DNA of 64,000 bases, taken from Dyadobacter sp. 50-39. Its GTDB lineage: Bacteria > Bacteroidota > Bacteroidia > Cytophagales > Spirosomataceae. The position numbers and the translations under genes are program-made. A model generated the notes under the pieces. It ran no database searches, was not told the origin of the DNA, and was given only the letters and a program-made list of their open reading frames with translations. Of this stretch, positions 1-64,000 are shown piece by piece. The stretch covers positions 124,001 to 188,000 of the forward strand of contig MKSR01000047.1 of the NCBI GenBank assembly GCA_001898145.1. Reading direction: 5' to 3'. The first letter of the stretch is position 1; each line of letters opens with the position of its first letter.

Positions 1-570
1 GAAGTAGCTGTCCAGGCCGGTAACAGTCATCGATCCGGCCTGCGTGTGACTTAAATTGCCATCCTCTTCGAGGATTTCGTCTGCCGTCATAATTTCAACT
101 ACTTTTCCGATTACCATAGTCGTTCCGTTGATTGTTAGTGGAATTAACTGTTGCAATTCAAGCCCGATCCTGACCGTAGATTCCAGCACAAATGGTGCGG
201 AAAAGTCCTTGATGTAGAATTCCTGCAAACCGCATTCAGTAAACTCTGAAACACCTGACGGATAGCTCGCACTGGTTTGATGAGCCTGTTTATAAAATGT
301 TGAGATCACATTATTCAACGTATAGTATGTGCTGCTTTTGATATTTTTCAGCGTGTCATTGTGCGCTCGTTCGGGACGCATGATCAAACCTACCAACGCA
401 GGACTTGCTCCAAGATGGAATACAGAGCTTACTACGCAAAGATTGCTAACCCCGTCCGATCGAACAGTTCCCAGAAGATTCAGGGATTTATAACCAATCA
501 GACTATTGATCAGATTGATCCTGTAAAATTTCTCCATTTCCAGGATCTTCGCTTCATTTACATGATACAT
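1..570 (-). CDS. Flavin reductase family protein (C-terminus cut by window edge)
   Basis: The minus strand is open for exactly 190 codons from an ATG at 570 to base 1, with an in-frame TAA just upstream of the ATG, so the start is well fixed. The protein has the FMN-binding split-barrel pattern of NADH:flavin oxidoreductases: a GTVRSDGVSNL strand, SSVFHLGASPALVG, then TLKNI and an AHQTSASYPSGVSEF segment typical of this family. Such enzymes reduce FMN, often to supply a partner monooxygenase. No partner is adjacent, so the physiological role is open. The end lies beyond the window. Confidence 0.85.
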   Translation of the reverse strand, partial: MYHVNEAKILEMEKFYRINLINSLIGYKSLNLLGTVRSDGVSNLCVVSSVFHLGASPALVGLIMRPERAHNDTLKNIKSSTYYTLNNVISTFYKQAHQTSASYPSGVSEFTECGLQEFYIKDFSAPFVLESTVRIGLELQQLIPLTINGTTMVIGKVVEIMTADEILEEDGNLSHTQAGSMTVTGLDSYF

Positions 571-671
571 ACGTCTTTGTATTTGTTAAAAGTCATTTGT
601 TGCTTCTTACGGATACAGCTAGCCATCGAAGAAACAGAGCGAAATGACAGCTGGGCAACTCTGCTCCTGAC

Positions 672-1052
672 TCAACCTTGTAACGCCTCACTTAAAGCAT
701 GCCGAATTTCTTCGATCGACACGCCTTTGGCTACAAAATGACATTTATGAGCTGCCAAGAAGGATGAAAGCGGTTCTGGGTCAAGTGCGTAGACTGCCAC
801 CCTGCTTTGCCCGTGGCGCATCGCGGCAATTAGTTCCGATACCAACCATTCTTCTCGGCGGCCGGCGAAGGACATCGAAAAAAGAATTAAATCCAGCTGA
901 TTTTCGGGTGTGCTTGCGATGAACTGTATAGCTTCTCTGGCATCTGAATAGTAAAGACATTTCACCAACAGATTCATCTCTTCGAGCGCTGCCTGCATTA
1001 ATAACATTTCGTCGGGATCTTGGTCAATCAGAAGGATTTGATAGGTCTTCAT
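672..1052 (-). CDS. Degenerate response-regulator receiver protein
   Basis: A 126-aa single-domain CheY-like protein. The fold signature is present: strand 1 followed by an acidic pair (ILLIDQDPDE) and the conserved lysine near the end (FVAKGVS). At the end of strand 3, where the phosphorylated aspartate should sit, the sequence reads LILFSMSFAG, with no Asp. It therefore probably cannot be phosphorylated in the usual way and may act as a docking or sensing pseudo-receiver. The ATG at 1052 starts directly before the domain; an in-frame ATG at 1124 would add 24 residues. No output domain is present. A TAnnTTTG-like box on the minus strand at 1192-1185 could be its promoter. Confidence 0.65.
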   Translation of the reverse strand: MKTYQILLIDQDPDEMLLMQAALEEMNLLVKCLYYSDAREAIQFIASTPENQLDLILFSMSFAGRREEWLVSELIAAMRHGQSRVAVYALDPEPLSSFLAAHKCHFVAKGVSIEEIRHALSEALQG

Positions 1053-1539
1053 AGCGTTTAAGGCATAGAATTGCCGTCTATATTGCGCTGCGCTCTCGAG
1101 CTTTCTGGCAGCAGAATCGGCCATTTTATCATAAAAACGAACATTAAGTCGAATTTTGTTTAATATTTTAGCAAAAAGATTAAACAAAACTAACAATTTT
1201 CATGGGAAAATTGAGCCAGAGCTGAATCAAATTAAATCCTCCGCTTCAACAAAGCTCGCTTGCCTGCCTGCAAAGCATAGGGATCGTTTGCTATTCAATA
1301 GCGTTGACAGCTAGGCGGTTGCTAAAAATGAAGACTGTTTCGGATGCTTCTGAAGCGTACTCATGATAGGGCCACCATTTTATCCGGTGGGCCTGCGCGC
1401 CAAAGCACCTGGCTGATCGCCAAATCCAACAAGTTTGTTTTTTGTTAGGAACTGACGGCGATCAGTATTCGTGTTGCCAGATATCATGTTCAACACTGAT
1501 CGTTGTGGATAAATTGTCCCTAGCAAAACGGTGTTTAAC
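1053..1539. other. Intergenic stretch between divergent genes
   Basis: This stretch separates the minus-strand receiver gene from the plus-strand amylase. A minus-strand TAGTTTTG at 1192-1185 fits the Bacteroidota -7 consensus TAnnTTTG, but I see no convincing -33 element at the right distance. No credible protein, RNA or repeat was found in the remainder. Confidence 0.4.
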
Positions 1540-3249
1540 ATGACAATAGCGAAAGGACAGATTTCTTCGGTTCGTGAAATCGACCTGAGCCCTAAGCCAG
1601 GCAAAACCTACTGGGCAGACGCCAACCGTGAATGGCGTGAGGAATTTATCTACTTCTTACTGGTCGACCGTTTTCACGACGACCTGGACCGTATACCCAC
1701 CACTGTTCCCGGCAGGCAGAAGGGCTATGGTGACCCGGAGCAACTGCAAAAGAGGTGCGGCGGAACTCTGAAAGGCATAACAAGACACCTTGATTATATA
1801 AGGGATCTGGGCTGTACAGCATTGTGGCTGAGCCCGGTATTTGAAAATAATGATAGCTGCTATCATGGGTATGCCATCGAGAATTACCTTAATATTGACC
1901 CCAAGATTGGCAGCAAGCAGGATTTGGCCGAGTTGGTTGAAAAGGCTCACGAATTTGGTATTAAGGTATTTCTTGACATTGTCCTTCATCACTCGGGCGA
2001 TAACTGGTCCTATCCCGGCGACTATGACTACTACTACTACGAGGGCGCGGTGTTCCCGTTCTGTGAATGGAGATCAGATCAGATTCCGGTTCCGGTTGAA
2101 CTTCGTAACCCGGAATTGTATTGGCGCAAAGGCCGTATCCGAAATTTTGATGCTTACCCGGAAACCCGGGAGGGAGATTTTGCAGGCTTAAAGAGCTTCA
2201 AAAACGACGCTTCTCCGGAAGGCTTGCTGGTTCAGAATATATTGACGAAGGTGCATTGCTACTGGATACGTGAGACAGATGTGGACGGTTTTCGGATCGA
2301 CGCAGTCAAACATATGGGAGAAGAGATGGTTAGTCAGTTCTGCTCACACGTGAGGGAATACGCATATTTGTTGGGGAAAAAGGATTTTTTTCTATTTGGT
2401 GAGCTTGTTGGCCCGGAGGAAATGTACAACCGCTACATCGGTCCGAAGACTTCGGTAATGGTTGAAGACAAAGCAATTTACTTCGGCCTTAATTCGGTAC
2501 TTGATTTTCCGCTTTATCATATCCTGGCGGATGTGGTTCGGGGAATATCGCGACCGCAGAAGCTTATCGAACGCTACGAGTCGCTAAGGAAAAATGCGAT
2601 GAGCAGGGGAGAATTCGGGGAGTTCCTCGTTACTTTTATCGACAACCATGATCAGGTCGGGCAGACATTTAAAAAGCGGTTTGGTCATGAGGCTTCGGAA
2701 GATCAGATCATAGCTGGAATCGGATTTTTGCTTTGTGCGCTAGGAACGCCATGTATTTACTACGGAACCGAACAGGGCTTTCAGGGCGCGGGTACCGAAG
2801 ACTATCATGTTAGAGAATCGATGTTTAGTCTTGAAGGAAACCCTGTAAGCGCGCTAAGCAAATCGGGTAAGATCTATCAGCAGATTGCCGTTTTGGCGAA
2901 AATCAGGATGAATAGCCCGGTGCTGAAATTTGGCAGGATGTACATGCGCAAGCAATCCATGGATGGAGAAAATTTTACTCTGCCAACGTTCGAGAAGTGC
3001 CTTCTGGCCTTCTCGCGGGTGCTCTATGATCATGAAGTCGTGATAGCCTATAACAGTTCTATGACTGAGGAGGATCAGGAGTATATACGGGTAGATCCCT
3101 CGCTCAATCCGCAAGGCAGCGTCTTTACGTTCATCTATGGTCAATCCGGTAATGTGAATGTGTTGACTAATGAGGAAGGAAGCCGGCATTTTATCAAGCT
3201 GCGGCTTGCGCCTGGGCAGTTTGTCATTTTAAGCAACAAACCAATGTAA
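1540..3249 (+). CDS. GH13 alpha-amylase family protein
   Basis: A 569-aa glycoside hydrolase of the GH13 clan. The expected catalytic triad is visible: nucleophile Asp254 in DGFRIDAVKH, acid/base Glu288 in FLFGELVG, and the transition-state Asp371 in FIDNHDQ. Conserved region I is seen as FLDIVLHHSGDN. No signal peptide is evident, so it is probably cytoplasmic and acts on alpha-glucans or maltodextrins. A GTG lies nine bases upstream (1531), but the ATG at 1540 is the more likely start. It stands alone, with no glycogen or Sus genes next to it; a second GH13 protein sits at about 47 kb. Exact substrate cannot be told from the sequence. Confidence 0.9.
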   Translation: MTIAKGQISSVREIDLSPKPGKTYWADANREWREEFIYFLLVDRFHDDLDRIPTTVPGRQKGYGDPEQLQKRCGGTLKGITRHLDYIRDLGCTALWLSPVFENNDSCYHGYAIENYLNIDPKIGSKQDLAELVEKAHEFGIKVFLDIVLHHSGDNWSYPGDYDYYYYEGAVFPFCEWRSDQIPVPVELRNPELYWRKGRIRNFDAYPETREGDFAGLKSFKNDASPEGLLVQNILTKVHCYWIRETDVDGFRIDAVKHMGEEMVSQFCSHVREYAYLLGKKDFFLFGELVGPEEMYNRYIGPKTSVMVEDKAIYFGLNSVLDFPLYHILADVVRGISRPQKLIERYESLRKNAMSRGEFGEFLVTFIDNHDQVGQTFKKRFGHEASEDQIIAGIGFLLCALGTPCIYYGTEQGFQGAGTEDYHVRESMFSLEGNPVSALSKSGKIYQQIAVLAKIRMNSPVLKFGRMYMRKQSMDGENFTLPTFEKCLLAFSRVLYDHEVVIAYNSSMTEEDQEYIRVDPSLNPQGSVFTFIYGQSGNVNVLTNEEGSRHFIKLRLAPGQFVILSNKPM

Positions 3250-3545
3250 ATCCCCCTGCACTGTATTGTAAGACGCATATTTCCTTACTGTACTGTCTTT
3301 AACTGGACCCGACAGACGTTACAGGGTTGCAGCCTCAGTAGGTTTGCGCCGGGTGGGCTTGCCTTTTTCCGGAGCAATTAAAATACCTGCCGCCAGCCTG
3401 CGATGGCTGCCAGGGCTACGGCGAGTGCAAATCTGATTTTGATCATATTATTTTACGTTCAGAAATCGTAACTTACTGTCCGTAAACTATTGGTTATCAT
3501 TAACAAATGATGATAGCAGTGTCGAATCCTTAACCAGACAATAGT

Positions 3546-3839
3546 ATGAATCTGCCAACAACGGGGCGCGCGATGGATCTTTCCCAGCCCAGCGAGAATG
3601 CTGAGGTAGATTCTGAACTGGCCGAGAGGGTGTCTGAGATCCTGCACGGGGATTGTCTGATCGACACCGCCAAAATATCCGTGCGGGTCTTGAATCGGAC
3701 TGTTTACCTGGAAGGTGCTGTCAATTCTGAAAACGAGCGGAATGTGGCTTTCCAAGACGCCACAAATATTTTCGGTGTCAGGAATGTTGTAAACTATTTG
3801 ACCTTCCCGTGCCCCTACCTGAGAGGTAGTAGGATGTGA
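3546..3839 (+). CDS. BON domain protein
   Basis: A 97-aa protein with a single BON domain from about residue 20 to 85: a helix (LAERVSEIL), then strands with KISVRVLNRTVYLEGAV, followed by a helix and VRNVVNYLTF. BON domains bind phospholipid or act as adaptors in envelope stress proteins such as OsmY. No signal peptide is seen from this start, which would place it in the cytoplasm unless the start is misassigned; an ATG at 3573 is an alternative. It has no operon partner. Confidence 0.7.
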   Translation: MNLPTTGRAMDLSQPSENAEVDSELAERVSEILHGDCLIDTAKISVRVLNRTVYLEGAVNSENERNVAFQDATNIFGVRNVVNYLTFPCPYLRGSRM

Positions 3840-4037
3840 AATTGTGCAGGTATAACACGAACCGGAGTGCAATCGCCATCAACTCGCTGGCTGCTGATGC
3901 GCGACTAATCAATAGCCATCAAATGATCGGCCATATGTCTTCCAGCTCTGCGTCCTAATCTTTTAAGCTATCCCCGCAACTTGCAGTGAACTAGAACGCC
4001 CCGTTATCCATTGTGCAAAAAAGAGTACTAGGTTGAT

Positions 4038-4068
4038 AACCAATTGGTTTGTATATGACCAAGGTCAT
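4038..4068. promoter_or_regulatory. Two adjacent palindromes, candidate operator
   Basis: AACCAATTGGTT (4038-4049) is a perfect 12-bp palindrome. It is followed by ATGACCAAGGTCAT (4055-4068), an inverted repeat with 6-bp arms around AA. The centres are 18 bp apart, and inner half-sites TTGGT and ACCAA also face each other. A further GGTT/AACC pair begins at 4031. The cluster sits 54 bp before the membrane protein/DinB genes and looks like a multi-site operator. The regulator is not encoded next to it. Confidence 0.5.
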
Positions 4069-4121
4069 AATTTGACGGTCTGATAACGAGCAATTTTGCG
4101 TAGTAACAATCACGTTAAAGG

Positions 4122-4460
4122 ATGCTGCGCTACCTGCTTTCCGCCCTTTTGATGCTTCATGGAGCTATTCATCTGGCAGGCCTTTTTACCCCGGTCGCTG
4201 GCCGGGTGATGGCGATTGACAGAGCTCCCGGAATTTATTGGGCGGCTTGTTCGGCCCTATTCGGGCTTACCTCCTTGCTATTGATCCTGCATGAAAAGCA
4301 CTGGGTGTGGGTAGCGCTGATGGCTGTCTTAAGCTCGCAGGTGCTGATCGCCTCGGCTTGGGAGCAGGCTCGTTTTGGCACGGCGCCTAATATAGTGATC
4401 GTATTGGTGGTACTGGCGTTGTTATTCGTCAAAGAGGCGCCTGTGATGTTTCGGGATTGA
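4122..4460 (+). CDS. Small four-helix membrane protein
   Basis: A 112-aa hydrophobic protein with four predicted membrane segments at about residues 1-20, 37-56, 61-80 and 88-104. I recognise no catalytic motif or named family. It is followed 38 bp later by a DinB-family gene on the same strand, so the two are probably co-transcribed from the palindrome-rich promoter region at 4031-4068. The role is unknown. Confidence 0.65.
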   Translation: MLRYLLSALLMLHGAIHLAGLFTPVAGRVMAIDRAPGIYWAACSALFGLTSLLLILHEKHWVWVALMAVLSSQVLIASAWEQARFGTAPNIVIVLVVLALLFVKEAPVMFRD

Positions 4461-4498
4461 CTTTCAAATTTACTTTAAATACTTACTGGAAATATCTT

Positions 4499-5002
4499 AT
4501 GACTTCTTTCACAACAACTAGTACTTTATTGGCATTGTGGCGTCAGGCACGCACACGATTTTCTGATCAGCTGCCAGCTTTGACGGCGCCGGATTTGACA
4601 AAAAAACTGCCAGGAACACAAAATAGCGTGGGTTTTCTGATCAGGCATATCGGCGAAGTCGAGATGCTTTTTGTCAAGAACGTCTTCGGTGACGATGTTC
4701 AGATCAAAGCCAAAACCCTGATTGCGCAGCACGATACCGGGGAATGGACCGATCTGGATGAGTTGCTGTCTTTTGTGAGCCGGTCAGCGGTCGCACTTGA
4801 AGCGGTGATTTCCAAGCAGACCGACCAGGATTGGCAGCGGGAGATCGTTACCAGGGAATTTGGTCGGAAGACGCTGGCAGAATCGCTTGGTAGAATTATT
4901 TCCCATACCGCCCATCATGGTGGCCAAATGGCTGTGATTCTTAAATATGCTGCTGCTCAGCCACCAGTGGCTGGGGGAGCGAAAGTCAATAATGGCGCCT
5001 AG
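4499..5002 (+). CDS. DinB family protein
   Basis: A 167-aa protein of the DinB/YfiT-like metal-binding four-helix bundle superfamily. Candidate metal ligands are His in LIRHIGEVE and the histidines of ISHTAHHGGQ, the typical first and last helix positions. Many members are thiol transferases or of unknown function. The reading frame is open from a TTG at 4457, but the ATG at 4499 matches the normal DinB N-terminus. It follows a small membrane protein gene with 38 bp between them. Confidence 0.8.
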   Translation: MTSFTTTSTLLALWRQARTRFSDQLPALTAPDLTKKLPGTQNSVGFLIRHIGEVEMLFVKNVFGDDVQIKAKTLIAQHDTGEWTDLDELLSFVSRSAVALEAVISKQTDQDWQREIVTREFGRKTLAESLGRIISHTAHHGGQMAVILKYAAAQPPVAGGAKVNNGA

Positions 5003-5047
5003 CAACGTCCCGAAGACCCGGAATAAATACTTTAACCCCTAAAATTG

Positions 5048-5926
5048 ATGAAAGCACTTTTCAGATTTTCGTCGCTTTCTGTTTTGCTGATCTGCGTATC
5101 GCTGTTTGCCTGCACAGATCACCAAGAACCGGGCACTGAGCGGTTTCGTATCAAAAAGCTCACCAGGAGTTTGCCCTATCAGCATGGATACAATGTCGTA
5201 AGCATACTTGGTTATGACTGGCAGGGCAAGCTCGACTCTGTTTACAGCTACCAGACAGCCGACAGTGCCCATTCACCTACTCAGACCAGCAAGTTCCTCT
5301 ATGATAGCCAGGACAGGCTTGCTGAGATGACCAGGACACTTAGCACTGCTGGCTCGGAGCGCTATGTGTATACCTATGACGGTGCCGGCAGGATTACTTC
5401 GATCAGATACACGGGAGGGGACAATGACTATTACAATTTTGTACCCACCTACGATGCGACCGGAAATCTGACCGAAACCAAACGATCATTCCATTTTTAC
5501 AGTTCAATTTCATATACTCAGCAGAATCTATATACATTCAGTAGCGGAAATTTAAGCAGGTTGATTGCTACTACCACGATCGAAAAGGTGGTTCCGGGTA
5601 CTTCGGTTTCAACTACGGACTTTGTTTACGACGATCATCCTAATCCATTTTATGGTATTGCATTAATTCCCGCCCCGGTAGGCATTGCCTCACCCACCAG
5701 TGGTAATTTCGCTCACTATACTTATTGCGGTGGTGTCGACAGCTACCTTCACCTGAGCCGGAACAATCCTACCTCTTCCAATATCAAGGGATACAGCCAA
5801 ACGCTTTATCGCTATCAATACAATGCATTCGGACTACCCGAAACCCGCGCGACGCTTGTCAAGCCCTTGCTTGATCAGCCAGCGGTATTGTCAGAAACAT
5901 TAGTGTTCGAATACGAAGCATATTGA
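5048..5926 (+). CDS. Lipoprotein with YD/RHS-like repeat segments
   Basis: A 292-aa exported lipoprotein. It has a hydrophobic signal with a lipobox ending SLFAC (cysteine near residue 19), followed by short beta segments of the YD type: LYDSQDRLAEMTRTL, YTYDGAGRITSIRYTG and TYDATGNLTETKRS. These resemble single copies of RHS/YD repeats, but there are too few for an RHS toxin and no toxin tip is present. Such cell-surface lipoproteins are common in Bacteroidota and are mostly uncharacterised. The ATG at 5048 is preferred over the TTG directly before it. Confidence 0.7.
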   Translation: MKALFRFSSLSVLLICVSLFACTDHQEPGTERFRIKKLTRSLPYQHGYNVVSILGYDWQGKLDSVYSYQTADSAHSPTQTSKFLYDSQDRLAEMTRTLSTAGSERYVYTYDGAGRITSIRYTGGDNDYYNFVPTYDATGNLTETKRSFHFYSSISYTQQNLYTFSSGNLSRLIATTTIEKVVPGTSVSTTDFVYDDHPNPFYGIALIPAPVGIASPTSGNFAHYTYCGGVDSYLHLSRNNPTSSNIKGYSQTLYRYQYNAFGLPETRATLVKPLLDQPAVLSETLVFEYEAY

Positions 5927-6037
5927 TCGTATAGATGGGAGCGGTATGCTTTACTTTTCGTTTTTAATCTAACCTAATTCGAGCTATGAGTAGCTTTTAC
6001 ATTTATCCAACGCAGGCCGTTTCAAGCGTTAGCTGTT

Positions 6038-6913
6038 ATGGACAGTATTAAACCACTTTCCGTAGGGCAAGTGCCTTCAAATGCACGCGGGAAGGTTGCT
6101 ACTGCGAGCCAATGGTCATTGCGCGTAATCAGTTTGCTGATTTTGGTTTTCTTCTGTGGCCGGTTGAACCTGTATCTGCGGTTCAGTGGCGATGTAGCGC
6201 GGCTACTGGCGAATGCGACCGATGTTTCTGCTAACAAATTCAGTTATCGCCAGTTGGTTGGACTGCCGAGCCCGGTCCGACAATATTTCAGGCATGTGCT
6301 CAGGCCCGGGCAACCCTATATTTCGAACGTGTACATGCTACACTCCGGGCTTTTCAAAACCAACCTTAAAAAAGGCTGGGTGGCAATTTCGGGAGAAGAA
6401 TATTTTACGGCTCACCGACCCGGATTTGTCTGGAAAGGGAAGACGGCCACCTTCACAGCGCGCGATATGTTCGTGGATGGTAAAGGGCGTCTTGTGGTAC
6501 ACCTGTTCTCGCTTTTTCAGATACAGGACAGTCAAGGGCCGCAATTCAACCGCGGTGAGCTCATGCGCTGGCTTGGCGAAAGCGTTTGTTTTCCGACAAA
6601 CCTGCTGCCCTCCGGGAACCTGAAATGGTACCCGATTGATGAGCGGTCGGCCCGGCTGGAATACAGCTACCAGGGAACGTTGATCAGTTTTATGGTTGCT
6701 TTCAATGCCAACCATGAAATCGAGCAGATGACTGCGATGAGAAATATGGGCGACGGCCCCAGGCAGAAATGGGTTACCCGCCTGAGTGATTATCAGCTTC
6801 GGGACGGTATCCTGACTCCGACCGTATTGGAAGCAGCCTGGGACCTGCCCGAAGGCTATTTCCCCTATGCGCGCTTTGTGATTACCGAAATCGAATACAA
6901 TCAAGCCCTGTAA
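6038..6913 (+). CDS. Membrane-anchored DUF6544-like protein
   Basis: A 291-aa protein with one membrane segment near residues 30-50 and a large following domain. The order of motifs (SPVRQYFRHVL, then a KGWVAISGEEYF strand and GELMRWLGESVCFPTNLL) matches the family I know as DUF6544, though I hold that name loosely. The function is unknown. The next gene, an SDR, starts 46 bp downstream on the same strand and is possibly co-transcribed. Confidence 0.6.
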   Translation: MDSIKPLSVGQVPSNARGKVATASQWSLRVISLLILVFFCGRLNLYLRFSGDVARLLANATDVSANKFSYRQLVGLPSPVRQYFRHVLRPGQPYISNVYMLHSGLFKTNLKKGWVAISGEEYFTAHRPGFVWKGKTATFTARDMFVDGKGRLVVHLFSLFQIQDSQGPQFNRGELMRWLGESVCFPTNLLPSGNLKWYPIDERSARLEYSYQGTLISFMVAFNANHEIEQMTAMRNMGDGPRQKWVTRLSDYQLRDGILTPTVLEAAWDLPEGYFPYARFVITEIEYNQAL

Positions 6914-6959
6914 GCAGTTTACTACGAATAGTTAAGTGTCAATTATTAACCAGAAAACC

Positions 6960-7709
6960 ATGAAGTTACTACAAGATAAGGTTGCCATCGTTACTGGCGC
7001 GGGTTCGGGTATCGGCCGCAGTGTCGCACTCGCTTATGCGAGGGAGGGTGCGAAGGTGGTTGTTTCGGACATGGACGAAGATTCAGGCCAACACACCGTC
7101 CGCCTGATTTCAGAACAGGGAGGCGACAGCTTTTTTGCCAAATGTGACGTTTCTTCGCCAGAAGACAATGAATCGCTCGTTTGGGCGGCAATTGATCACT
7201 ACGGAGCACTGCATATTGCTTGCAACAATGCCGGTATAGGCGGAGCAATGGCGCCAACCGGAATGTACCCGGTTGAGGCCTGGGACAAAGTGATCGCCGT
7301 GAATCTTTCCGGGGTATTCTACGGCGTGCGCCACCAGATTCCGGCCATGCTCAACTCGGGTGGGGGAGTGATTGTAAACATGGCCTCTATTTTGGGCAGC
7401 GTAGGATTTGCCAATAGTCCGGCGTATGTGGCCGCCAAGCACGGACTGCTCGGGCTGACTAAAAACATAGCGCTCGAATACGGAGAGAAGGGAATAAGGG
7501 CTAACGCAGTGGGACCGGCATTTATCAAAACGCCGCTTCTGAAAGACCTGGATGAGCAGACAATGCAATGGCTGGTCGGCCGGCATCCGATCGGGCGGAT
7601 GGGCGAGCCGGAAGAAGTGGCCGAACTGGTGCTGTGGCTCAGCAGTTCGAAGGCTTCATTTGTTACAGGTGCCTATTATCCGGTTGATGGTGGTTACCTT
7701 GCGCAATAG
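6960..7709 (+). CDS. SDR family oxidoreductase
   Basis: A 249-aa classical short-chain dehydrogenase. The NAD(P) site TGAGSGIG lies at the N-terminus, the NNAG motif in the middle, and the catalytic Tyr156/Lys160 in YVAAK, with the preceding Ser in MASIL. The C-terminus ends GAYYPVDGGYLAQ, typical of the family. The Asp at the end of strand 2 (VVSDMDE) suggests NAD preference. The substrate is unknown. The adaptor gene downstream overlaps its last 23 bp, tying it loosely to the export operon. The ATG at 6960 matches the usual SDR start. Confidence 0.9.
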   Translation: MKLLQDKVAIVTGAGSGIGRSVALAYAREGAKVVVSDMDEDSGQHTVRLISEQGGDSFFAKCDVSSPEDNESLVWAAIDHYGALHIACNNAGIGGAMAPTGMYPVEAWDKVIAVNLSGVFYGVRHQIPAMLNSGGGVIVNMASILGSVGFANSPAYVAAKHGLLGLTKNIALEYGEKGIRANAVGPAFIKTPLLKDLDEQTMQWLVGRHPIGRMGEPEEVAELVLWLSSSKASFVTGAYYPVDGGYLAQ

Positions 7710-8838
7710 AAGGGCATTCTTGCTGGCTGCATTGCTGGTTGGCAACAGGGCGGCGTTCGGAGGGAGCGGCCTGGTTGTTCTTTGTGTATGGATGATCGTT
7801 GGTTGCAAGCAGCGGCAAAAGCCGATCCGGCCGACCCAGGGTGCCATCACAGAGTCGGTTTACGCTTCCGGTATCTTGAAAAGTAAGGGGCAGTACCAGG
7901 CCTTCGCAGTGGTTTCGGGTATTATCGACAGCGTCTATGTTGCGGAAGGACAGCTAGTTAGCAAAGGGCAAAAGTTATTGACCATCACCAACGATCAGCA
8001 GAGGCTAACCAGCGAGCGGGCGCTGCTGGCAGCAGAGTACGCGTCGCTGCCAGCCAACCTGCCACGTTTGCAGGAATTGCAGCGCAATGTGGGGCTGGCT
8101 GCCGAGAAGCTTGGCAATGATTCGCTGCTGCTTGCGCGGCAGCAACGGCTTTGGCAACAGAAAATCGGAACGCTTGTGCAGGTCGAGCAGCGCCAGTTGC
8201 AATACAATGCATCCGCTGCGGCATGGAAGTCCTCCCAAAGACAACTCGCAGACCTGCGGCGGCAGCTGGCATTGGATGCAAAGCAGTCGCGTTTGACATG
8301 GGCCATCTCGCGCGCCCAGCAAGAGCAGTTTATTGTCACCAGCCATGTCGACGGTGTAGTTTTTGATTTATTGCGGGAGAAAGGCGAAAGTGTGGGGCCA
8401 CAGACTGTCCTGGCGATTCTTGGAAATGCTGATAATTACATGCTTGAACTACAAGTGGATGAATACGACATTTCCAGAGTTCGAAGCGGTGCCGAAATCT
8501 TTGTAACGATGGATAGTCATCAGGGACAGGTCTTTGAAGGTATGGTGCTGGAAGTCCATCCCATCATGAATGCGCAGACCAGAACCTTTACCGTGGAGGC
8601 CGAGCTCAAACAAACCCCGCCTGGGCTTTACCCGAACCTGACATTGGAAGCCAACATTGTTTGCGCCTATAAGAAAAATGCCTTGCTGATACCCAGGCGC
8701 TACCTGGTCGACGATTCGACCGTACTGCGTAAAAATGGCGACCGGATCCGCGTCCGTCCAGGGCTGCGGGACCTGGAAATGGTCGAGGTGTTGTCAGGGT
8801 TATCCGCAAAAGACGAAATAATCCAGCCCGAACAGTGA
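7687..8838 (+). CDS. HlyD-type efflux adaptor lipoprotein
   Basis: A 383-aa periplasmic adaptor subunit. An N-terminal hydrophobic stretch ends in a possible lipobox (MIVGC, Cys near 39), followed by a biotinyl-lipoyl half-motif (GIIDSVYVAEGQLVSKGQKL), a long coiled-coil hairpin, the second half (GVVFDLLREKGESVGP) and a beta-barrel domain. It should link the inner-membrane ABC permease to an outer-membrane channel in a MacAB-like exporter. It overlaps the SDR end and shares a GTGA junction with the permease gene. No TolC-like gene is adjacent. Confidence 0.85.
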   Translation: MVVTLRNRRAFLLAALLVGNRAAFGGSGLVVLCVWMIVGCKQRQKPIRPTQGAITESVYASGILKSKGQYQAFAVVSGIIDSVYVAEGQLVSKGQKLLTITNDQQRLTSERALLAAEYASLPANLPRLQELQRNVGLAAEKLGNDSLLLARQQRLWQQKIGTLVQVEQRQLQYNASAAAWKSSQRQLADLRRQLALDAKQSRLTWAISRAQQEQFIVTSHVDGVVFDLLREKGESVGPQTVLAILGNADNYMLELQVDEYDISRVRSGAEIFVTMDSHQGQVFEGMVLEVHPIMNAQTRTFTVEAELKQTPPGLYPNLTLEANIVCAYKKNALLIPRRYLVDDSTVLRKNGDRIRVRPGLRDLEMVEVLSGLSAKDEIIQPEQ

Positions 8839-9959
8839 GATACGCATTACTCTTCGACATATCACGGGCGCTGCTGCTAGCCAGGTGGAAGCAGACACTT
8901 GTCGCTGCGATAGGCGTTACGTTCAGCATTACCATGTTTATCGCTTTGCTAAGCTTCATGTCCGGGCTCAACCAGCTTTTAGACGGGCTGATTATTAACC
9001 GGACGCCGCATATCAGGCTTTTTAACGATATTAAAAACTCACCCGTTCAGCCGGTCGCCTTGTCGGCAAGATTTAAAGCCGTCTCCCACCATTTTATCAG
9101 ATCGGTCAAGCCGAAGGCCGAGCGGCCCGAAATTAGGAACAGCCGCGCTATTATAAATGCCCTGCAAAAAGATCCGATGGTATTGGGCGTAGCGCCGAAA
9201 CTCGTTACACAGGTTTTTTATAACGTGGGAGCGGTAAGGATCAACGGGCTTATCAACGGGATACAGCCCGGGCAGGAAACTCGGTTGTTTCTTTTCCAGG
9301 AATATGTTACTACGGGAGATGCCAGCGATTTGGACAGGGTTTCCGGCGGCATTATCCTGGGGAAAGGCATTGCTGATAAAATGATGGCCGCGCCAGGCGA
9401 CGTCATCTACGTGACTACTACCACGGGCGCTACGATGCCGCTGAAAGTCGTGGGTTACTTCCAATCCGGCCTGAGGGAAATCGACCAGATGAACAGCTAT
9501 GTATCAATCGCCACCGCGCAGAAATTGCTGGGAAAACCTTCCAGTTATGTTACCGATATTCAGGTTAAGCTCAGGGATATCAGCCATGCGCCGCTGCTGG
9601 CTGGTGAGTTCAGCCGACGTTTCAGTGTGGATGCCATCGATGTTCAAACCGAGAATGCGCAGTATGAAACCGGCAGCTTCATTCGCAGCCTGATCTCTTA
9701 CTCGGTCGGCATTACCTTGCTGGTCGTGGCAGGTTTTGGGATTTACAACATTTTGAATATGATGATTTACGAGAAAATGGATTCGATCGCCATTCTGAAG
9801 GCGACGGGGTTTTCGGGTAGGGACGTTAAATTCATTTTCACGGGTATCGCCGCCGGCATTGGTATTTTTGGAGGGGCGATCGGTTTGTTGCTGGGCTTTG
9901 GCACCTCCGTTCTCATAGACCAGGTCCCTTTCGAAACTGCTTCATTGCCAACCATCTAA
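8835..9959 (+). CDS. FtsX/MacB-type ABC permease, cut by an in-frame stop
   Basis: A 374-aa permease: N-terminal membrane helix (about 15-40), large periplasmic domain, then helices near 280-305 and 330-355. It starts with GTG overlapping the adaptor stop. It ends at TAA (9957-9959), yet the same frame continues without another stop for 45 codons to TGA at 10095-10097 and encodes the last membrane helix and the [17 protein letters not shown] tail normal for this family. A single A-to-T change (AAA to TAA) would explain it. The truncated protein lacks its fourth helix and is likely inactive, unless the stop is read through or is a sequence error. Confidence 0.8.
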   Translation: MRYALLFDISRALLLARWKQTLVAAIGVTFSITMFIALLSFMSGLNQLLDGLIINRTPHIRLFNDIKNSPVQPVALSARFKAVSHHFIRSVKPKAERPEIRNSRAIINALQKDPMVLGVAPKLVTQVFYNVGAVRINGLINGIQPGQETRLFLFQEYVTTGDASDLDRVSGGIILGKGIADKMMAAPGDVIYVTTTTGATMPLKVVGYFQSGLREIDQMNSYVSIATAQKLLGKPSSYVTDIQVKLRDISHAPLLAGEFSRRFSVDAIDVQTENAQYETGSFIRSLISYSVGITLLVVAGFGIYNILNMMIYEKMDSIAILKATGFSGRDVKFIFTGIAAGIGIFGGAIGLLLGFGTSVLIDQVPFETASLPTI

Positions 9960-10097
9960 ACGTACCCGGTTAGCTATGATCCTGTTTTTTACCTGATCGG
10001 AATTGTTTTTTCTACGGCCACCACGTTTTTAGCAGGCTATTTCCCTGCACGAAAAGCCAGCCGGATCGACCCCGTTGTTATCATCAGAGGGAAATGA
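9960..10097 (+). pseudogene. Detached C-terminal part of the ABC permease
   Basis: In frame with the preceding permease and separated from it only by the TAA at 9957-9959. It translates as a soluble loop (TYPVSYDPVFY), a membrane helix (LIGIVFSTATTFLAGYF) and the conserved end PARKASRIDP. Its TGA overlaps the ATG of the ATPase gene as an ATGA junction, which is what an intact operon would show. This supports a recent stop mutation rather than a natural end. Confidence 0.8.
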
Positions 10098-10768
10098 AAG
10101 ACCTTGTTTTACAGACCAGTCAGATTACCAAGTGGTTCCAAGACCCGGCGAATGTGCCCGTGTTGAGCGATATCAACTTACAGCTTTCCAGGGGAGAATT
10201 TGTGTCGGTAACGGGCAAGTCCGGCTGCGGCAAATCCACGCTGCTTTACATTTTGTCAACGATGGATACGGACTATGATGGAGAGCTTTACATCGATGGT
10301 GTTCGCATGAATGGCAAAACTGAACAGCAACTGGCCGGGGTGCGCAATGAAAAGATCGGCTTTGTGTTTCAATTTCACTATTTGCTCAACGAATTTTCCG
10401 TGCTGCAAAACGTGATGCTGCCCGCGCTCAGGTTGGGCCGCTGGCAGACGGGCGAAATTCAGCAGCGGGCTTACGAGAAGCTTGTCGCACTGGATATGCA
10501 CCAGCATGCGGAAAAGAGACCTAATCAACTTTCAGGAGGGCAGAAGCAACGCGTGGCCATCGCCCGGGCGATGATCAACGATCCGCTGATCATCATGGGT
10601 GATGAGCCGACGGGGAATCTGGATAAGCGTAATAGCGAGATTGTTTTCGAAATTTTCCTCGAACTGGCCCACACGCAAGGTCAGACGCTGCTGATCGTAA
10701 CCCATGACCAGGAGTTTGCACGCAAAACCGGGCGAACCATTCAAATGCAGGATGGGAGGGTTATTTAA
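10094..10768 (+). CDS. ABC transporter ATP-binding protein (MacB/LolD type)
   Basis: A 224-aa nucleotide-binding subunit. Walker A is GKSGCGKST, the Q-loop lies in FVFQFHYLL, the signature is LSGGQKQR, and Walker B is [13 protein letters not shown], followed by the switch histidine in IVTHD. The GEPTGNLD style and length match LolD/MacB/FtsE-like ATPases. It forms the exporter with the adaptor and permease just upstream, with which it overlaps by four bases. Substrate unknown; LolCDE-like lipoprotein release is less likely because an HlyD-type adaptor is present. Confidence 0.9.
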
Positions 10769-10821
10769 TGTCTGGCTTGCCACCTGTGAGGGAATTCAAA
10801 CCTTTTCTTTCGATCTAGCTT

Positions 10822-13365
10822 ATGGCGGCTGCTGATTCAATTTCACAAATACAATTCGGGGAGATTCCACTGCCAGCGCTATATCAGGCGCTTGGCACCG
10901 ATGGGAGTGGGCTGAACAACGAGCAGGCAGAGGAAAGACTGCAACGCGCCCGTGCCGATAAGCCACGTTCAGGTAAACGATTACCACGTGCGTTGTCTAC
11001 GCTGGTCCATCAGTTTAAAAGCCCGCTCGTGCTGCTGCTGGTAGTGGCAGTCGTTCTGTCCGCGTTTTTAGGTGAAGTTTCCGATACGCTCATTATCGGC
11101 TGTATCATCCTGGCAAGCGGACTTTTAAGCTTCTGGCAGGAATTCAAGGCAGGCAAGGCGGTTGAAAAACTGCAAAAACTGATTTCCCAGAAAAGCACCG
11201 TAATACGTGACGGTATTGAGCAGGTCATTGATGCGCAGCAGGTAGCACCTGCAGATTTGATCCTGGTTAAGGCTGGTGATATTATTCCGGCCGATTGCCG
11301 GATAATTGACAGCAACGAACTGCATGTGAACGAAAGCAGCCTGACTGGGGAAAGCTTTCCCGCAGAAAAGATGGAAGGACAAATCAGCAGACAAACCGCG
11401 CTTTCAGACAGCTTCAATTGCCTTTGGCAAGGCACCAACGTGATCAGTGGCACCGGTAGGGCGCTCGTGGTTCGTACTGGCGGGAATACTGTTTTCGGTA
11501 AACTCCGGGAGAGTCTTTCCGACAATCCTGAAACCGCCTTCGAGCGTGGAATTCGTGGTTTCGGCTATTTTCTTTTGCAGATTACCACCGTTTTGACGCT
11601 GGTAATACTTGCTGTCAATGTTTATTTCGGAAAGCCGCTCATTGATTCGGTGCTCTTCTCGCTGGCCTTAGCAGTGGGAATGGCGCCCGAGCTGCTTCCC
11701 GCCATCATGACCGTAGCCATGTCGAAAGCCGCCGCGCGCATGATGGAGCGGAAGGTGATCGTCAAAAAGCTTTCTTCGATTTTTAATCTGGGCGAAGTGA
11801 CTGTGCTATGTACCGATAAAACAGGAACTATCACCGAGGGCAGCGTCAGGGTTTGCGATGCGGTTGACGCGGCCGGGAAATCCTGTCAGCATCTACGCCG
11901 GTATGCTTATCTGAATGCGGTCATGCAGCAGGGTTTTGCCAACCCGATCGATCAGGCGCTGGCCGATCTGGCGCTAGATGAGAAGGGCTACCGCAGACTT
12001 AACGAGGTTCCATACGACTTTATCAGAAAGCGGGTGACCGTCCTGGCAGCGAGTGATAACGGAAATGTGATGATCAGCAAGGGGGCGCTCGAAAGTATTC
12101 TCGAGGTATGTTCTCTTTTGGAGATTGGAATGGGTGTTAGGATACAGCTGGACCAGGCGCACCGCACATCGCTGCTGGGTCAATATCAAGCCTATTGTGA
12201 GCAGGGGTTCCGCGTGTTGGGCATTGCCGTCAAAAATACCCAGCTCGACCATATCACGCGGGCCGACGAAAGTGAAATGTCGTTTGCCGGATTTCTGTTA
12301 TTGGAAGATCCTTTAAAGCCTTCGAGCCATGCCTATCTTCAGAGGCTGCGATCGTTAGACGTGGAAGTCAAAATCATTACCGGAGACAACCGTTTCGCCG
12401 CCGCGCATATTGCCCGAAGACTTGGGATTGAGAGTGACCGCATTTTAACGGGACCTGATCTGGACAACCTCTCTGAGGAGGCTTTCGGGCAGCGTGTGAT
12501 GAACATTGCCGTTTTCGCAGAGATTGAGCCACATCAGAAAGTCAGAGTAGTCAAAGCGCTCAGAGAGCAGGGTGCAGTGACTGCCTACATCGGAGATGGA
12601 ATCAATGACGTCGCGGCTATCAATGCGGCTGACGCGGGGATTTCCACTGATAATGCGGTTGACGTTGCTAAACAGGCGGCCGACTTCGTCCTGATCGAGA
12701 AGGACTTGTCTGTACTGGCCGACGGTATTCTGGAAGGTCGCAAGTCATTTGCCAACTCGATGAAGTACATCTTTATCACGACCGGGGCAACTTTTGGAAA
12801 TATGTTCAGCATGGCCGGCGCCTCACTTCTGCTTCCATTTCTCCCCATGCTTCCCAAGCAGATCCTGCTCACTAATTTTATTACCGACTTTCCGGCTTTG
12901 GCTATCGCCTCCGACAACGTTGATTCCCAGCAAACGACCGGAGCTGGGAAATGGAACATGGGTATGATCCGCCGCTTCATGGTTGTATTTGGTTTGCACA
13001 GTTCGTTCTTTGACTTTCTGACCTTTTATGTCTTATACTTTCACTTACAGCTCTCCGGTGCCGCTTTCAGAACGGGCTGGTTTATTGAGTCAGTGGTCAC
13101 GGAGCTGCTCATTTTGCTTGTTGTAAGAAGCAGGCACCCAGTTCTAGCCAGCAGGCCTTCCAATTCCCTGTTCTGGCTCACGTTTGCGGCCCTTGCTCTT
13201 ACGGTGATTCTGCCGGCTTCCCCACTTGCAAACCAGCTGGGATTTGCCCGGATTGCACCTGGGGAGGCCGCCTGGATTTTCGGTATACTGATCGCTTACC
13301 TGATCAGCGCCGATTTACTTAAAGTGCGCTTTTTCAGTAGGTACCAAATGAAAAGGGAAACGTGA
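10822..13365 (+). CDS. mgtA: Magnesium-translocating P-type ATPase
   Basis: An 847-aa P-type ATPase of the MgtA/MgtB (P3B) group. Landmarks are the actuator motif NESSLTGESFPAEK, the phosphorylated Asp332 in CTDKTGT, a nucleotide-binding domain, the hinge YIGDGINDVAAINAADAG, and the C-terminal membrane block beginning after KSFANSMKYIF. The ISTDNAVDVAKQAADFVLIEKDL stretch and LLTNFITDFPALAIASDNVD are typical of Mg2+ importers. It sits 53 bp after the ABC exporter genes and may share their transcript. No Mg-sensing leader is obvious in the short gap. Confidence 0.9.
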   Translation: MAAADSISQIQFGEIPLPALYQALGTDGSGLNNEQAEERLQRARADKPRSGKRLPRALSTLVHQFKSPLVLLLVVAVVLSAFLGEVSDTLIIGCIILASGLLSFWQEFKAGKAVEKLQKLISQKSTVIRDGIEQVIDAQQVAPADLILVKAGDIIPADCRIIDSNELHVNESSLTGESFPAEKMEGQISRQTALSDSFNCLWQGTNVISGTGRALVVRTGGNTVFGKLRESLSDNPETAFERGIRGFGYFLLQITTVLTLVILAVNVYFGKPLIDSVLFSLALAVGMAPELLPAIMTVAMSKAAARMMERKVIVKKLSSIFNLGEVTVLCTDKTGTITEGSVRVCDAVDAAGKSCQHLRRYAYLNAVMQQGFANPIDQALADLALDEKGYRRLNEVPYDFIRKRVTVLAASDNGNVMISKGALESILEVCSLLEIGMGVRIQLDQAHRTSLLGQYQAYCEQGFRVLGIAVKNTQLDHITRADESEMSFAGFLLLEDPLKPSSHAYLQRLRSLDVEVKIITGDNRFAAAHIARRLGIESDRILTGPDLDNLSEEAFGQRVMNIAVFAEIEPHQKVRVVKALREQGAVTAYIGDGINDVAAINAADAGISTDNAVDVAKQAADFVLIEKDLSVLADGILEGRKSFANSMKYIFITTGATFGNMFSMAGASLLLPFLPMLPKQILLTNFITDFPALAIASDNVDSQQTTGAGKWNMGMIRRFMVVFGLHSSFFDFLTFYVLYFHLQLSGAAFRTGWFIESVVTELLILLVVRSRHPVLASRPSNSLFWLTFAALALTVILPASPLANQLGFARIAPGEAAWIFGILIAYLISADLLKVRFFSRYQMKRET

Positions 13366-13549
13366 CGGCCAGAAAGTGGACATTTTTTTAGGGTAGAAAA
13401 TCCAGCGGTGCGAGCGCGATTGGATCAGCTCTGAGCAAAGTCATATTTTGCGTTGCTAGTTGTCATCCTGTTTGCCAGGGTGAGAATTTAATTTAGATCC
13501 AGCGTATAACCACAAGGGTTGCGTATGTAATTAGCAAAACACCTGTCCT

Positions 13550-14395
13550 ATGAAAAGAATACTTGTGCCCTGCGATTTTTCGCCAGCGGCGAAGCATGCC
13601 TTTCAGTTCGCTGTCGAGATGGCTGCCGCCTGCGGTGGTCACGTGCTGGTACTGAAAGTAATGCAAGTTCCGACTATTTTTGGGAATGGGATGCCCGGGC
13701 AGCCTTTCGCTGCGATCGATCCAATTCCGATGATAGATGAATGGATCGCATACAGCGAAACGGAGTTTGAAAAAATGAAAAGGAAAACTGGTCGAGCCTC
13801 GGGCTCGGAAGAGCTGCTGCTGGAAACCGGATACGTAAACGATGTCATCCGTGATGTGATCACAAGGGAGAAGATCGACCTTGTCATCATGGGCACTGAC
13901 GGTGCGTCAGGGTTCAAGGAATTCTTTATTGGTTCGCATACCGAAAAGATCGTGCGCGCCTCTGCGGTACCCGTGATGGCCGTACACGGACCGTTCCATT
14001 TGGAATGGGTCAAAAATATCGTGTTCCCGACCAGTATGGAGCTCGATCAAAAACCGCTCATTGAGCAGATCAAGGCATTGCAGTCATTGTTCGGAGCGGT
14101 GATACACTTGTTATACGTGAATGGTTTTCCGTTTTCCCGGGACTCCGATGAGGAGGCCGAACGCAAGTTAGAAGAATACGCGCTGTTTTATGGATTGAAG
14201 GATTACACCGTTCATGTCGGCAGGGGCCTTAACATCCGGGAGGGCATCCTCAAATACGCCCGCCGCATCCCCAATTCGATCATTGCAATGGGCACGCACG
14301 GGCACACCGGGCTCGCGCATATTACCGAAGGGAGCGTCGCCGAAGATGTGGTCAACCATCTATCGGAGCCTGTTTGGACATACGTAATGCAATGA
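13550..14395 (+). CDS. Universal stress protein, two UspA domains
   Basis: A 281-aa tandem UspA protein. The N-terminal domain runs from RILVPCDFSPAAKHAF to about residue 150 and ends with a VIMGTDGASGFKEFFIGSHTEKIVRASAVPVMAV segment, the ATP-binding loop type. The second domain has AMGTHGHTGLAHITEGSVAEDVV. Each contains a G-2x-G-9x-G-like loop, so ATP binding is likely. It follows the Mg2+ ATPase by 184 bp. The stop overlaps an alternative start of the next lipoprotein gene. A second USP lies at about 36 kb. Confidence 0.85.
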   Translation: MKRILVPCDFSPAAKHAFQFAVEMAAACGGHVLVLKVMQVPTIFGNGMPGQPFAAIDPIPMIDEWIAYSETEFEKMKRKTGRASGSEELLLETGYVNDVIRDVITREKIDLVIMGTDGASGFKEFFIGSHTEKIVRASAVPVMAVHGPFHLEWVKNIVFPTSMELDQKPLIEQIKALQSLFGAVIHLLYVNGFPFSRDSDEEAERKLEEYALFYGLKDYTVHVGRGLNIREGILKYARRIPNSIIAMGTHGHTGLAHITEGSVAEDVVNHLSEPVWTYVMQ

Positions 14396-14427
14396 ATTTA
14401 TGTCCATACCAACTTTTCCACGAACTC

Positions 14428-15003
14428 ATGCGGACAGCGCTTGCTATATTGGCGGTGACCCTCATGGGGTGCAGCCCTGAGATCAGAGTCTACCACGAGG
14501 TTGATAAGAGCAATCCCGTTAACCAATACAAGACTTTCCAATGGGCAAAGGCGGATAGCCTCCTCTGGAAAATGAATCCGTTATATTTCAACGAATTAAA
14601 TGACGGTAGAATCAAACAGGCTTTCCATGATTTAATGATTGCGAAGGGTTATCTGCCTGTTAGTGATACTGCTGATCTGACACTACGCTACGATATCCAC
14701 GTTGAAGAACTGTCCGTACTGCTGCCGGATCCGTACGGCTATATGTACGGCGACTATTGGATGATGCCGCGCGATAACTTGTTTCGATATCGGGAGGCGA
14801 CGTTGATTATAGACGTCTGGCATTCGAAGAACAGGAAGCTGATATGGCGGGGCTGGGCAGTTGCGGCGATCGAAGTAGTATTCGATGATGGAAAAAAGCC
14901 CGAAACAGTTATCCGGTCGGTGGCTGCAAAAATTCTCGATGCGCTTCCATCATACACCGACCCAGTCGACTCAGTAGTGAGGAAAGATCGCGTGGAAAAC
15001 TAG
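14428..15003 (+). CDS. DUF4136 lipoprotein
   Basis: A 191-aa lipoprotein with a short signal peptide ending in the lipobox TLMGC (Cys15). The mature part fits DUF4136: NQYKTFQWAKADSLLW near the start, a helix beginning RIKQAFHDLMIAKGY, then LTLRYDIHVEE and a final VWHSKNRKLIWRGWA strand. It is located in the periplasm or on the membrane; function unknown. An ATG at 14392 overlapping the USP stop would add 12 residues, but the start at 14428 gives a cleaner signal peptide. Confidence 0.75.
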   Translation: MRTALAILAVTLMGCSPEIRVYHEVDKSNPVNQYKTFQWAKADSLLWKMNPLYFNELNDGRIKQAFHDLMIAKGYLPVSDTADLTLRYDIHVEELSVLLPDPYGYMYGDYWMMPRDNLFRYREATLIIDVWHSKNRKLIWRGWAVAAIEVVFDDGKKPETVIRSVAAKILDALPSYTDPVDSVVRKDRVEN

Positions 15004-15040
15004 GAACGGCCTGACAGTAATTTCATTCACCACTAGCCGG

Positions 15041-15232
15041 ATGCCTTCTCTGTTTTCGACTGCGGTTTTTGCTATATTCCTTGCGTTCGCCGCGATTGCA
15101 TTTGTAGCTGCCGCCATTGTTTCATTTGCAATCTTTTTAAATGTCGGTATGCCGCTCAATGATCTGTTACATGTGCTTTTGTTATATATCGTTTTGGCGG
15201 CAATCTTCTACGGGGTTTACAAGATTTTATAG
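15041..15232 (+). CDS. Small membrane protein, 63 aa
   Basis: A short hydrophobic protein with two predicted membrane helices (about 6-30 and 42-60) and few charged residues. I recognise no family. It follows the DUF4136 lipoprotein gene by 37 bp on the same strand, which is its main support. Confidence 0.45.
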   Translation: MPSLFSTAVFAIFLAFAAIAFVAAAIVSFAIFLNVGMPLNDLLHVLLLYIVLAAIFYGVYKIL

Positions 15233-15348
15233 ATGCTGGTCTAGGCAGCCGCCCGGCTGCTGCGGGAGGAAATGTGTGAATGCGGGTACACGTTTTGATT
15301 TGTGAAAGAAAATTCATCTCTTGCCCACTACAAAAACAGTGTATTCAA

Positions 15349-15939
15349 ATGCTTAGTAAAACCATCATGATGGCCGCGTTGGCGGCCGGTTCGTTTTGTG
15401 CCGATGTCCAGGCCGGTACCCCTTCACTTTCCCGTATCGGTGCCGCGAAGGTAGTCCCGGATTCGATTGATTTAACCAAAATTCCTTACAGCGAAAAGGA
15501 GCTGGCCGCATTTCCTACTTTTAATCCGCCGACCGACATTGTTCCTCTGAATAAGCCACTTATCCGCGATTTCGACAGGCTGTTTTTCCCGACCAAGCAG
15601 GGGATGATTGCCCTGGAAGGGAAAGTTTACAAAGCATTCGTGACGAGTGTGACGGGTAAAGAATGGTCGCTGCCCTACTTTGAAAAGAGTTACAGAGACC
15701 TTATCACCGCAGCGGGCGGCGTGCTGATTTACCAGGGAAAAGTGGCGCCGGCAGAGCTGGAACGCATCAAAGACGAGGCCACGTATTTCGGTGAAGAGGG
15801 CTCGATCGACTACACCAATACGGTGGTGAAAGTTTACGCAATACGTAGAAAAGAGGGTGATCACGTCTTCGTTCAGTTTTCGGGATACAGTGCAGGCGGC
15901 TCCATCCAGATCCTGCAATTGCCTAAAAAGGAAAAATAG
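15349..15939 (+). CDS. Exported protein, possibly DUF4892-like
   Basis: A 196-aa protein with an N-terminal signal peptide (about residues 1-22, ending ADVQA). The second half (from about residue 85) has the pattern of the module that precedes OmpA domains in some envelope proteins: a strand block, YFEKSYRDLITAAGGVLIYQG, and ending HVFVQFSGYSAGGSIQILQL. I offer DUF4892 only as a resemblance; no OmpA domain follows here. The frame is open from 15280, but only the ATG at 15349 gives a signal peptide. A strong terminator hairpin follows. Confidence 0.6.
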   Translation: MLSKTIMMAALAAGSFCADVQAGTPSLSRIGAAKVVPDSIDLTKIPYSEKELAAFPTFNPPTDIVPLNKPLIRDFDRLFFPTKQGMIALEGKVYKAFVTSVTGKEWSLPYFEKSYRDLITAAGGVLIYQGKVAPAELERIKDEATYFGEEGSIDYTNTVVKVYAIRRKEGDHVFVQFSGYSAGGSIQILQLPKKEK

Positions 15940-15948
15940 TTTATGAAC

Positions 15949-15988
15949 GGAAAGTTCCCGGCTGTCGGGCCGGGAACTTTCCAGCTTT
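15949..15988 (+). terminator. Strong hairpin after the exported-protein gene
   Basis: A 14-bp perfect stem (GGAAAGTTCCCGGC / GCCGGGAACTTTCC) around a 6-nt loop spans 15949-15982, ten bases past the stop. It is not followed by a long T run, but the stem is very stable. Confidence 0.75.
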
Positions 15989-16025
15989 CCGGAATGAGCA
16001 GTAAAACAGATCAAAATATTCTATC

Positions 16026-16454
16026 ATGAGAAGCATCAATCCCTGGATTAATTTCAATGGTAATGCCGAAGAAGCATTCACCTTCTACAAATCTGTTTTC
16101 GGCGGAGCGTTTACCAGGATCATCCGCTTTAAAGACTTAGCTAGCGACGATTTTCCAATCCCTGAAAACGAAGCAGACAAAATCATGACCATCGTGTTAC
16201 CGCTGGGCGGACACAACTCATTGATTGGTAACGATGTGCCATCATTCATGGGCCGCGTCAACGAAGACGAAAACCGGTCCAAAATTGCTGTCAGCGCCGA
16301 AAGCCGCGAAGAAGCGGAACGGCTGTTCCAGGGGCTGTCTGCCGGGGGGAGCATCGAAGGTCCATTTGGTGAGAGTCCCTGGGGGACTTACGCGGGTATG
16401 TTCCGCGATCGGTTCGGGATCGAGTGGATTGTGGAATATGATCCGGAGGCGTGA
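16026..16454 (+). CDS. VOC family protein, PhnB-like
   Basis: A 142-aa glyoxalase-fold protein of the PhnB/3-demethylubiquinone-like branch: INPWINFNGNAEEAFTFYKSVFGG at the start and SPWGTYAGMFRDRFGIEWIVEY at the end. These proteins often lack the metal site and their substrates are unknown. The following gene is YjdM (PhnA), but that name pairing does not indicate phosphonate metabolism here; no C-P lyase genes are near. Confidence 0.85.
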   Translation: MRSINPWINFNGNAEEAFTFYKSVFGGAFTRIIRFKDLASDDFPIPENEADKIMTIVLPLGGHNSLIGNDVPSFMGRVNEDENRSKIAVSAESREEAERLFQGLSAGGSIEGPFGESPWGTYAGMFRDRFGIEWIVEYDPEA

Positions 16455-16482
16455 GAATGCTTTCGGATTCGTTTCGTTAGCT

Positions 16483-16490
16483 TATATTTG
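16483..16490 (+). promoter_or_regulatory. -7 promoter box before yjdM
   Basis: TATATTTG matches the Bacteroidota sigma-ABfr -7 consensus TAnnTTTG. It lies 20 bp before the yjdM ATG, and a TTTCGG at 16461 is at about the right distance for a -33 element. Confidence 0.65.
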
Positions 16491-16510
16491 CCCGTACAAA
16501 AAACAATACA

Positions 16511-16852
16511 ATGATAGAACTGCCCGGGTGCCCACAATGCAAATCAACTTATACTTACGAAATGGGAGCCCTGCTGGTTTGCCCCGAATGCAACTTCGAA
16601 TGGAGTCCTGACGAGCCCGAAGACCAGCAGCCAGAAACATCCGTAGTGAAGGACAGCAACGGCAATATCCTTCATGACGGGGATACCGTGATAGTGATCA
16701 AAAGCCTGCCGGTAAAAGGCAGTTCGCATACGATCAAAGTGGGGACAAAAGTGAAAAACATCCGGCTGGTGGAAGGCGATCATAACCTGGACTGCAAAAT
16801 TGATGGTTTCGGGGCGATGGGCCTGAAATCCGAATTTGTCAGGAAGGCTTGA
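16511..16852 (+). CDS. yjdM: Zinc-ribbon alkylphosphonate utilisation-type protein YjdM
   Basis: A 113-aa YjdM (formerly PhnA) family protein. A four-cysteine zinc ribbon lies at the N-terminus ([21 protein letters not shown]), followed by the conserved beta domain with [21 protein letters not shown] and [19 protein letters not shown]. The exact cellular role is not established for the family. It has its own promoter box at 16483-16490 and ends at a hairpin shared with the convergent DUF2306 gene. Confidence 0.9.
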
Positions 16853-16860
16853 CGAAAATG

Positions 16861-16884
16861 TGCTGGAAGCGTTGCTGTCCAGCA
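16861..16884. terminator. Hairpin between convergent genes
   Basis: TGCTGGA and TCCAGCA form a 7-bp stem around a 10-nt loop, nine bases past the yjdM stop and between the convergent yjdM and DUF2306 genes. No clear T run follows, so termination is inferred from position. Confidence 0.4.
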
Positions 16885-16949
16885 TTCCGGACTTTACAAG
16901 CGAGGTGTATGTACCTGTGTTTCAACGATTAATTTTAAACCCTTAAACA

Positions 16950-17576
16950 TTATTCCTTCATATTCTTAGTGAGCACGACGGCTACCAGCATATTTGGTAC
17001 CCAGCATAGCCATGCAACCAGCATATATGCCTGTATAAAATCATTGAAAATGAGTACCAGAATGGGCAGCAGGATTCGTAGTGTCACTGCTGCGAAGCAG
17101 GCGGCGAAGCTGAACACCATCCATTTTTGGTGATCCACAAAGCGGCTTTCCAGGATGCTTACATAACCCTGCCATGTAGATGTAAACCAAATCAGGGCCA
17201 GCGTGAAGAAACCAGTTGCGGCGATCCAGCCGCCTTCGGCATGGAAGGCCAGGTATGCTGCCGAAAAGGAGCTGCAAATCGCCAAGGCGATGTACAGCTT
17301 TCCAAGATTTCGGTGAAAAACAGGCGTGGCTACCCTGATCCTTTTGTTAAACTGAACCCAACCGGTTAACAGACCCAGCCCACCGGTCATGATGTGCGCG
17401 TAAAAGGCGACATTCCATGTCACGCTTGCCAATAGCGGGGAGGCTTTGTTGCCCAGCATTCCGAAATTATCCTCAATAATGTAAAACAATGGGTACAGGC
17501 CGATAATTGTTGCCAAAAAGGCCAATACGGCTTGTATGATTTTGTTTAGAATGCCAGATGTTGATGAGGATGCCAT
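16950..17576 (-). CDS. DUF2306 membrane protein
   Basis: A 208-aa integral membrane protein with about six hydrophobic segments. The HIMTGGLGLLTGWVQF and HRNLGKLYIALAICSSFSAAYLAFHAEGG segments and the later FVDHQKWMVFSFA motif are typical of DUF2306, a family with conserved histidines in or near membrane helices. The function is unknown. It is a single gene, convergent with yjdM. Confidence 0.8.
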   Translation of the reverse strand: MASSSTSGILNKIIQAVLAFLATIIGLYPLFYIIEDNFGMLGNKASPLLASVTWNVAFYAHIMTGGLGLLTGWVQFNKRIRVATPVFHRNLGKLYIALAICSSFSAAYLAFHAEGGWIAATGFFTLALIWFTSTWQGYVSILESRFVDHQKWMVFSFAACFAAVTLRILLPILVLIFNDFIQAYMLVAWLCWVPNMLVAVVLTKNMKE

Positions 17577-17731
17577 GAAAGTCTTTTGGCATAGGATGTT
17601 TTTTGTTCTAGTTAAGTTGCACCTTCATTTTTAAAAAGTCTTCCATTCTTAAATAAACATTTGCGTGAAGGAACTAGGTTGCCGATTTAATGTTTTTTTG
17701 ATAGCAGCATTCAAAAAGATAGTGAGCACAT

Positions 17732-18754
17732 ATGGCAAATCAACTGATTCAGGATATACCGTTTTCGATTCTCGATCTTGCGCCGATTACAGAGGGCAAC
17801 GACGCGGGGGTTACTTTTAAAAATAGTCTGAGGCTTGCCCAGCGGGTTGAAGCGCTTGGTTTCAGGCGGTACTGGCTTGCCGAGCATCATAATATGGAGA
17901 GTGTTGCCAGTTCGGCAACGTCAGTGCTGATCGGCTACATTGCCGCAGGTACAAAATCCATCCGGGTCGGCAGCGGCGGAATTATGCTGCCCAATCATGC
18001 TCCGCTGGTAGTGGCAGAGCAGTTCGGTACGCTGGCATCACTTTATCCTGATCGCATCGACCTCGGCTTGGGACGTGCGCCTGGTACCGACCAGCTGACC
18101 GCGCGTGCGCTACGCCGCAACTACATGGAATCCGCTCAGGATTTCCCCACCGACGTCATGGCTCTGCAGACTTATTTCTCAGCAGAAAATAAAAATTCGA
18201 AGGTTCGGGCCATACCCGGCGAGGGATTGGATGTTCCGATCTGGATTCTAGGGTCCAGTACGGATAGTGCGCGGCTGGCGGCGCATCTGGGTCTTCCTTA
18301 TGCATTCGCGAGCCACTTCGCGCCGGCGCATTTCCTGGAGGCAATCGAGCTTTATCGCCGGAATTTCAGGCCGTCGGCATATCTTGCGCGGCCCTATGTA
18401 ATGGCCTGTGTGAATGTAATTGCCGCCGACACAAACCAAGATGCCGAGCGTCTTGCCACATCCTTCTTTCAATTGGCAACGGGAATCATTACCGGCAAAC
18501 GTCGGCCATTGCAGCCGCCCGTAGACCATATGGACGGGCTCTGGGGCGAGTATGAGGAGGCCGCAGTTAGACAAATGATGAGATACACATTTATCGGAGA
18601 CCGCAAGCGGGTAGGGCAGGAGCTGGCTGATTTCCAGCAACGCACGCAGCTTGACGAGTTGATGGTTACCAGCCATATCTATGATCCTCAGGCGAGGATA
18701 CATAGTTATGAGGTGCTCAAAAGTATTCAGGATGAGCGCATTGCTGTGCGTTGA
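17732..18754 (+). CDS. LLM class flavin-dependent oxidoreductase
   Basis: A 340-aa luciferase-like monooxygenase family protein (YhbW/MsnO8-like branch). Signs are [12 protein letters not shown] at the start, [26 protein letters not shown], then [43 protein letters not shown], all of which build the F420/FMN-binding barrel. It probably uses FMNH2 from a reductase. The substrate is unknown. It is a single gene with a clear terminator after it. Confidence 0.9.
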
Positions 18755-18769
18755 TGCACGGCAATGCGC

Positions 18770-18794
18770 CCGGGTTTGCGTTAAACCCGGTTTT
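18770..18794. terminator. Terminator between convergent genes
   Basis: CCGGGTTT and AAACCCGG form an 8-bp stem around GCGTT, followed by TTTT on the plus strand. It lies 15 bp past the LLM oxidoreductase stop and next to the end of the minus-strand stress protein gene. Confidence 0.75.
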
Positions 18795-18796
18795 AG

Positions 18797-19429
18797 CTAT
18801 GGCCTTTTCAGATTGCCATTATTCACGATCTCATTTAGAAGCGCGTCCCGCTCGGCGATCGTTTTGTTCAGCTCTAGGTCAGGTTGACCGGGGTCCGCTG
18901 ACGTAGAATATGCCTGCTGACGAAGACGAAATTCGTGAGCAAGTGGACGATCGATAATCCGGCTTCTCATGTAAGGGCCACGTGCGTCCACGGTGTCGGG
19001 CATCCCGGGGCGGCCGTCTGATCTGCTCGGAGGGTTGAGGATCGAATCTTCGTATTGGGCGCCAGGCTGCATAGTGTTTCTGGTGCCGGGTACGTCGATA
19101 GCGCCATATTCGTCAAGTATGTGTGCGGCGGCGATGGCCTCATCTGCGCTCAAGGCATGAACGGTCACGATAGTGCCCCGTTTACCGGCCTCTACAAACC
19201 GTTCTGTTTGCTGATGGTCGTCGCTGAACAATTCCCTAAAAAAATGGCCGATCTTTTCAAATAAGCCTTCCTCTGCGTCGTGCGATTCCTCGGAAGGGTC
19301 GTTACCCGACTTGTAGCTGGCAGTTTTGATATCCACATCTCCATCTCCGAAGCCATTGGCAAGGAGGTAATTCTGTGCATTCTGAGCATCACTTTCGATT
19401 TCGAAAATTCCTACGACTGTTTTTGACAT
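18797..19429 (-). CDS. General stress protein 17M-like (YflT domain) protein
   Basis: A 210-aa protein. The N-terminal 115 residues look like the heat-induced stress protein YflT/GSP17M domain: KTVVGIFEIESDAQNAQNYLLANGF, an acidic linker, GLFEKIGHFFRELF, then GTIVTVHALSADEAIAAAHILDEYGAIDV. The C-terminal part is low-complexity, rich in Pro, Arg and Asp, and probably disordered. The ATG at 19429 begins the conserved strand; an upstream extension to 19498 has no support. Function unknown; likely cytoplasmic. Confidence 0.75.
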   Translation of the reverse strand: MSKTVVGIFEIESDAQNAQNYLLANGFGDGDVDIKTASYKSGNDPSEESHDAEEGLFEKIGHFFRELFSDDHQQTERFVEAGKRGTIVTVHALSADEAIAAAHILDEYGAIDVPGTRNTMQPGAQYEDSILNPPSRSDGRPGMPDTVDARGPYMRSRIIDRPLAHEFRLRQQAYSTSADPGQPDLELNKTIAERDALLNEIVNNGNLKRP

Positions 19430-19861
19430 AATACAAAAGGTTTTACTTGTTCGCGCGTTCGTTGAAAGCTTGTTTACATCAAATTTTGTGCCGACCACAA
19501 AGTCATAGGATTGGCTGCTTTAATCAAATCATTATTTCCTTCAATTTATTTGGCAAAACCAAAGTTTAGACATTTATGCTAGTAGGTCTGGCATGATTTT
19601 AAATGAATGGATGATGTTTATTAAAGACATTCATCAACAAATATTTTATGGAAGCGTTCTCAAAATCAACCACCGAATATGTAAGTTCCAATCCGTTTGC
19701 ACCGAAGCAAGACCTTCGCCAGCAAACGTCGACAAAACCCGGAAAGCGTCCACGGATTCAGAAGCCGGTCTATTCGGTAAGGTTAGACTAGCTCACCTAA
19801 CTTACCTTTGTGGCTGGGGGGAAGCGGAAGCAGTTCCAGGCAGGTTTGGCTATTCGCAACA
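19430..19861. other. Intergenic region between two minus-strand genes
   Basis: This lies upstream of the stress protein and downstream of the histidine kinase. It is AT-rich at 19500-19640. Its only coding candidate is the 47-aa plus-strand ORF listed separately. TACCTTTG at 19804 fits the -7 consensus but points into the antisense of the kinase gene, with no product to drive. Confidence 0.4.
19648..19791 (+). CDS. Candidate small basic protein, 47 aa
   Basis: ATG at 19648 to TAG at 19789-19791. The product is Ser/Thr/Pro/Lys-rich, includes SNPFAPKQDLRQQTS and a basic KPGKRPRIQKP segment, and has no hydrophobic stretch. It looks more protein-like than the other frames here, but there is no visible promoter, homologue or neighbour to back it. 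Confidence 0.3.
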   Translation: MEAFSKSTTEYVSSNPFAPKQDLRQQTSTKPGKRPRIQKPVYSVRLD

Positions 19862-20935
19862 CTAATCCTTGAACGTAAGAATAAACCTTGCACCCTGGTT
19901 GGGTTTGCTTTCCAGCAGGATGCTGCCGCCCAGGTTGGTTATCTGATTATGAATCAGATAAAGCCCGACACCTTTGCTGTCCGGGTGGTTATGGAACGTT
20001 TGGTTTAAGCGGAACACTTTGTCATTGACTGCGTCGGTATCAAAACCGGTTCCTTTGTCGGAATAAACAAGTTGCGTTTTCTTTTCCAACTGTTTTGAGG
20101 TCAACGAAATTTCCGGAGCCTCGCCAGGAATAGCGTATTTGATTGAATTGGTGATCAGATTGAGAAATGTGCTTTCCAGGTAGTATTGGTTGTATTTTAC
20201 GGTTTTCTTCTCTGAAAAGTCAACATGGAACTTTGCTTTCGAGCTTTCTACCAACGAAGTGAGCGAGTTTCGGACTTTGTCAAAGGTCTGTTGCAGGTCC
20301 AGTTCCTCAACTTTGACCGTCAGCAAATCTTTATTGACCAGCGCGTCCACATAATGGTTCAAAGTGTCTTTTAGCCCTTCCGCCGCTGACTTTAAGATTT
20401 CAAGGAATTGAAGCGTTTCCTGATCCCAGATTTTAGAAGTGTCTATGAGCTGAAAAATCGATAGCAAATTATTTACCGGTGATCGCAGGTCGTGAGATGT
20501 GGTGTAGGTTAACTGCTTAAGGCTGTGGTTGATCTTTGTCAGGTTTCCGATCAGCTCATTGCGATCCTTCTCGATCAGTTTCAGATGCGTAATATTTTTC
20601 GCGATCGCGTAGATAAGTTCCTCATTGTAGCGAGGGATTGAAGTCCAGGAAAGCCACACGACCTCACCCGTTTTGGTGATGTACCGGTTCTCAAAATTCA
20701 ACAATGGGATATTGCTTTTCAGCTTATCGCGGTATTTTCCCGTCAGGTTTCGGTCATCGGGATGGATGAATGAATCGATGGGCCTGCTCTTTAATTCGTC
20801 ATCACTATAACCCAGCAGTCGTGGTACTGATGGGTTGACTTCCTTAAAAAAGCCATCGAAACCAGCTATGCAAAGCAAATCGGCTGATTCCAGAAAGAAC
20901 AATTCTTTATCAATGGTTGCTTTTTGTGTCGGCAT
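19862..20935 (-). CDS. PAS-domain sensor histidine kinase
   Basis: A 357-aa cytoplasmic kinase with no membrane segment. A PAS/PAC unit spans about residues 12-125 (DLLCIAGFDGFFKEVNPSVPRLLGYS, later IAKNITHLK). The dimerisation domain has His148 in TTSHDLRSPVNNLL. The ATPase domain has the N box NLITNSIKYA, G1 SDKGTGFD and G2 SKGVGLYLI. No receiver or regulator gene is adjacent, so the partner is unknown. An upstream in-frame ATG at 21007 would add 24 residues outside the PAS domain. Confidence 0.85.
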   Translation of the reverse strand: MPTQKATIDKELFFLESADLLCIAGFDGFFKEVNPSVPRLLGYSDDELKSRPIDSFIHPDDRNLTGKYRDKLKSNIPLLNFENRYITKTGEVVWLSWTSIPRYNEELIYAIAKNITHLKLIEKDRNELIGNLTKINHSLKQLTYTTSHDLRSPVNNLLSIFQLIDTSKIWDQETLQFLEILKSAAEGLKDTLNHYVDALVNKDLLTVKVEELDLQQTFDKVRNSLTSLVESSKAKFHVDFSEKKTVKYNQYYLESTFLNLITNSIKYAIPGEAPEISLTSKQLEKKTQLVYSDKGTGFDTDAVNDKVFRLNQTFHNHPDSKGVGLYLIHNQITNLGGSILLESKPNQGARFILTFKD

Positions 20936-21111
20936 CTTGGCAGAAGACGGTTTCGTAATGTGAGAGGGTAGGAAACAATCTCTGCCAAAATAGGCTTTTG
21001 TTAGCATATCCGCAATGGCTGGAATCGATCAGTCGCCTGACTGCCACCCTATGTGCAGATATTGCCAAAGTTAAGTTATTTTCGAGCGTCGTTTATTTAT
21101 GCTGCACGTAG

Positions 21112-21858
21112 ATGAAACCCAAATTTGTAAGCATTAGTGATCAAATTATTGAAAGGATCAAATCGGGCGAATTACAGCCGGGTGATAAGATCCCTTCCGA
21201 GAATGATTTGATCAAACATTACAAGGTAAGCAATACCACTGCCCGCAAAAGCCTGCTTGAAATTGAAAATCAGGGCTGGGCCCGGCGCATTAAAGGCAAA
21301 GGGACATTCGTTCTGAACAGGACCGTGGGGCATCACCTGATCAGAACCCTTGGCTCGATCAATGCTACCAGGCGGGGTTTTCACGAAAGCCTTATTGCCG
21401 AGGGGTTCGAGCCTCGTAACGTAGTGCTGGAGAAGACAGTGCTTGACGATGGTATTTCCTCGGAGATCGGCGGAAAGTATTTCATTATGGATGGTCCCGT
21501 CTTGAAAATTCACCAGTTGCGCTACGCAGACGAGGAGATCATCAAGGACGAGATCAAATACATATCCCTGGCGCTTTGTCCGAAAATTAACAGAATGCCT
21601 ACGGAGATATCTTATTTTAAGGTTTATGAGCGTGTTTATCACTTACGGATTGATGAAGTGAAGCAAACCCTAAGTACGGAAATCGTATATCCTGGTTCAG
21701 AATTGGACAACTTCGACTTGGTGTCTGCTACGCCGATGTTCATTCTGGACAGCGCCGTTGTCTGCACCAGTGGAGAGGTTGTGGAAATCGAAAGGTCGTT
21801 TTACCGTGGAGATAAATACAAATTTGCCATCAGTGCCAATCCTGATTACCAGGATTAA
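21112..21858 (+). CDS. GntR family transcriptional regulator (HutC/UTRA type)
   Basis: A 248-aa regulator. The winged helix is at residues 1-70 (IIERIKSGELQPGDKIPSENDLIKHYKVSNTTARKSLLEIE). The C-terminal UTRA effector domain shows KIHQLRYADEEIIKDEIKYIS and the final VVEIERSFYRGDKYKFAIS. HutC-type UTRA domains usually sense sugars or other small metabolites. The nearest catabolic locus begins 1.5 kb downstream (sugar operon at 23.4-29.6 kb), separated by an AT-rich islet, so it could be that operon's regulator. Confidence 0.85.
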   Translation: MKPKFVSISDQIIERIKSGELQPGDKIPSENDLIKHYKVSNTTARKSLLEIENQGWARRIKGKGTFVLNRTVGHHLIRTLGSINATRRGFHESLIAEGFEPRNVVLEKTVLDDGISSEIGGKYFIMDGPVLKIHQLRYADEEIIKDEIKYISLALCPKINRMPTEISYFKVYERVYHLRIDEVKQTLSTEIVYPGSELDNFDLVSATPMFILDSAVVCTSGEVVEIERSFYRGDKYKFAISANPDYQD

Positions 21859-21910
21859 GAGTATCTATCCGCTATTCCCATCTGCCGCAGCATTATAATT
21901 CCTTAATCTC

Positions 21911-22114
21911 GTGTCGTTAGAACAGAAACAGAACAATGACGCATTCTTTAGGATTGACGGTGCCTGGGCAGGGACTAGTAAACAGTCTTTTTGCAATCGA
22001 ACTGGCGTTAGTTATGACGAATTCAACTATTGGGTAAAAGGTTTCCTCACACCAAGACGAAAATCCCCACTCCCCGAAAAGAGATTAGCGTATAAGATCC
22101 TACAACTTCCGTGA
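21911..22114 (+). CDS. Orphan IS66 TnpA-like helix-turn-helix protein
   Basis: A 67-aa ORF with a GTG start. The pattern AWAGTSKQSFCNRTGVSYDEFNYWVKGF matches the HTH of IS66-family accessory proteins (short Trp/Ser-rich helix, SFC, then FxYW). No TnpB or TnpC follows; the next gene is a methyltransferase. It is either a leftover of an IS66 element or a domesticated copy. It borders an AT-rich islet. Confidence 0.5.
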   Translation: MSLEQKQNNDAFFRIDGAWAGTSKQSFCNRTGVSYDEFNYWVKGFLTPRRKSPLPEKRLAYKILQLP

Positions 22115-22215
22115 TTCTAATGTTTTATTTGTAGCGCATTTGGTGTAAGTTCGCGCAAAGATCACTGTGTTCACGACCTAATCTCGCCGTTCTTGTACAT
22201 CAAGCCCTTCTAAAT

Positions 22216-22947
22216 ATGAAAAACTTTATACGAGCTGTTCTCCAAAGACTATTGTCTTTTCCCAACTATTTATTTATTTTTTCCCTTTATTCGATCAGAA
22301 ATTTCGAATCCGGGAAATACGAGAGAGAGTTTCTGCATTTTATTAAAATTATCAAGAAAGAAGGTAAAGTGCTCGATATTGGAGCGAATATAGGTATAAC
22401 AGTTGCACCCCTGGCAAAACATGTAGTAGATGGTGAGGTGCACGCATTTGAGCCTATTTCTGAAAATTTCGCCGCATTGAAAAGAGTAATCCGATACCTG
22501 AAACTGCAAAATGTAAAGGCGTTTAATATCGCGCTGGGGAGTCAGGAAGGAACGCTCAAGATGATAATGCCATCTCACGGGAATTCAAGAATGCAAGGTC
22601 TGAGTAAAGCTTTTGAAGAAGGATCCGATGAGAAAGGAACAATATATCAAGTCCAGTTAAAGAGACTTGATGATTTATATCCAGATGAAATCGATATTAC
22701 TGCAATAAAAATTGATGTTGAAAATTACGAGTTAGAAGTACTAAAGGGAGCTAAGAACTTACTGGAAAGAAATAAGCCGACAATATACTGCGAGTTGTGG
22801 GATAATGAGGTTAGGTATTCCGTGTTTGATTTAGTAAGGTCAATAGGATATGAAATATACATTTTTGACAACAATTCGGATTCGCTTGTGCCTGTTATCG
22901 CGAATAGTAAAGTTTCGGGAAACAATTTCTTCTTCACTTATTCATAA
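22216..22947 (+). CDS. FkbM family methyltransferase
   Basis: A 243-aa SAM-dependent methyltransferase. Motif I is KVLDIGANIGITVAPLAKH, followed by VHAFEPISENFAALKR and the FkbM signature TAIKIDVENYELEVLKGAK and PTIYCELWDN. FkbM proteins usually O-methylate sugars or polyketides; glycan decoration is the common role in Bacteroidota. The gene is clearly more AT-rich than its surroundings (many AAA, ATA and TTA codons), is isolated from any glycan cluster, and lies between two transposase-like remnants, suggesting horizontal transfer. Confidence 0.85.
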   Translation: MKNFIRAVLQRLLSFPNYLFIFSLYSIRNFESGKYEREFLHFIKIIKKEGKVLDIGANIGITVAPLAKHVVDGEVHAFEPISENFAALKRVIRYLKLQNVKAFNIALGSQEGTLKMIMPSHGNSRMQGLSKAFEEGSDEKGTIYQVQLKRLDDLYPDEIDITAIKIDVENYELEVLKGAKNLLERNKPTIYCELWDNEVRYSVFDLVRSIGYEIYIFDNNSDSLVPVIANSKVSGNNFFFTYS

Positions 22948-23032
22948 TTTTTTGTGCTGCAGGTCTGGGCGCATTATAATACTCTACAAAGTTGAGGTCG
23001 TTGGTTAAGTTTAGCAACTTGACATTGAAACG

Positions 23033-23160
23033 ATGGGAAAATAAAACAAATCCGGAGAAAATTCAAGGCGATTGCGGCTGTTGAGGTCTTGAAAGAACAG
23101 GAGTCTTGAGCGAATTAGCGACTAGATTCGAAAAACATCCAAGGCTGTTATCGGCCTGGA
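23033..23160 (+). pseudogene. Decayed IS3-type transposase orfA fragment
   Basis: Reading from 23035 gives GKIKQIRRKFKAIAAVEVLKEQES and then TGA at 23107-23109. Shifting by one base at that point continues as LSELATRFEKHPRLLSAWK. Joined, this is the helix-turn-helix start of IS3-group OrfA proteins (RRKF-KA--A-EALKE---L-ELA-RFE-HP--I--WK). One lost T at TCTTGAG and another indel near the ATG at 23033 explain the breaks. No orfB or inverted repeats were recognised. The surrounding 22948-23384 holds no other gene. Confidence 0.6.
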
Positions 23161-23384
23161 AGCTGCGGGCATTGGCTAAGCACATTATTTTGGGTTACGT
23201 TACGGGAAATACCGGCAATTAGTAGATAAGGCAAGCATTTAATGAATGAGCTTCCTGATAAATCCAAATAACAGAATGCCTCAATATGAGCACGGATCGA
23301 AAAGTGATTGCCGGCAGCACCACTGATCTTGACCCGGCAAAATCTGTTAAATATGATCCTGTCGAACGCATATTGTCAGGCACC

Positions 23385-24089
23385 TCAGAAAAAGTAGGGA
23401 ATCAGCCTGTCGACGATCATGGTATGCCCTTTTGCATTAGGGTGGTTAATCGAGGCCATCACTTCTTTGAGTTTGCCGTCTTTTGCGACTTTCTGAAAAT
23501 CTGGGTACGGGTCTGCCAGGCCTGTGCCGAACTGCGAGGCCAGTTCCCGAATTTGTTGAGCATACGGCTCTAATGGGTTGGACGGATCAGAAATGTCTAT
23601 TCTCTGATCGGGCGAAGGAGTCACCAGGATCACCTTGATGTTTTTTGCCTGGGCTGCCTTAATCATTTTTTCAAGAGCCTCCCGCGTTTTCTCTAACGGC
23701 TGAAAACGGTCATTGAGGGCGTAGTCTATAAATACTACATCGGGTTGGTGGGGTAGCACATCGGTCTCAAAACGCCTTGCGCCGCTGATCGAACCCTCGC
23801 CGCCGATCGCCGTGACGATCACATTCACCACTGCATATGGATAGTGGGCCTTCAAGATTTTCAAAAACAAATTTGGGTAAGATTCCAGCGTATGCACTTC
23901 ATGATTGTCCCAATATCCGGCAGGCACCGAATGCCCATGGAATACCATATTGATGCGGCGGTTTTTGGGCCATTGCATACTTAGCTGCTTTTTTAGCTCA
24001 GATAAATAGGTTGTGTCAGCAAGCTGAGCGAGCGCGGTGCCCATGTTAAGAAATGTGGCAAAAGCAGTGGCGTAACTTAGTTTCAGCAT
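23385..24089 (-). CDS. SGNH/GDSL hydrolase, secreted
   Basis: A 234-aa protein with a signal peptide (about 1-21, ending GTALAQ). SGNH blocks: FHGHSVPAGYWDN in place of block I GDS, a Gly in IGGEGSISG, block III as IDYALNDRF with Asn, and block V Asp/His in SINHPNAKGH. The change of GDS to GHS still leaves the nucleophilic serine. It is probably an esterase removing acyl groups from glycans. It is the last gene of the minus-strand sugar locus, 52 bp after the large secreted protein. Confidence 0.8.
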   Translation of the reverse strand: MLKLSYATAFATFLNMGTALAQLADTTYLSELKKQLSMQWPKNRRINMVFHGHSVPAGYWDNHEVHTLESYPNLFLKILKAHYPYAVVNVIVTAIGGEGSISGARRFETDVLPHQPDVVFIDYALNDRFQPLEKTREALEKMIKAAQAKNIKVILVTPSPDQRIDISDPSNPLEPYAQQIRELASQFGTGLADPYPDFQKVAKDGKLKEVMASINHPNAKGHTMIVDRLIPYFF

Positions 24090-24141
24090 ATGATTTTTTT
24101 TGTCTGGTATTTTTAAAAGGTTGGGAGGGTAGGCGTGGCGT

Positions 24142-26664
24142 CTACCACGAGACCACCAGGCTTCCCGTTACATTTTCTACTACATAATGCTTGCCGAGTT
24201 TGGGATCGCCCGTTTTGAATGAGATCCTTCCTTCCCGCCAGGGGTAGCTAGCATTCAGATATGCATTGAATTGCTCGGGTCCAATCTCCTGATCGGGATA
24301 TATGCGAACCGTAGCGTTTTGCAAACCGCTGACGAAGTAGCGTTTAGTAATGCCTAATTCGCCCGAATGCATTTCTTTCAGCGAAACAATACCATGGTCC
24401 TGTTCCACAAACACCCTGGATTCACGGTTCCATGCGGTGGGAAGGCTATATACTGAGCTACCATTATCGAGTTTGGTGTCCAATCCGTTTAGTAATGGCG
24501 CTCCCTGAGGGAAGCGGAATCTAGTGCGGGCGGTTGTGTTTGGATTGTAACCCGAAAAAATAAATGCGTTTTTGCTTCGGGAGATACTCAGCACGGGATT
24601 TTTGATGGACGGATCCTGTTTTTCTATCGAGAGGTCAATACCGAATTCCTGCAAAGCATATCGAAGCAGTAGCGGGCCGGTGAAAAGCTCGGAAGGGTTA
24701 TCGGGGGTAAGCAGTTTGCCGCCGGTGAACTTGCTGGAATTCGTCCCGCGCAGGTAAACCAGCTTTCCGCCATTCCATTCGTTTAGTTGCCTTACCCATG
24801 CAGCATCGCGTTTTTGGGTACCCTGGCTCATCTGAGCGAGGATTTTGGTAAAAGGCTCCTTCGCGTTTTTGAGGCGGGTCGTAACACCGCCCCCGGAAAA
24901 CAATGCGCTGTGAACAATTTTACGCGGGGCAGCGATGGCCATCTGGTCGCCCTTATAGTCGGTAATGAGCTGGAATTCACCTTGAAGCGGTGCTATATTT
25001 TGCAGGTTAAGAAGCTCCATAAAAGCTTTGCCTGCATGCCCGGCAGGTCCGTAGATCATCAGCTTTCCACCATTTTTAACAAATGCGATCAATGCACTTT
25101 CAAGCGCTGAACCGGCCTGCGGAACCACAGTCAAAAGCACTGATTCGTTGAAACGGGCCGGATCCTGTGCTATGACTTTTTGGAACGATCCAGTTGAGAT
25201 GACTGTGTTTAGAGGCAGCCCATTGTTGATCGCCTGCCGGATGAGCCAATCGCCATAATAAATCTCTGGAAGGCGGTCCTGGAAGCGAAACGCCCAATCG
25301 TGATATTCATCGAATGGGTACACCCATACCAACGGGCCGGGCGCAGTCGGCGCATCGTAGCGGGCCTTCAGAATATGAGGAGTCACTTCGTCTGGCACCT
25401 GGGTAGGCATATTGCCAAAGGAGTCGTCGATGCTCAGAAAGCTGAGATGGGTAGGCAGTTTGACCTGGCCTTTTGCATTGATACGGGACACGGACATCGG
25501 TAGATAAATATCGTGCGGTTCACGGCCATACCTGTCCAGCCAGGGGCTATTGATCCACCAGGGGTCGTGGGTATAGTAGCGGAAAAGGTAGCGCTCGTCG
25601 GGCAGTTCAGCCATTCGGGACATGTATCCAACCATTTCCAGGCCAAAGTCACCATCCAGTGCAGCCCACGGCGAGTTGGGCGGCGGAAGAATATTTTTAT
25701 CCTTATAAATAGATTTCAGATCCACACCGTCACGGGCAAGGTCCGCGCCGGCGGAAAGGTTGGTGCCTCGTGTTTGCACCTGAATATCCGGACATTCGGC
25801 TCTGAAATATTTCCAGAAATCAGCGATTTTGGTGTGTGTGTCTGCCAGCTTTTGTTGGTCAAATCCTTTGCCGTCGAAGATCGCGCCGGTGGAAGACCAG
25901 CCTTCCACGCCGAAACCAAATCCGTTGCTAAGCCATATAAAATCAAAGCCCATATCAACAGTCAGCTGCCGCACCTGCCTGCCAAGAAATGTACCGAAAG
26001 GGGTGCCCTCAGGTATACCGTCAGGAAATCCTGCATAGCGCGCCGAATCAGCTTTCAGCACTGAGTAGCAGCTTACCATCGTGTTATGCCCCATAGCACT
26101 TCCGCCTAGGATCTCACGGTGGCGTTTGTATTTGAAATCGGATTTGGCAAACTCCGGCCCGGGATCGAAAGTCTCCCCGATCCGGATGGGCTTGCCTGTC
26201 ACTCTGCGTCCTTCCTCCTTTAAAGCCGTCACAATGAATTTAAGGTCGCCATAGGTGAATTCCGGCGGGTTTTCCTGGTAAAGGTAGGCCCGTTCATGAA
26301 TCGAGAGTTGTTTCGGGCCCGAATTTACCGGGTGCTGTGTATTGGGGTTCCCAATATACCGCGCCCATTCAAGGCGCTGCCCAGGCTCCCCACGATATTC
26401 AAGTATTTCCGAGCCGTCACTGGTCCACAGCATCACTGACACCGTATCGGCGTGTCGCAGCATGGAATGCCATTGCGTGAACATTTCACGGGCGGTTTCG
26501 CGGATGTACGCTTTGTCGTTTTTACGGAAGGGTTTCAGCGAAACTTCTAGTGTGATATTGTTAAACGGCAGGCCTTTTAGCGTGGAGGGTTGTGGCTGGG
26601 CCATAGCCAGCACGGGCGCCAGTGCCAGGACTGTCCAGGCTCGTAATTGGTTTATTAAGCGCAT
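24142..26664 (-). CDS. Large secreted protein, possible new glycoside hydrolase
   Basis: An 840-aa protein with a signal peptide (cleavage near AMAQ, residue 22). I do not recognise a named family. The first ~450 residues have the look of a TIM barrel (FNNITLEVSLKPF, GGSAMGHNTMVSC, FDFIWLSNGFGFGVEGWSSTG, FRYYTHDPWWINSPWLDRYG). A glutamine-amidotransferase-like segment follows (SALIAFVKNGGKLMIYGPAGHAGKAF, about 545-575), as in the trimerisation domain of GH42-type enzymes, then beta-rich ends. Position between an isomerase-family gene and an esterase supports glycan breakdown. Catalytic residues cannot be assigned. Confidence 0.6.
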   Translation of the reverse strand: MRLINQLRAWTVLALAPVLAMAQPQPSTLKGLPFNNITLEVSLKPFRKNDKAYIRETAREMFTQWHSMLRHADTVSVMLWTSDGSEILEYRGEPGQRLEWARYIGNPNTQHPVNSGPKQLSIHERAYLYQENPPEFTYGDLKFIVTALKEEGRRVTGKPIRIGETFDPGPEFAKSDFKYKRHREILGGSAMGHNTMVSCYSVLKADSARYAGFPDGIPEGTPFGTFLGRQVRQLTVDMGFDFIWLSNGFGFGVEGWSSTGAIFDGKGFDQQKLADTHTKIADFWKYFRAECPDIQVQTRGTNLSAGADLARDGVDLKSIYKDKNILPPPNSPWAALDGDFGLEMVGYMSRMAELPDERYLFRYYTHDPWWINSPWLDRYGREPHDIYLPMSVSRINAKGQVKLPTHLSFLSIDDSFGNMPTQVPDEVTPHILKARYDAPTAPGPLVWVYPFDEYHDWAFRFQDRLPEIYYGDWLIRQAINNGLPLNTVISTGSFQKVIAQDPARFNESVLLTVVPQAGSALESALIAFVKNGGKLMIYGPAGHAGKAFMELLNLQNIAPLQGEFQLITDYKGDQMAIAAPRKIVHSALFSGGGVTTRLKNAKEPFTKILAQMSQGTQKRDAAWVRQLNEWNGGKLVYLRGTNSSKFTGGKLLTPDNPSELFTGPLLLRYALQEFGIDLSIEKQDPSIKNPVLSISRSKNAFIFSGYNPNTTARTRFRFPQGAPLLNGLDTKLDNGSSVYSLPTAWNRESRVFVEQDHGIVSLKEMHSGELGITKRYFVSGLQNATVRIYPDQEIGPEQFNAYLNASYPWREGRISFKTGDPKLGKHYVVENVTGSLVVSW

Positions 26665-26709
26665 TGTTTCAATGTTTGATGCTGTTTTTCTCAGGTCGGG
26701 CTGTATGCC

Positions 26710-28209
26710 TCAATCCTGGCAAATTACGACCGCCTCCATGTTGAGATATCCGGCTATTTTCGCAATTGCACTTGCGTGGTGACCTACGCCGAGCGCAAAA
26801 TGGTGCGTTGGGCCTTCTTTCATCCAGCGTTGAAGGAAGGTGCGCACATCGGGCCGGAAGAACCCGCGGGTGTTGGTGTTGCCCGTAGGTGGTATCGGCC
26901 CTTCTACGGACTGCCCTTCTGCGATGACAAATTTGAATTTCCCGTCATAGGTTGAATTGATGCTCAGCATTGTAATAGGCCCCTCCTTGATCTTGAATTC
27001 GACACCTGCCCCAAAGCCGGGTTTGCCATGATACTTGGTCAGGCTGCGAAGTACTGGTTTCCCTTCTGCGATGGCTACATTATGCGGTCCATCATGTCCG
27101 ACCAAGACAAACCCTTCCCGGAAGTCAACCGGATGAAATTCTGCAAAACTGCCGCCGATGCCTAGACGCTCCATGATTAGCATCGCAAAGCAGGTCTTCA
27201 AATCGGATTCGCCACACATGGGAAAGCCCGCGCCGGTAAGCAGCGAATTGCCCACAATCAGGTTGGACATTACCGTCCGTGTTTCGCTGTTCTCGGGCCC
27301 CTCGTAGTAATAGGCCAGTCCGTCCAGCCGTTTGGCCTGCACGAACTTTTCGAGCGCTACGGTTACGCGTGCGGCGGTTTCCAGATCGCTGTCGCGAAGC
27401 TTTTCAGAAATCGGGTCCGAAACCGGATCAGGCGTATCGAAAAAATCCAGGATGCGCGCCTTCATATTCTCAATGTCAGAACGGGCTGCCTGCTGATATT
27501 GCGTGACGATCTCATGGGCCTCGCATTGAACGATGTGCGCACCGAAATGCGCTGTGAACATCGTTGAGTCCGAATGCATATCCAGCATCGCCTCGATGGG
27601 GTGGCCAATATGACCAATTCGTGAAGTGCGTACATCGTGCAGGACCGCGGCAATGCGGCAATACTCCTGGATCTGCGCATCCGCTTCCGGGTCGCCGTGC
27701 AGTGTTCCGATGATCATATCGGGCACCTTCTTGCCCATACGGGCAGCCACGCCTGCAAATTCGGGTAGCGAGCAGATATCATCGTTATAGAGCTGCATGT
27801 ACGTCGAAGCGCGCGTGTAATCCATCGCTTGGTCGGGTTGCAGTGCAACCAGCACGATCGGCACATTTAAATTGCGAATAATGGTGCCGAAGGTATTAGA
27901 AGTCGCATACGTTAGCATGTCGCAAAAAATCATGTCCAGATTCGCCGCATGAAGCTTCGGAACCAGCGCATAGGCTTTCTCTACATTGTCCACCAGCCCG
28001 AAGTCCACCAGTTCTGCCTGTGAGCTGCTACGGATCTTTTCGATGAAAATCTGTTGTTTGTCCAGCATATCGTCCAGCAGTCCATCGAACTGTTCCCAAT
28101 ATTTGAAGTAGCCAACGCCAAATACGCCGATCCTGGGCCTGGTAGGCTGGCGTTTGCGGATGATCGCCTCGTCCAGCTGATGATTTTCAATTGGTAATGT
28201 ATTTCCCAT
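26710..28209 (-). CDS. L-fucose/L-arabinose isomerase family protein
   Basis: A 499-aa cytoplasmic protein in the fucose/arabinose isomerase fold: N-terminal Rossmann-like domain (RIGVFGVGYFKYWEQFDGL), middle domain with HIGHPIEAMLDMHSD, and C-terminal metal-site region including CGESDLKTCFAMLIMERLG, LVGHDGPHNVA and GVGHHASAIAKIAG. The Glu and His residues in these motifs are at positions expected for metal ligands of L-arabinose isomerase. Exact sugar not decidable. It is co-oriented with a transporter upstream and the secreted protein 45 bp downstream. A 19-bp operator-like motif lies 38 bp before its ATG. Confidence 0.8.
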   Translation of the reverse strand: MGNTLPIENHQLDEAIIRKRQPTRPRIGVFGVGYFKYWEQFDGLLDDMLDKQQIFIEKIRSSSQAELVDFGLVDNVEKAYALVPKLHAANLDMIFCDMLTYATSNTFGTIIRNLNVPIVLVALQPDQAMDYTRASTYMQLYNDDICSLPEFAGVAARMGKKVPDMIIGTLHGDPEADAQIQEYCRIAAVLHDVRTSRIGHIGHPIEAMLDMHSDSTMFTAHFGAHIVQCEAHEIVTQYQQAARSDIENMKARILDFFDTPDPVSDPISEKLRDSDLETAARVTVALEKFVQAKRLDGLAYYYEGPENSETRTVMSNLIVGNSLLTGAGFPMCGESDLKTCFAMLIMERLGIGGSFAEFHPVDFREGFVLVGHDGPHNVAIAEGKPVLRSLTKYHGKPGFGAGVEFKIKEGPITMLSINSTYDGKFKFVIAEGQSVEGPIPPTGNTNTRGFFRPDVRTFLQRWMKEGPTHHFALGVGHHASAIAKIAGYLNMEAVVICQD

Positions 28210-28246
28210 GAGTCGGTTAAAAATTTATTCTTACAATTTTAAGTAT

Positions 28247-28265
28247 TTATATCTTAACGCACTAA
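28247..28265 (-). promoter_or_regulatory. Shared 19-bp operator-like site before the isomerase gene
   Basis: TTATATCTTAACGCACTAA occurs exactly here and at 29563-29581. Its core CTTA-N6-TAAG (minus strand) is an imperfect palindrome. A weak -7-like box (minus TTCTTTTG, 28281-28274) lies just upstream, so a bound protein would block early transcription. Confidence 0.6.
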
Positions 28266-28306
28266 GTTGTTTCCAAAAGAATTTTTCCTTGCCGAGTTGA
28301 CACCAA

Positions 28307-29563
28307 TCAGTTGTTCATACTGCTGGCGGCTGTCCGAACCGCTGTTTGAGCATGCGCCGTGAAGAGGGGGGCCAGTTTGGGTATCAGCAGGATGAAAATC
28401 AGGAAAGCAAACGGATAGAGCAATCCCGATGCGATCCAGAGAGGCTTGTAGGAGTATTCTGCGATGATTTTTCCGATCATTGGGTTCAGTATCAGACTTG
28501 ACAATGCTCCCGCGGTGCCCGACAGCCCTACGACGGTCGATGTGGCGCCAGAGCCGAAAACGTCCGAAATAGCGGTAATGTAGTTGGTAATCCAGCAGCC
28601 ATGGGCGAACATATAAAGCGTCATCAACCCGACAGAGACAGCCACCGATGAGGTGTATCCGGTAAGCGGGACTGCCATGGTCAATCCGGCAGCGCAGCCC
28701 ATGACAATCTTACGGGCGCGGGCGGTTTCAACGTTTCTTCTGATAAGGCCATCAGAGAAATAGCCGCCAAGAATATTGGACAACCCCAATGCAAGGAATG
28801 GAATCCAGAAAAGGCTGCCAATCTGCTCATAGGGCACCTGACGCACTTCACTGAGATATTTGGGGATCCAGAACATCATAAAGTACATCACCGGATCCAA
28901 CAGGAAACGCACGCAGATAAAGACCCACGTGGCCCGATACCGAAGAATGGTCGCCAGTGGCGTGCCGGTGGTCTGATCGGTGGGAGCTGTGAGCGTTTTT
29001 TGGGAGTGCCAGGGAAGAAGTAGCCAGATGATCACCCAGACAATGCCGATCAATCCGGGAATTACAAAGCCTGCTCTCCATCCGTAACTGCTTGATATCC
29101 ATATAGTCAGTGGAGGGGCGATCACTGCTCCGATGGCAGAGCCGCCGATAGCGATTCCATTGGCGAGTGCCCGTTCCTTTTGATCAAACCATTCGTATAC
29201 TGTTTTTGCAGCACCGGGGAAGCACGCCCCTTCACCCATGCCCAGAAAGAAGCGGAAGGTAAGCAGCTGAGGCAGGTTGCTCATCACGCCATGCAGCGCA
29301 TTGGCCACCGACCATAGTGCTACCGCGATACCGAGCCCTTTTTTTGCGCCGATCGTATCAATGAGCCTGCCGCCGACGGTAAACATCAGTGCATAGCTCA
29401 AAAGAAAACTGGTGTTCACCCAGCCATATTCCACATCTGAGAATCCAAATTCCTGCTGAATCCGGATTACGGCAATCGACAGCACCTGCCGGTCAAGGAA
29501 GCTAAGGCCGGTGGCGATAAACACCAGGAAAACAACAAACCATCGGAAGTAGTTTTTCTTCAT
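28307..29563 (-). CDS. MFS transporter, ACS (anion:cation symporter) type
   Basis: A 418-aa major facilitator with about 12 membrane helices. The start RWFVVFLVFIATGLSFLDRQVLSIAV and the loop GGRLIDTIGAKKGLG match the ACS family (hexuronate, glucarate and related acid-sugar carriers), as does FFLGMGEGACFPGAAKTVYEWF. It probably imports the sugar or sugar acid handled by the isomerase-family enzyme downstream (97 bp away). The ATG abuts the 19-bp shared motif, and a good minus-strand promoter lies at 29601-29594. Confidence 0.85.
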   Translation of the reverse strand: MKKNYFRWFVVFLVFIATGLSFLDRQVLSIAVIRIQQEFGFSDVEYGWVNTSFLLSYALMFTVGGRLIDTIGAKKGLGIAVALWSVANALHGVMSNLPQLLTFRFFLGMGEGACFPGAAKTVYEWFDQKERALANGIAIGGSAIGAVIAPPLTIWISSSYGWRAGFVIPGLIGIVWVIIWLLLPWHSQKTLTAPTDQTTGTPLATILRYRATWVFICVRFLLDPVMYFMMFWIPKYLSEVRQVPYEQIGSLFWIPFLALGLSNILGGYFSDGLIRRNVETARARKIVMGCAAGLTMAVPLTGYTSSVAVSVGLMTLYMFAHGCWITNYITAISDVFGSGATSTVVGLSGTAGALSSLILNPMIGKIIAEYSYKPLWIASGLLYPFAFLIFILLIPKLAPLFTAHAQTAVRTAASSMNN

Positions 29564-29624
29564 TATATCTTAACGCACTAACTTAAATTTTGTCAAAAAT
29601 AAACCGCCAAAATACCAAATGCAA
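29563..29624 (-). promoter_or_regulatory. Promoter and operator-like site of the MFS gene
   Basis: On the minus strand, a TTG at 29624-29622 is followed after 20 bp by TATTTTTG (29601-29594), fitting TAnnTTTG. Immediately downstream of the expected start of transcription is the second exact copy of TTATATCTTAACGCACTAA (29563-29581), overlapping the first base of the ATG. The position suits a repressor roadblock controlled by sugar. Confidence 0.6.
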
Positions 29625-29692
29625 GGCTTCGCCGGAATTTTTTCAGCCTGTCTGTCCGGAGGGGAAGCAGCCGCTTTCTGGCTATTAGTTTA

Positions 29693-30108
29693 GTGATCTG
29701 GCAGCATACCCTTGTGGATTGGCCGCAATGGCCGGCAGTTGGCTCGATGCCGCAGTTGCTCGCACTTTTTTACGCAGATCGGCCGGCATGGGACAATAAT
29801 ATTTTTTTTCATCTCTGGATTTTCTTGTCGAAAAGATTGGCAGAGGACATCGTCTGGGCATATCTGAGGCGCCGGTGGGAATCGATTATCCGGCCATGGA
29901 TGATTTTTGTCGTCGTTTGCGTGGCCACCCAGGTATTGCAACATTACCTTACACTAACCAGCGTATGGACACAAGCGAGTTGGTGAAATTGTCTTTGACT
30001 TTTGTGAACGGCGCGCTTTTTTTTGCCGGATACTGGTTTATCACCATGTCCGTTTTTTGGGGTCCAATGCTGGTAGGTTTAAGAAGGTACCGCCATCAAA
30101 TAGGCTGA
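29693..30108 (+). pseudogene. Probable frameshifted small membrane protein gene
   Basis: The first half reads in one frame from a GTG at 29693 (Trp-rich, with FHLWIFLSKRL and a helix WMIFVVVCVATQVLQHYL) to TGA at 29984-29986. The rest reads in the +2 frame (LVKLSLTFVNGALFFAGYWF, SVFWGPMLVGLRRYRHQIG) to TGA at 30106-30108. Each half gives a plausible membrane segment, and together about 137 residues with three helices. A single indel near 29960-29985 would join them. No family is recognised; either half alone could also be spurious. Confidence 0.4.
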
Positions 30109-30202
30109 GAGTTATCTTACTGGTATTCCTGGTGGCTTATGTTAATCTTTATTAGAATGGTTTACATCAAATAATTCCAAGGCTTTCATGGTTTACGACT
30201 TT

Positions 30203-30210
30203 TATATTTG
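30203..30210 (+). promoter_or_regulatory. -7 promoter box
   Basis: TATATTTG fits the Bacteroidota -7 consensus exactly and lies 42 bp before the ATG of the 57-aa ORF at 30253. It suggests that something in 30215-30463 is transcribed. Confidence 0.5.
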
Positions 30211-30252
30211 GCTGAGCCTTCGGTTCGCATTTCATTTAAAAAGGGCCATTTG

Positions 30253-30426
30253 ATGATAATTTTGAAGTTTTGTTTATACCAGATGGCTCCGTCAATGGTC
30301 ACCGTCCAGGTGACCTGGTTTGCTTTGATTATGGTGATAACCTACTATCTGACAAAATGGATGGGAAAATCTTCCTGGCGGTGGGTCATCGGCGGGATCA
30401 AGCCTGCCTCGCCCACCAGGGCTTGA
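30253..30426 (+). CDS. Candidate small Trp-rich membrane protein, 57 aa
   Basis: ATG at 30253 to TGA at 30424-30426. It has one membrane helix (VTVQVTWFALIMVITYYL) followed by a basic, Trp-rich tail (KWMGKSSWRWVIGG). It is preceded by a good promoter box and convergent with the UbiA-like gene. A competing frame over the same bases (to 30467) gives a soluble sequence and lacks a good start. No homologue is recognised. Confidence 0.4.
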   Translation: MIILKFCLYQMAPSMVTVQVTWFALIMVITYYLTKWMGKSSWRWVIGGIKPASPTRA

Positions 30427-30463
30427 CCGGTTGCGCGGCGAAACCACAGCTTTGGGCAGAGAG

Positions 30464-31435
30464 CTAAACCTGATACTTAGACGGCCGCTTGTGAAGCGAC
30501 CATTCGAATAGGGCATAGAACGCTAACGCAGGCCAATGCCAAGCGGGCTGAAAATGCAGGGTCATCGCAATGTGCAATAAAATAAAACCTCTGACTGTGG
30601 AAACGATGGGCACCAGAGCGCCGTGCTCATTTTTCTGCTTCGTTAAGTGGCCTGCGACTTGTCCGAAAACCATTATCAGGGTTGCGGCTGCGCCAAAAAG
30701 TATTGTCCAAAGGCCCGTTTCTTTGAGCCTCCAAAATACTACCAGCGTGATCAAGGCGAAAGCATCCCCCACCAGCATGGTCCTGTTCCAACCAAAGACG
30801 ACGGGAAAGGTTTTGTAACCCGTGGCTTTGTCCGCCTCAATATCTTTTAAATACCCGATCAAGACGAAGTTTGCATAGCCAAAAAAGGTGATCAAAATGT
30901 AACCATAGCCGTAGGTGGGGAATTCCCAGTCAGTTTGGGGTTGCGAGACAAAATAGCCCATTACCGGTAACAATAGCACAATCCACGCATTGTAAAAGGG
31001 GCCGCCAAACCAAAGGTGCTTTTTGACCAGCGAATATGTGGACAGGCCAAACACCGAGGCAATGCTGAGCCAGAAACTCAGCGGGTGCAGCCAGCAGATG
31101 AGCAGACCGGAGAGCAGCAGGCCCGAAACGCTGATAAACATGACCGAACCGATGGATATGATTTCCCGGGAGAGTGGTCGATAGGGTGCCGAAAGCTTAT
31201 CGGTGTCGGTCTGGAAACAGTCGGTAAGCGCCTGACCGAAACCGTAGCCGAGAAAAAACGGAACAAAAGCAAGCCAGCACTTCCACTCCGGAGTCACTGA
31301 GGTTTTGCCCATGGCGATTCCCATTGCGCCTGCCGCCCCTGATACAAACAGCAGGTAGGGGCGCATCTGCACAGAGTATGCAACCCAAAACGAGCCGGAA
31401 TAAAGAGGATGATACTTTTTGACGGGGTATTTCAT
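30464..31435 (-). CDS. UbiA family prenyltransferase
   Basis: A 323-aa integral membrane protein with about eight to nine helices. The first aspartate-rich motif is QALTDCFQTDTDKLSAPYRPL (residues about 68-88; Asp-rich though the usual leading Asn is replaced) and the second is YLKDIEADKATGYKT (DxxxDK). These coordinate Mg-prenyl diphosphate in UbiA enzymes. The acceptor could be an aromatic, or a glycerol-phosphate as in archaeal-type lipid synthases. It is the last gene of a five-gene minus-strand operon, nine bases after the lipid-kinase gene, so a lipid acceptor is plausible. Confidence 0.8.
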   Translation of the reverse strand: MKYPVKKYHPLYSGSFWVAYSVQMRPYLLFVSGAAGAMGIAMGKTSVTPEWKCWLAFVPFFLGYGFGQALTDCFQTDTDKLSAPYRPLSREIISIGSVMFISVSGLLLSGLLICWLHPLSFWLSIASVFGLSTYSLVKKHLWFGGPFYNAWIVLLLPVMGYFVSQPQTDWEFPTYGYGYILITFFGYANFVLIGYLKDIEADKATGYKTFPVVFGWNRTMLVGDAFALITLVVFWRLKETGLWTILFGAAATLIMVFGQVAGHLTKQKNEHGALVPIVSTVRGFILLHIAMTLHFQPAWHWPALAFYALFEWSLHKRPSKYQV

Positions 31436-31444
31436 TTTTGCTAA

Positions 31445-32389
31445 TCAGGCATTGAGCAATTGGATAGCTTGGGGTAAAACTGAAACCCTGATATCGGTTG
31501 ACTCGGCTGTCTCTCCATCGCACTCAAAGATTATCGGTGTGGCAGAGCAGATTTGGAATTGATCAACCAGGGTGGAAATCCTTCTAGGGCCTGTATGGAA
31601 CTTTCCTTTTTCCAATGACATCAGCGTGCGCACCAGCTCCCACGTGCTCATGTTCGCACAAATATTTAGCCCAAGCACGCCGTCGTCGGGTAAAATGTTC
31701 TGCTGGTAGTGAAAGCTGCCGGAAACATAGGGAACTTTTAGTAGGTTGATATTGGAAAGACCAATCAGGAGCTCTGTACCGTTAAAATGAACTCGGACAG
31801 CTTTGTTGCGATAGGAAAGGATCGTTTTTAAGGCGGTATAGGTGATCGCCGCCTGGGTATTGATTTGCTTGATCCGCGTGAGAACTTTCCCAGGATTGTT
31901 AAAATGCCAGTTGCCCTCCGCTGTCACGCCCATGCTGGCATTGATGATGAAGTATCTTTTTTGATTGATATGGGCCTGGTCAATATAATTGATTTCACCC
32001 GCGTCTTGCAGTGTGATTGAATCTGTACGGATTCGGACTGGGATGTTTCCTACAAAGCTTCGGAACGGCTTTAAAAAGTCATTGCTGGACCCGAGCCCGA
32101 TCGCACCCAGACGATGCTTATCCGGCTCATTTCGTTCTAAAAGCATGTTGGCTATTTGATGGATGCTGCCATCTCCGCCCGCTGAAATGATACAGCTCTG
32201 TTGGTCAGTACTTAAAATTGGGTGTAGTTGAACGGCAAGATCGGCTATGCTTTCCGTAACCATCTCTTTTGCCAAAGGTAGTTGACCGATCACCTGGCTG
32301 CGGATGCTTTTCCATCTCATCCACCCTTTCCCCTGATGGCAATGCGGATTGATAACGATAAATGTCGGTTTGTTCTCAGTTACAGGCAC
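31445..32389 (-). CDS. Diacylglycerol kinase family lipid kinase
   Basis: A 314-aa protein with the DAGK catalytic fold: TFIVINPHCHQGKG at the start, the nucleotide loop SAGGDGSIHQIANML (GGDG motif) and GAIGLGSSNDFLKPF, then a C-terminal beta-sandwich with NASMGVTAEGN and DDGVLGL. Such enzymes phosphorylate diacylglycerol, sphingoid bases or related lipids. The start is a GTG at 32389, which overlaps the GNAT-like gene by ten bases; the frame is open further upstream but only within that gene. It belongs to the five-gene lipid-like operon. Confidence 0.8.
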   Translation of the reverse strand: MPVTENKPTFIVINPHCHQGKGWMRWKSIRSQVIGQLPLAKEMVTESIADLAVQLHPILSTDQQSCIISAGGDGSIHQIANMLLERNEPDKHRLGAIGLGSSNDFLKPFRSFVGNIPVRIRTDSITLQDAGEINYIDQAHINQKRYFIINASMGVTAEGNWHFNNPGKVLTRIKQINTQAAITYTALKTILSYRNKAVRVHFNGTELLIGLSNINLLKVPYVSGSFHYQQNILPDDGVLGLNICANMSTWELVRTLMSLEKGKFHTGPRRISTLVDQFQICSATPIIFECDGETAESTDIRVSVLPQAIQLLNA

Positions 32390-33327
32390 CTGGCGTCGAT
32401 GTTTACGCAATCGTTGTTGGTTAAATTGAAATCGCTCACAAGGCAATAGTCGTAGCTGTTGACAGCAATGCTTTTGAGCGAGTGAAAAATTGCGTCTCCC
32501 TTCTTGCAACATACCAGCAAATGGCTTATGCCCCTTTTTTGAAGGTCATGTAAAACCTCATTGATGCCTTCCAGGTTGTGGGGCGCGTGATTATACAGGA
32601 CTGAGAAGGAGATGGTATCTCCTTCCCCGGGCAACTTTCCATATTTGGCACGAAAGCATTTTTTTAGCAGCCGCAGACCAAATTTATACGCAGGTGCAAC
32701 GCTGCTGATTTTTACGCGATACATCTTAAAGGAATGAAAATGGCCCAAGCCGCTTTCAAATAGCGTATAGTATGTGCCAGGTACATCCTGCTGGTCGAAC
32801 AATCGTACCCCAAATTTTGGATGGTTTTGTCTGGATATAGGCGCGTTTCTCATCCTTGCCGATGCCGGTATAGTAAGGTAGGTAAAATCATATATCCAGG
32901 TTGCTGAAAAGGCACGCGAGATCATTTTTAATACGGGTATGTTGCTGGATTTGGCTGTCATGTAGTTTTTGGTAAGTCCATTTGGCTCAAAAAACTGCCC
33001 GTGCATTTGCTGGGCCAGCTTTGTTCCCAATCCCATTTTTCTTCGATTTAAAGCGATTTTCGCATCGAATCCAAAACCCGCCTGCATGCAGTTACCGTTG
33101 ACCTCAATGGTAGTTTGAGCGCCGATCGCAGTGCCAGCAATGTGCTGCTGCGGATCGGTCGCTAGTAGCGCCTGAAAGTTAGTGAAGACGATAGCCCGGC
33201 TCAGAAAGTGGTCTTTGACGATTTCGAGCTTGATAGAGCCACCCTGCACAATGCCCTTTTCAAAAAGCAAAAGAGGTTGATTGAGCGCTTCCGAGTAGGG
33301 AACGATGCGATAGTCCTTATTGGTCAT
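32380..33327 (-). CDS. GNAT-like acetyltransferase family protein
   Basis: A 315-aa protein. The first 130 residues suggest a GNAT N-acyltransferase fold: strands ending in FGFDAKIALNRRKMGLGTKLAQQMHG, with an R-K-M-G-L-G-T stretch in place of the acetyl-CoA loop Q/RxxGxG/A. The C-terminal ~100 residues form a second domain (SFSVLYNHAPHNLEGINEVLHDLQKRGISHLLVCC) that may be a second GNAT-like unit. Its ATG overlaps the stop of the BtaA-like gene (ATGA). Donor and acceptor are unknown; an amine on the lipid head group is a natural guess. Confidence 0.6.
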   Translation of the reverse strand: MTNKDYRIVPYSEALNQPLLLFEKGIVQGGSIKLEIVKDHFLSRAIVFTNFQALLATDPQQHIAGTAIGAQTTIEVNGNCMQAGFGFDAKIALNRRKMGLGTKLAQQMHGQFFEPNGLTKNYMTAKSSNIPVLKMISRAFSATWIYDFTYLTIPASARMRNAPISRQNHPKFGVRLFDQQDVPGTYYTLFESGLGHFHSFKMYRVKISSVAPAYKFGLRLLKKCFRAKYGKLPGEGDTISFSVLYNHAPHNLEGINEVLHDLQKRGISHLLVCCKKGDAIFHSLKSIAVNSYDYCLVSDFNLTNNDCVNIDARCL

Positions 33328-34415
33328 GGCTGGTGCGCGGAAGCAAATACCTGGTACATTCCTGTACTTTCATCGGCCGTATGTTCGTCCAGTTGCTTTA
33401 TGCCCAAAACCTGGCAGAAGCTGTTTTTGTCGGCGCGATTACGTAAAAATGTACGCCACACAATCGTGTGGCGCTGGGATTGCAATAGGGCTGACACATC
33501 TCGAAGATAGTCTGTATTTTCAAAGCTGAGCATATCTGATAACGAATAAAAAACGGGCGTTGAGAAGTGGTCCTTATAAGTTTGTACAAAGCTCAACAGG
33601 TCATGGGTATGGTAGTGAACCGCTAGCCTTGAAGAGGAGAGTCGCGATTTCGCCTTTTCCAGTACGTGGTTTTGCAATGATGGCGGAGTGTCTGTCTGCC
33701 TCATTTCACTTAAATGCCCGTTAAATATCAGGTGAAACATAAAACTGCTATGCGCCTTTCCGTTGCCGATCATTTCGTCCAGCGCGGAAGGGATGTAAGA
33801 AACCGTCGCATCCTGGCTGATAAATGCGGCGTCTTCATTACCCCAAAGCCGGTATATGAAGCGCATCGAAAAAACGCCGAGCAGTAATTTCCACCGTTTT
33901 TGGGGAAAGCTTTTTGGGATTCCCTTCTCAGTGAGGGTTCCTCGAAAGTTTCTTCCCAGAAATAAGTTTAAAAACGGACGTATCCGGCGGAGAAATTTTT
34001 CAAAATGCCCTGTGTGGACAACCCCTAGGCGGATTGATGCGATGTGATGCATCCAGTAGCGTTTGCAACATGCCGACAGCTCCCCCTGAATTTGACCAAA
34101 CCAATTCTCTCTCTGACGCGGCGCGGCAGGATTGTGCCCGCAAAACATCAGATAGTCTTCCACGCTGAGCACCTTCAATGCGGCCAGTTTTAACTGCAAA
34201 AGAAACAATGCGTCTTCATTCGCGTCAACGGCATGGATTTCACTGACGGCGTCATTATCCAGCAAAGCGATCACCCTTTCACCGCTGCCTGCTACTGCGA
34301 CAATGGTTTTGCTACCGGCTGCGTGCAGAACATCCCTTTCGATGCGGTTATCTTCGTTGACGTGGGAATAATATAGCATATCGGTTGCTGTAACGCCGTT
34401 ATAAGCCCGGATCAT
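33324..34415 (-). CDS. BtaA-like DUF3419 aminocarboxypropyl transferase
   Basis: A 363-aa protein of the DUF3419/BtaA family. The family pattern is present: DMLYYSHVNEDNRIERDVL, the SAM site VAVAGSGERVIALL, EIHAVDANEDALFLLQLKLAAL and a later NEDAAFISQDATVSYIPSALDEMI. In betaine-lipid synthesis BtaA moves the 3-amino-3-carboxypropyl group of SAM to diacylglycerol. No BtaB-like N-methyltransferase is near, so a different product is likely. It overlaps the ThiL-like gene by 17 bp and the GNAT-like gene by 4 bp. Confidence 0.75.
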   Translation of the reverse strand: MIRAYNGVTATDMLYYSHVNEDNRIERDVLHAAGSKTIVAVAGSGERVIALLDNDAVSEIHAVDANEDALFLLQLKLAALKVLSVEDYLMFCGHNPAAPRQRENWFGQIQGELSACCKRYWMHHIASIRLGVVHTGHFEKFLRRIRPFLNLFLGRNFRGTLTEKGIPKSFPQKRWKLLLGVFSMRFIYRLWGNEDAAFISQDATVSYIPSALDEMIGNGKAHSSFMFHLIFNGHLSEMRQTDTPPSLQNHVLEKAKSRLSSSRLAVHYHTHDLLSFVQTYKDHFSTPVFYSLSDMLSFENTDYLRDVSALLQSQRHTIVWRTFLRNRADKNSFCQVLGIKQLDEHTADESTGMYQVFASAHQP

Positions 34416-35448
34416 TTGTCCAATCTTGCTGCTGCTGCATCAATGCCCTCAGATAAGCGGCAATATCACCACCGGATTCATAGAACAGATTGGCAATCGT
34501 TGAAGGATGGCACCGGATAGCTGTGTGGCCAGAGGTAAACTCGAGCTGTATCTCAGAGCAAACGCTTCCCAGGTAAAGCGGTTCCCAGTTTGCTGATTGA
34601 CATGACTTCTCGAAGGCAATTCGCTTCTTCTGCGGAACAGTAAACAGCAGTTCGTACTCTCCATGCGGCCCTGCCAGAAGCATCCATTCAGGCAACTCGG
34701 CCTGCCGGTGCACTAGCAGTGCATCGGCAGACAATACATTGATTAAAGGCGTTTGCAGACAGAATCCGATCTGGTTGACCTCTGACAGAACGGCAAGCGC
34801 AGCAAAAAGCCCGTCGCTTGTATCGATACATACATTGGCGTGCTCGCCGATCAAATCCATTTCTTTCAGGCGGGCTGTCGGAAGGAATTGGACTTCCAGC
34901 GAGCGGTCAAAGAAGCGTGAGTAGCCAAAAGCATTGCCGGTACCGAGCTTTGCAGTGGTATAGAGCGCATCTCCAGGGTTTGCTCCGGTGCGTAACAGCG
35001 GCTCACCGGTTTTGATATGGGCAAAAGCAGTGACACTTACAGAAACAGTATCAGAGGAATTCGTATCACCGCCGAGCACATAGATCTGGTAGCAATCGCA
35101 GGCCTCGTTGACGCCCCGCTGAAATTCCAGTATCCAGTCCTGATTTTGATGCATTGGCAATTGCAGCGATAGCAAAATGCCTTCGGGAACCGCGCCCACA
35201 GCGGCAATATCGCTTATCGGAGCGGTTACCGACATCCAGCCGATCAGATAGGGGCTCTCATAGAGACCGGTCTTGATCTCCTCGTGAATGCCGTCGGTTT
35301 TCAGTACCAGGTATTGGCCGTTGTAGCGAAGTATTTCCGCGTCGGCTTGCATCAATTGATTGAGCTGGTTCGGATGCCTGGCAAACCTGCCGGCGATGTT
35401 GCGGATAAAGCCAGCTTCCTTATGGGTGTTTGTTACCATATCGATCAT
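34399..35448 (-). CDS. PurM/ThiL-like (AIR synthase-related) kinase
   Basis: A 349-aa protein of the AIR-synthase superfamily. The N-terminal half has LVLKTDGIHEEI, APISDIAAVGAVPEGILLSLQLP and YVLGGDTNSSDTVSVSVTAFA, the ThiL-style ATP/Mg site; the C-terminal half has CIDTSDGLFAALAVLSE and LLAGPHGEYELLFTV. ThiL phosphorylates thiamine phosphate, but no thiamine genes are near. The operon context (BtaA-like, lipid kinase, prenyltransferase) suggests it phosphorylates a carboxyl or other group of a lipid intermediate. It is the first gene of the coupled five-gene set; a second ATG at 35439 is possible. Confidence 0.75.
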   Translation of the reverse strand: MIDMVTNTHKEAGFIRNIAGRFARHPNQLNQLMQADAEILRYNGQYLVLKTDGIHEEIKTGLYESPYLIGWMSVTAPISDIAAVGAVPEGILLSLQLPMHQNQDWILEFQRGVNEACDCYQIYVLGGDTNSSDTVSVSVTAFAHIKTGEPLLRTGANPGDALYTTAKLGTGNAFGYSRFFDRSLEVQFLPTARLKEMDLIGEHANVCIDTSDGLFAALAVLSEVNQIGFCLQTPLINVLSADALLVHRQAELPEWMLLAGPHGEYELLFTVPQKKRIAFEKSCQSANWEPLYLGSVCSEIQLEFTSGHTAIRCHPSTIANLFYESGGDIAAYLRALMQQQQDWTNDPGL

Positions 35449-35556
35449 CTAGCCCGTGCAGGCCCATCGCAGCTTTGTGCCCGATACGCAAAAGTAGTTA
35501 CTTTTCTGCCAAATGCCCCAGCTGCTCCACGTTTACTTGGCGGGCCGATGAACGGT

Positions 35557-36396
35557 TCACGGATGTGCGATAAAAAATGGTAGGTCCAGGTTCCGGATCA
35601 ACGGATCGGCCGTGCTATGCATGAGCATGTTCGAAAATGCGTTGCGGCCGTAGGATCCCATCACTACCAAAGTCTTTTGTTTGTCGGCAAGGTAGGTAAA
35701 TAGTTCCGGATGCGTCCGGCCATGCAGTTTTTTGAAATGAACATTCGAATAGTGCAAACTGATCAACTGGGCGAGCTTGTCGGCATTCGGATCCTCGCTT
35801 TGGCCGTCATCGATTACCTGCACGATGGTCATCCGGCAATCTTCAAACTCGGGCAGCAGGTAAGAAAACTGTTTGATCGCATGGACCGCAGCGGCATTTC
35901 CATCATAGGCAAAAACGATCTCTTCGATGCCCGAAAATAGCCTTGGGGCAATCAGTACCGGGCACTCCACCGAATTGAGCAGCTCTTTGACAAAAACGCT
36001 GGGTTTGGCCTGATCGGAAGGTTCAAATGCCAATTCACTGCTTATTATCAGCAGGTCCGCATAACGGCTTTCGGCCAGAATTTCTTCAAGTGGTTGGTGT
36101 GAGTCAGTGCGTACACTGGCAGCGACACCTTGCTGACCGCAGATCGTGCGGAAAGTGTTTTCGCTGTCATCATGTATGGCTTTTCTTTCGCGGTAACCCG
36201 GAAGCTCAGACAGTTCGGCAGTCGCCCCGTTCTGTAGTACAAATGTCGATTTGCCAGCCTGGATATTATCTCCTGCATTGTTTTTAATGAAGACGCCGGT
36301 CAGGCGGGACTGCGACAGGGAGGCCAGGTAGCAGCCAAACCGGACATCGCCGGGGTTGAGGCGGTCAGCATCGATCGCAATTCGAATGTTTTTCAT
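35557..36396 (-). CDS. Universal stress protein, two domains
   Basis: A 279-aa UspA-type protein. The N-terminal half starts NIRIAIDADRLNPGDVRFGCYLA and the C-terminal half ends VVMGSYGRNAFSNMLMHSTADPLIRNLDLPFFIAHP, with the usual nucleotide-loop pattern only in the second half. It lies 13 bp after the CoA-transferase gene and 108 bp before the ThiL-like gene, so it could share a transcript with both. It is only distantly similar to the USP at 13.5 kb. Confidence 0.8.
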   Translation of the reverse strand: MKNIRIAIDADRLNPGDVRFGCYLASLSQSRLTGVFIKNNAGDNIQAGKSTFVLQNGATAELSELPGYRERKAIHDDSENTFRTICGQQGVAASVRTDSHQPLEEILAESRYADLLIISSELAFEPSDQAKPSVFVKELLNSVECPVLIAPRLFSGIEEIVFAYDGNAAAVHAIKQFSYLLPEFEDCRMTIVQVIDDGQSEDPNADKLAQLISLHYSNVHFKKLHGRTHPELFTYLADKQKTLVVMGSYGRNAFSNMLMHSTADPLIRNLDLPFFIAHP

Positions 36397-36409
36397 GATG
36401 GTTGATTGG

Positions 36410-37921
36410 TTAAACGGTTTCAGGCAGATGGCTTTTCATCGAACCAGTCGAAGCCAGGTTGGTATACCATTGGAAAGCTTCTTCCAAAAGGTGCGGGGTG
36501 TGGCCGCCGCGGCGGCAGGCCCGTTGGTGGTAATCTGCAAGCTCGTCACGGTAATCCGGATGCGCGCAGTGCCGTATCACGGCCGCCGCTTTTTGTCTTG
36601 GAGCAAGACCCCTCAGATCGGCCAGTCCCTGCTCTGTGACTATGATATCGACGTCGTGTTCGGAGTGGTCCACGTGGGTGACCATTGGTACTATTCGTGA
36701 AATGCTGCCGCCTTTGGCGATGGATTCGGTCACGAAGATGCTCAGGTAGCTGTTTTGAGCGAAATCCGCCGACCCGCCAATGCCGTTGACGATTTGGCTG
36801 CCGGATATGTGCGACGAATTGACATTACCATAAATGTCACATTCCAAGGCTGTATTGATGGCGATGATGCCTAATCGCTGGATAATTTCTGCTGCATTGG
36901 TTATGTCTTGCGGACGCAGCACTATTTGGTGCCGGTATTTTTCGAAACCCGACAGAACCCGCTGGTAGCACTCCTCAGACAATGTAATAGAACTACCCGA
37001 GGCGAAATCGAGTTTTCCGCTGTCGATCAGTTTGAATGTACTGTCCTGCAACACTTCTGAGTACATCGTCAGGTGCTGAAAGTCCCCGTCAGCGAGCCCA
37101 GCAAGTACAGCGTCAGCAATTTTACCTATCCCAGCCTGTATGGGCCGCAGGGAAGGAGCGAGCCTGCCCCTTTCAATTTCACTTTCAAAAAAGCGCAGCA
37201 AATGCCTGGCGATGGCCTCCGCTGATTTGTTGCCGGCTACCGTCTCGGCGGGGCTGTCCTTTTGATTGGTGAAGACGATCGCCACGATTTTTTCAGGATC
37301 GCAGGCCATCGTTTCCTGGCCAATGCGCTGCCAGACGTCGGTGATGGGAAGGATAGCCCTACCGGTAGGATCTTCGGGAAGAAATATGTCGTGAATGCCT
37401 CGTATGGTTTCCGGTACGGCCTGATTGATTTCCACAATCACCTTGCCGGCGCGTTGCAGGAAAATGGGCGAATTGCCCACCGAGGTGGTAGGGACGATGC
37501 TGCCATCAGCCTCAATGCAGGCTGCTTCAACGATGGCTATATCGATAGCAGGTAAGAAGCCGTTGCGGATATGGGCGGCGGTTTCACTCAGGTTTTCATC
37601 GATGTAATACAGTCCCCCTTCATTGATAATTGTACGCATCACCGGGTCTGACTGGAAAGGGAGCCGCATGGCGATTGAGCCAGCCGTTGCAAGTTTACCG
37701 TCCGTACCTTGCCCGAGCGATGCTCCGGTCATCAATGTAATGCGGCTAGGGGCGGTTTCAGCATTTTCGGCAAAAGCTGCCAGTACGGCTTTACTGTCGC
37801 CCGATCTGGTAAAACCGCTTGCGGCGACGGTCATGCCATCCTCTATGAAAGCTGCGGCACTCCGGGCAGACATGATTTTTGAAGCAAGACCTTTATGTTT
37901 AATTCTGGAAGTGTCCGGCAT
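36410..37921 (-). CDS. Acetyl-CoA hydrolase/transferase family (succinate:acetate CoA-transferase type)
   Basis: A 503-aa class I CoA-transferase. Signs are SARSAAAFIEDGMTVAASGFTRSGDSKAVLAAF near the start, the oxyanion and CoA loops (GASLGQGTDG, PTTSVGNSPIFL), the candidate catalytic Glu in HLTMYSEVLQD, and GIGGSADFAQNSYLSIFVTES near the end. It likely swaps CoA between acetyl-CoA and succinate or propionate. The ATG at 37921 is preferred; a TTG at 37948 would add nine residues. It is followed by a USP 13 bp on. Confidence 0.85.
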   Translation of the reverse strand: MPDTSRIKHKGLASKIMSARSAAAFIEDGMTVAASGFTRSGDSKAVLAAFAENAETAPSRITLMTGASLGQGTDGKLATAGSIAMRLPFQSDPVMRTIINEGGLYYIDENLSETAAHIRNGFLPAIDIAIVEAACIEADGSIVPTTSVGNSPIFLQRAGKVIVEINQAVPETIRGIHDIFLPEDPTGRAILPITDVWQRIGQETMACDPEKIVAIVFTNQKDSPAETVAGNKSAEAIARHLLRFFESEIERGRLAPSLRPIQAGIGKIADAVLAGLADGDFQHLTMYSEVLQDSTFKLIDSGKLDFASGSSITLSEECYQRVLSGFEKYRHQIVLRPQDITNAAEIIQRLGIIAINTALECDIYGNVNSSHISGSQIVNGIGGSADFAQNSYLSIFVTESIAKGGSISRIVPMVTHVDHSEHDVDIIVTEQGLADLRGLAPRQKAAAVIRHCAHPDYRDELADYHQRACRRGGHTPHLLEEAFQWYTNLASTGSMKSHLPETV

Positions 37922-38138
37922 GATTACGCTTGTTTGGGTTACCAGCAAATCTTTTTGTTTAATTAACTACCTCAAAATAAGCGCTGTGCCGGCTGAAAAA
38001 ACTTGATCGTCCTTATGTCTGCATATGATCTGCGTCAGTTTTTATCCTGCCGGGAATTGACCGCTCAGTGCAAGCGCAACATTACATTAGTAAAAACCCT
38101 GGCTGGGGTGGATTTACTTTTTACAGGGAAAGTTGTTG

Positions 38139-38146
38139 TACATTTG
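38139..38146 (+). promoter_or_regulatory. -7 promoter box of the response regulator gene
   Basis: TACATTTG fits TAnnTTTG and lies 31 bp before the ATG at 38178. It probably drives both the response regulator and the overlapping kinase gene. Confidence 0.5.
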
Positions 38147-38177
38147 ATGCCCGTCTCGTTCTGAATTACCCCGTGGC

Positions 38178-38603
38178 ATGAAATTGAACTTTGTTATTTT
38201 GTTGGTTGATGACGATGAGGATGATCGGCAGATATTTGTAGAAGCGATGAAGGTTTTGAAGCTATCTGCCCAGGTAGTTCAGGCTACAAATGGCCTTCAC
38301 GCGCTCGGTTTGATTAAGGATCCGGCGGTGCCAAAACCTGACATCATGATTTTCGACTTAAACATGCCGCGCATGAATGGACTTGAACTACTTTGTGCTG
38401 TGAGGGCTCAAAGCGGTTGTGACCAAATTCCAATAGTCATTTATTCGACCTCATCCAGGCCAGAAGACATTAATCAGTGCCTTGCGTCCGGTGCCGATAC
38501 TTACCTTCCAAAACATAGTTCTTTTGCACAGCTGTGTAAGGACCTTCTCGGTGTGTTTCAGCAATATATTTCGGGTGATATCCATGGTGACGATCAGGTA
38601 TGA
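38178..38603 (+). CDS. Single-domain response regulator (Rcp1-like)
   Basis: A 141-aa CheY-like receiver with no output domain. The acidic pocket is VDDDEDD, the phosphorylated residue is Asp60 in IFDLNMPRMNG, the Thr/Ser site is YSTSSRP, and the Lys is in YLPKHSS. The extended DDDEDDRQIF start is typical of Rcp1-type regulators paired with PAS or phytochrome kinases. Its stop overlaps the start of the giant CheR-PAS-kinase gene (ATGA), making that protein the likely phosphodonor. Confidence 0.9.
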   Translation: MKLNFVILLVDDDEDDRQIFVEAMKVLKLSAQVVQATNGLHALGLIKDPAVPKPDIMIFDLNMPRMNGLELLCAVRAQSGCDQIPIVIYSTSSRPEDINQCLASGADTYLPKHSSFAQLCKDLLGVFQQYISGDIHGDDQV

Positions 38604-41600
38604 AATCCACGCCAACATCCCCACACGGAGAATACCCGGGATTAATCCTGGGATTGCTGCGGAGGAAAAGTGGGGTCGATCTGCTTAACTACAAGCAAAC
38701 GACCCTGGGGCGAAGAATTTCAAGAAGGCTCGATGAACTGAATCTGTCTGACGTCGGCGAGTACTACATGCTACTTCAAGATAGTGAACAGGAGCAGCAT
38801 TTGCTTTGTCAGCAGATGCTTATTCATGTTACCAGCTTTTTCAGGGACGAGAAAGGCTTTGAGGATTTATGCAGACAGGTCATTCCTGATTTGATTGCGG
38901 ATAAAGGCTTGGAGCATACTGTGAGAGTCTGGGTTTGTGGTTGTTCAACCGGAGAAGAAGCTTATTCCATTGCGATCTGCCTGCATGAACATTTAGAAAA
39001 GCTCGGCAATCTCTCACGGGTCAAAATCTTTGCTTCCGATGTCTCCGAACCGGTCATTACAAAGGCCAGACAAGGTCTGTACAGCAAGCAAGCTACTGAA
39101 AAAATTTCGCCAGAGCGCCTTGAAACGTACTTCACCGCAACCAAGGAAGGATATCGTATCAAGCCCTTCATCCGTGATATGTGCGTGTTCGCTGTACATA
39201 ACGTGCTTTCAGACCCTCCCTTTGCCAAAATCGACCTGCTTACCTGCCGCAACCTGCTTATTTATTTCCAACCGGTGCTCCAAAAAAAAGTGCTGGCAAC
39301 ATTTTCTTACGCAATCAATCCGGGAGGTTATCTCTTTCTTGGCAAATCTGAAACCAGCGGTCCGTCGGGCAGCTTCGAGAGTGTCAACAAGAGCGCCAAT
39401 ATTTTCGTTAATAGACAACCTACCACCACATTCAATCAGGATAGTAACCGGGCTAGCAATAAGCCAGTTGTAACCCAACTTAATCACTTAGGTAACTTCA
39501 TGGAGAAAAAGGATTTCCAAATCGCGGCAGACGAACTGCTTTTACAAAAGTATGTGCCTGTTGGTGTTGTGGTCAATGAGTCGTTTGATATTGTGGACTT
39601 CCGCGGTAACACTGGTTTTTTTATCGAACCAAGCCCGGGTATCGCCAGCTTCAATGTGCTCAAAATGGTACGAAAGGGGCTTTACTATGATTTAAATGAA
39701 CTTTTAAATAAAGTTCGCACTGAAAGGGTGCCTGTAAAAAGGGAAAACATCGCCCTGGAGCATGAGGGAAAGCTGCTGCGCATTACGCTGGAAGTGCAGC
39801 CGCTTCCGTCCACGCGTGAAAAATACTATCTGGTTATGTTTCAAACAGTCCAATCCATGTTATCAGGTCCGGTTTCAGGGGATGGCGGAGACGACGCCCG
39901 CGACCTTAGGATTTTGCAGCTTGAACAGGAACTGGTCCAGAGTCGCGAACAACTCAGGACATTGAGCGAGGAACAGGAAGCAGTGAATGAGGAGTTCCAA
40001 TCGGCAAACGAAGAGCTAAAATCGCTCAACGAGGAATTGCAGACATCGCAGGAAGAAGTCATTTCCATCAATGAAGAACTGATGATCCGCAACAAGGAAC
40101 TAGCCGAAACCAACGACCAACTGACGAAGGCAACAGACTACGCTGAATCGATAAATAACACCATTAACGACGCGCTATTGGTACTCGACGCAACAATGCG
40201 CATTAAGTCGGCCAATGCAACTTTCTATGAAAAGTTCCATGTACTGCCTCAACAAACGGAAGGAAAGCTGCTTTTTGATCTTGGAAACGGACAGTGGGAC
40301 ATTGCGCAATTACGGGAACAGTTGCTGCAAGTACTACCCTCAAAAAAACCGGTTTCTTCGTTTGTCGTTTCAAATGACTTTCCCATGATCGGGAAAAAAG
40401 TCATGAAACTAAATGCAAGGCAAATTAAAGGTGCTACCAAGGGTGATGAATTGATTTTACTGGCCATAGACGACATCACCGAGCTTACCATGGCCAACGA
40501 GCGCATCCAGGAAAAGCAGGAACTACTTGAAGTTAACGAGGAAAGACAAAGGCTGGCGATTGAAGCTACGCACTACGGTATCTGGGATTATGAAATAAAA
40601 AGTGACCTGCTTTTTCTTTCCAAGGAAGCGCAGCAAATTCTTTCAAAGGACTCCATTTCATTTCCAGGGTGGCGGGGGCTGTTGGATGGCGTGGCCTCAG
40701 CTGATCTGGAGCGCGTTCAATCGGCATTTGAAAACGCAATTGAAAGCAGTTCAGCGGGTTTCTTCGCAGAAGAATATAGGCTTATAGATGCCCGGAACCA
40801 GTCAACACGTTGGGTAAGCAATCACGGCAAGGCGATATTCGATGAAAAAGGAAAAATCAAGCGCTTTACAGGCATCATTGGAGACATTACTGAGCAGAAA
40901 GTTAGCGAGAATAAGCTTAAGGAAGCTTTGGCCCGCCTTGATCTGGCATTACAGGCAGGACAGATTGGTTCGTGGGAGTTGAGACTTAGTGATATGACAC
41001 TTGTCACCTCAGGCCGCTGTAAAGCCAATTTCGGCTTACCAGCCCAGGCTGAACTGACTTATACTATTTTGCAAAACATGATTTTGCCTGAGGACAGGCC
41101 GCAAATGCAGGAAGCAGTGCAAAGGGCGTTGCATCTGAATGAGCCCTATCATTGCGAATACCGGATCCACTGGCCAGACGATTCCATACACTGGATCGAG
41201 GCTTCCGGTACTGTGCAAACCGACTCGCAAGCCAATCCGGTCGCTATGATCGGCGTTACAACTGATATTACAGAACGCAAGGATGTTGCTCAGAAGCTCG
41301 AATACAGTGAACAACATTTCAAGACCTTGGCCAACAGCTCTCCCGTGATGGTGGGAATGTCAGATGCCGAAGGCAATTTTTACTTTTTTAATAGCGTCTG
41401 GCAGAAATACATCGGTGTCTCCGAAGCCGTGTTACGAGGGAACAAATGGACGAATTACATGCACCCTGACGATCTGGTGGGCTTTGCCGACTTACAACAA
41501 TCAGCTTCTGCAAGAAACGCGCGTTTTCAGCGTGATATAAGGCTCAGAACAATGGGTAAGTATCGTTGGGTTACATGTATTGCCCAGCCAAGATTTGGTG

Positions 41601-42460
41601 CAGATAACAAATTTGCCGGTTACACGATGGCTTGTACCGACATTCACGACCAGCGGGCTGCAAACGAGGAACTAGAGCGCCGCATAGAAGAACGTACCGG
41701 TGCGCTCAGAGATTTGAATGACGACTTGCAGGACCGCAACAGGGAGTTGAAACAATTCGCTTATGTTACCTCCCATGATTTGCAAGAGCCGCTTCGCAAA
41801 ATAAAGCTATTTGCGGGCATGTTGCTCGCAAAGGAATCCGGGGACAATACCTACCACGTCGACTATCTGCAAAAGATAGAGTTTTCTGCCAGTCGCATGA
41901 TAGGCCTTATCCATGACCTGTTGAACTACAGCAGTATTCAGGATCGCGCAACGGCGTTCACTCCCGTCGATTTATCAAAGATTGTGCACAACGTTTTGGC
42001 GGACTACGACTTATTGATCCAAGATAAACGTGCGGTTATATCACTGGGGACTCTGCCAACGATTGACGCGGTACCGTCGCAAATAAATCAGCTATTTTAT
42101 AACCTGATCGGCAATTCGCTAAAATTCTCAAAGTCGGATTCTGTGCCTGAGATTTCTGTTACATCTGCATATTTGCCTCAAAATGAAATCAGTGATCTGG
42201 GGCTGAATGAAAGCCAGGACTATGTCAAGATCGTCGTATCGGATAATGGCATCGGGTTCAGCCCTGAATACGATGAGCGGGTATTTGAAATATTCCAGCG
42301 TTTGCATGATCGAAACGAATATACCGGAAATGGTATAGGCTTGGCACTATGCAAACGGATCGTTGTCAATCACGGAGGGTTGATTTTGCCATTCAGTGAA
42401 GAAAATTGTGGCGCTCGATTTGAAATCATCCTGCCCGACAAGCAAAATTTGCCCAACTGA
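38600..42460 (+). CDS. CheR methyltransferase-PAS-histidine kinase fusion
   Basis: A 1286-aa soluble signalling protein. Order: CheR methyltransferase (about 10-275; SAM motif CGCSTGEEAYS, then NVLSDPPFAKIDLLTCRNLLIYF), a PAS-like region near 300-430, a long Glu-rich coiled coil (453-515), four PAS domains starting near 516, 650, 780 and 906, a HisKA domain with His1059 in VTSHDLQEPLRK, and an HATPase domain (NLIGNSLKFS near 1167, SDNGIGFSPEYDERVFEIFQRLH near 1214). The usual companion CheB methylesterase domain is absent. No chemotaxis receptors are near, so it probably acts outside chemotaxis. Confidence 0.9.
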   Translation: MKSTPTSPHGEYPGLILGLLRRKSGVDLLNYKQTTLGRRISRRLDELNLSDVGEYYMLLQDSEQEQHLLCQQMLIHVTSFFRDEKGFEDLCRQVIPDLIADKGLEHTVRVWVCGCSTGEEAYSIAICLHEHLEKLGNLSRVKIFASDVSEPVITKARQGLYSKQATEKISPERLETYFTATKEGYRIKPFIRDMCVFAVHNVLSDPPFAKIDLLTCRNLLIYFQPVLQKKVLATFSYAINPGGYLFLGKSETSGPSGSFESVNKSANIFVNRQPTTTFNQDSNRASNKPVVTQLNHLGNFMEKKDFQIAADELLLQKYVPVGVVVNESFDIVDFRGNTGFFIEPSPGIASFNVLKMVRKGLYYDLNELLNKVRTERVPVKRENIALEHEGKLLRITLEVQPLPSTREKYYLVMFQTVQSMLSGPVSGDGGDDARDLRILQLEQELVQSREQLRTLSEEQEAVNEEFQSANEELKSLNEELQTSQEEVISINEELMIRNKELAETNDQLTKATDYAESINNTINDALLVLDATMRIKSANATFYEKFHVLPQQTEGKLLFDLGNGQWDIAQLREQLLQVLPSKKPVSSFVVSNDFPMIGKKVMKLNARQIKGATKGDELILLAIDDITELTMANERIQEKQELLEVNEERQRLAIEATHYGIWDYEIKSDLLFLSKEAQQILSKDSISFPGWRGLLDGVASADLERVQSAFENAIESSSAGFFAEEYRLIDARNQSTRWVSNHGKAIFDEKGKIKRFTGIIGDITEQKVSENKLKEALARLDLALQAGQIGSWELRLSDMTLVTSGRCKANFGLPAQAELTYTILQNMILPEDRPQMQEAVQRALHLNEPYHCEYRIHWPDDSIHWIEASGTVQTDSQANPVAMIGVTTDITERKDVAQKLEYSEQHFKTLANSSPVMVGMSDAEGNFYFFNSVWQKYIGVSEAVLRGNKWTNYMHPDDLVGFADLQQSASARNARFQRDIRLRTMGKYRWVTCIAQPRFGADNKFAGYTMACTDIHDQRAANEELERRIEERTGALRDLNDDLQDRNRELKQFAYVTSHDLQEPLRKIKLFAGMLLAKESGDNTYHVDYLQKIEFSASRMIGLIHDLLNYSSIQDRATAFTPVDLSKIVHNVLADYDLLIQDKRAVISLGTLPTIDAVPSQINQLFYNLIGNSLKFSKSDSVPEISVTSAYLPQNEISDLGLNESQDYVKIVVSDNGIGFSPEYDERVFEIFQRLHDRNEYTGNGIGLALCKRIVVNHGGLILPFSEENCGARFEIILPDKQNLPN

Positions 42461-42520
42461 CCGTTGGTCAGCAAGTTCCTTGCGCTTTGAATATGGGCGG
42501 TTTCGGATTGCCGGATATGG

Positions 42521-43708
42521 TTAGTTTTTTAGCCACCGTTTTTGTTGAATCAGCTCCGAGAGTGCTACACCGATCTTGGCGTGGCCGCGTACATTAATAT
42601 GGTCATCAATGGTGAAATAATAGCGCCGGTCGAGCAACGGATGCACGTTCACGAAGTAAATTTCTGGCATGGGTTTGATCGATTGGTAGGCCTGGAACTC
42701 CCCGACGATGGGGAAATTGTAAACACCCAGATCGAATACGACGATAAGGCCTTTGTAGCGGGTTCTGATGCGGCTTAGATATGGAAAAAATGCTTCCGCA
42801 TGTTCCAGCTTTCTTACCGAAGGAGCAACCGGTTTGGCGGCTGCCTGTGCGATAGCAGGAGGGGGAGTTTTCTTAAAGGCCTCGCCAATCAGCCAGCGGA
42901 GGGTTGCAAAAATGCCTTTGAAGGGGAAGTAGGTGCTACTGACCTTATTTTGCCGCTCGGCTACATCAAACCCATGCTTGTCAATGCTGGGGTTCTGGGC
43001 TTTCAGAAGGTTGGCTTTATTCTCTTCCAGATCATTGTCGCAGTATTGGATAATAAGCAACTTACATGAATCCATTTCCACTTCATCCAGCAGACTTGTC
43101 TCGCGATGTGACCCATAAGAGGTGATGGCGGTATTCAGTACACGCGTGTTAAGTTTCCGCTCAATGATCTCTGAAAAGCGCTCGGACTGCTCAACACCCC
43201 AACCCATGCCGTGAGAGTCGCCCAGGATGATAATGGAAGGATTTAGCAAGGATGCTTCGTCGTCGCGTACCCCAAGGGAGTTGGTTTTTATTTCTATATC
43301 GAATTCAGGGTTTTTAAACCTGCCTGTAATATTAGGACGAAACCGGTAGGTTAATAATGAATCGTATTGCGAAAGCGTGGAATTGAAATTGGTAGTGTTC
43401 TTAAATGAGCCCGCATATTGTTGCCGAACCCAGTTAACGTAATTCTCTGAAAACGGCCCCTTAGTTTGGTATTTAGCAATATACCAGCTGCCTCCGATCA
43501 GGGCCGCTTCGGCAATCACAAACAGCCCGAACAGCAGAAAAAACCGTTTTGGACTGGATTTCGCAAATGACCAGATGATAATGGTCATGCCAATTGGAAA
43601 TACTAAAAAATATAAGGGAAAAATAGTGGAATGCCTGACAAAGAAGTCCTGGCGAAATAGCGCCATGCAAATCAGCAGCAAGCCCGATAGAAAAGCGATC
43701 AGGTTCAT
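42521..43708 (-). CDS. Membrane-anchored SGNH hydrolase-like protein
   Basis: A 395-aa protein with three N-terminal membrane helices (about 1-18, 28-48, 55-76), then an extracytoplasmic SGNH-like domain: block I IILGDSHGMGWGVEQSERF and block V DDHINVRGHAKIG. This layout resembles acyl-ester transferases or esterases that modify exported glycans (AlgX/DltD-like idea), but no such cluster is adjacent. It is convergent with the kinase gene; a short inverted repeat (CTGACC/GGTCAG, 42457-42471) lies between. Confidence 0.65.
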   Translation of the reverse strand: MNLIAFLSGLLLICMALFRQDFFVRHSTIFPLYFLVFPIGMTIIIWSFAKSSPKRFFLLFGLFVIAEAALIGGSWYIAKYQTKGPFSENYVNWVRQQYAGSFKNTTNFNSTLSQYDSLLTYRFRPNITGRFKNPEFDIEIKTNSLGVRDDEASLLNPSIIILGDSHGMGWGVEQSERFSEIIERKLNTRVLNTAITSYGSHRETSLLDEVEMDSCKLLIIQYCDNDLEENKANLLKAQNPSIDKHGFDVAERQNKVSSTYFPFKGIFATLRWLIGEAFKKTPPPAIAQAAAKPVAPSVRKLEHAEAFFPYLSRIRTRYKGLIVVFDLGVYNFPIVGEFQAYQSIKPMPEIYFVNVHPLLDRRYYFTIDDHINVRGHAKIGVALSELIQQKRWLKN

Positions 43709-43949
43709 TTAAGGATCAATTATGTGGTGTTTCTGATAAGTATTTGCATTATATATATCTGGACACAACAATTTTAATCAGTGTTGCGAACACCATCCGT
43801 ATCTTTTGAGGAGACAATGAGCCAATGGGAAAGATGATTTAGCTGGCGTAAAAAGGCTGTCATTGAAAAGTATAAGGCTTCCGTGGATATGTATAAGCCG
43901 GCCACCTGAGCGAACAGCAACTTTGCATCATTCAATTAAACAATCTGCA

Positions 43950-44759
43950 ATGATGACAAAGACAGTTTTAATTACAGGCGCTTCTTCGGGATTCGGGAAG
44001 GATGCTGTAAGGTTATTTCAAAAAAATGGATGGAATGTGATTGCGACGATGCGCACGCCGGAAAAAGAAACCGAGCTCGGCGCACTCGACCGTGTGGCGC
44101 TTGTGCGCCTGGACGTGACCGATAACCACAGTATACACCAGGCGGTAGAAGAAGGCATTTCTCTGTTCGGAGGAATTGATGTGGTGGTAAACAATGCAGG
44201 ATACGGTTCGCTGGGTGCGCTGGAAGCAGCCCCGGCCGAAGTGGTACGGCAGCAGTTCGATGTCAATGTGTTTGGCGTAATAGAGGTTATCAAGGCTGTG
44301 TTGCCTCACATGCGCCGCAATAATAGCGGCGTAATTATCAATGTCTCGTCGATGGGCGGCAGGGTCGCTTTCCCTTTTTCGACCTTATATCATGCGACCA
44401 AATACGCGGTGGAGGGTATTTCCGAATCGCTACAATACGAGCTTGAACCGTTGGGTATTAAGGTAAAAATCGTGGAGCCGGGTGGTTACAAAACTGATTT
44501 TGCTGGCCGCTCGATGGCAACTTTTGGTACGGGCGATTTGTTGGATTATTTGCCTGCATACGATGCTTTCGCAGGCCAGATCGATAGTTGGCCCATGTCT
44601 GATCGCGTCTGGGAAGTGGCGGAAGGGATTTTTCAGGCCGCAAATGATGACTCCTGGCAACTTCGTTACCCAGTCGGTGCCGATGCAGTGCAGTTACTGC
44701 AGGCCAGAAAGGAGATGGACGACCAGGCAATTAAAAACATGATTTCGGGCCTGATTTAA
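43950..44759 (+). CDS. SDR family oxidoreductase
   Basis: A 269-aa short-chain dehydrogenase. The cofactor site TGASSGFG, NNAG in VVNNAGYGSLG, and catalytic YHATK are all present, with a C-terminal extension typical of the 17-beta-hydroxysteroid-like branch. The frame is open from 43863 but the ATG pair at 43950/43953 gives the normal SDR start. An AraC-type regulator begins 29 bp downstream on the same strand and probably controls it. Confidence 0.85.
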   Translation: MMTKTVLITGASSGFGKDAVRLFQKNGWNVIATMRTPEKETELGALDRVALVRLDVTDNHSIHQAVEEGISLFGGIDVVVNNAGYGSLGALEAAPAEVVRQQFDVNVFGVIEVIKAVLPHMRRNNSGVIINVSSMGGRVAFPFSTLYHATKYAVEGISESLQYELEPLGIKVKIVEPGGYKTDFAGRSMATFGTGDLLDYLPAYDAFAGQIDSWPMSDRVWEVAEGIFQAANDDSWQLRYPVGADAVQLLQARKEMDDQAIKNMISGLI

Positions 44760-44788
44760 TGTCAGGCCAGTTTAGCTAGTTAAATGCG

Positions 44789-45694
44789 ATGACCAGCCCG
44801 TACCTTGATATCGAAACGATCGGTGGCCTGCACGACTATGTAGGTGCTCCCAGGCCCAAACACCCGCTGATCAGCCTGATCGATAATACACAGTTTTACG
44901 CGCGATGCCCGCGCGAGCTTACTTCGTTTCGTTTCGGCTTTTATACGATCTCCTGTAAGCGAATCCACGGGATCCTTAAATATGGAAAAGGCCATTATGA
45001 TTTCAGCGAAGGCTCCTTGATGTTCACCGCGCCCTGGCAGGTTATAACAGGCAGTATTGACGAAGGAGGTGTAGAAGAGGGGTGGGCATTGTTTATCCAT
45101 CCTGATCTGCTCAATGCGTCCGAGCTGGGTAAAAAAATGCACCAATACTCGTTTTTTAATTACGACGTCAATGAAGCATTACACATTTCCGATGACGAAA
45201 AGCAGGTAGTCCGCGATTGTGTGGCAAAGATCGAGCGTGAATATTCGCAGAATATTGACAAGCATACCCTCAGGCTCATTACCGGCAATGTGGAACTGCT
45301 GCTCAATTATTGTGACCGGTTCTACGACCGCCAGTTCTACACGCGGGCCAAAGTGAGCAATGATTTGGTGCAGCATTTTGAAAGACTCCTAAACGATTAC
45401 TTCTCGCAGGATACATTAATTGAGAAAGGATTGCCAAGCGTCAGGTATTTTGCCTCGGAGCTGAATCTCTCACCCAATTACCTCTCCGATCTGTTGAATC
45501 GTTTTACCGGCAAGACTACCCAGGAGCATATTCATTTGCGGATGATCGACAAAGCCAAATCGCTGTTATGGGGAACTGGTCAGTCGATCAGCGAAATCGC
45601 TTACGATCTTGGCTTTGAGCATCCTTCCCATTTTACCAAAATATTTAAAGCCAAGACCGGCAAATCACCCAGTGAGTTCAGAAACCTGAATTGA
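44789..45694 (+). CDS. AraC family transcriptional regulator
   Basis: A 301-aa regulator. The N-terminal ~160 residues form a cupin-like sensing domain (FGFYTISCKRIHGILKYGKGHYDFSEGSLMFTAPWQVI). The C-terminal domain has two helix-turn-helix units: VRYFASELNLSPNYLSDLLNRFTGKTTQ and SISEIAYDLGFEHPSHFTKIFKAKTGKSPSEFR, the AraC/XylS signature. It is likely local control of the adjacent SDR, with which it may be co-transcribed. Confidence 0.9.
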   Translation: MTSPYLDIETIGGLHDYVGAPRPKHPLISLIDNTQFYARCPRELTSFRFGFYTISCKRIHGILKYGKGHYDFSEGSLMFTAPWQVITGSIDEGGVEEGWALFIHPDLLNASELGKKMHQYSFFNYDVNEALHISDDEKQVVRDCVAKIEREYSQNIDKHTLRLITGNVELLLNYCDRFYDRQFYTRAKVSNDLVQHFERLLNDYFSQDTLIEKGLPSVRYFASELNLSPNYLSDLLNRFTGKTTQEHIHLRMIDKAKSLLWGTGQSISEIAYDLGFEHPSHFTKIFKAKTGKSPSEFRNLN

Positions 45695-45802
45695 CGCTTA
45701 TCCGGCAAAGGGCATCGCAGGATAAAAATAACCTCATAGTATCACGTATAGCCGCGGCCATGGTTAACTTTAAAGGTTAATATTACCTAAAATAAGAAGG
45801 CT

Positions 45803-46150
45803 ATGGCGATTAAAACAAAACGTATTTACCAGTCCGCTGCGGCCGCAGACGGCTACCGGATACTGGTAGACCGTCTCTGGCCGCGTGGGCTTACAAAAGA
45901 TGCGGCCGACATTGACCGCTGGATGAAAGAGGTGGCGCCATCGGACGCGCTGCGAAAGTGGTTTCATACCCATGCGGAGGAATGGGACGAGTTTAAAGCG
46001 CGCTATGCGGCAGAGTTGGAAGATTCGAAAGCACTGAAGGATCTCCGCCAGATAACTTCCGAGAATGAGGTGGTTACCCTGCTTTTTTCTGCAAAAACAG
46101 AGGACCGTAACCAGGCACTCGTCCTAAAAGAGCTGCTGGAAAAAGTCTGA
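45803..46150 (+). CDS. DUF488 family protein
   Basis: A 115-aa protein of DUF488. The signature RILVDRLWPRGLTKDAADIDRWMKEVAPS is near the start, then LRKWFHTHAEEWDEFKARYAAEL and VTLLFSAKTEDRNQALVLKELL at the end. The family is widespread and uncharacterised. It is a single gene, convergent with the GH13 gene. Confidence 0.9.
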   Translation: MAIKTKRIYQSAAAADGYRILVDRLWPRGLTKDAADIDRWMKEVAPSDALRKWFHTHAEEWDEFKARYAAELEDSKALKDLRQITSENEVVTLLFSAKTEDRNQALVLKELLEKV

Positions 46151-46159
46151 CCACTACGC

Positions 46160-47791
46160 TCAACGTTCCAATCTTACAATAAGGCCCTCATCTCCGCTCA
46201 GCAGAAGATTATTATCTATTCGCAGACCGATGCGCTCGGTTTCGGTGCTGATGATAATTTCTCCCGTGAAACTTTCTATTTTAGGCCTGAAATAGCCAGG
46301 TCTGTGGCTGAGGTTGAGCACCACCAGGAAACGGTCGCTGTCGTTCTCCCGAATGTATGCAATCAGCTGTTTGTCTGAATAAACCGGAGTGTACCTGCCC
46401 GTCTGGAACGCCGGGTGTCTTTTGCGCAAACTAATCAGGCTATGGTAAAAAGACAGCATTGAGTCCGGGTCGTCCTTTTGTAATTCTACATTCGCCCGGC
46501 GAAAGTTAGACGGCAGGCGAAGCCAGGGTTTTGTCGAAGAAAAACCGGCGAACTCCTCTTGATTCCACTGCATTGGCGTGCGCGCAGGGTCACGGCTGAC
46601 GTTGCGATCGGGCATATTCAAACCCTGAGGGTCTACAACCTCGTCCTGCGGAATTGGAACGTCGCGCATCCCGATTTCGTCACCATAATAGATTGTAGGA
46701 GTACCGCGCAAGGTGAGCAGAAGCATAGCCGCCACACGTGCCTGGGATCGACCCACACGGCTGGCCACCCGGGGCTGATCGTGATTGCCGAGCACCCAGT
46801 TGGGCCAGCCGTCGGCCGGCAGCGCACCCTCGTATTCGTCGATCGCACGCGCAATTTGCTCCGAATCCCACGGCAGGGTCAGCAGCTGGAAATTGAACGG
46901 AAGATGCGCGCCTGACTTATCGGCTCCATAGTAGGTGACCAATTTGTGAATGGGCAGGTATATCTCCCCGATCAGCACGCGGTCCTCGTACTGATTGGTT
47001 ACCTGCCGCATCATTCGTACGATTTGATGCACTTCGGGCTGATCGGTGGAATACACGGGGTCGTGATACTCATAGATCAGATCCCTCTCATCAAATGGCG
47101 AATTCGGCGCTACCGGGTTGTTACGAAGCTGCTCGTCTTTAATCATATGCCACATGACATCCACACGGAAGCCATCGACGCCCTTGCGCAGCCAATAATG
47201 GATTACGTCCATCATGGCTCTCTGGACCTCGGGATTACGCCAGTTCAGGTCGGGTTGTTGTTTCAGGAAAGCGTGATAATAGTATTGGCCCGTCGGTTCG
47301 TCCCATTCCCAGGCGTGGCCCCCAAAGACGCTGAGCCAGTTGTTAGGCAGCGCACCATTCTCTCCGGCATCATGCCAGATGTACCAATTCCGTTTCGGAT
47401 TATCCTTTGATGAGCGCGATTCGAGAAACCACGGATGCTGATCGGACGTGTGGTTAGGTACCAGATCCAGGATCAGCTTCATCCCTCGACTATGGACCTG
47501 ATCTAACAATTCGTCAAAATCCTCCATAGTGCCAAACAAAGAATGTATTCCCCGGTAGTCGGAGATGTCATAGCCGAAGTCCGCCATCGGCGAGGGATAA
47601 ATGGGGGAAAGCCAAACACAATCCACTCCAAGCCATTGCAGGTAATCCAGTCGCTGGACGATGCCCGTAAGGTCGCCGATGCCGTCGCCGTTCGCATCAT
47701 GGAACGAGCGGGGGTATATCTGATAAATCACGCCGGTTTGCCACCATACGTGACGGGCGCCTGCCGGATTCCTATCCGTGATTGTTTCCAT
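46160..47791 (-). CDS. GH13 alpha-glucosidase
   Basis: A 543-aa exo-acting GH13 enzyme (oligo-1,6-glucosidase/alpha-glucosidase type). Catalytic residues are Asp211 in DGFRVDVMW, Glu276 in LIGEIYLP and Asp338 in NHDQPR. The start WWQTGVIYQIYPRSFHDANGDGIGDL is the classical alpha-glucosidase opening, and the C-terminal domain has small beta repeats. There is no signal peptide, so it is cytoplasmic. It probably trims maltose or isomaltose oligosaccharides, complementing the GH13 protein at 1.5 kb. Confidence 0.9.
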   Translation of the reverse strand: METITDRNPAGARHVWWQTGVIYQIYPRSFHDANGDGIGDLTGIVQRLDYLQWLGVDCVWLSPIYPSPMADFGYDISDYRGIHSLFGTMEDFDELLDQVHSRGMKLILDLVPNHTSDQHPWFLESRSSKDNPKRNWYIWHDAGENGALPNNWLSVFGGHAWEWDEPTGQYYYHAFLKQQPDLNWRNPEVQRAMMDVIHYWLRKGVDGFRVDVMWHMIKDEQLRNNPVAPNSPFDERDLIYEYHDPVYSTDQPEVHQIVRMMRQVTNQYEDRVLIGEIYLPIHKLVTYYGADKSGAHLPFNFQLLTLPWDSEQIARAIDEYEGALPADGWPNWVLGNHDQPRVASRVGRSQARVAAMLLLTLRGTPTIYYGDEIGMRDVPIPQDEVVDPQGLNMPDRNVSRDPARTPMQWNQEEFAGFSSTKPWLRLPSNFRRANVELQKDDPDSMLSFYHSLISLRKRHPAFQTGRYTPVYSDKQLIAYIRENDSDRFLVVLNLSHRPGYFRPKIESFTGEIIISTETERIGLRIDNNLLLSGDEGLIVRLER

Positions 47792-47932
47792 AAATTTTTA
47801 GTTTGCTAATACGGTCCTGCTGTAAAAAATCACACCAAATTGAAATCGAAAAAATTATAGGAATTATCTGATAAAAAACATGTGTAATCGAAGCAAATTG
47901 ACTATATTTCAATAAATCAAAATTCTCAGACC

Positions 47933-48124
47933 ATGATGCCTTTCATTAAAGTAACCGGCGAATTCGACGAAAGTCTGAATGTAAGTGTTGAGAAAATCCT
48001 GTACTATATGGGGTATAGTCATGGGTGCACGATATTTCTCGGTACCAGTATATCGATTCGCGTAAAAGAATGCGAAGAGGATATCAAAAGGCTTATCGAA
48101 GAGGCATATATGCAGGTGGCGTAA
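47933..48124 (+). CDS. Small conserved-looking protein, 63 aa
   Basis: A 63-aa soluble protein, acidic at the C-terminal half (VKECEEDIKRLIEEAYMQVA), with beta then helix character. I recognise no family. A TATATTTC close to the -7 consensus sits about 30 bp upstream, and a good terminator follows at 48178. A second ATG is directly after the first. Confidence 0.55.
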   Translation: MMPFIKVTGEFDESLNVSVEKILYYMGYSHGCTIFLGTSISIRVKECEEDIKRLIEEAYMQVA

Positions 48125-48177
48125 GCCTGCCGCCGCACTGGGGGCGTGTAGTATAATCTGTGCCTGCATTTGAACCG

Positions 48178-48211
48178 ATCGCTGATGGGGTAACCTGGTC
48201 GGCGATTTTTT
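48178..48211 (+). terminator. Rho-independent terminator
   Basis: ATCGCTGA pairs with TCGGCGAT (8 bp with one G-U) and is followed by TTTTTTG. It closes the small gene ending at 48124. Confidence 0.7.
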
Positions 48212-48499
48212 GTGCCTCGCCACCCGTAATCGTAGAGTTTTATGATTGTAAAAATGGTATTATTTTAATATATGCAATGCTGATGAGAGGAATTTTGTCC
48301 AATCATGGCAAGAATTGACAGTTTTGTAAACTATTGATAAGCAATGCATTTTTTCGGTTATGAATCGACAGGAGTGACCAATACTACATGGGTTAAGATT
48401 AATTGAAGTTGGTATTTTGCCGTTGTTTTGATTATTTGTTCGACGGCCAAAAACCTTCTGAAAATATTGCCCTGTCAGCATCCAGTAAAATTCAATACC
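48212..48499. other. AT-rich leader region
   Basis: AT-rich DNA between the terminator and the next gene. I found no promoter box that fully fits the consensus, no ORF and no convincing repeat. Confidence 0.4.
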
Positions 48500-48916
48500 A
48501 TGAAACAAGTACAAAACAGTAAAACTAAATACGCGGCGGCAGGTGTCCGTGCGCTGATTGGTCAGATTTTCAATGACCGTAAATTCATCCCCAAGCAGGA
48601 ATATTCAGAAAACCGCTATTCGGTTCTATATACTTTGAATGATCATTACCAGCATGTGGGGTGCGCTACCCAGGAACAGGCGCAGCTGGTTCAAAGCACG
48701 ATGCTGACAGATGAAAATCGTGTGCCGGTTGGGATTTATGATTCCCGCGCCGATTCTTTCGAATGGGAAATTGTGGGAGAGTACCTTGCCGCCCAGGGCT
48801 CCGAAGAACATCAGCGCAGCCGGGAGGAGGCGATTCTGAATGTCGCCCGGGCTTTGCGTCGCCGCGATGCCAGCTGGCATCCGGAGTATTTGCAGCGCCC
48901 TAGCTTTTTTGCGTAA
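48500..48916 (+). CDS. Uncharacterised protein, 138 aa
   Basis: A soluble 138-aa protein of no family I recognise. The middle has a beta-strand stretch (YSVLYTLNDHYQHVGCATQEQAQLV) and the C-terminal half is helical and charged (HQRSREEAILNVARALRRRDASWHPEY). The frame is open from 48428, but the ATG at 48500 fits the leader. It ends before a clear terminator hairpin, which supports it as a single-gene unit. Confidence 0.6.
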   Translation: MKQVQNSKTKYAAAGVRALIGQIFNDRKFIPKQEYSENRYSVLYTLNDHYQHVGCATQEQAQLVQSTMLTDENRVPVGIYDSRADSFEWEIVGEYLAAQGSEEHQRSREEAILNVARALRRRDASWHPEYLQRPSFFA

Positions 48917-48952
48917 ACGGACGCATTTTTTTGAGGGAATGATGTTGCTTCG

Positions 48953-48982
48953 AGGCCGCTTCTAAGGAGGCGGCCTTGTTTT
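48953..48982 (+). terminator. Rho-independent terminator
   Basis: AGGCCGC and GCGGCCT form a 7-bp stem around a 10-nt loop (48953-48976), followed by TGTTTTG. It closes the preceding 138-aa gene. Confidence 0.65.
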
Positions 48983-49105
48983 GTCATAAGACTTGTCTGG
49001 TTACAGCTTCGGAATGATGATACGTTTGGGAGAACAACTTGCGGGCAGATTTGTAACGTCTGAGTCGTTGACTTAACTTTCGGACAAACTCTAAATCCTT
49101 CACTG

Positions 49106-49933
49106 ATGAGAAAACTCCTAGTTCTTCTTGCGCTTACCATCCTTGTTGCGGCGTCCAAGCCGCGCAAAATTACCTGGGTGGCGATTGGCGATTCGATTAC
49201 CTATCTCAACGACCACCAAAACGAAACGGGAAATCGCGTAACCAAAGGTTATTTGAGCCTGATCGCGGAGAAATTTCCGCAGGTGAGCTACATCAACCAG
49301 GGTCACAACGGATGGACATCGATCAACATCGCCGACAAGATTGAATCATTGCAGCTGGTGAAGGCAGATGTGTACACGGTTTTTCTGGGAACGAATGATT
49401 GGTGGCAGGGGAAATCGCTTGGAACGATCACGGACTATGAGCAGGCAAACGGCAGCGGGACTGTTTATGGCGCGTTCAGAGTTATAACCGACAAGTTGAA
49501 AGAACTCAATAAAAAAGCAAAGATCATTCTGATCACCCCTATGCAGCGTGGAGACTTTGTCTATATCAACAGCTTTAAAAACAACGCATTCGGGTCATAC
49601 AAGTCTAAAAAAGATCAGACCCTGGAGCAATTTGCGAATGCTGTTGCGGAAATAGGGCAGAAGGAGAAATGGCCCGTCGTGGATTTGTACCATGACAGTG
49701 GCGTTACGTTGGATAATATGGTTCGCTTCAAGCGCTTGAAGGATCCTCAGACTGGAAGCTACAAGGATTATGAGTATCCGGACTACGTTGACATCCCTTT
49801 CAATCCCGAAACAGATGAGTATCCATACCCGCCCGAATCGATCGATATGACCTACGACGGATTGCACCCATCCGACAAAGGCTACCAGGTAATCGCTCAA
49901 ATGCTGATCACCAAGTGGAAGGGCCTGAAATAA
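49106..49933 (+). CDS. SGNH/GDSL hydrolase, exported
   Basis: A 275-aa protein with a short signal sequence (LLVLLALTILVAAS). SGNH blocks are clear: block I WVAIGDSITYLNDH, block II Gly in NQGHNGWTS, block III VFLGTNDWW with Asn, and block V Asp/His in DGLHPSDKGY. It is likely an esterase acting on acylated carbohydrates in the periplasm or at the surface. It is convergent with the DUF4468 gene, with only six bases between them. Confidence 0.85.
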   Translation: MRKLLVLLALTILVAASKPRKITWVAIGDSITYLNDHQNETGNRVTKGYLSLIAEKFPQVSYINQGHNGWTSINIADKIESLQLVKADVYTVFLGTNDWWQGKSLGTITDYEQANGSGTVYGAFRVITDKLKELNKKAKIILITPMQRGDFVYINSFKNNAFGSYKSKKDQTLEQFANAVAEIGQKEKWPVVDLYHDSGVTLDNMVRFKRLKDPQTGSYKDYEYPDYVDIPFNPETDEYPYPPESIDMTYDGLHPSDKGYQVIAQMLITKWKGLK

Positions 49934-49939
49934 TGTTAG

Positions 49940-50497
49940 CTATTCCCTTGTGGCGCTGTTAATATAGCTTTTAAGATCCGCTAGCAAATTGTATAGCGTT
50001 GTGTTGATTCCATCGTTGTCAGCCTTAGCATTTTGCAGGTCTGTTTCTGCTTCCTTGCGTTTCTTGCGGTTGCTTTCTGTTTTGATGATTTGCTCTTTGG
50101 CAGTGATGTTGTCATTTTCCTTTGAGCTTAACCGCACAGGGCTGTGTTCAGGTGAAATGCCGTCGAGCGTGGTAATGCGCGCTTCGTACAGATTATCCCT
50201 ATAATGAACGCCTAGGTCGAATCGGACATATTGGTAATTGGAATGGATGACCGGAATGTAGCTGGTTATGAGTATGATTCCTGCCTGGGTGTCATCGCTG
50301 GTGATCGCATTTTCCGCATTCCCAAACTTGTTCTCTACCCATTTTCTGACTTTTTGGTGCAGTTCTGACTTGCTCAGTTTCGGTTGACCGGAATCCGTAT
50401 AGCTTATGCTGTTTTTCGGGTCAAGCGGTAGTCGGCCGTCCTGTGCGAATGTGTGCGTAGCAACGGCAAGCAATGTTAAAAGAAGCAAATGTTTCAA
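49940..50497 (-). CDS. DUF4468 (TBP-like fold) exported protein
   Basis: A 185-aa protein with a signal peptide (LLLLTLLAVATHTFAQ) and a DUF4468-type domain (SKSELHQKVRKWVENKFGN, then YVRFDLGVHYRDNLYEARITTLDGI), followed by a helical Lys/Glu-rich tail. The start is decided by the promoter: a minus-strand TATATTTG at 50531-50524 places transcription start downstream of the ATGs at 50542 and 50593, leaving the TTG at 50497, which opens a normal signal peptide. Confidence 0.7.
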   Translation of the reverse strand: MKHLLLLTLLAVATHTFAQDGRLPLDPKNSISYTDSGQPKLSKSELHQKVRKWVENKFGNAENAITSDDTQAGIILITSYIPVIHSNYQYVRFDLGVHYRDNLYEARITTLDGISPEHSPVRLSSKENDNITAKEQIIKTESNRKKRKEAETDLQNAKADNDGINTTLYNLLADLKSYINSATRE

Positions 50498-50523
50498 GAC
50501 AAATGGTTGAATTGGTGAGCGGG

Positions 50524-50531
50524 CAAATATA
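50524..50531 (-). promoter_or_regulatory. -7 promoter box of the DUF4468 gene
   Basis: On the minus strand this reads TATATTTG, an exact TAnnTTTG box. It lies 27 bp before the proposed TTG start and decides between starts. Confidence 0.6.
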
Positions 50532-50742
50532 ACTGAAAACATTTTGAGGCAAAAAGCCGCGATGGTCCGCCGTGTAGCCGGGGTAGCAGTCATGCCGAGC
50601 GAGCGACGGCCAGTCTACTGGGCAACCTGGTTTTGAGGAGCCAATAAATGTGCGATTGGGGGAACATTGAAGACTGCTACGGCTGTTACCTTGATACAAC
50701 AGCATTTTTCATTCTTCCTATGGCCTTGGGTGATTTTTATCG

Positions 50743-50750
50743 TACCTTTG
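50743..50750 (+). promoter_or_regulatory. -7 promoter box of purL
   Basis: TACCTTTG fits TAnnTTTG and is 18 bp before the purL ATG. The nearest TTG (50726) is closer than usual for a -33 element. Confidence 0.5.
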
Positions 50751-50767
50751 CGCCTTAATTGGACATC

Positions 50768-53700
50768 ATGATTTACTTCTTCACTGGCGGGGACGAGACC
50801 GTCTTTGCATTACAAACCGAGCGAACGCTCACTGCCTCCGATTCCTCCAAATTAAGCTGGCTTTTCGGCGGCGCAGAACTCCGCAAGGAGACCGTTCTCA
50901 CAGAATGTTTCGTAGGGCCGCGTGCTGCCATGATTACACCTTGGAGCACTAATGCTGTCGAGATTACCCAGAACATGGGCCTGGAAGGCATCGTACGCAT
51001 CGAGGAATTTAAAAGGGTGAAGGCCGATTTCACGGGATTCGATCCGATGCTTTCGCAGAAGTACGATGAGCTCAATCAGGAAATTTATACCATCAATATC
51101 CAACCTGAGCCTGTTCGTGAAATCGATGATATTGCTGCATACAACAAGCAGGAAGGCCTTGCATTGAGCGATGAAGAGGTGGACTACCTCAATGGCCTCG
51201 CCGAAAAGCTCGGCCGGAAGCTTACCGACTCCGAAGTATTCGGCTTCTCGCAAGTGAACTCGGAGCATTGTCGCCATAAGATCTTTAACGGGGTTTTTGT
51301 GATCGATGGCCAAGAACAACCCGTCTCGCTGTTCAAGCTTATCCGCAAGACTTCCGAAGCAAACCCAAATTCGATCGTTTCCGCATACAAAGATAATGTT
51401 GCATTTTTGAAAGGGCCCGTCGTCCAACAGTTTGCACCCAAGCGGCCGGACGTGCCCGAATATTACGAAATCAAAGATTTTGAATCTGTGCTTTCTTTGA
51501 AAGCGGAAACCCACAATTTCCCTACAACTGTCGAGCCATTCAACGGCGCTGCGACCGGGTCAGGTGGTGAGATCCGCGACCGCCTCGCAGGTGGACAGGG
51601 CGCTATCCCGCTGGCGGGTACGGCCGTATACATGACTGCACTCTCTCGACTAGAAGAGAATCGGCCGTGGGAAAAAGGCGTTGAAGAACGCCAGTGGCTG
51701 TATCAAACGCCGATGGACATTCTCATCAAGGCTTCCAATGGCGCTACCGATTTTGGAAACAAATTCGGTCAGCCGCTAATCGTGGGTTCGGTGCTTACAT
51801 TCGAGCACCAGGAAGATGGCCGTAAGCTAGGCTATGACAAAGTGATTATGCAGGCCGGCGGTATCGGCTACGGTAAAGCCGACCAAGCCAAAAAACATAT
51901 ACCTGCTACCGGCGATAAAGTGGTAGTGATGGGTGGAGAAAATTACCGTATAGGTATGGGCGGAGCAGCCGTTTCTTCTGCTGATACAGGCGCATTTGGT
52001 TCAGGTATTGAACTGAATGCGATTCAGCGCTCAAATCCTGAAATGCAGAAACGTGTGGCCAATGCGGTGCGCGGGATGGTTGAAAGCGATAATAATAAGA
52101 TCGTCTCTATCCACGACCACGGAGCCGGTGGACATTTGAATTGCTTGTCTGAGCTGGTTGAAGAAACCGGCGGCAAGATCGATTTGGACAAATTACCCGT
52201 TGGAGATCCTACGCTTTCAGCGAAAGAGATCATCGGTAACGAATCTCAGGAAAGGATGGGGCTGGTTATTAGCCAGAACGATATCGACTTCCTTCAACGC
52301 ATCGCCGACCGTGAGCGCGCGCCGATGTACACGGTAGGCGAGGTGACCGGGGATCACCGATTCTCTTTCGAGTCTCCGACCACCGGTGCCAAACCGATGG
52401 ACCTTGCCATGGACGAAATGTTTGGAAGCTCACCCAAAACTTATATGCGAGATAAGACTGTCCAGCGTAATTATGAGCCTGTTCAGTACGAGACTGCCAA
52501 ACTTCACGAATACCTTGAGCAAATGCTTCAACTTGAAGCGGTAGCTTCCAAAGATTGGCTGACCAACAAAGTTGACCGTTGTGTGGGCGGGCATGTTGCA
52601 AAGCAACAGACGGCAGGGCCACTGCAATTGCCTTTGAATAATGTCGGTGTGATGGCACTTGATTTCCAGGGCAAAGACGGAATTGCAACGTCGATTGGCC
52701 ATGCGCCTTTGTCGGCATTGATTGATCCGGCCGCAGGCAGTCGTAATGCGGTTGCCGAGGCACTTTCCAATATCGTATGGGCTCCCCTGAAAGACGGGCT
52801 GGCAACCGTATCGCTTTCAGCTAACTGGATGTGGGCTTGTAGAAACGAAGGCGAGGACGCGCGTCTGTATAAAGCTGTACAGGCTTGTTCTGATTTTGCA
52901 ATCAGCCTGGGTATCAACATTCCGACAGGAAAAGATTCTCTGTCAATGAAGCAGAAATACAAGGACGGCGATGTTATTGCGCCGGGTACTGTGATCATTT
53001 CTGCGGGAGGTCACTGCGACGACATTACGGCGGTAGTTGAACCGGTTCTCAGTAAGTCAGGCGGATCCATCTATTATATCAACCTTTCAGGCGACCGTTT
53101 CAAGTTAGGCGGCTCGTCATTTGCCCAAATTTTGAACAAAGTCGGTTCGGAAACGCCTGATATCCAGGATGCTTCGCAATTCAAAGCAGTATTCAATACA
53201 ATCCAACAATTGATCAAGGCCGGAAAAATTCAGGCCGGTCATGATATTGGTAGCGGGGGGCTTATCACGACACTGCTAGAAATGTGTTTTGCCGATCGTG
53301 ACCTGGGTGCGGCTATTGACCTTTCCACCCTAGGGGATCAGGATATCATCGAAAAGCTATTCTCTGAGAACGTGGGTATCGTATTTCAGGCCGACGAATC
53401 GGCCGAAGTTACACTTGAAGAGAGCGGGATCCCTTTCCATAAAATCGGAACTGTAAACCTGGCTTCGACCTTGACAGTGAAGGATGCCACAGGCAAATGG
53501 GATTTTGATATCGACCAATTGCGCGATGTTTGGTTTAAAACTTCTTATTTGCTCGATGAGAAACAAACAGGCAATGGGCTGGCCAAAGAACGTTTCGCTA
53601 ATTATAAGCACCACTTATTGCGTTACAAATTTCCGGCGCAGTTCGATGGTAAAAAGCCTGTAATCGACGCTGGAAAGCCTCGTCCGAAAGCGGCTGTTCT

Positions 53701-54430
53701 TCGAGAAAAGGGCAGTAACTCCGAGCGTGAGCTTGCCAATGCGATGTATCTTGCCGGATTTGACGTGAAAGATGTTCACATGACAGACCTTATTTCCGGC
53801 CGTGAGACTTTGGAAGATATCCAATTCATTGGTGCGGTCGGAGGTTTCTCTAATTCGGACGTACTGGGTTCAGCCAAAGGATGGGCGGGAGCCTTTCTCT
53901 ATAATGAAAAGGCCAAAACCGCGCTCGAAAACTTCTTTAAACGTGATGACACACTTTCTGTGGGTATCTGCAATGGATGTCAGCTCTTTATCGAGCTCGG
54001 GCTCATTAATCCGGACCATGAGCAGAAACCTAAAATGCTTCATAACGCGAGCCACAAGCATGAAAGCATTTTCACTTCAATGACTGTACAACCGAATAAT
54101 TCGGTGATGCTTTCTTCCCTGGCGGGCGCTACATTGGGTGTGTGGGTTTCTCATGGCGAAGGTCGCTTCCAGTTGCCGCTGGCCCAGAGTGAATATAATA
54201 TCGTCTCTAAATACGGCTATGAAACTTATCCGGCCAACCCCAATGGTTCTGACTATAATACCGCCATCCTTTGTGATAATACAGGGCGTCATTTAGTGAC
54301 GATGCCGCACATCGAGCGGTCATTGTTCCAATGGCATTGGGCGCATTATCCTGAAGGCCGCAAGGACGAAGTTTCGCCTTGGATGGAAGCGTTTGTAAAC
54401 GCACGGAAATGGATTGAACAGCGCAATTAA
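50768..54430 (+). CDS. purL: Phosphoribosylformylglycinamidine synthase (large form)
   Basis: A 1220-aa FGAM synthase for step four of purine synthesis: FGAR + ATP + glutamine to FGAM. It is the long, single-chain type: N-terminal PurS-like region, two PurM-like halves (HNFPTTVEPFNGAATGSGGEIRD and later GLATVSLSANWMWACRN, PTGKDSLSMKQKY), and a C-terminal glutaminase with nucleophile Cys1068 in GICNGCQLF and the His/Glu pair near HIERSLFQWHWAH. The ATG at 50768 is preferred to a TTG at 50759. It has its own promoter and terminator and stands apart from other pur genes. Confidence 0.97.
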   Translation: MIYFFTGGDETVFALQTERTLTASDSSKLSWLFGGAELRKETVLTECFVGPRAAMITPWSTNAVEITQNMGLEGIVRIEEFKRVKADFTGFDPMLSQKYDELNQEIYTINIQPEPVREIDDIAAYNKQEGLALSDEEVDYLNGLAEKLGRKLTDSEVFGFSQVNSEHCRHKIFNGVFVIDGQEQPVSLFKLIRKTSEANPNSIVSAYKDNVAFLKGPVVQQFAPKRPDVPEYYEIKDFESVLSLKAETHNFPTTVEPFNGAATGSGGEIRDRLAGGQGAIPLAGTAVYMTALSRLEENRPWEKGVEERQWLYQTPMDILIKASNGATDFGNKFGQPLIVGSVLTFEHQEDGRKLGYDKVIMQAGGIGYGKADQAKKHIPATGDKVVVMGGENYRIGMGGAAVSSADTGAFGSGIELNAIQRSNPEMQKRVANAVRGMVESDNNKIVSIHDHGAGGHLNCLSELVEETGGKIDLDKLPVGDPTLSAKEIIGNESQERMGLVISQNDIDFLQRIADRERAPMYTVGEVTGDHRFSFESPTTGAKPMDLAMDEMFGSSPKTYMRDKTVQRNYEPVQYETAKLHEYLEQMLQLEAVASKDWLTNKVDRCVGGHVAKQQTAGPLQLPLNNVGVMALDFQGKDGIATSIGHAPLSALIDPAAGSRNAVAEALSNIVWAPLKDGLATVSLSANWMWACRNEGEDARLYKAVQACSDFAISLGINIPTGKDSLSMKQKYKDGDVIAPGTVIISAGGHCDDITAVVEPVLSKSGGSIYYINLSGDRFKLGGSSFAQILNKVGSETPDIQDASQFKAVFNTIQQLIKAGKIQAGHDIGSGGLITTLLEMCFADRDLGAAIDLSTLGDQDIIEKLFSENVGIVFQADESAEVTLEESGIPFHKIGTVNLASTLTVKDATGKWDFDIDQLRDVWFKTSYLLDEKQTGNGLAKERFANYKHHLLRYKFPAQFDGKKPVIDAGKPRPKAAVLREKGSNSERELANAMYLAGFDVKDVHMTDLISGRETLEDIQFIGAVGGFSNSDVLGSAKGWAGAFLYNEKAKTALENFFKRDDTLSVGICNGCQLFIELGLINPDHEQKPKMLHNASHKHESIFTSMTVQPNNSVMLSSLAGATLGVWVSHGEGRFQLPLAQSEYNIVSKYGYETYPANPNGSDYNTAILCDNTGRHLVTMPHIERSLFQWHWAHYPEGRKDEVSPWMEAFVNARKWIEQRN

Positions 54431-54458
54431 CAGGATTTAAGCCTTCTGAAAATTTGGT

Positions 54459-54490
54459 CCGTTACGATGATAATCGTGACGGGCTTTTTG
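54459..54490 (+). terminator. purL terminator
   Basis: CCGTTACGAT pairs with ATCGTGACGG (10 bp, one T-G) around GATA, followed by GCTTTTTG. It lies 28 bp past purL and before the convergent TetR gene. Confidence 0.8.
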
Positions 54491-54505
54491 CTTCCTGAGT
54501 TATCA

Positions 54506-55135
54506 TCAATCGTCAGACAAATCCAGTAAAAACCTCTCAATATCCTTAATCCCCTTCTTAGTCGCGTAAGGCCGGAACAAATGTGCTTTCATTGTAAGAT
54601 AATGCCCCATTTGCAATGCAAGATTCTGCCGGGATTCTGTGAGTACAGCCTCTGAGAGCCAGAAGCGACTTTGCAGGCTGTTGCTCGAAATGATCAGCAG
54701 CTTATCATCTTCGCAGCTGAATTTCAAGTATTCATTCGCTTCCAAAAGCTCTATATCGTGGGTGAGTGAAGACATTCGGTTCTGCATAACCTTGCCCTGA
54801 TAGTTGGCCGCAATCCTCGAATTCTGTTCCATCAGGTGTACCATGCTTAGTAACAGACATTGGTACTTCAGGCCATTTTCAAACAACAGCTTGTTCTTGT
54901 GCAGGAAATCATACAAGGAACGTACAGGGAAGTCGCTATGAATACTTGAATTAGATTCGGTATAGGCCTGACTAATAGTGAAAACCAGGTCATCCTTGGT
55001 CGGGAAATAATACGTGAGATTGCCAATGCGCATGCCGAGGTCGGCGGCTAGTTCGCGCATGCCTACGTACTCGATGCCTTTAAGGTTGAAAAGCTCCAAC
55101 GCCCGCTTAATAATTTTTTCCCGGGTAGCGTTCAT
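54506..55135 (-). CDS. TetR family transcriptional regulator
   Basis: A 209-aa regulator with the TetR helix-turn-helix at residues 5-50 (REKIIKRALELFNLKGIEYVGMRELAADLGMRIGNLTYYFPTKDDLV). The helical ligand domain follows. It is divergent from a membrane protein/cupin gene pair, with 70 bp between them that contain a CCTAAA/TTTAGG inverted repeat, so it probably represses that pair and itself. Confidence 0.85.
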   Translation of the reverse strand: MNATREKIIKRALELFNLKGIEYVGMRELAADLGMRIGNLTYYFPTKDDLVFTISQAYTESNSSIHSDFPVRSLYDFLHKNKLLFENGLKYQCLLLSMVHLMEQNSRIAANYQGKVMQNRMSSLTHDIELLEANEYLKFSCEDDKLLIISSNSLQSRFWLSEAVLTESRQNLALQMGHYLTMKAHLFRPYATKKGIKDIERFLLDLSDD

Positions 55136-55152
55136 GAAAATTTGGTCAATGC

Positions 55153-55174
55153 CCTAAACTAAAGTAATTTTAGG
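55153..55174. promoter_or_regulatory. Candidate TetR operator
   Basis: CCTAAA and TTTAGG form an inverted repeat with 10 bp between the arms, centred in the divergent region of the TetR gene and the 55206 gene. Size and position suit a TetR dimer site. Confidence 0.45.
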
Positions 55175-55205
55175 TCGTTGTCCAAAAATAAAACTTTCTC
55201 ATCTC

Positions 55206-55685
55206 ATGACGAAATCATTTCCAGGTATTTTGCACATGCTGGCGTCGATTGCCTTCATTACCATTATTGGTGCCGCCTTTTATGAACACGCAGCCGTTGT
55301 CCCCGTGTGGAGCGCTGCGCCGCCGCGTTCACTTTCCATGTTTCAGGGAGAGTATGGCCTGCAAGCTGTTAACTTTTGGAAACCAGTACACCCGGTGGCC
55401 ATTCTTTTGCTCGCCGCCGCACTAGTTACCAACTGGCGCAGACCCAGCCGTAAGCAGCTGCTCATCGTGGTGGGTGGTTATTTGACGATACTGGTGATCA
55501 CCGCTGCTTACTTTGTACCTGAGCTATTGGCTATTACCACTTCGGCTTTCTCACAGGCCGTGAATACTGACCTTGCCGGGCGCGCTCAAATGTGGGAGAC
55601 GCTTAGCCTTGTTCGTTTGGGTGGACTGCTTGTGCTGGCAATGGTGTTATTGTATGGCTTGAGCGCAAAACAGGTAGAAAACTAA
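55206..55685 (+). CDS. DUF1772-like membrane protein
   Basis: A 159-aa protein with four predicted membrane helices (about 9-28, 58-75, 82-105, 134-152). Its layout and the invariant-looking NFWKPVHPVAILLLAAALVTNWRRPSRK region suggest the DUF1772 (anthrone oxygenase-like) group, but I hold this loosely. Its stop overlaps the ATG of the cupin gene (TAATG), so the two are translated together, probably under the divergent TetR regulator. Confidence 0.65.
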   Translation: MTKSFPGILHMLASIAFITIIGAAFYEHAAVVPVWSAAPPRSLSMFQGEYGLQAVNFWKPVHPVAILLLAAALVTNWRRPSRKQLLIVVGGYLTILVITAAYFVPELLAITTSAFSQAVNTDLAGRAQMWETLSLVRLGGLLVLAMVLLYGLSAKQVEN

Positions 55686-56257
55686 TGGACTCCCTCACAA
55701 TGGAAAAAGTATATCCGGTTACAATCGACAATGGCCATGGCGAGCGGCTGACATTCCTGGGCCGCGCGCTCCGTGATGGAGTTGAATACGTCCAGGTCGA
55801 AAATCAGGTAAGCCCTGGTGCGGGCCCGCCGATGCACGTACATCACCAGCAGCACGAAAGCCTGCATATCCTTGAAGGTACAATGGGTATTGAAGTCCTT
55901 GGCGAAAAGCCCTACTTTCTGAACAAAGGTGAATCGGCCACGTTCGAAGCCGGCATTGCGCACCGTTTCTGGAACGCGGGCGAGACAGTACTGCATTGCA
56001 AGGGCGAAATTTGGCCGCCGCATAATATCGAGTACTTTCTCGGCGAAATCTACCGTTCCTCGCGCGAAAACGGCAATGGACGTCCAGGTGCATTCGATTC
56101 GGCGTATTTGCTGAGCAAGTACCACACGGAGTTTGATATGTTGGGCATTCCGAAATTTGTCAAAAAGGTGATTTTTCCTGTCATATTGTTTTTGGGGAAA
56201 CTGGGAGGCAAAGACAATCAATTTAAAAACGCCCCGGAACCGCAACCGCGGGGTTAA
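55685..56257 (+). CDS. Cupin domain protein
   Basis: A 190-aa protein with a conserved cupin barrel (about 35-110). Motif 1 is GPPMHVHHQQHESLHILEGTMGIEV (two to three His and a Glu for metal) and motif 2 is FEAGIAHRFWNAGE. The C-terminal part is helical with a possible hydrophobic stretch (KKVIFPVILFLGKLGG). Substrate unknown; translationally coupled to the DUF1772-like gene. Together with the TetR regulator it forms a small regulated unit, perhaps for an aromatic or xenobiotic compound. Confidence 0.8.
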   Translation: MDSLTMEKVYPVTIDNGHGERLTFLGRALRDGVEYVQVENQVSPGAGPPMHVHHQQHESLHILEGTMGIEVLGEKPYFLNKGESATFEAGIAHRFWNAGETVLHCKGEIWPPHNIEYFLGEIYRSSRENGNGRPGAFDSAYLLSKYHTEFDMLGIPKFVKKVIFPVILFLGKLGGKDNQFKNAPEPQPRG

Positions 56258-56266
56258 GGGAACTAG

Positions 56267-56371
56267 TTAGTTAGGCATTTGTACCAACTTCTTCACCGGG
56301 TAGCTCTTATTGATCTTCAAGCTGCAAAGTAAAATGCCGTTGTGATTATCAGGAATATGGTGACTGAATAA
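56267..56371 (-). pseudogene. Relic of a type 9 secretion C-terminal sorting tail
   Basis: The minus strand reads SLFSHHIPDNHNGILLCS and then LKINKSYPVKKLVQMPN before TAA. This looks like the end of a T9SS CTD, which normally has (I/L)P-x-x-GIYxxxL-x-x-x-x-x-x-x-KK(L/I)xxx. The frame stays open upstream to about 56488, but there the sequence no longer resembles the Ig-like CTD or any passenger protein. It is probably the leftover 3' end of a lost secreted protein gene. Confidence 0.4.
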
Positions 56372-56477
56372 ACTCTTGTTTGAGTCTAAGAGGGGAAGAA
56401 AATACCTAGCGTCGACCGTTAGACAATTGACAAGTCTTTCACTTGCATCTCCCAACCTTTCTCCTGAATATTCACCT

Positions 56478-56501
56478 TCCCAAAACAAGCAAAACTATGA
56501 A
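56478..56501. repeat. 24-bp direct repeat, copy 1
   Basis: It begins TCCCAAAACAAGCAAAACTA and matches copy 2 (56601-56624) at 23 of 24 bases. Weaker similarity continues past the end for about 20 bases. The copies are 123 bp apart and flank the predicted RNA structure. Confidence 0.75.
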
Positions 56502-56515
56502 CACATTAAAAACAT

Positions 56516-56592
56516 TGCCCTGTTATGGTGTGGGGCCAGCGAAAGCACCCCGAGTGTGATTTACTTACACTGGGACACCTGAAGACAGGGCA
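56516..56592 (+). ncRNA. Predicted 77-nt three-way-junction RNA or hairpin element
   Basis: Nested pairing: outer stem TGCCCTGT (56516-56523) with ACAGGGCA (56585-56592); internal loop TAT/TGAAG; second stem GGTGT (56527-56531) with ACACC (56575-56579); inside it two hairpins, GGGG/CCCC (56532-56535, 56548-56551) capped by GCGAAAGC, and AGTGTGA/TTACACT (56553-56559, 56565-56571) with loop TTTAC. All helices nest without conflict. The GAAA tetraloop favours the plus strand. It is no family I recognise; a DNA-level mobile-element hairpin is the main alternative. Confidence 0.5.
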
Positions 56593-56600
56593 TTCCGTCA

Positions 56601-56624
56601 TCCCAAAACAAGTAAAACTATGAA
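56601..56624. repeat. 24-bp direct repeat, copy 2
   Basis: Begins TCCCAAAACAAGTAAAACTA; differs from copy 1 at one position (T for C). It starts eight bases after the predicted 77-nt structure. Confidence 0.75.
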
Positions 56625-56697
56625 TTAACAAACATCCCACTAATCCCAGGACTAGGCCACACTCGCCTACGGCGAACACGTCAAAGCCCTATTAACC

Positions 56698-56865
56698 ATG
56701 AACGACCCCAAAGAATGGGTCGAGGACCTTTGGACGATTTACACCGGCTTCATGGTCGCGCAGCGTGAGCTCGGATACAACCCGCATGCGAGCAATCTCT
56801 CTTGCACATTCCGGGAGCTTGTCCTTTTCTTCCAAAAGCTCGAAGAGCGAAAAGCAGCGGCGTAA
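56698..56865 (+). CDS. Candidate small soluble protein, 55 aa
   Basis: ATG at 56698 to TAA at 56863-56865. The product is amphipathic and helical (MNDPKEWVEDLWTIYTGFMV, then FRELVLFFQKLEERKAAA), with balanced composition and normal codon use, unlike spurious frames nearby. A hairpin follows 70 bp later. No family is recognised and no clear promoter box was found. Confidence 0.45.
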   Translation: MNDPKEWVEDLWTIYTGFMVAQRELGYNPHASNLSCTFRELVLFFQKLEERKAAA

Positions 56866-56936
56866 CACCGAAGAATAATCGGTAGTATCGCAAGGCACAT
56901 TCCAATCATTCACGTTCCTCTATCCACTCAAACACA

Positions 56937-56971
56937 AAAAATGGAGACCACCCAAGCAGCCTCCATTTAAG
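56937..56971. terminator. Hairpin between the 55-aa ORF and the fucosidase gene
   Basis: AAATGGAG and CTCCATTT form an 8-bp stem around about 15 nt, flanked by A-rich and T-rich ends, so it can serve both strands. It lies between the plus-strand small ORF and the minus-strand fucosidase. Confidence 0.55.
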
Positions 56972-56993
56972 ATTGAATCAGAAATATAAAGCA

Positions 56994-58346
56994 TTATTGC
57001 GCCCCGTCAATCCCCGATTTCGAAGTCTTCTTTTCCTCCGGCGCTTTAAACTTCGCACCCGAAATCTTTAAAACGACCGCATTAGGCCAGGTCCGGTTGG
57101 TGTAGAACCGCTGCCCATTCACCGCGCTTACAGCCAGGCCGAGCGGGCTGGGGGCTGAGCGGATCGAAGCGTCGAAATCGTTTACGTACTCTACCAGTTC
57201 GCTGCCGTAGCCGAGTACCTCGACTTTGGTAAAGGCGTTGCCTTCGATCATCGGGAAGAGGAATTCGCGGCGCTGGCCGTATTTCCATTCGTCGTCGCGC
57301 TTCTTGGTCACGAATGCGTAAATGGCCTTGTCGTCGTTGGATTGCGTGAACCAGATGTCCTTGTCGCGGATGACGGGTAGCGGTTTGACGGCGTATATGG
57401 ACTCTCCGTTCGCAAAGTTCCAGAGCGCAATTTCGCGCAGGAGCGCTTCCTGTTCGATCTGGATCTCGCCGTTTGGTTTCGGGCCGACATTCAACAGGAA
57501 GTTGCCGCCCTTGGCGCGAATTTCGATGAGCATATTGATGATCTCCGTGCCCGATTTGTGCGGGTCGTTGGTCGGTTTGTATTGCCAGTCGGTGCCCATC
57601 GTGTAGCAGGCTTCCCACGGGCGCGGCAAGGCTTTGTCGGGGATGTTCTGCTCGGGCGTGTTCATGGCGTCGCGCGTGATTACCAGGTCGGGTTGCAGAC
57701 TCCACGCGTACTCCCGCAGGCCGTCGCCGGGTCCGTCGAAGAACATAATGTCTATTTTGCCGTAGTTGGTGAGCAGCTCTTTGATTTGGGCCTTATCGTA
57801 ATCCATCAGTTTTGGATTATTCATCGGGAACTGTCGCTTATCCTGCAATCGTCCGAGCGGGATATTGTTCTGGTGAAAAAACAGGAAATCCTCCGGTGAA
57901 AAATAGAGCCCGATGGCAATGCCCTGCTTGCGGAAGGCGGTGATGATCTCCTTGGTCACGTCCCGTTTGAAAGGCGTATTCATCACATTGAAAGCCGTGG
58001 TTTTGGTATCGAACATGCAGAAACCGGCGTGGTGCTTGGTCGTAAAAACGACGTATTTCATTCCCGCAAGCCGTGCCATAGTGGCCCACTCTTCGGGATC
58101 GAACTTTTTAGGGTTGAAAAACATCGGTAATTCCTTCATATACCGATTGATATAATCTTCCGAAGCCCCCGCCAGCGAATGACTAATCACCGTCCCGAGC
58201 GAAACATCCACATTCCAGTGAATAAACATCCCGAAACCCAGGTCCTGAAACCATTTGACACGTTCGGGTTTGTTGGCGGTTTGCTGGGCATGAGAGGTTG
58301 CGGCCAACGTGAATAGGAGGAAAAACGAGATAAATCTGGATCGCAT
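56994..58346 (-). CDS. Alpha-L-fucosidase (GH29)
   Basis: A 450-aa enzyme with a signal peptide (about 1-20, ending SHAQQ). GH29 landmarks: WFQDLGFGMFIHWNVD, YVVFTTKHHAGFCMFDTKTTAFNV, the probable nucleophile Asp204 in IDIMFFDGPGD, and GGNFLLNVGPKPNGEIQ near the end of the catalytic domain. A small beta domain follows. It removes alpha-linked fucose from glycans in the periplasm or outside. It is single and not in a SusCD cluster, but the fucose/arabinose isomerase-family gene at 26.7 kb could act later in the same pathway. Confidence 0.92.
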   Translation of the reverse strand: MRSRFISFFLLFTLAATSHAQQTANKPERVKWFQDLGFGMFIHWNVDVSLGTVISHSLAGASEDYINRYMKELPMFFNPKKFDPEEWATMARLAGMKYVVFTTKHHAGFCMFDTKTTAFNVMNTPFKRDVTKEIITAFRKQGIAIGLYFSPEDFLFFHQNNIPLGRLQDKRQFPMNNPKLMDYDKAQIKELLTNYGKIDIMFFDGPGDGLREYAWSLQPDLVITRDAMNTPEQNIPDKALPRPWEACYTMGTDWQYKPTNDPHKSGTEIINMLIEIRAKGGNFLLNVGPKPNGEIQIEQEALLREIALWNFANGESIYAVKPLPVIRDKDIWFTQSNDDKAIYAFVTKKRDDEWKYGQRREFLFPMIEGNAFTKVEVLGYGSELVEYVNDFDASIRSAPSPLGLAVSAVNGQRFYTNRTWPNAVVLKISGAKFKAPEEKKTSKSGIDGAQ

Positions 58347-58487
58347 TGTGAAACTGTTGTTTGGGTAAGGATGATTCCGGGGTTGCGGAAATACTCATTT
58401 TCTACCGGAAAATTGTAAGAGGGCGGAGTCGAGTAATTGTTGCAAATTATTACTTCATTTGCATGAAATGAATGCATAATTTCGAAT

Positions 58488-59087
58488 ATGACACTTCTCT
58501 GCGCCTATTCCCTCGCCATAATGCCTCCGCCCACCATCGCTGAGGAGGTTCGTGGCTTCAAACAAAACCTCCGTGAGGCTATCGGCAAAAGTTACGGCAG
58601 CGCCAACGCAGACGGCCACATTTCCCTCGACGGGTTCGATGCTGCCGAAGTAGATTATCCGTTAATTCTGGCTGAATACACAAAGCTAGTCAGTCCACTA
58701 ACCCCTTTCGAACTAACTTTCTCCGGCTTCGCCGACTTTGACCGGGCCAACTTCTCGGCGTTCTACATTAAGCCAACGGAAGATTCCTGCAATGCCATCC
58801 GCGAGCGGACGCATGCAGTCATGAAGGGTTTTGATAGGAAGTTCAAAAAGCAATACATGCAGAAATGGGCCGATGAATCTAAGAATCCGCATATGACCAT
58901 CGGCCGCAGGCTTACCCGAGAGTGGGTTGGATTGGCTCATTCGCTTTTTACAGAATATGAGGCTGGGTTCCTGTGTCAATCCTTCGCGATCAGAAAGTAT
59001 AATCAGAAGCGCAGGCAGTACGAGGTGATCGACAATATTGACCTGCGTGGGCATGGAAGCGCAGATGGTCAAATGAGTATCTTTTAG
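58488..59087 (+). CDS. 2'-5' RNA ligase superfamily (2H phosphoesterase)
   Basis: A 199-aa protein with the two HxT/S-type motifs of 2H phosphoesterases: HISLDGF (about residue 44) and HMTIGR (about residue 137), with the expected spacing. Such enzymes open cyclic phosphates or join RNA ends; the true substrate here is unknown. It is divergent from the fucosidase gene and ends 16 bp before the convergent DNA glycosylase gene. Confidence 0.8.
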   Translation: MTLLCAYSLAIMPPPTIAEEVRGFKQNLREAIGKSYGSANADGHISLDGFDAAEVDYPLILAEYTKLVSPLTPFELTFSGFADFDRANFSAFYIKPTEDSCNAIRERTHAVMKGFDRKFKKQYMQKWADESKNPHMTIGRRLTREWVGLAHSLFTEYEAGFLCQSFAIRKYNQKRRQYEVIDNIDLRGHGSADGQMSIF

Positions 59088-59102
59088 TGACGCAACCAGC
59101 TT

Positions 59103-59840
59103 TCACCCATACATCCGCTGACAATTCTCGCAAAAATAGCTTCGCCGTTTGGTGCGGCCCAGGTACTCCTTATGCAACCGAATCTGACAACGCGGGCAGA
59201 TCTTTTTCGTATGCGCGAGCCAATGCTTTTTTAACACTCCTTCCTTCTTCCAATCCAGAAAATCGAAAGCGTAACTGCGGGTTTCTTTGACCAGTTCTTT
59301 GAGTTTGCTATCCGGGATCTCGCCAATCTTGCTGAGCGGATGTGTGCGTGTGCGGAAAAGTACCTCGTTCTTAATAATGTTGCCGCTACCAGCGAAAATA
59401 TCCTGATCGAGCAAAGCATCGCATGCCAGCATTTTTGGGCTTTCCTTCAATTTCTCAAATGCGGTGGATGGTCTCCATTTTTTGGACATAATGTCCGTCG
59501 ACCAGTCATAGACTTCATCAGCCGGCGCCTCGATCAGCTTTATCGACGAGGTATAGAAATTCAGTTCGTGTTTATCGAATATCAGGCTGAGCCTAGGAGG
59601 GGTCTTCTTTTGCTCGTTGATCAAGTAAGAGCCGAAGAGCATAAAGTGAATACGGATGGTAAAGTCTTCGAAGCAGATCAGGAAATGTTTTCCCCACGAG
59701 CGAAAATCAATCACTTTTTTACCGATCAGCCGGTCCTTATCTATTTTAGTGCTACCCTCTACATGACGGACGGGCTTTCCTTTCAGTCCCAGCTTCTCTA
59801 TCGCTTCCCTCAAAATTACAATCGATGGTCCTTCGGGCAT
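59103..59840 (-). CDS. Fpg/Nei family DNA glycosylase
   Basis: A 245-aa base-excision enzyme. It starts MPEGPS, where Pro2 is the catalytic amine and Glu3 the proton donor, which fixes the start at 59840 although the frame extends to 59927. The helix-two-turn-helix appears as LLDQDIFAGSGNIIKNEVLFRTRTHP. The C-terminal zinc finger has four cysteines (CPRC and CENC). It excises oxidised bases and nicks the strand. Fpg and Nei are hard to separate by eye. Confidence 0.9.
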   Translation of the reverse strand: MPEGPSIVILREAIEKLGLKGKPVRHVEGSTKIDKDRLIGKKVIDFRSWGKHFLICFEDFTIRIHFMLFGSYLINEQKKTPPRLSLIFDKHELNFYTSSIKLIEAPADEVYDWSTDIMSKKWRPSTAFEKLKESPKMLACDALLDQDIFAGSGNIIKNEVLFRTRTHPLSKIGEIPDSKLKELVKETRSYAFDFLDWKKEGVLKKHWLAHTKKICPRCQIRLHKEYLGRTKRRSYFCENCQRMYG

Positions 59841-59961
59841 AAGTATGTCGTTTCCAACCTCAAAGCTAAAAATGTGCCAGACGAAAGGAGTTCCCTTCCT
59901 ACATTCTCCCATTCCTTCTGGCATCATTCTTGTTACAATGGTTGAAAGAACATTTTAGATT

Positions 59962-60171
59962 ATGCGCAATTTCATGATTACCGTTGCCTCAACGTCCGAG
60001 GAGAATATTCTGACTTTCGAACGGCACATCATCGAATCGGAAACATATCCGAGCCGGTCATATATCACCAACGTTGTCAATCGCGGCGGATCCGAGCAGG
60101 CTCGCGGCGAGGTGATTTCGATCGTGGAGCTATCCGATCAGGATGTTAGGGAATATGAGGGCGTTGAATAA
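59962..60171 (+). CDS. Small uncharacterised protein, 69 aa
   Basis: A 69-aa soluble acidic protein (MRNFMITVASTSEENILTFE..., ending DVREYEGVE). I recognise no family. It lies between the divergent glycosylase gene and the AI-2E permease gene, 46 bp before the latter, and may be co-transcribed with it. Confidence 0.5.
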   Translation: MRNFMITVASTSEENILTFERHIIESETYPSRSYITNVVNRGGSEQARGEVISIVELSDQDVREYEGVE

Positions 60172-60217
60172 TGTGACCTTATTAGCAAACCTTTCTCACA
60201 ATTCTGACACCTTCTTT

Positions 60218-61381
60218 ATGGGACTATTCTTCAACAAACGCAAAGACGAAACCACCACCGGACTACCTCAGTGGCTTGTGGCAAGTGACGGCTTTCCTTT
60301 TTACATCAAAGCACCGATGGTGCTCATCGGTCTTTATCTGTTCTTCAACATACTCGACTTGTTGCAGGAAATCATTGTCCCGTTTGCATTTGCTGGTTTG
60401 ATCGCCGTGCTGCTCAACCCAGTTTACAACCGATTTCAACGGTGGAAATTCAACAAGATCGTAGCGATAGTGCTGACGATCTTCATAGCCATTCTGGTGG
60501 TGGCCGGCGTCATGTTTTTCCTTTCTTCCCAGATCGTCCAGTTCGGCGATATGGTGCCGCAACTCGAAAAGAAGGCGCTTAAATTGGTGGCCAGTTTGCA
60601 GACCTGGCTTTCAACGAGTTTTGGTATTTCTACCGAGAAACAGATGAGCATGCTCGATGAGGCGATCAATAACAGTAAGACGTATGTGGGCAAGACAGTC
60701 AATACACTTTTTGGTATTGTGAGCTTTTTTGTACTGATACCGCTGTATATCTTCTTGCTTTTATTTTATAAGCCTTTGATTCTCAATTTTATATTTGAGG
60801 TTTTTGATGAAAATAATTCAGAGCAGGTAGCTGAGATTTTACAGGAAACCAAAGGCGCGGTGCAAAGCTACATTGTAGGATTAATGATAGAGACGACCAT
60901 TATCGCAACGCTGAATTCGGTCGCGCTGCTCATTTTAGGTGTGCAGTACGCGTTGCTCTTGGGAGTGATCGGAGCCATTTTGAACCTGATTCCTTACATT
61001 GGAGGCATCATTGCTATTGCCTTACCGGTATTGATTTCGTTCATCACCAAGGACGGCTACACGACGCCGTTACTGATCATCGGGGCATACACGGTGATTC
61101 AATTTGTAGACAATAATATCATTGTCCCGCGGGTGGTGTCTTCCAAAGTTTCGGTCAATGCATTGATTTCCATTTTGGTAGTATTGCTCGGGGGGACGCT
61201 TTGGGGGGTGAGCGGAATGTTTTTATCAATACCATTTGTAGCGGTATTGAAAATAATTTTCGACCGTATCGATGAGCTGAAACCATGGGGCAAATTACTG
61301 GGAGACGCAATGCCGGATGATCCACCTCCGAACGTCGTCAATCCGCGAGAAGCCGAAGAACGGCAGCAAACACTGTTTTGA
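60218..61381 (+). CDS. AI-2E family transporter
   Basis: A 387-aa membrane protein with about seven to eight helices, of the TqsA/PerM-like AI-2E family. Signs are APMVLIGLYLFFNILDLLQEIIVPFAFAGLIAVLLNPVYNRFQRW near the start, a periplasmic helical stretch, then GVIGAILNLIPYIGGIIAIALPVL and NNIIVPRVVSSKVSVNALISILVVLLGGTLWGVSGMFLSIPFVAVLKIIFD. Members export varied small molecules; autoinducer-2 is not implied. The ATG at 60218 gives the family start. A strong terminator follows. Confidence 0.9.
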   Translation: MGLFFNKRKDETTTGLPQWLVASDGFPFYIKAPMVLIGLYLFFNILDLLQEIIVPFAFAGLIAVLLNPVYNRFQRWKFNKIVAIVLTIFIAILVVAGVMFFLSSQIVQFGDMVPQLEKKALKLVASLQTWLSTSFGISTEKQMSMLDEAINNSKTYVGKTVNTLFGIVSFFVLIPLYIFLLLFYKPLILNFIFEVFDENNSEQVAEILQETKGAVQSYIVGLMIETTIIATLNSVALLILGVQYALLLGVIGAILNLIPYIGGIIAIALPVLISFITKDGYTTPLLIIGAYTVIQFVDNNIIVPRVVSSKVSVNALISILVVLLGGTLWGVSGMFLSIPFVAVLKIIFDRIDELKPWGKLLGDAMPDDPPPNVVNPREAEERQQTLF

Positions 61382-61387
61382 CGCCAG

Positions 61388-61424
61388 CAGGCAGGTATTC
61401 GCGAGAATACCTGCCTGTTTTTTG
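61388..61424. terminator. Strong terminator between convergent genes
   Basis: CAGGCAGGTATTC and GAATACCTGCCTG form a perfect 13-bp stem around GCGA, followed by TTTTTTG. It ends the AI-2E transporter gene and lies 18 bp from the end of the convergent ScyD/ScyE gene. Confidence 0.85.
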
Positions 61425-61435
61425 TCATTTATAAA

Positions 61436-62449
61436 TTAATAATCCAGTTTTTTGATGGTGCCGTCGCCAAGGCTGAGCACGTAAAAGGTGCGATCTCCCC
61501 ATCGTTTGATATCGGTTGGCCTGTCTAGTCCGCTGAACAATGTTGCACCATCCTCATTTAGAACCGAACCTGTGTTCGCTTTAAAGCCGGGAGGATTCCC
61601 CGGGCCACCAGGAGGCATTGTAAAGTCCGCATAATGCAGCAGTAGTGGTTTATCATTGACAGTTAAAGTCAGGTGCGTGAGCGTGGTGAAGCCCGACTTA
61701 TAGGGCACCATAACGCCGCTCGTGTTGACCTTATAGATATTTGCCGCCCCGGGCGAAAATGGAAAGCCGGTAAGGCTGCTCAACACGAAATGGGTGCCAT
61801 CAAAAACAATACCGGTGGGAACAGGGTCTCTGTTGGGAGCCACTGGCGGGAAGGTGGTGAATAGGCTGAGTGCGTGGGTATCCTTGTCGCGCTTGATCAC
61901 AGCATTGGCGCCTGCGTCGGCAATGTAAAGATGTCCGTCGGGTCCTTTGGTGAGGCTGAATGCATTCGAGTTGTTGTCAAATGTAAGATTGAGCGTCGAC
62001 ACATAAGCTCTGATGTTTTCCTTGGGTATCGCATTCTTGTCCATAGGCGGATTTCCCGAAGCAAAGCCGGAAACATTGATAATGTAGAGAAAACCTTCCA
62101 CGCCATGTAGCAGGTATATCGTACCATTTTCATAGTACAAGTGACTGATGCCCTCAACATTGCCTTGGTTTACGATTGACTGAAAGCCTGTGACCACGGT
62201 GGTTTTGACACCCTGTGGTGTGATCATCACCAACGAGCCGTCATTTTGTCCTGTACCACCTTCTGTGACCCAGAACTGTCCTTTTTCATCGATGACCATG
62301 CCAATCGGGGCACGAAGGCCGCTAGTAAAATTGCTTACGGTAAACTGGGTCGGGTCTGGTACCGGTTCACCGTGGTCGGTACAGCCGATGAGGGCCGCAG
62401 TCGCTGCCATGACGGCCATTGCGATAAATGATAGGAAATGCTTTTTCAT
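61436..62449 (-). CDS. ScyD/ScyE family lipoprotein
   Basis: A 337-aa exported beta-propeller-like lipoprotein. The signal ends in the lipobox ALIGC (Cys about residue 23). The body has NHL-like repeats (LRAPIGMVIDEKGQFWVTEGG, LTKGPDGHLYIADAGANAVIKRD, PTGIVFDGTHFVLSSLTGFPF) and ends DRTFYVLSLGDGTIKKLDY, characteristic of ScyD/ScyE. In cyanobacteria the relatives belong to scytonemin clusters, but such isolated copies are common and of unknown function. Confidence 0.85.
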   Translation of the reverse strand: MKKHFLSFIAMAVMAATAALIGCTDHGEPVPDPTQFTVSNFTSGLRAPIGMVIDEKGQFWVTEGGTGQNDGSLVMITPQGVKTTVVTGFQSIVNQGNVEGISHLYYENGTIYLLHGVEGFLYIINVSGFASGNPPMDKNAIPKENIRAYVSTLNLTFDNNSNAFSLTKGPDGHLYIADAGANAVIKRDKDTHALSLFTTFPPVAPNRDPVPTGIVFDGTHFVLSSLTGFPFSPGAANIYKVNTSGVMVPYKSGFTTLTHLTLTVNDKPLLLHYADFTMPPGGPGNPPGFKANTGSVLNEDGATLFSGLDRPTDIKRWGDRTFYVLSLGDGTIKKLDY

Positions 62450-62652
62450 AAGAAGTTGAGCCGGTTAGAGTGGAAAGATTGGAAAGGAAAAATCAGAAGT
62501 TGTTGAGCAAAAGTAAGCGTTTAATGTTCCCTACTGTTGTATAAATGCGTCATTTTCAAGAGGATTTATTAAGTGGTAAATGTGGTCGGGGCGCTTTTAA
62601 AAGTGCTGAAATATTAATTGTTTGCAGTTTTGAAAACCACAATCAGACGCTC

Positions 62653-63231
62653 ATGAACCAGGACATCGGCCAGCCGCTGCCGGCCGCCTACATTTCCATC
62701 GACGAAGACACCAAGGCCTCAGGCTTTACGATGGCTTCCGACATTTACACCTGTTCACTACTGAAAACCCTTGCTGCGGCCAAACCGGGCGGGAAGTTCC
62801 TTGAACTTGGGACGGGAACCGGGCTTTCTACCGCCTGGATACTGGATGGTATGGATACCCATTCCACACTCGTATCGATCGATAACGACGCCCGCTTTTT
62901 GCAAATCGCCCAAAAACACCTGGCAGACGACCCTCGCCTGGCATTGGTGCATGCTGATGGCCAAGAATGGGTCAGTGCGCACCTGGACGAACGATACGAC
63001 TATATTTTCGCAGACACCTGGCATGGCAAATACCTTCTGCTCAACCAGGTCCTGGATATGCTGAATCCCGGAGCATTTTATATCATCGATGACATGCTCC
63101 CACAGCCCAACTGGCCCGATGGGCATGATCAAAAAGCATTGAAGCTGATCGAATACCTTGACAGCCGGAAGGATCTGGCCGTCACCAAGCAGGTTTGGGC
63201 AACGGGAATTATCCTCGCAGTGAAGCGCTGA
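62653..63231 (+). CDS. O-methyltransferase (SAM-dependent)
   Basis: A 192-aa class I methyltransferase. Motif I is FLELGTGTGLSTAWIL, followed by LVSIDNDARFLQIAQ, the DYIFADTWHGKYLLLNQVLDML stretch and AFYIIDDMLPQPNW, the pattern of the COMT-like (MTF3/catechol type) O-methyltransferases. The frame is open from 62545, but the ATG at 62653 gives the normal N-terminus. Single gene; substrate unknown. Confidence 0.85.
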   Translation: MNQDIGQPLPAAYISIDEDTKASGFTMASDIYTCSLLKTLAAAKPGGKFLELGTGTGLSTAWILDGMDTHSTLVSIDNDARFLQIAQKHLADDPRLALVHADGQEWVSAHLDERYDYIFADTWHGKYLLLNQVLDMLNPGAFYIIDDMLPQPNWPDGHDQKALKLIEYLDSRKDLAVTKQVWATGIILAVKR

Positions 63232-63362
63232 CGGGTACAATTTACCAGTTGTTTCTTTAAACCGCCCTCTGACATAATCAGACGCCGATTTGTAATTTTT
63301 TATGGTTTTGATAGGAGTAAATTAAGTGCTATATGTGCTTGACTTTGATAATTGTAAGATGA

Positions 63363-63382
63363 TCTTTTGATGATCAAAGATT
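63363..63382. promoter_or_regulatory. Palindrome before the formaldehyde dehydrogenase gene
   Basis: TTTGATGATCAAA (63366-63378) is a perfect palindrome around G, and the outer bases ATCT/AGAT extend it if one T is skipped. It ends 31 bp before the ATG at 63409 and may be an operator. Confidence 0.45.
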
Positions 63383-63408
63383 TAGTACTAACCCTTAAAT
63401 CTTAGCTT

Positions 63409-64000
63409 ATGTGCCAAAACCATGGAGTAGCTTACATCCGGCCCGGCCAGGTCGAAGTGCAGGAAATCGAATACCCTAAACTTGCGCTGGGTGATCGCAA
63501 ATGTGAACACGGCGTGATTCTGAAAATCGTCTCTACCAACATTTGTGGTAGCGATCAACACATGGTTCGGGGGCGCACGACCGCGCCGGCCGGCCTTGTG
63601 CTCGGTCATGAGATTACCGGCTTGGTCATTGAGGCTGGAAAAGACGTTGAATTTGTCAAAGTCGGCGATCTTGTATCTGTGCCCTTCAATATTGCCTGTG
63701 GGCGCTGCCGCAACTGTAAGGAGGGTAAGACCGGCATCTGCCTTAACGTAAATCCGGCGCGTCCGGGTGCTGCATACGGCTATGTCGACATGGGCGGCTG
63801 GGTAGGTGGTCAGGCCGAGTATGTCATGGTACCCTATGCCGACTTCAATCTACTCAAGTTTCCGGACAGAGACCAGGCGATGGCTAAAATCAAGGATCTT
63901 ACCTTGCTGTCGGACATTTTCCCGACCGGCTTTCACGGTGCGGTTACCGCAGGGGTTGGTCCCGGATCGATTGTGTATGTGGCAGGAGCCGGACCGGTAG
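63409..64000 (+). CDS. fdhA: Glutathione-independent formaldehyde dehydrogenase (partial)
   Basis: The first 197 codons of a zinc-dependent alcohol dehydrogenase family enzyme; the frame runs off the window. Zinc ligands are Cys in NICGSDQHMVRGR, the GHE of LGHEITG, and the structural cysteines CGRCRNCKEGKTGIC. The segments LSDIFPTGFHGAVTAGVGPGSIVYVAGAGPV are typical of the Pseudomonas putida-type NAD-linked formaldehyde dismutase/dehydrogenase group. It oxidises formaldehyde to formate without glutathione. A palindrome lies just upstream. Confidence 0.88.
   Translation, partial: MCQNHGVAYIRPGQVEVQEIEYPKLALGDRKCEHGVILKIVSTNICGSDQHMVRGRTTAPAGLVLGHEITGLVIEAGKDVEFVKVGDLVSVPFNIACGRCRNCKEGKTGICLNVNPARPGAAYGYVDMGGWVGGQAEYVMVPYADFNLLKFPDRDQAMAKIKDLTLLSDIFPTGFHGAVTAGVGPGSIVYVAGAGPV

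Follow-up and report, generated by a model that had tools for sequence, protein, structure and literature searches.

In the genome of Dyadobacter sp. 50-39, genes for a ThiL/PurM-like kinase, a DUF3419 protein, a GNAT-like protein, a diacylglycerol-kinase (DAGK)-like protein and a UbiA-like prenyltransferase follow one another in a single direction. The locus raises the question of whether members of five such different families form a functional unit and, if so, what they produce. A relative of the second protein, BtaA, transfers an aminocarboxypropyl group in the synthesis of betaine lipid (PMC10491745), and an earlier note on this DNA proposed a lipid pathway, adding that it knew of no described pathway that joins these five families; no description of the set was found in the open-licence literature. 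In this study, the five genes were analyzed in a window of 64,000 nt (GCA_001898145.1, contig MKSR01000047.1, positions 124,001-188,000 of the forward strand), and the cassette is considered very probably to serve a lipid pathway.

Layout of the locus

The order of transcription is ThiL-like, DUF3419, GNAT-like, DAGK-like and UbiA-like (Table 1), and the direction, families and positions previously assigned to the five genes were borne out by the open reading frames and profile matches. The overlaps of 4 and 10 bp and the final gap of 9 bp reported in the earlier note are correct; the 17-bp overlap between the first two genes is doubtful, and is more plausibly a 19-bp gap, because the DUF3419 orthologues in two related loci (L077 and L078, the latter in Dyadobacter fermentans) start with MLYYSHVNED, which corresponds to Met13 of the window reading frame (34379). 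The longest reading of this gene is 33324-34415 (363 aa, open from ATG 34415). For the DAGK-like gene the longest reading frame begins at 32512, and the GTG at 32389 was chosen as the start.

Table 1. Coordinates of the cassette genes and of the upstream gap (window positions)
Feature	Position	Strand	Remarks
ThiL/PurM-superfamily kinase-like, cassette gene 1	34399-35448	-	349 aa; AIRS 79.1 bits (cut-off 24)
DUF3419 (BtaA-like), putative SAM aminocarboxypropyl transferase	33324-34379	-	PF11899; likelier start ATG 34379
GNAT-like, tandem GNAT, N-myristoyltransferase-like predicted fold, invariant C-terminus	32380-33327	-	315 aa
DAGK/YegS-type lipid kinase	31445-32389	-	GTG start; DAGK_cat and YegS_C matches
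UbiA-superfamily prenyltransferase, final cassette gene	30464-31435	-	323 aa; PF01040
Upstream gap with TACTTTTG at 35496-35489	35449-35556	-	108 bp; weak promoter candidate

The element TACTTTTG matches the consensus of the Bacteroidota -7 box, and its candidacy is weak since a box of this type is present upstream of only two of the nine operons. Matches of the sigma-70 type are at background (9 versus 8.7 expected) and terminator-like sites are somewhat above it (14 versus 8.8 expected, sd 3.3), none of either being convincing.

Conservation of the cassette as a unit

A collection of 84,980 species was searched for this type of DUF3419 protein and nine loci were found. All five genes occur in the same order and on the same strand in eight of them, which answers the test of co-occurrence in other Bacteroidota set by the earlier note; the ninth (L085) is on a 4.2-kb contig that ends within the DUF3419 gene. 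The order persists at 31-71% identity, the flanking genes are unrelated between loci except among three Flavobacteriaceae, and the evolutionary distances of the cassette genes are correlated (r of 0.925-0.989). For each of the five genes dN/dS is 0.09-0.11 (L077 versus L078). A chance grouping of unrelated genes, in favour of which only the rarity of the cassette can be cited (it is patchily distributed and occurs in four of 48 genomes of its genus), is barely credible and was rejected, because the order is kept in eight of nine loci, the flanks do not follow and dN/dS is close to 0.1. Judged from sequence comparison, the five genes are a cassette kept as a unit in scattered Bacteroidota, under purifying selection.

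Relatives of the GNAT-like gene also occur as orphans without the other four. No relative was found in viral contigs, and plasmids gave a single partial match, in Rhizobium. In a sample of 150 genomes of the family, DUF3419 matches were present in ten, including the genome of the window; the operon partners were absent around the gene in the eight examined of the nine others, the ninth (G046), with a weak DUF3419 match, being omitted.

Predicted activities of the five proteins

The DUF3419 protein scores 94.7 bits against PF11899 (cut-off 28.2). A profile search gave no convincing solved-structure relative by sequence; the predicted model (pLDDT 85) adopts the class I SAM-methyltransferase fold, its Foldseek E-values are weak (best 0.01), and a G43-S-G-E-R loop and an acidic D64 are invariant in the ten sequences compared. 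The lack of a SAM pocket, which the earlier note named as a finding that would overturn its reading, is therefore not what fold and motif indicate. With the canonical type the protein shares only some 23-28% identity, and it may therefore use another acceptor or even catalyse another reaction. No BtaB-type or further methyltransferase was found in the window operon, as noted before, or in the eight relative operons, in the spans of which every ORF of at least 150 aa was accounted for. The cassette resembles the BtaA/BtaB (DGTS) system in its DUF3419 enzyme, the proposed transfer of the SAM aminocarboxypropyl group and the lipid context, whereas it differs in this low identity, in having no adjoining methyltransferase and in the alpha-oxoamine synthase that accompanies most of the relative cassettes. 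To our knowledge, its four partner genes have no part in the BtaA/BtaB pathway, and the cassette suggests that the work of DUF3419 enzymes goes beyond betaine lipids.

For the third protein Pfam gives no match at E <= 1, and a GNAT cut-off was passed by all three of the eight operon orthologues that were scanned (L079, L080 and L082). Its predicted model is a tandem GNAT with a fold of the N-myristoyltransferase (NMT) type; the match runs to the end of the chain, where model residue 315 pairs with residue 496 of NMT1, and the C-terminus does not vary among the 12 sequences compared. No NMT appeared by sequence among 18 solved sequences at E <= 1. The former GNAT-like label thus holds, in tandem form, and is corrected as to the predicted fold: the model describes a bacterial tandem GNAT shaped like the animal and fungal NMTs, which bears on the origin of the eukaryotic enzyme. 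The catalytic base of NMT1 is its own C-terminal carboxylate (PMC7048800). Compared with eukaryotic NMT, the cassette protein is bacterial, belongs to a probable lipid operon, lacks a sequence match and has no evident peptide substrate. NpuN shares with it the tandem GNAT architecture, a P-loop in the N-terminal half and a proposed long-chain acyl transfer, but it acylates a lanthipeptide lysine and its nearest solved fold is reported to be a single-domain GNAT, not NMT (PMC13060382). The aminolipid N-acyltransferases OlsB, OlsF, GlsB and GluB, which in lipids of Bacteroidota join a fatty acid to an amino group through an amide bond, as is proposed here, are described as sharing PF13444 (PMC11631085). 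Among the matches listed for the protein of the window and for the scanned operon orthologues, this family does not occur.

The ThiL-like protein scores 165.0 bits against TIGR01379, under the cut-off of 184.15, and its nearest solved structure is thiamine-monophosphate kinase (5cc8, E of 1.3e-42). GGDT is kept in nine of nine sequences and SDG in eight, with SDA in L081; GDDAA and GGED are replaced by xDAE and GPHGE in all nine. If, as we presume, GGDT and SDG form the nucleotide side of ThiL and GDDAA and GGED its substrate side, the sequences point to a kinase with a remodelled substrate side and preserved nucleotide-side motifs. A role as the housekeeping ThiL was rejected on account of the score, the changed substrate motifs and a separate gene on contig 19 that reaches 306.4 bits with the ThiL model. 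The DAGK-like protein matches DAGK_cat (39.4 bits, cut-off 23.6) and YegS_C (44.6 bits, cut-off 27), and its nucleotide motif, SAGGDGS of the GGDG type, is invariant in nine of nine sequences.

The UbiA-like protein scores 76.1 bits against PF01040 (cut-off 34.2). By the usual pattern and alignment to 6m31, most of the two Asp-rich motifs of UbiA can be assigned: D72, D79, D198 and D202 are invariant, but the first motif has Gln in place of one Asp in nine of nine sequences. A likeness to the ebo operon, also a conserved operon with a UbiA member found in Bacteroidota among others, was considered and rejected: the EboC model scores 28.9 bits, far under its cut-off of 250, and the gene set is not the same as that given in PMC9235831.

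Candidate pathways and products

Additional genes in the eight relative operons are compatible, from what they encode, with a lipid product: an alpha-oxoamine synthase in six, an MMPL transporter in half, and P450 and desaturase genes. The cassettes of the window, L077 and L078 lack the synthase, and these three genomes yielded no copy of the operon type elsewhere, so that the core appears to work without it; the possibility that Dyadobacter keeps it elsewhere found no support, as the best matches share 38% identity with the L079 enzyme, compared with 48-64% for the other operon members in the same search. No prenyl-diphosphate synthase was seen in the operon spans of the eight relatives, although two kinases are present.

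In the scheme that we tentatively favour, at somewhat less than even confidence, the cassette would be a dedicated lipid-assembly operon in which two kinases precede UbiA. The DUF3419 enzyme would transfer the 3-amino-3-carboxypropyl group of SAM to a lipid, and the NMT-like enzyme, with its own C-terminal carboxylate as the base, would N-acylate the amine of the transferred group or that of a long-chain base from the alpha-oxoamine synthase. ThiL converts thiamine phosphate to the diphosphate. By analogy, the DAGK-like kinase would produce a lipid-alcohol monophosphate that the ThiL-like kinase converts to a diphosphate, the alkyl donor for UbiA; the MMPL transporter of half of the relatives may export the product. 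Two successive phosphorylations to a diphosphate donor for UbiA are described for the prenol and prenyl-phosphate kinases of photosynthetic organisms (PMC10849223), but the cassette kinases come from different families. The scheme draws on the synteny, the changed flanks and the purifying selection, the SAM fold, the NMT-type match up to the chain end, the altered ThiL motifs, the closeness of UbiA to digeranylgeranylglyceryl phosphate synthase and the accessory genes. Against it speak the Gln in the first UbiA motif, the low identity and weak Foldseek E-values of the DUF3419 protein, the missing sequence match to NMT, the orphan GNAT relatives and the rare, patchy distribution of the cassette. 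The lipid reading of the earlier note thus stands in its conserved unit and SAM fold, is revised for the GNAT-like protein and for the ThiL-like kinase, the supposed activation by which is better read as the second phosphorylation, and is extended by the synthase and exporter of the relatives. That the product is a new class of membrane or secreted lipid is doubtful; in this reading the NMT-like enzyme would use its C-terminal carboxylate to N-acylate an aminocarboxypropyl amine derived from SAM, or a sphingoid amine, and a lipid kinase and repurposed ThiL would supply the diphosphate for UbiA. If true, bacteria would employ the NMT fold to build lipids, and a descendant of ThiL would have a lipid phosphate as its substrate; no account of either was found in the open-licence literature. 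The cassette offers a short and experimentally accessible way to a lipid, probably undescribed, in a culturable Dyadobacter. It also joins two surprising re-uses, a ThiL-type kinase whose substrate side has been rebuilt and a bacterial protein with a predicted NMT fold and a conserved chain end.

Other assignments of the same enzymes can be weighed against this scheme. The product may be a lipid built on a sphingoid base, or a lipid metabolite that is secreted, with the alpha-oxoamine synthase (in Dyadobacter, the housekeeping serine palmitoyltransferase) making a long-chain amino ketone, the NMT-like protein N-acylating it, the DAGK-like protein acting as a sphingoid or ceramide kinase, DUF3419 and UbiA decorating the head and the ThiL-like kinase phosphorylating another intermediate. 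The frequency of the synthase, the oxidative and MMPL genes of the relatives and a serine palmitoyltransferase over its cut-off in the window genome agree with this, yet the synthase is missing from the three cassettes named above and falls below the cut-off for every named enzyme listed, and we regard the proposal as rather unlikely.

An ether lipid of archaeal type that carries an amino acid as its head, for which UbiA would act like digeranylgeranylglyceryl phosphate (DGGGP) synthase on geranylgeranylglyceryl phosphate (GGGP) made by the PcrB-family enzyme of the genome, and DUF3419 would add homoserine after dephosphorylation, is improbable. DGGGP synthase is indeed the nearest relative of the UbiA-like protein among both models and solved structures (6m31, E of 1.6e-9), a PcrB-family gene is present (128.9 bits), and Bacteroidetes GGGP synthases are reported to be active in vitro (PMC7852524); however, the DGGGP-synthase model NF009522 gives 57.5 bits against a cut-off of 353, the PcrB gene lies on another contig (contig 8) and this reading leaves the two kinases without an obvious role. 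A betaine-lipid variant, a homoserine ether of diacylglycerol that is N-acylated instead of methylated while the DAGK-like protein balances diacylglycerol, would accord with the family score of DUF3419 and the known BtaA transfer. It is quite improbable, given the lack of a further methyltransferase in the relatives, the unexplained UbiA and ThiL-like genes and a second DUF3419 protein in the genome that fits the family better (205.6 versus 85 bits).

The gene for this second protein lies in a cluster with HMG-CoA reductase, UbiA, PPDK-like, dolichol/phytol-kinase-like, GNAT-like and AMP-ligase genes, of which no description was found in literature searches, none aimed at the full set. The cluster is not orthologous to the cassette, homology of the two GNAT-like proteins being unsupported (profile match probability 2.5%) and the UbiA profile match weak (73%), and neither cluster is present at 11 of 20 DUF3419 loci surveyed. 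The second cluster nevertheless resembles the cassette in combining DUF3419 with UbiA, a GNAT-like protein and two kinase-like proteins, the 218-aa protein having been named kinase-like by eye.

Distribution and layout of the cassette

The five genes lie on the minus strand of the window at the positions and in the direction that the earlier note had given them, and its family names were upheld by profile searches; they are transcribed in the order ThiL-like, DUF3419, GNAT-like, DAGK-like and UbiA. Its 4-bp and 10-bp overlaps and 9-bp gap also stand, with a GTG start at 32389 for the DAGK-like gene, but its 17-bp overlap assumes that DUF3419 starts at the first ATG of its reading frame, and a 19-bp gap is likelier because the protein starts at the position of window Met13 in two close orthologues.

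When a named-genome collection of 84,980 species was scanned with an alignment of two DUF3419 sequences and two short peptide patterns, nine loci were returned; this is a lower bound because the scan relied on those patterns. The expected co-occurrence of the five families elsewhere was found: all five, with order and strand kept, are present in eight of the nine loci at 31-71% identity to the window. These belong to Dyadobacter sp. BIN28, a D. fermentans record, Hyunsoonleella aquatilis, two Seonamhaeicola species, and Chitinophagaceae, Bacteroidetes and Williamsia MAGs, the last of which may be wrongly labelled. The ninth (L085) is a 4.2-kb contig ending within the DUF3419 gene; its GNAT-like gene scores 24.6 bits for Acetyltransf_9 (cut-off 25).

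The cassette is rare and patchy. Its GNAT was found in 4/48 genomes of the window's genus, its own included; two genomes of the genus are identical over ~3.9 kb to the Dyadobacter records L077 and L078 (the latter D. fermentans), which places the host in Dyadobacter, and the fourth GNAT-bearing genome (G1197) is collinear with L078, starting at the end of ThiL and reaching into UbiA. GNAT relatives occur in four of 390 sampled order genomes, again including its own, three of them lacking the other four within 18 kb, and among 395 sampled phylum genomes solely in the window's own. DUF3419 matches at E <= 0.001 were obtained in 25 of 395 sampled class genomes, with only the window's own above 104 bits, and DUF3419 matches in 35 of 395 phylum genomes, where the one other close sequence (39%) is identical to the ninth locus. 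The GNAT copies of L032-L034, from three genomes in another family of the order, have apparent NADH dehydrogenase genes alongside and a likewise conserved C-terminus.

Locations of features in and around the DUF3419 loci
Locus	Coordinates	Feature
Window	35557-37948	Upstream of cassette: universal-stress-type protein, succinyl-CoA:acetate CoA-transferase (ScpC, over cut-off)
Window	26710-29563	Downstream of cassette: distant sugar-isomerase-like protein adjoining MFS transporter
L085	2050-4212	Operon-type DUF3419, divergent from a different GNAT-like gene
L032	8600-9550	NMT-like GNAT family copy without the other four genes
L033	9061-10011	As L032
L034	8649-9599	As L032
L017 (window genome G000, contig 1)	4173-13204	Second cluster, around canonical DUF3419: HMG-CoA reductase, UbiA, PPDK/PEP-utiliser, DUF3419, dolichol/phytol-kinase-like, GNAT-like, AMP-ligase
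L066	898-8635	Further DUF3419 neighbourhood: DAGK-like, UbiA, PPDK-like, GNAT-like (no Pfam match), phosphatidylserine decarboxylase
L066	on to 13842	By eye, isopentenyl-diphosphate isomerase, polyprenyl synthetase
L035 (Rhizobium rhododendri plasmid NZ_CP117268.1)	4755-11146	DUF3419 within apparent biosynthetic cluster (by eye)

Conservation and additional genes

Flanking genes were compared among the window and L077-L081 at E <= 1e-10, and no related pair was found save one 24% MFS match; relatives of the universal-stress-type protein and ScpC likewise flank none of the L077-L081 cassettes. The three Flavobacteriaceae loci have flanks in common; outside that family the flanks are unrelated, so the cassette was kept as its genomic setting changed. 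Each of the five genes has a dN/dS of 0.09-0.11 in the L077-L078 comparison, as under purifying selection (dS involving the window is saturated or not computable). Distances computed over 36 pairs correlate among the five proteins at 0.925-0.989, partly owing to shared species history. The sugar-isomerase-like neighbour scores far below cut-off against the isomerase models for L-arabinose and sulfoquinovose.

In L079-L084, ThiL and DUF3419 are separated by a gene for an alpha-oxoamine synthase (47-83% identity among these loci); that of L079 falls below cut-off for every named model listed, with bioF and serine palmitoyltransferase scoring best. The GNAT-DAGK slot holds a P450 and a fatty-acid desaturase in L079 and an MMPL transporter in L081-L084, and is empty in L080. 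The window, L077 and L078 cassettes carry neither the synthase nor slot genes, and no operon-type synthase was found elsewhere in these genomes, only others at <=38% identity; those of the window genome are a serine palmitoyltransferase and a glycine C-acetyltransferase, both over cut-off, and three more. Synthase loss in Dyadobacter would be the simpler history, because more distant relatives possess it.

Proposed pathway

Thiamine-phosphate kinases are the nearest matches of the ThiL-like protein (E 1.3e-42), which scores below the curated cut-off; a second ThiL in the genome reaches 306 bits. Two motifs that we take to be on the substrate side are replaced by equally invariant ones in all nine sequences. 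The DAGK-like protein retains its nucleotide motif, and UbiA, whose nearest solved relative is digeranylgeranylglyceryl phosphate synthase, has one Asp changed to Gln in all nine.

ThiL phosphorylates a phosphate, a lipid kinase phosphorylates an alcohol, and diphosphates are what UbiA enzymes consume; the scheme is proposed because these chemistries can be lined up. The lipid kinase would first place a phosphate on an alcohol, the ThiL-like kinase would add a second to give a diphosphate, and UbiA would consume it, while DUF3419 and the NMT-like enzyme (the GNAT-like protein, a tandem GNAT with a predicted N-myristoyltransferase fold) would build and N-acylate an amino head. We infer the step order, acceptor and chain. 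In photosynthetic organisms, a prenol kinase is followed by a prenyl-phosphate kinase, according to passages of PMC10849223.

The component families are already known. Searches of open-licence papers showed no description of the five-gene set, which is not proof of absence; the combination, the occurrence of an NMT-like predicted fold in an operon of this kind and the remodelling of ThiL appear to be new.

Other DUF3419 neighbourhoods

Like the cassette, the second cluster of the window genome pairs DUF3419 with UbiA, GNAT-like and two kinase-like proteins; the two are not orthologous. Its UbiA is weak (30.1 bits, cut-off 34.2), and its dolichol/phytol-kinase-like and GNAT-like proteins, which have no Pfam match, were named by eye. 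All seven genes are present in 7 of the 20 Bacteroidota DUF3419 loci surveyed (L017-L025 and L066-L076); L020, at a contig start, has five, and L066 a partial set. The Rhizobium cluster includes, by eye, ketoacyl-synthase-III-like, epimerase-like, metallo-hydrolase-like and adenylate-forming-like genes.
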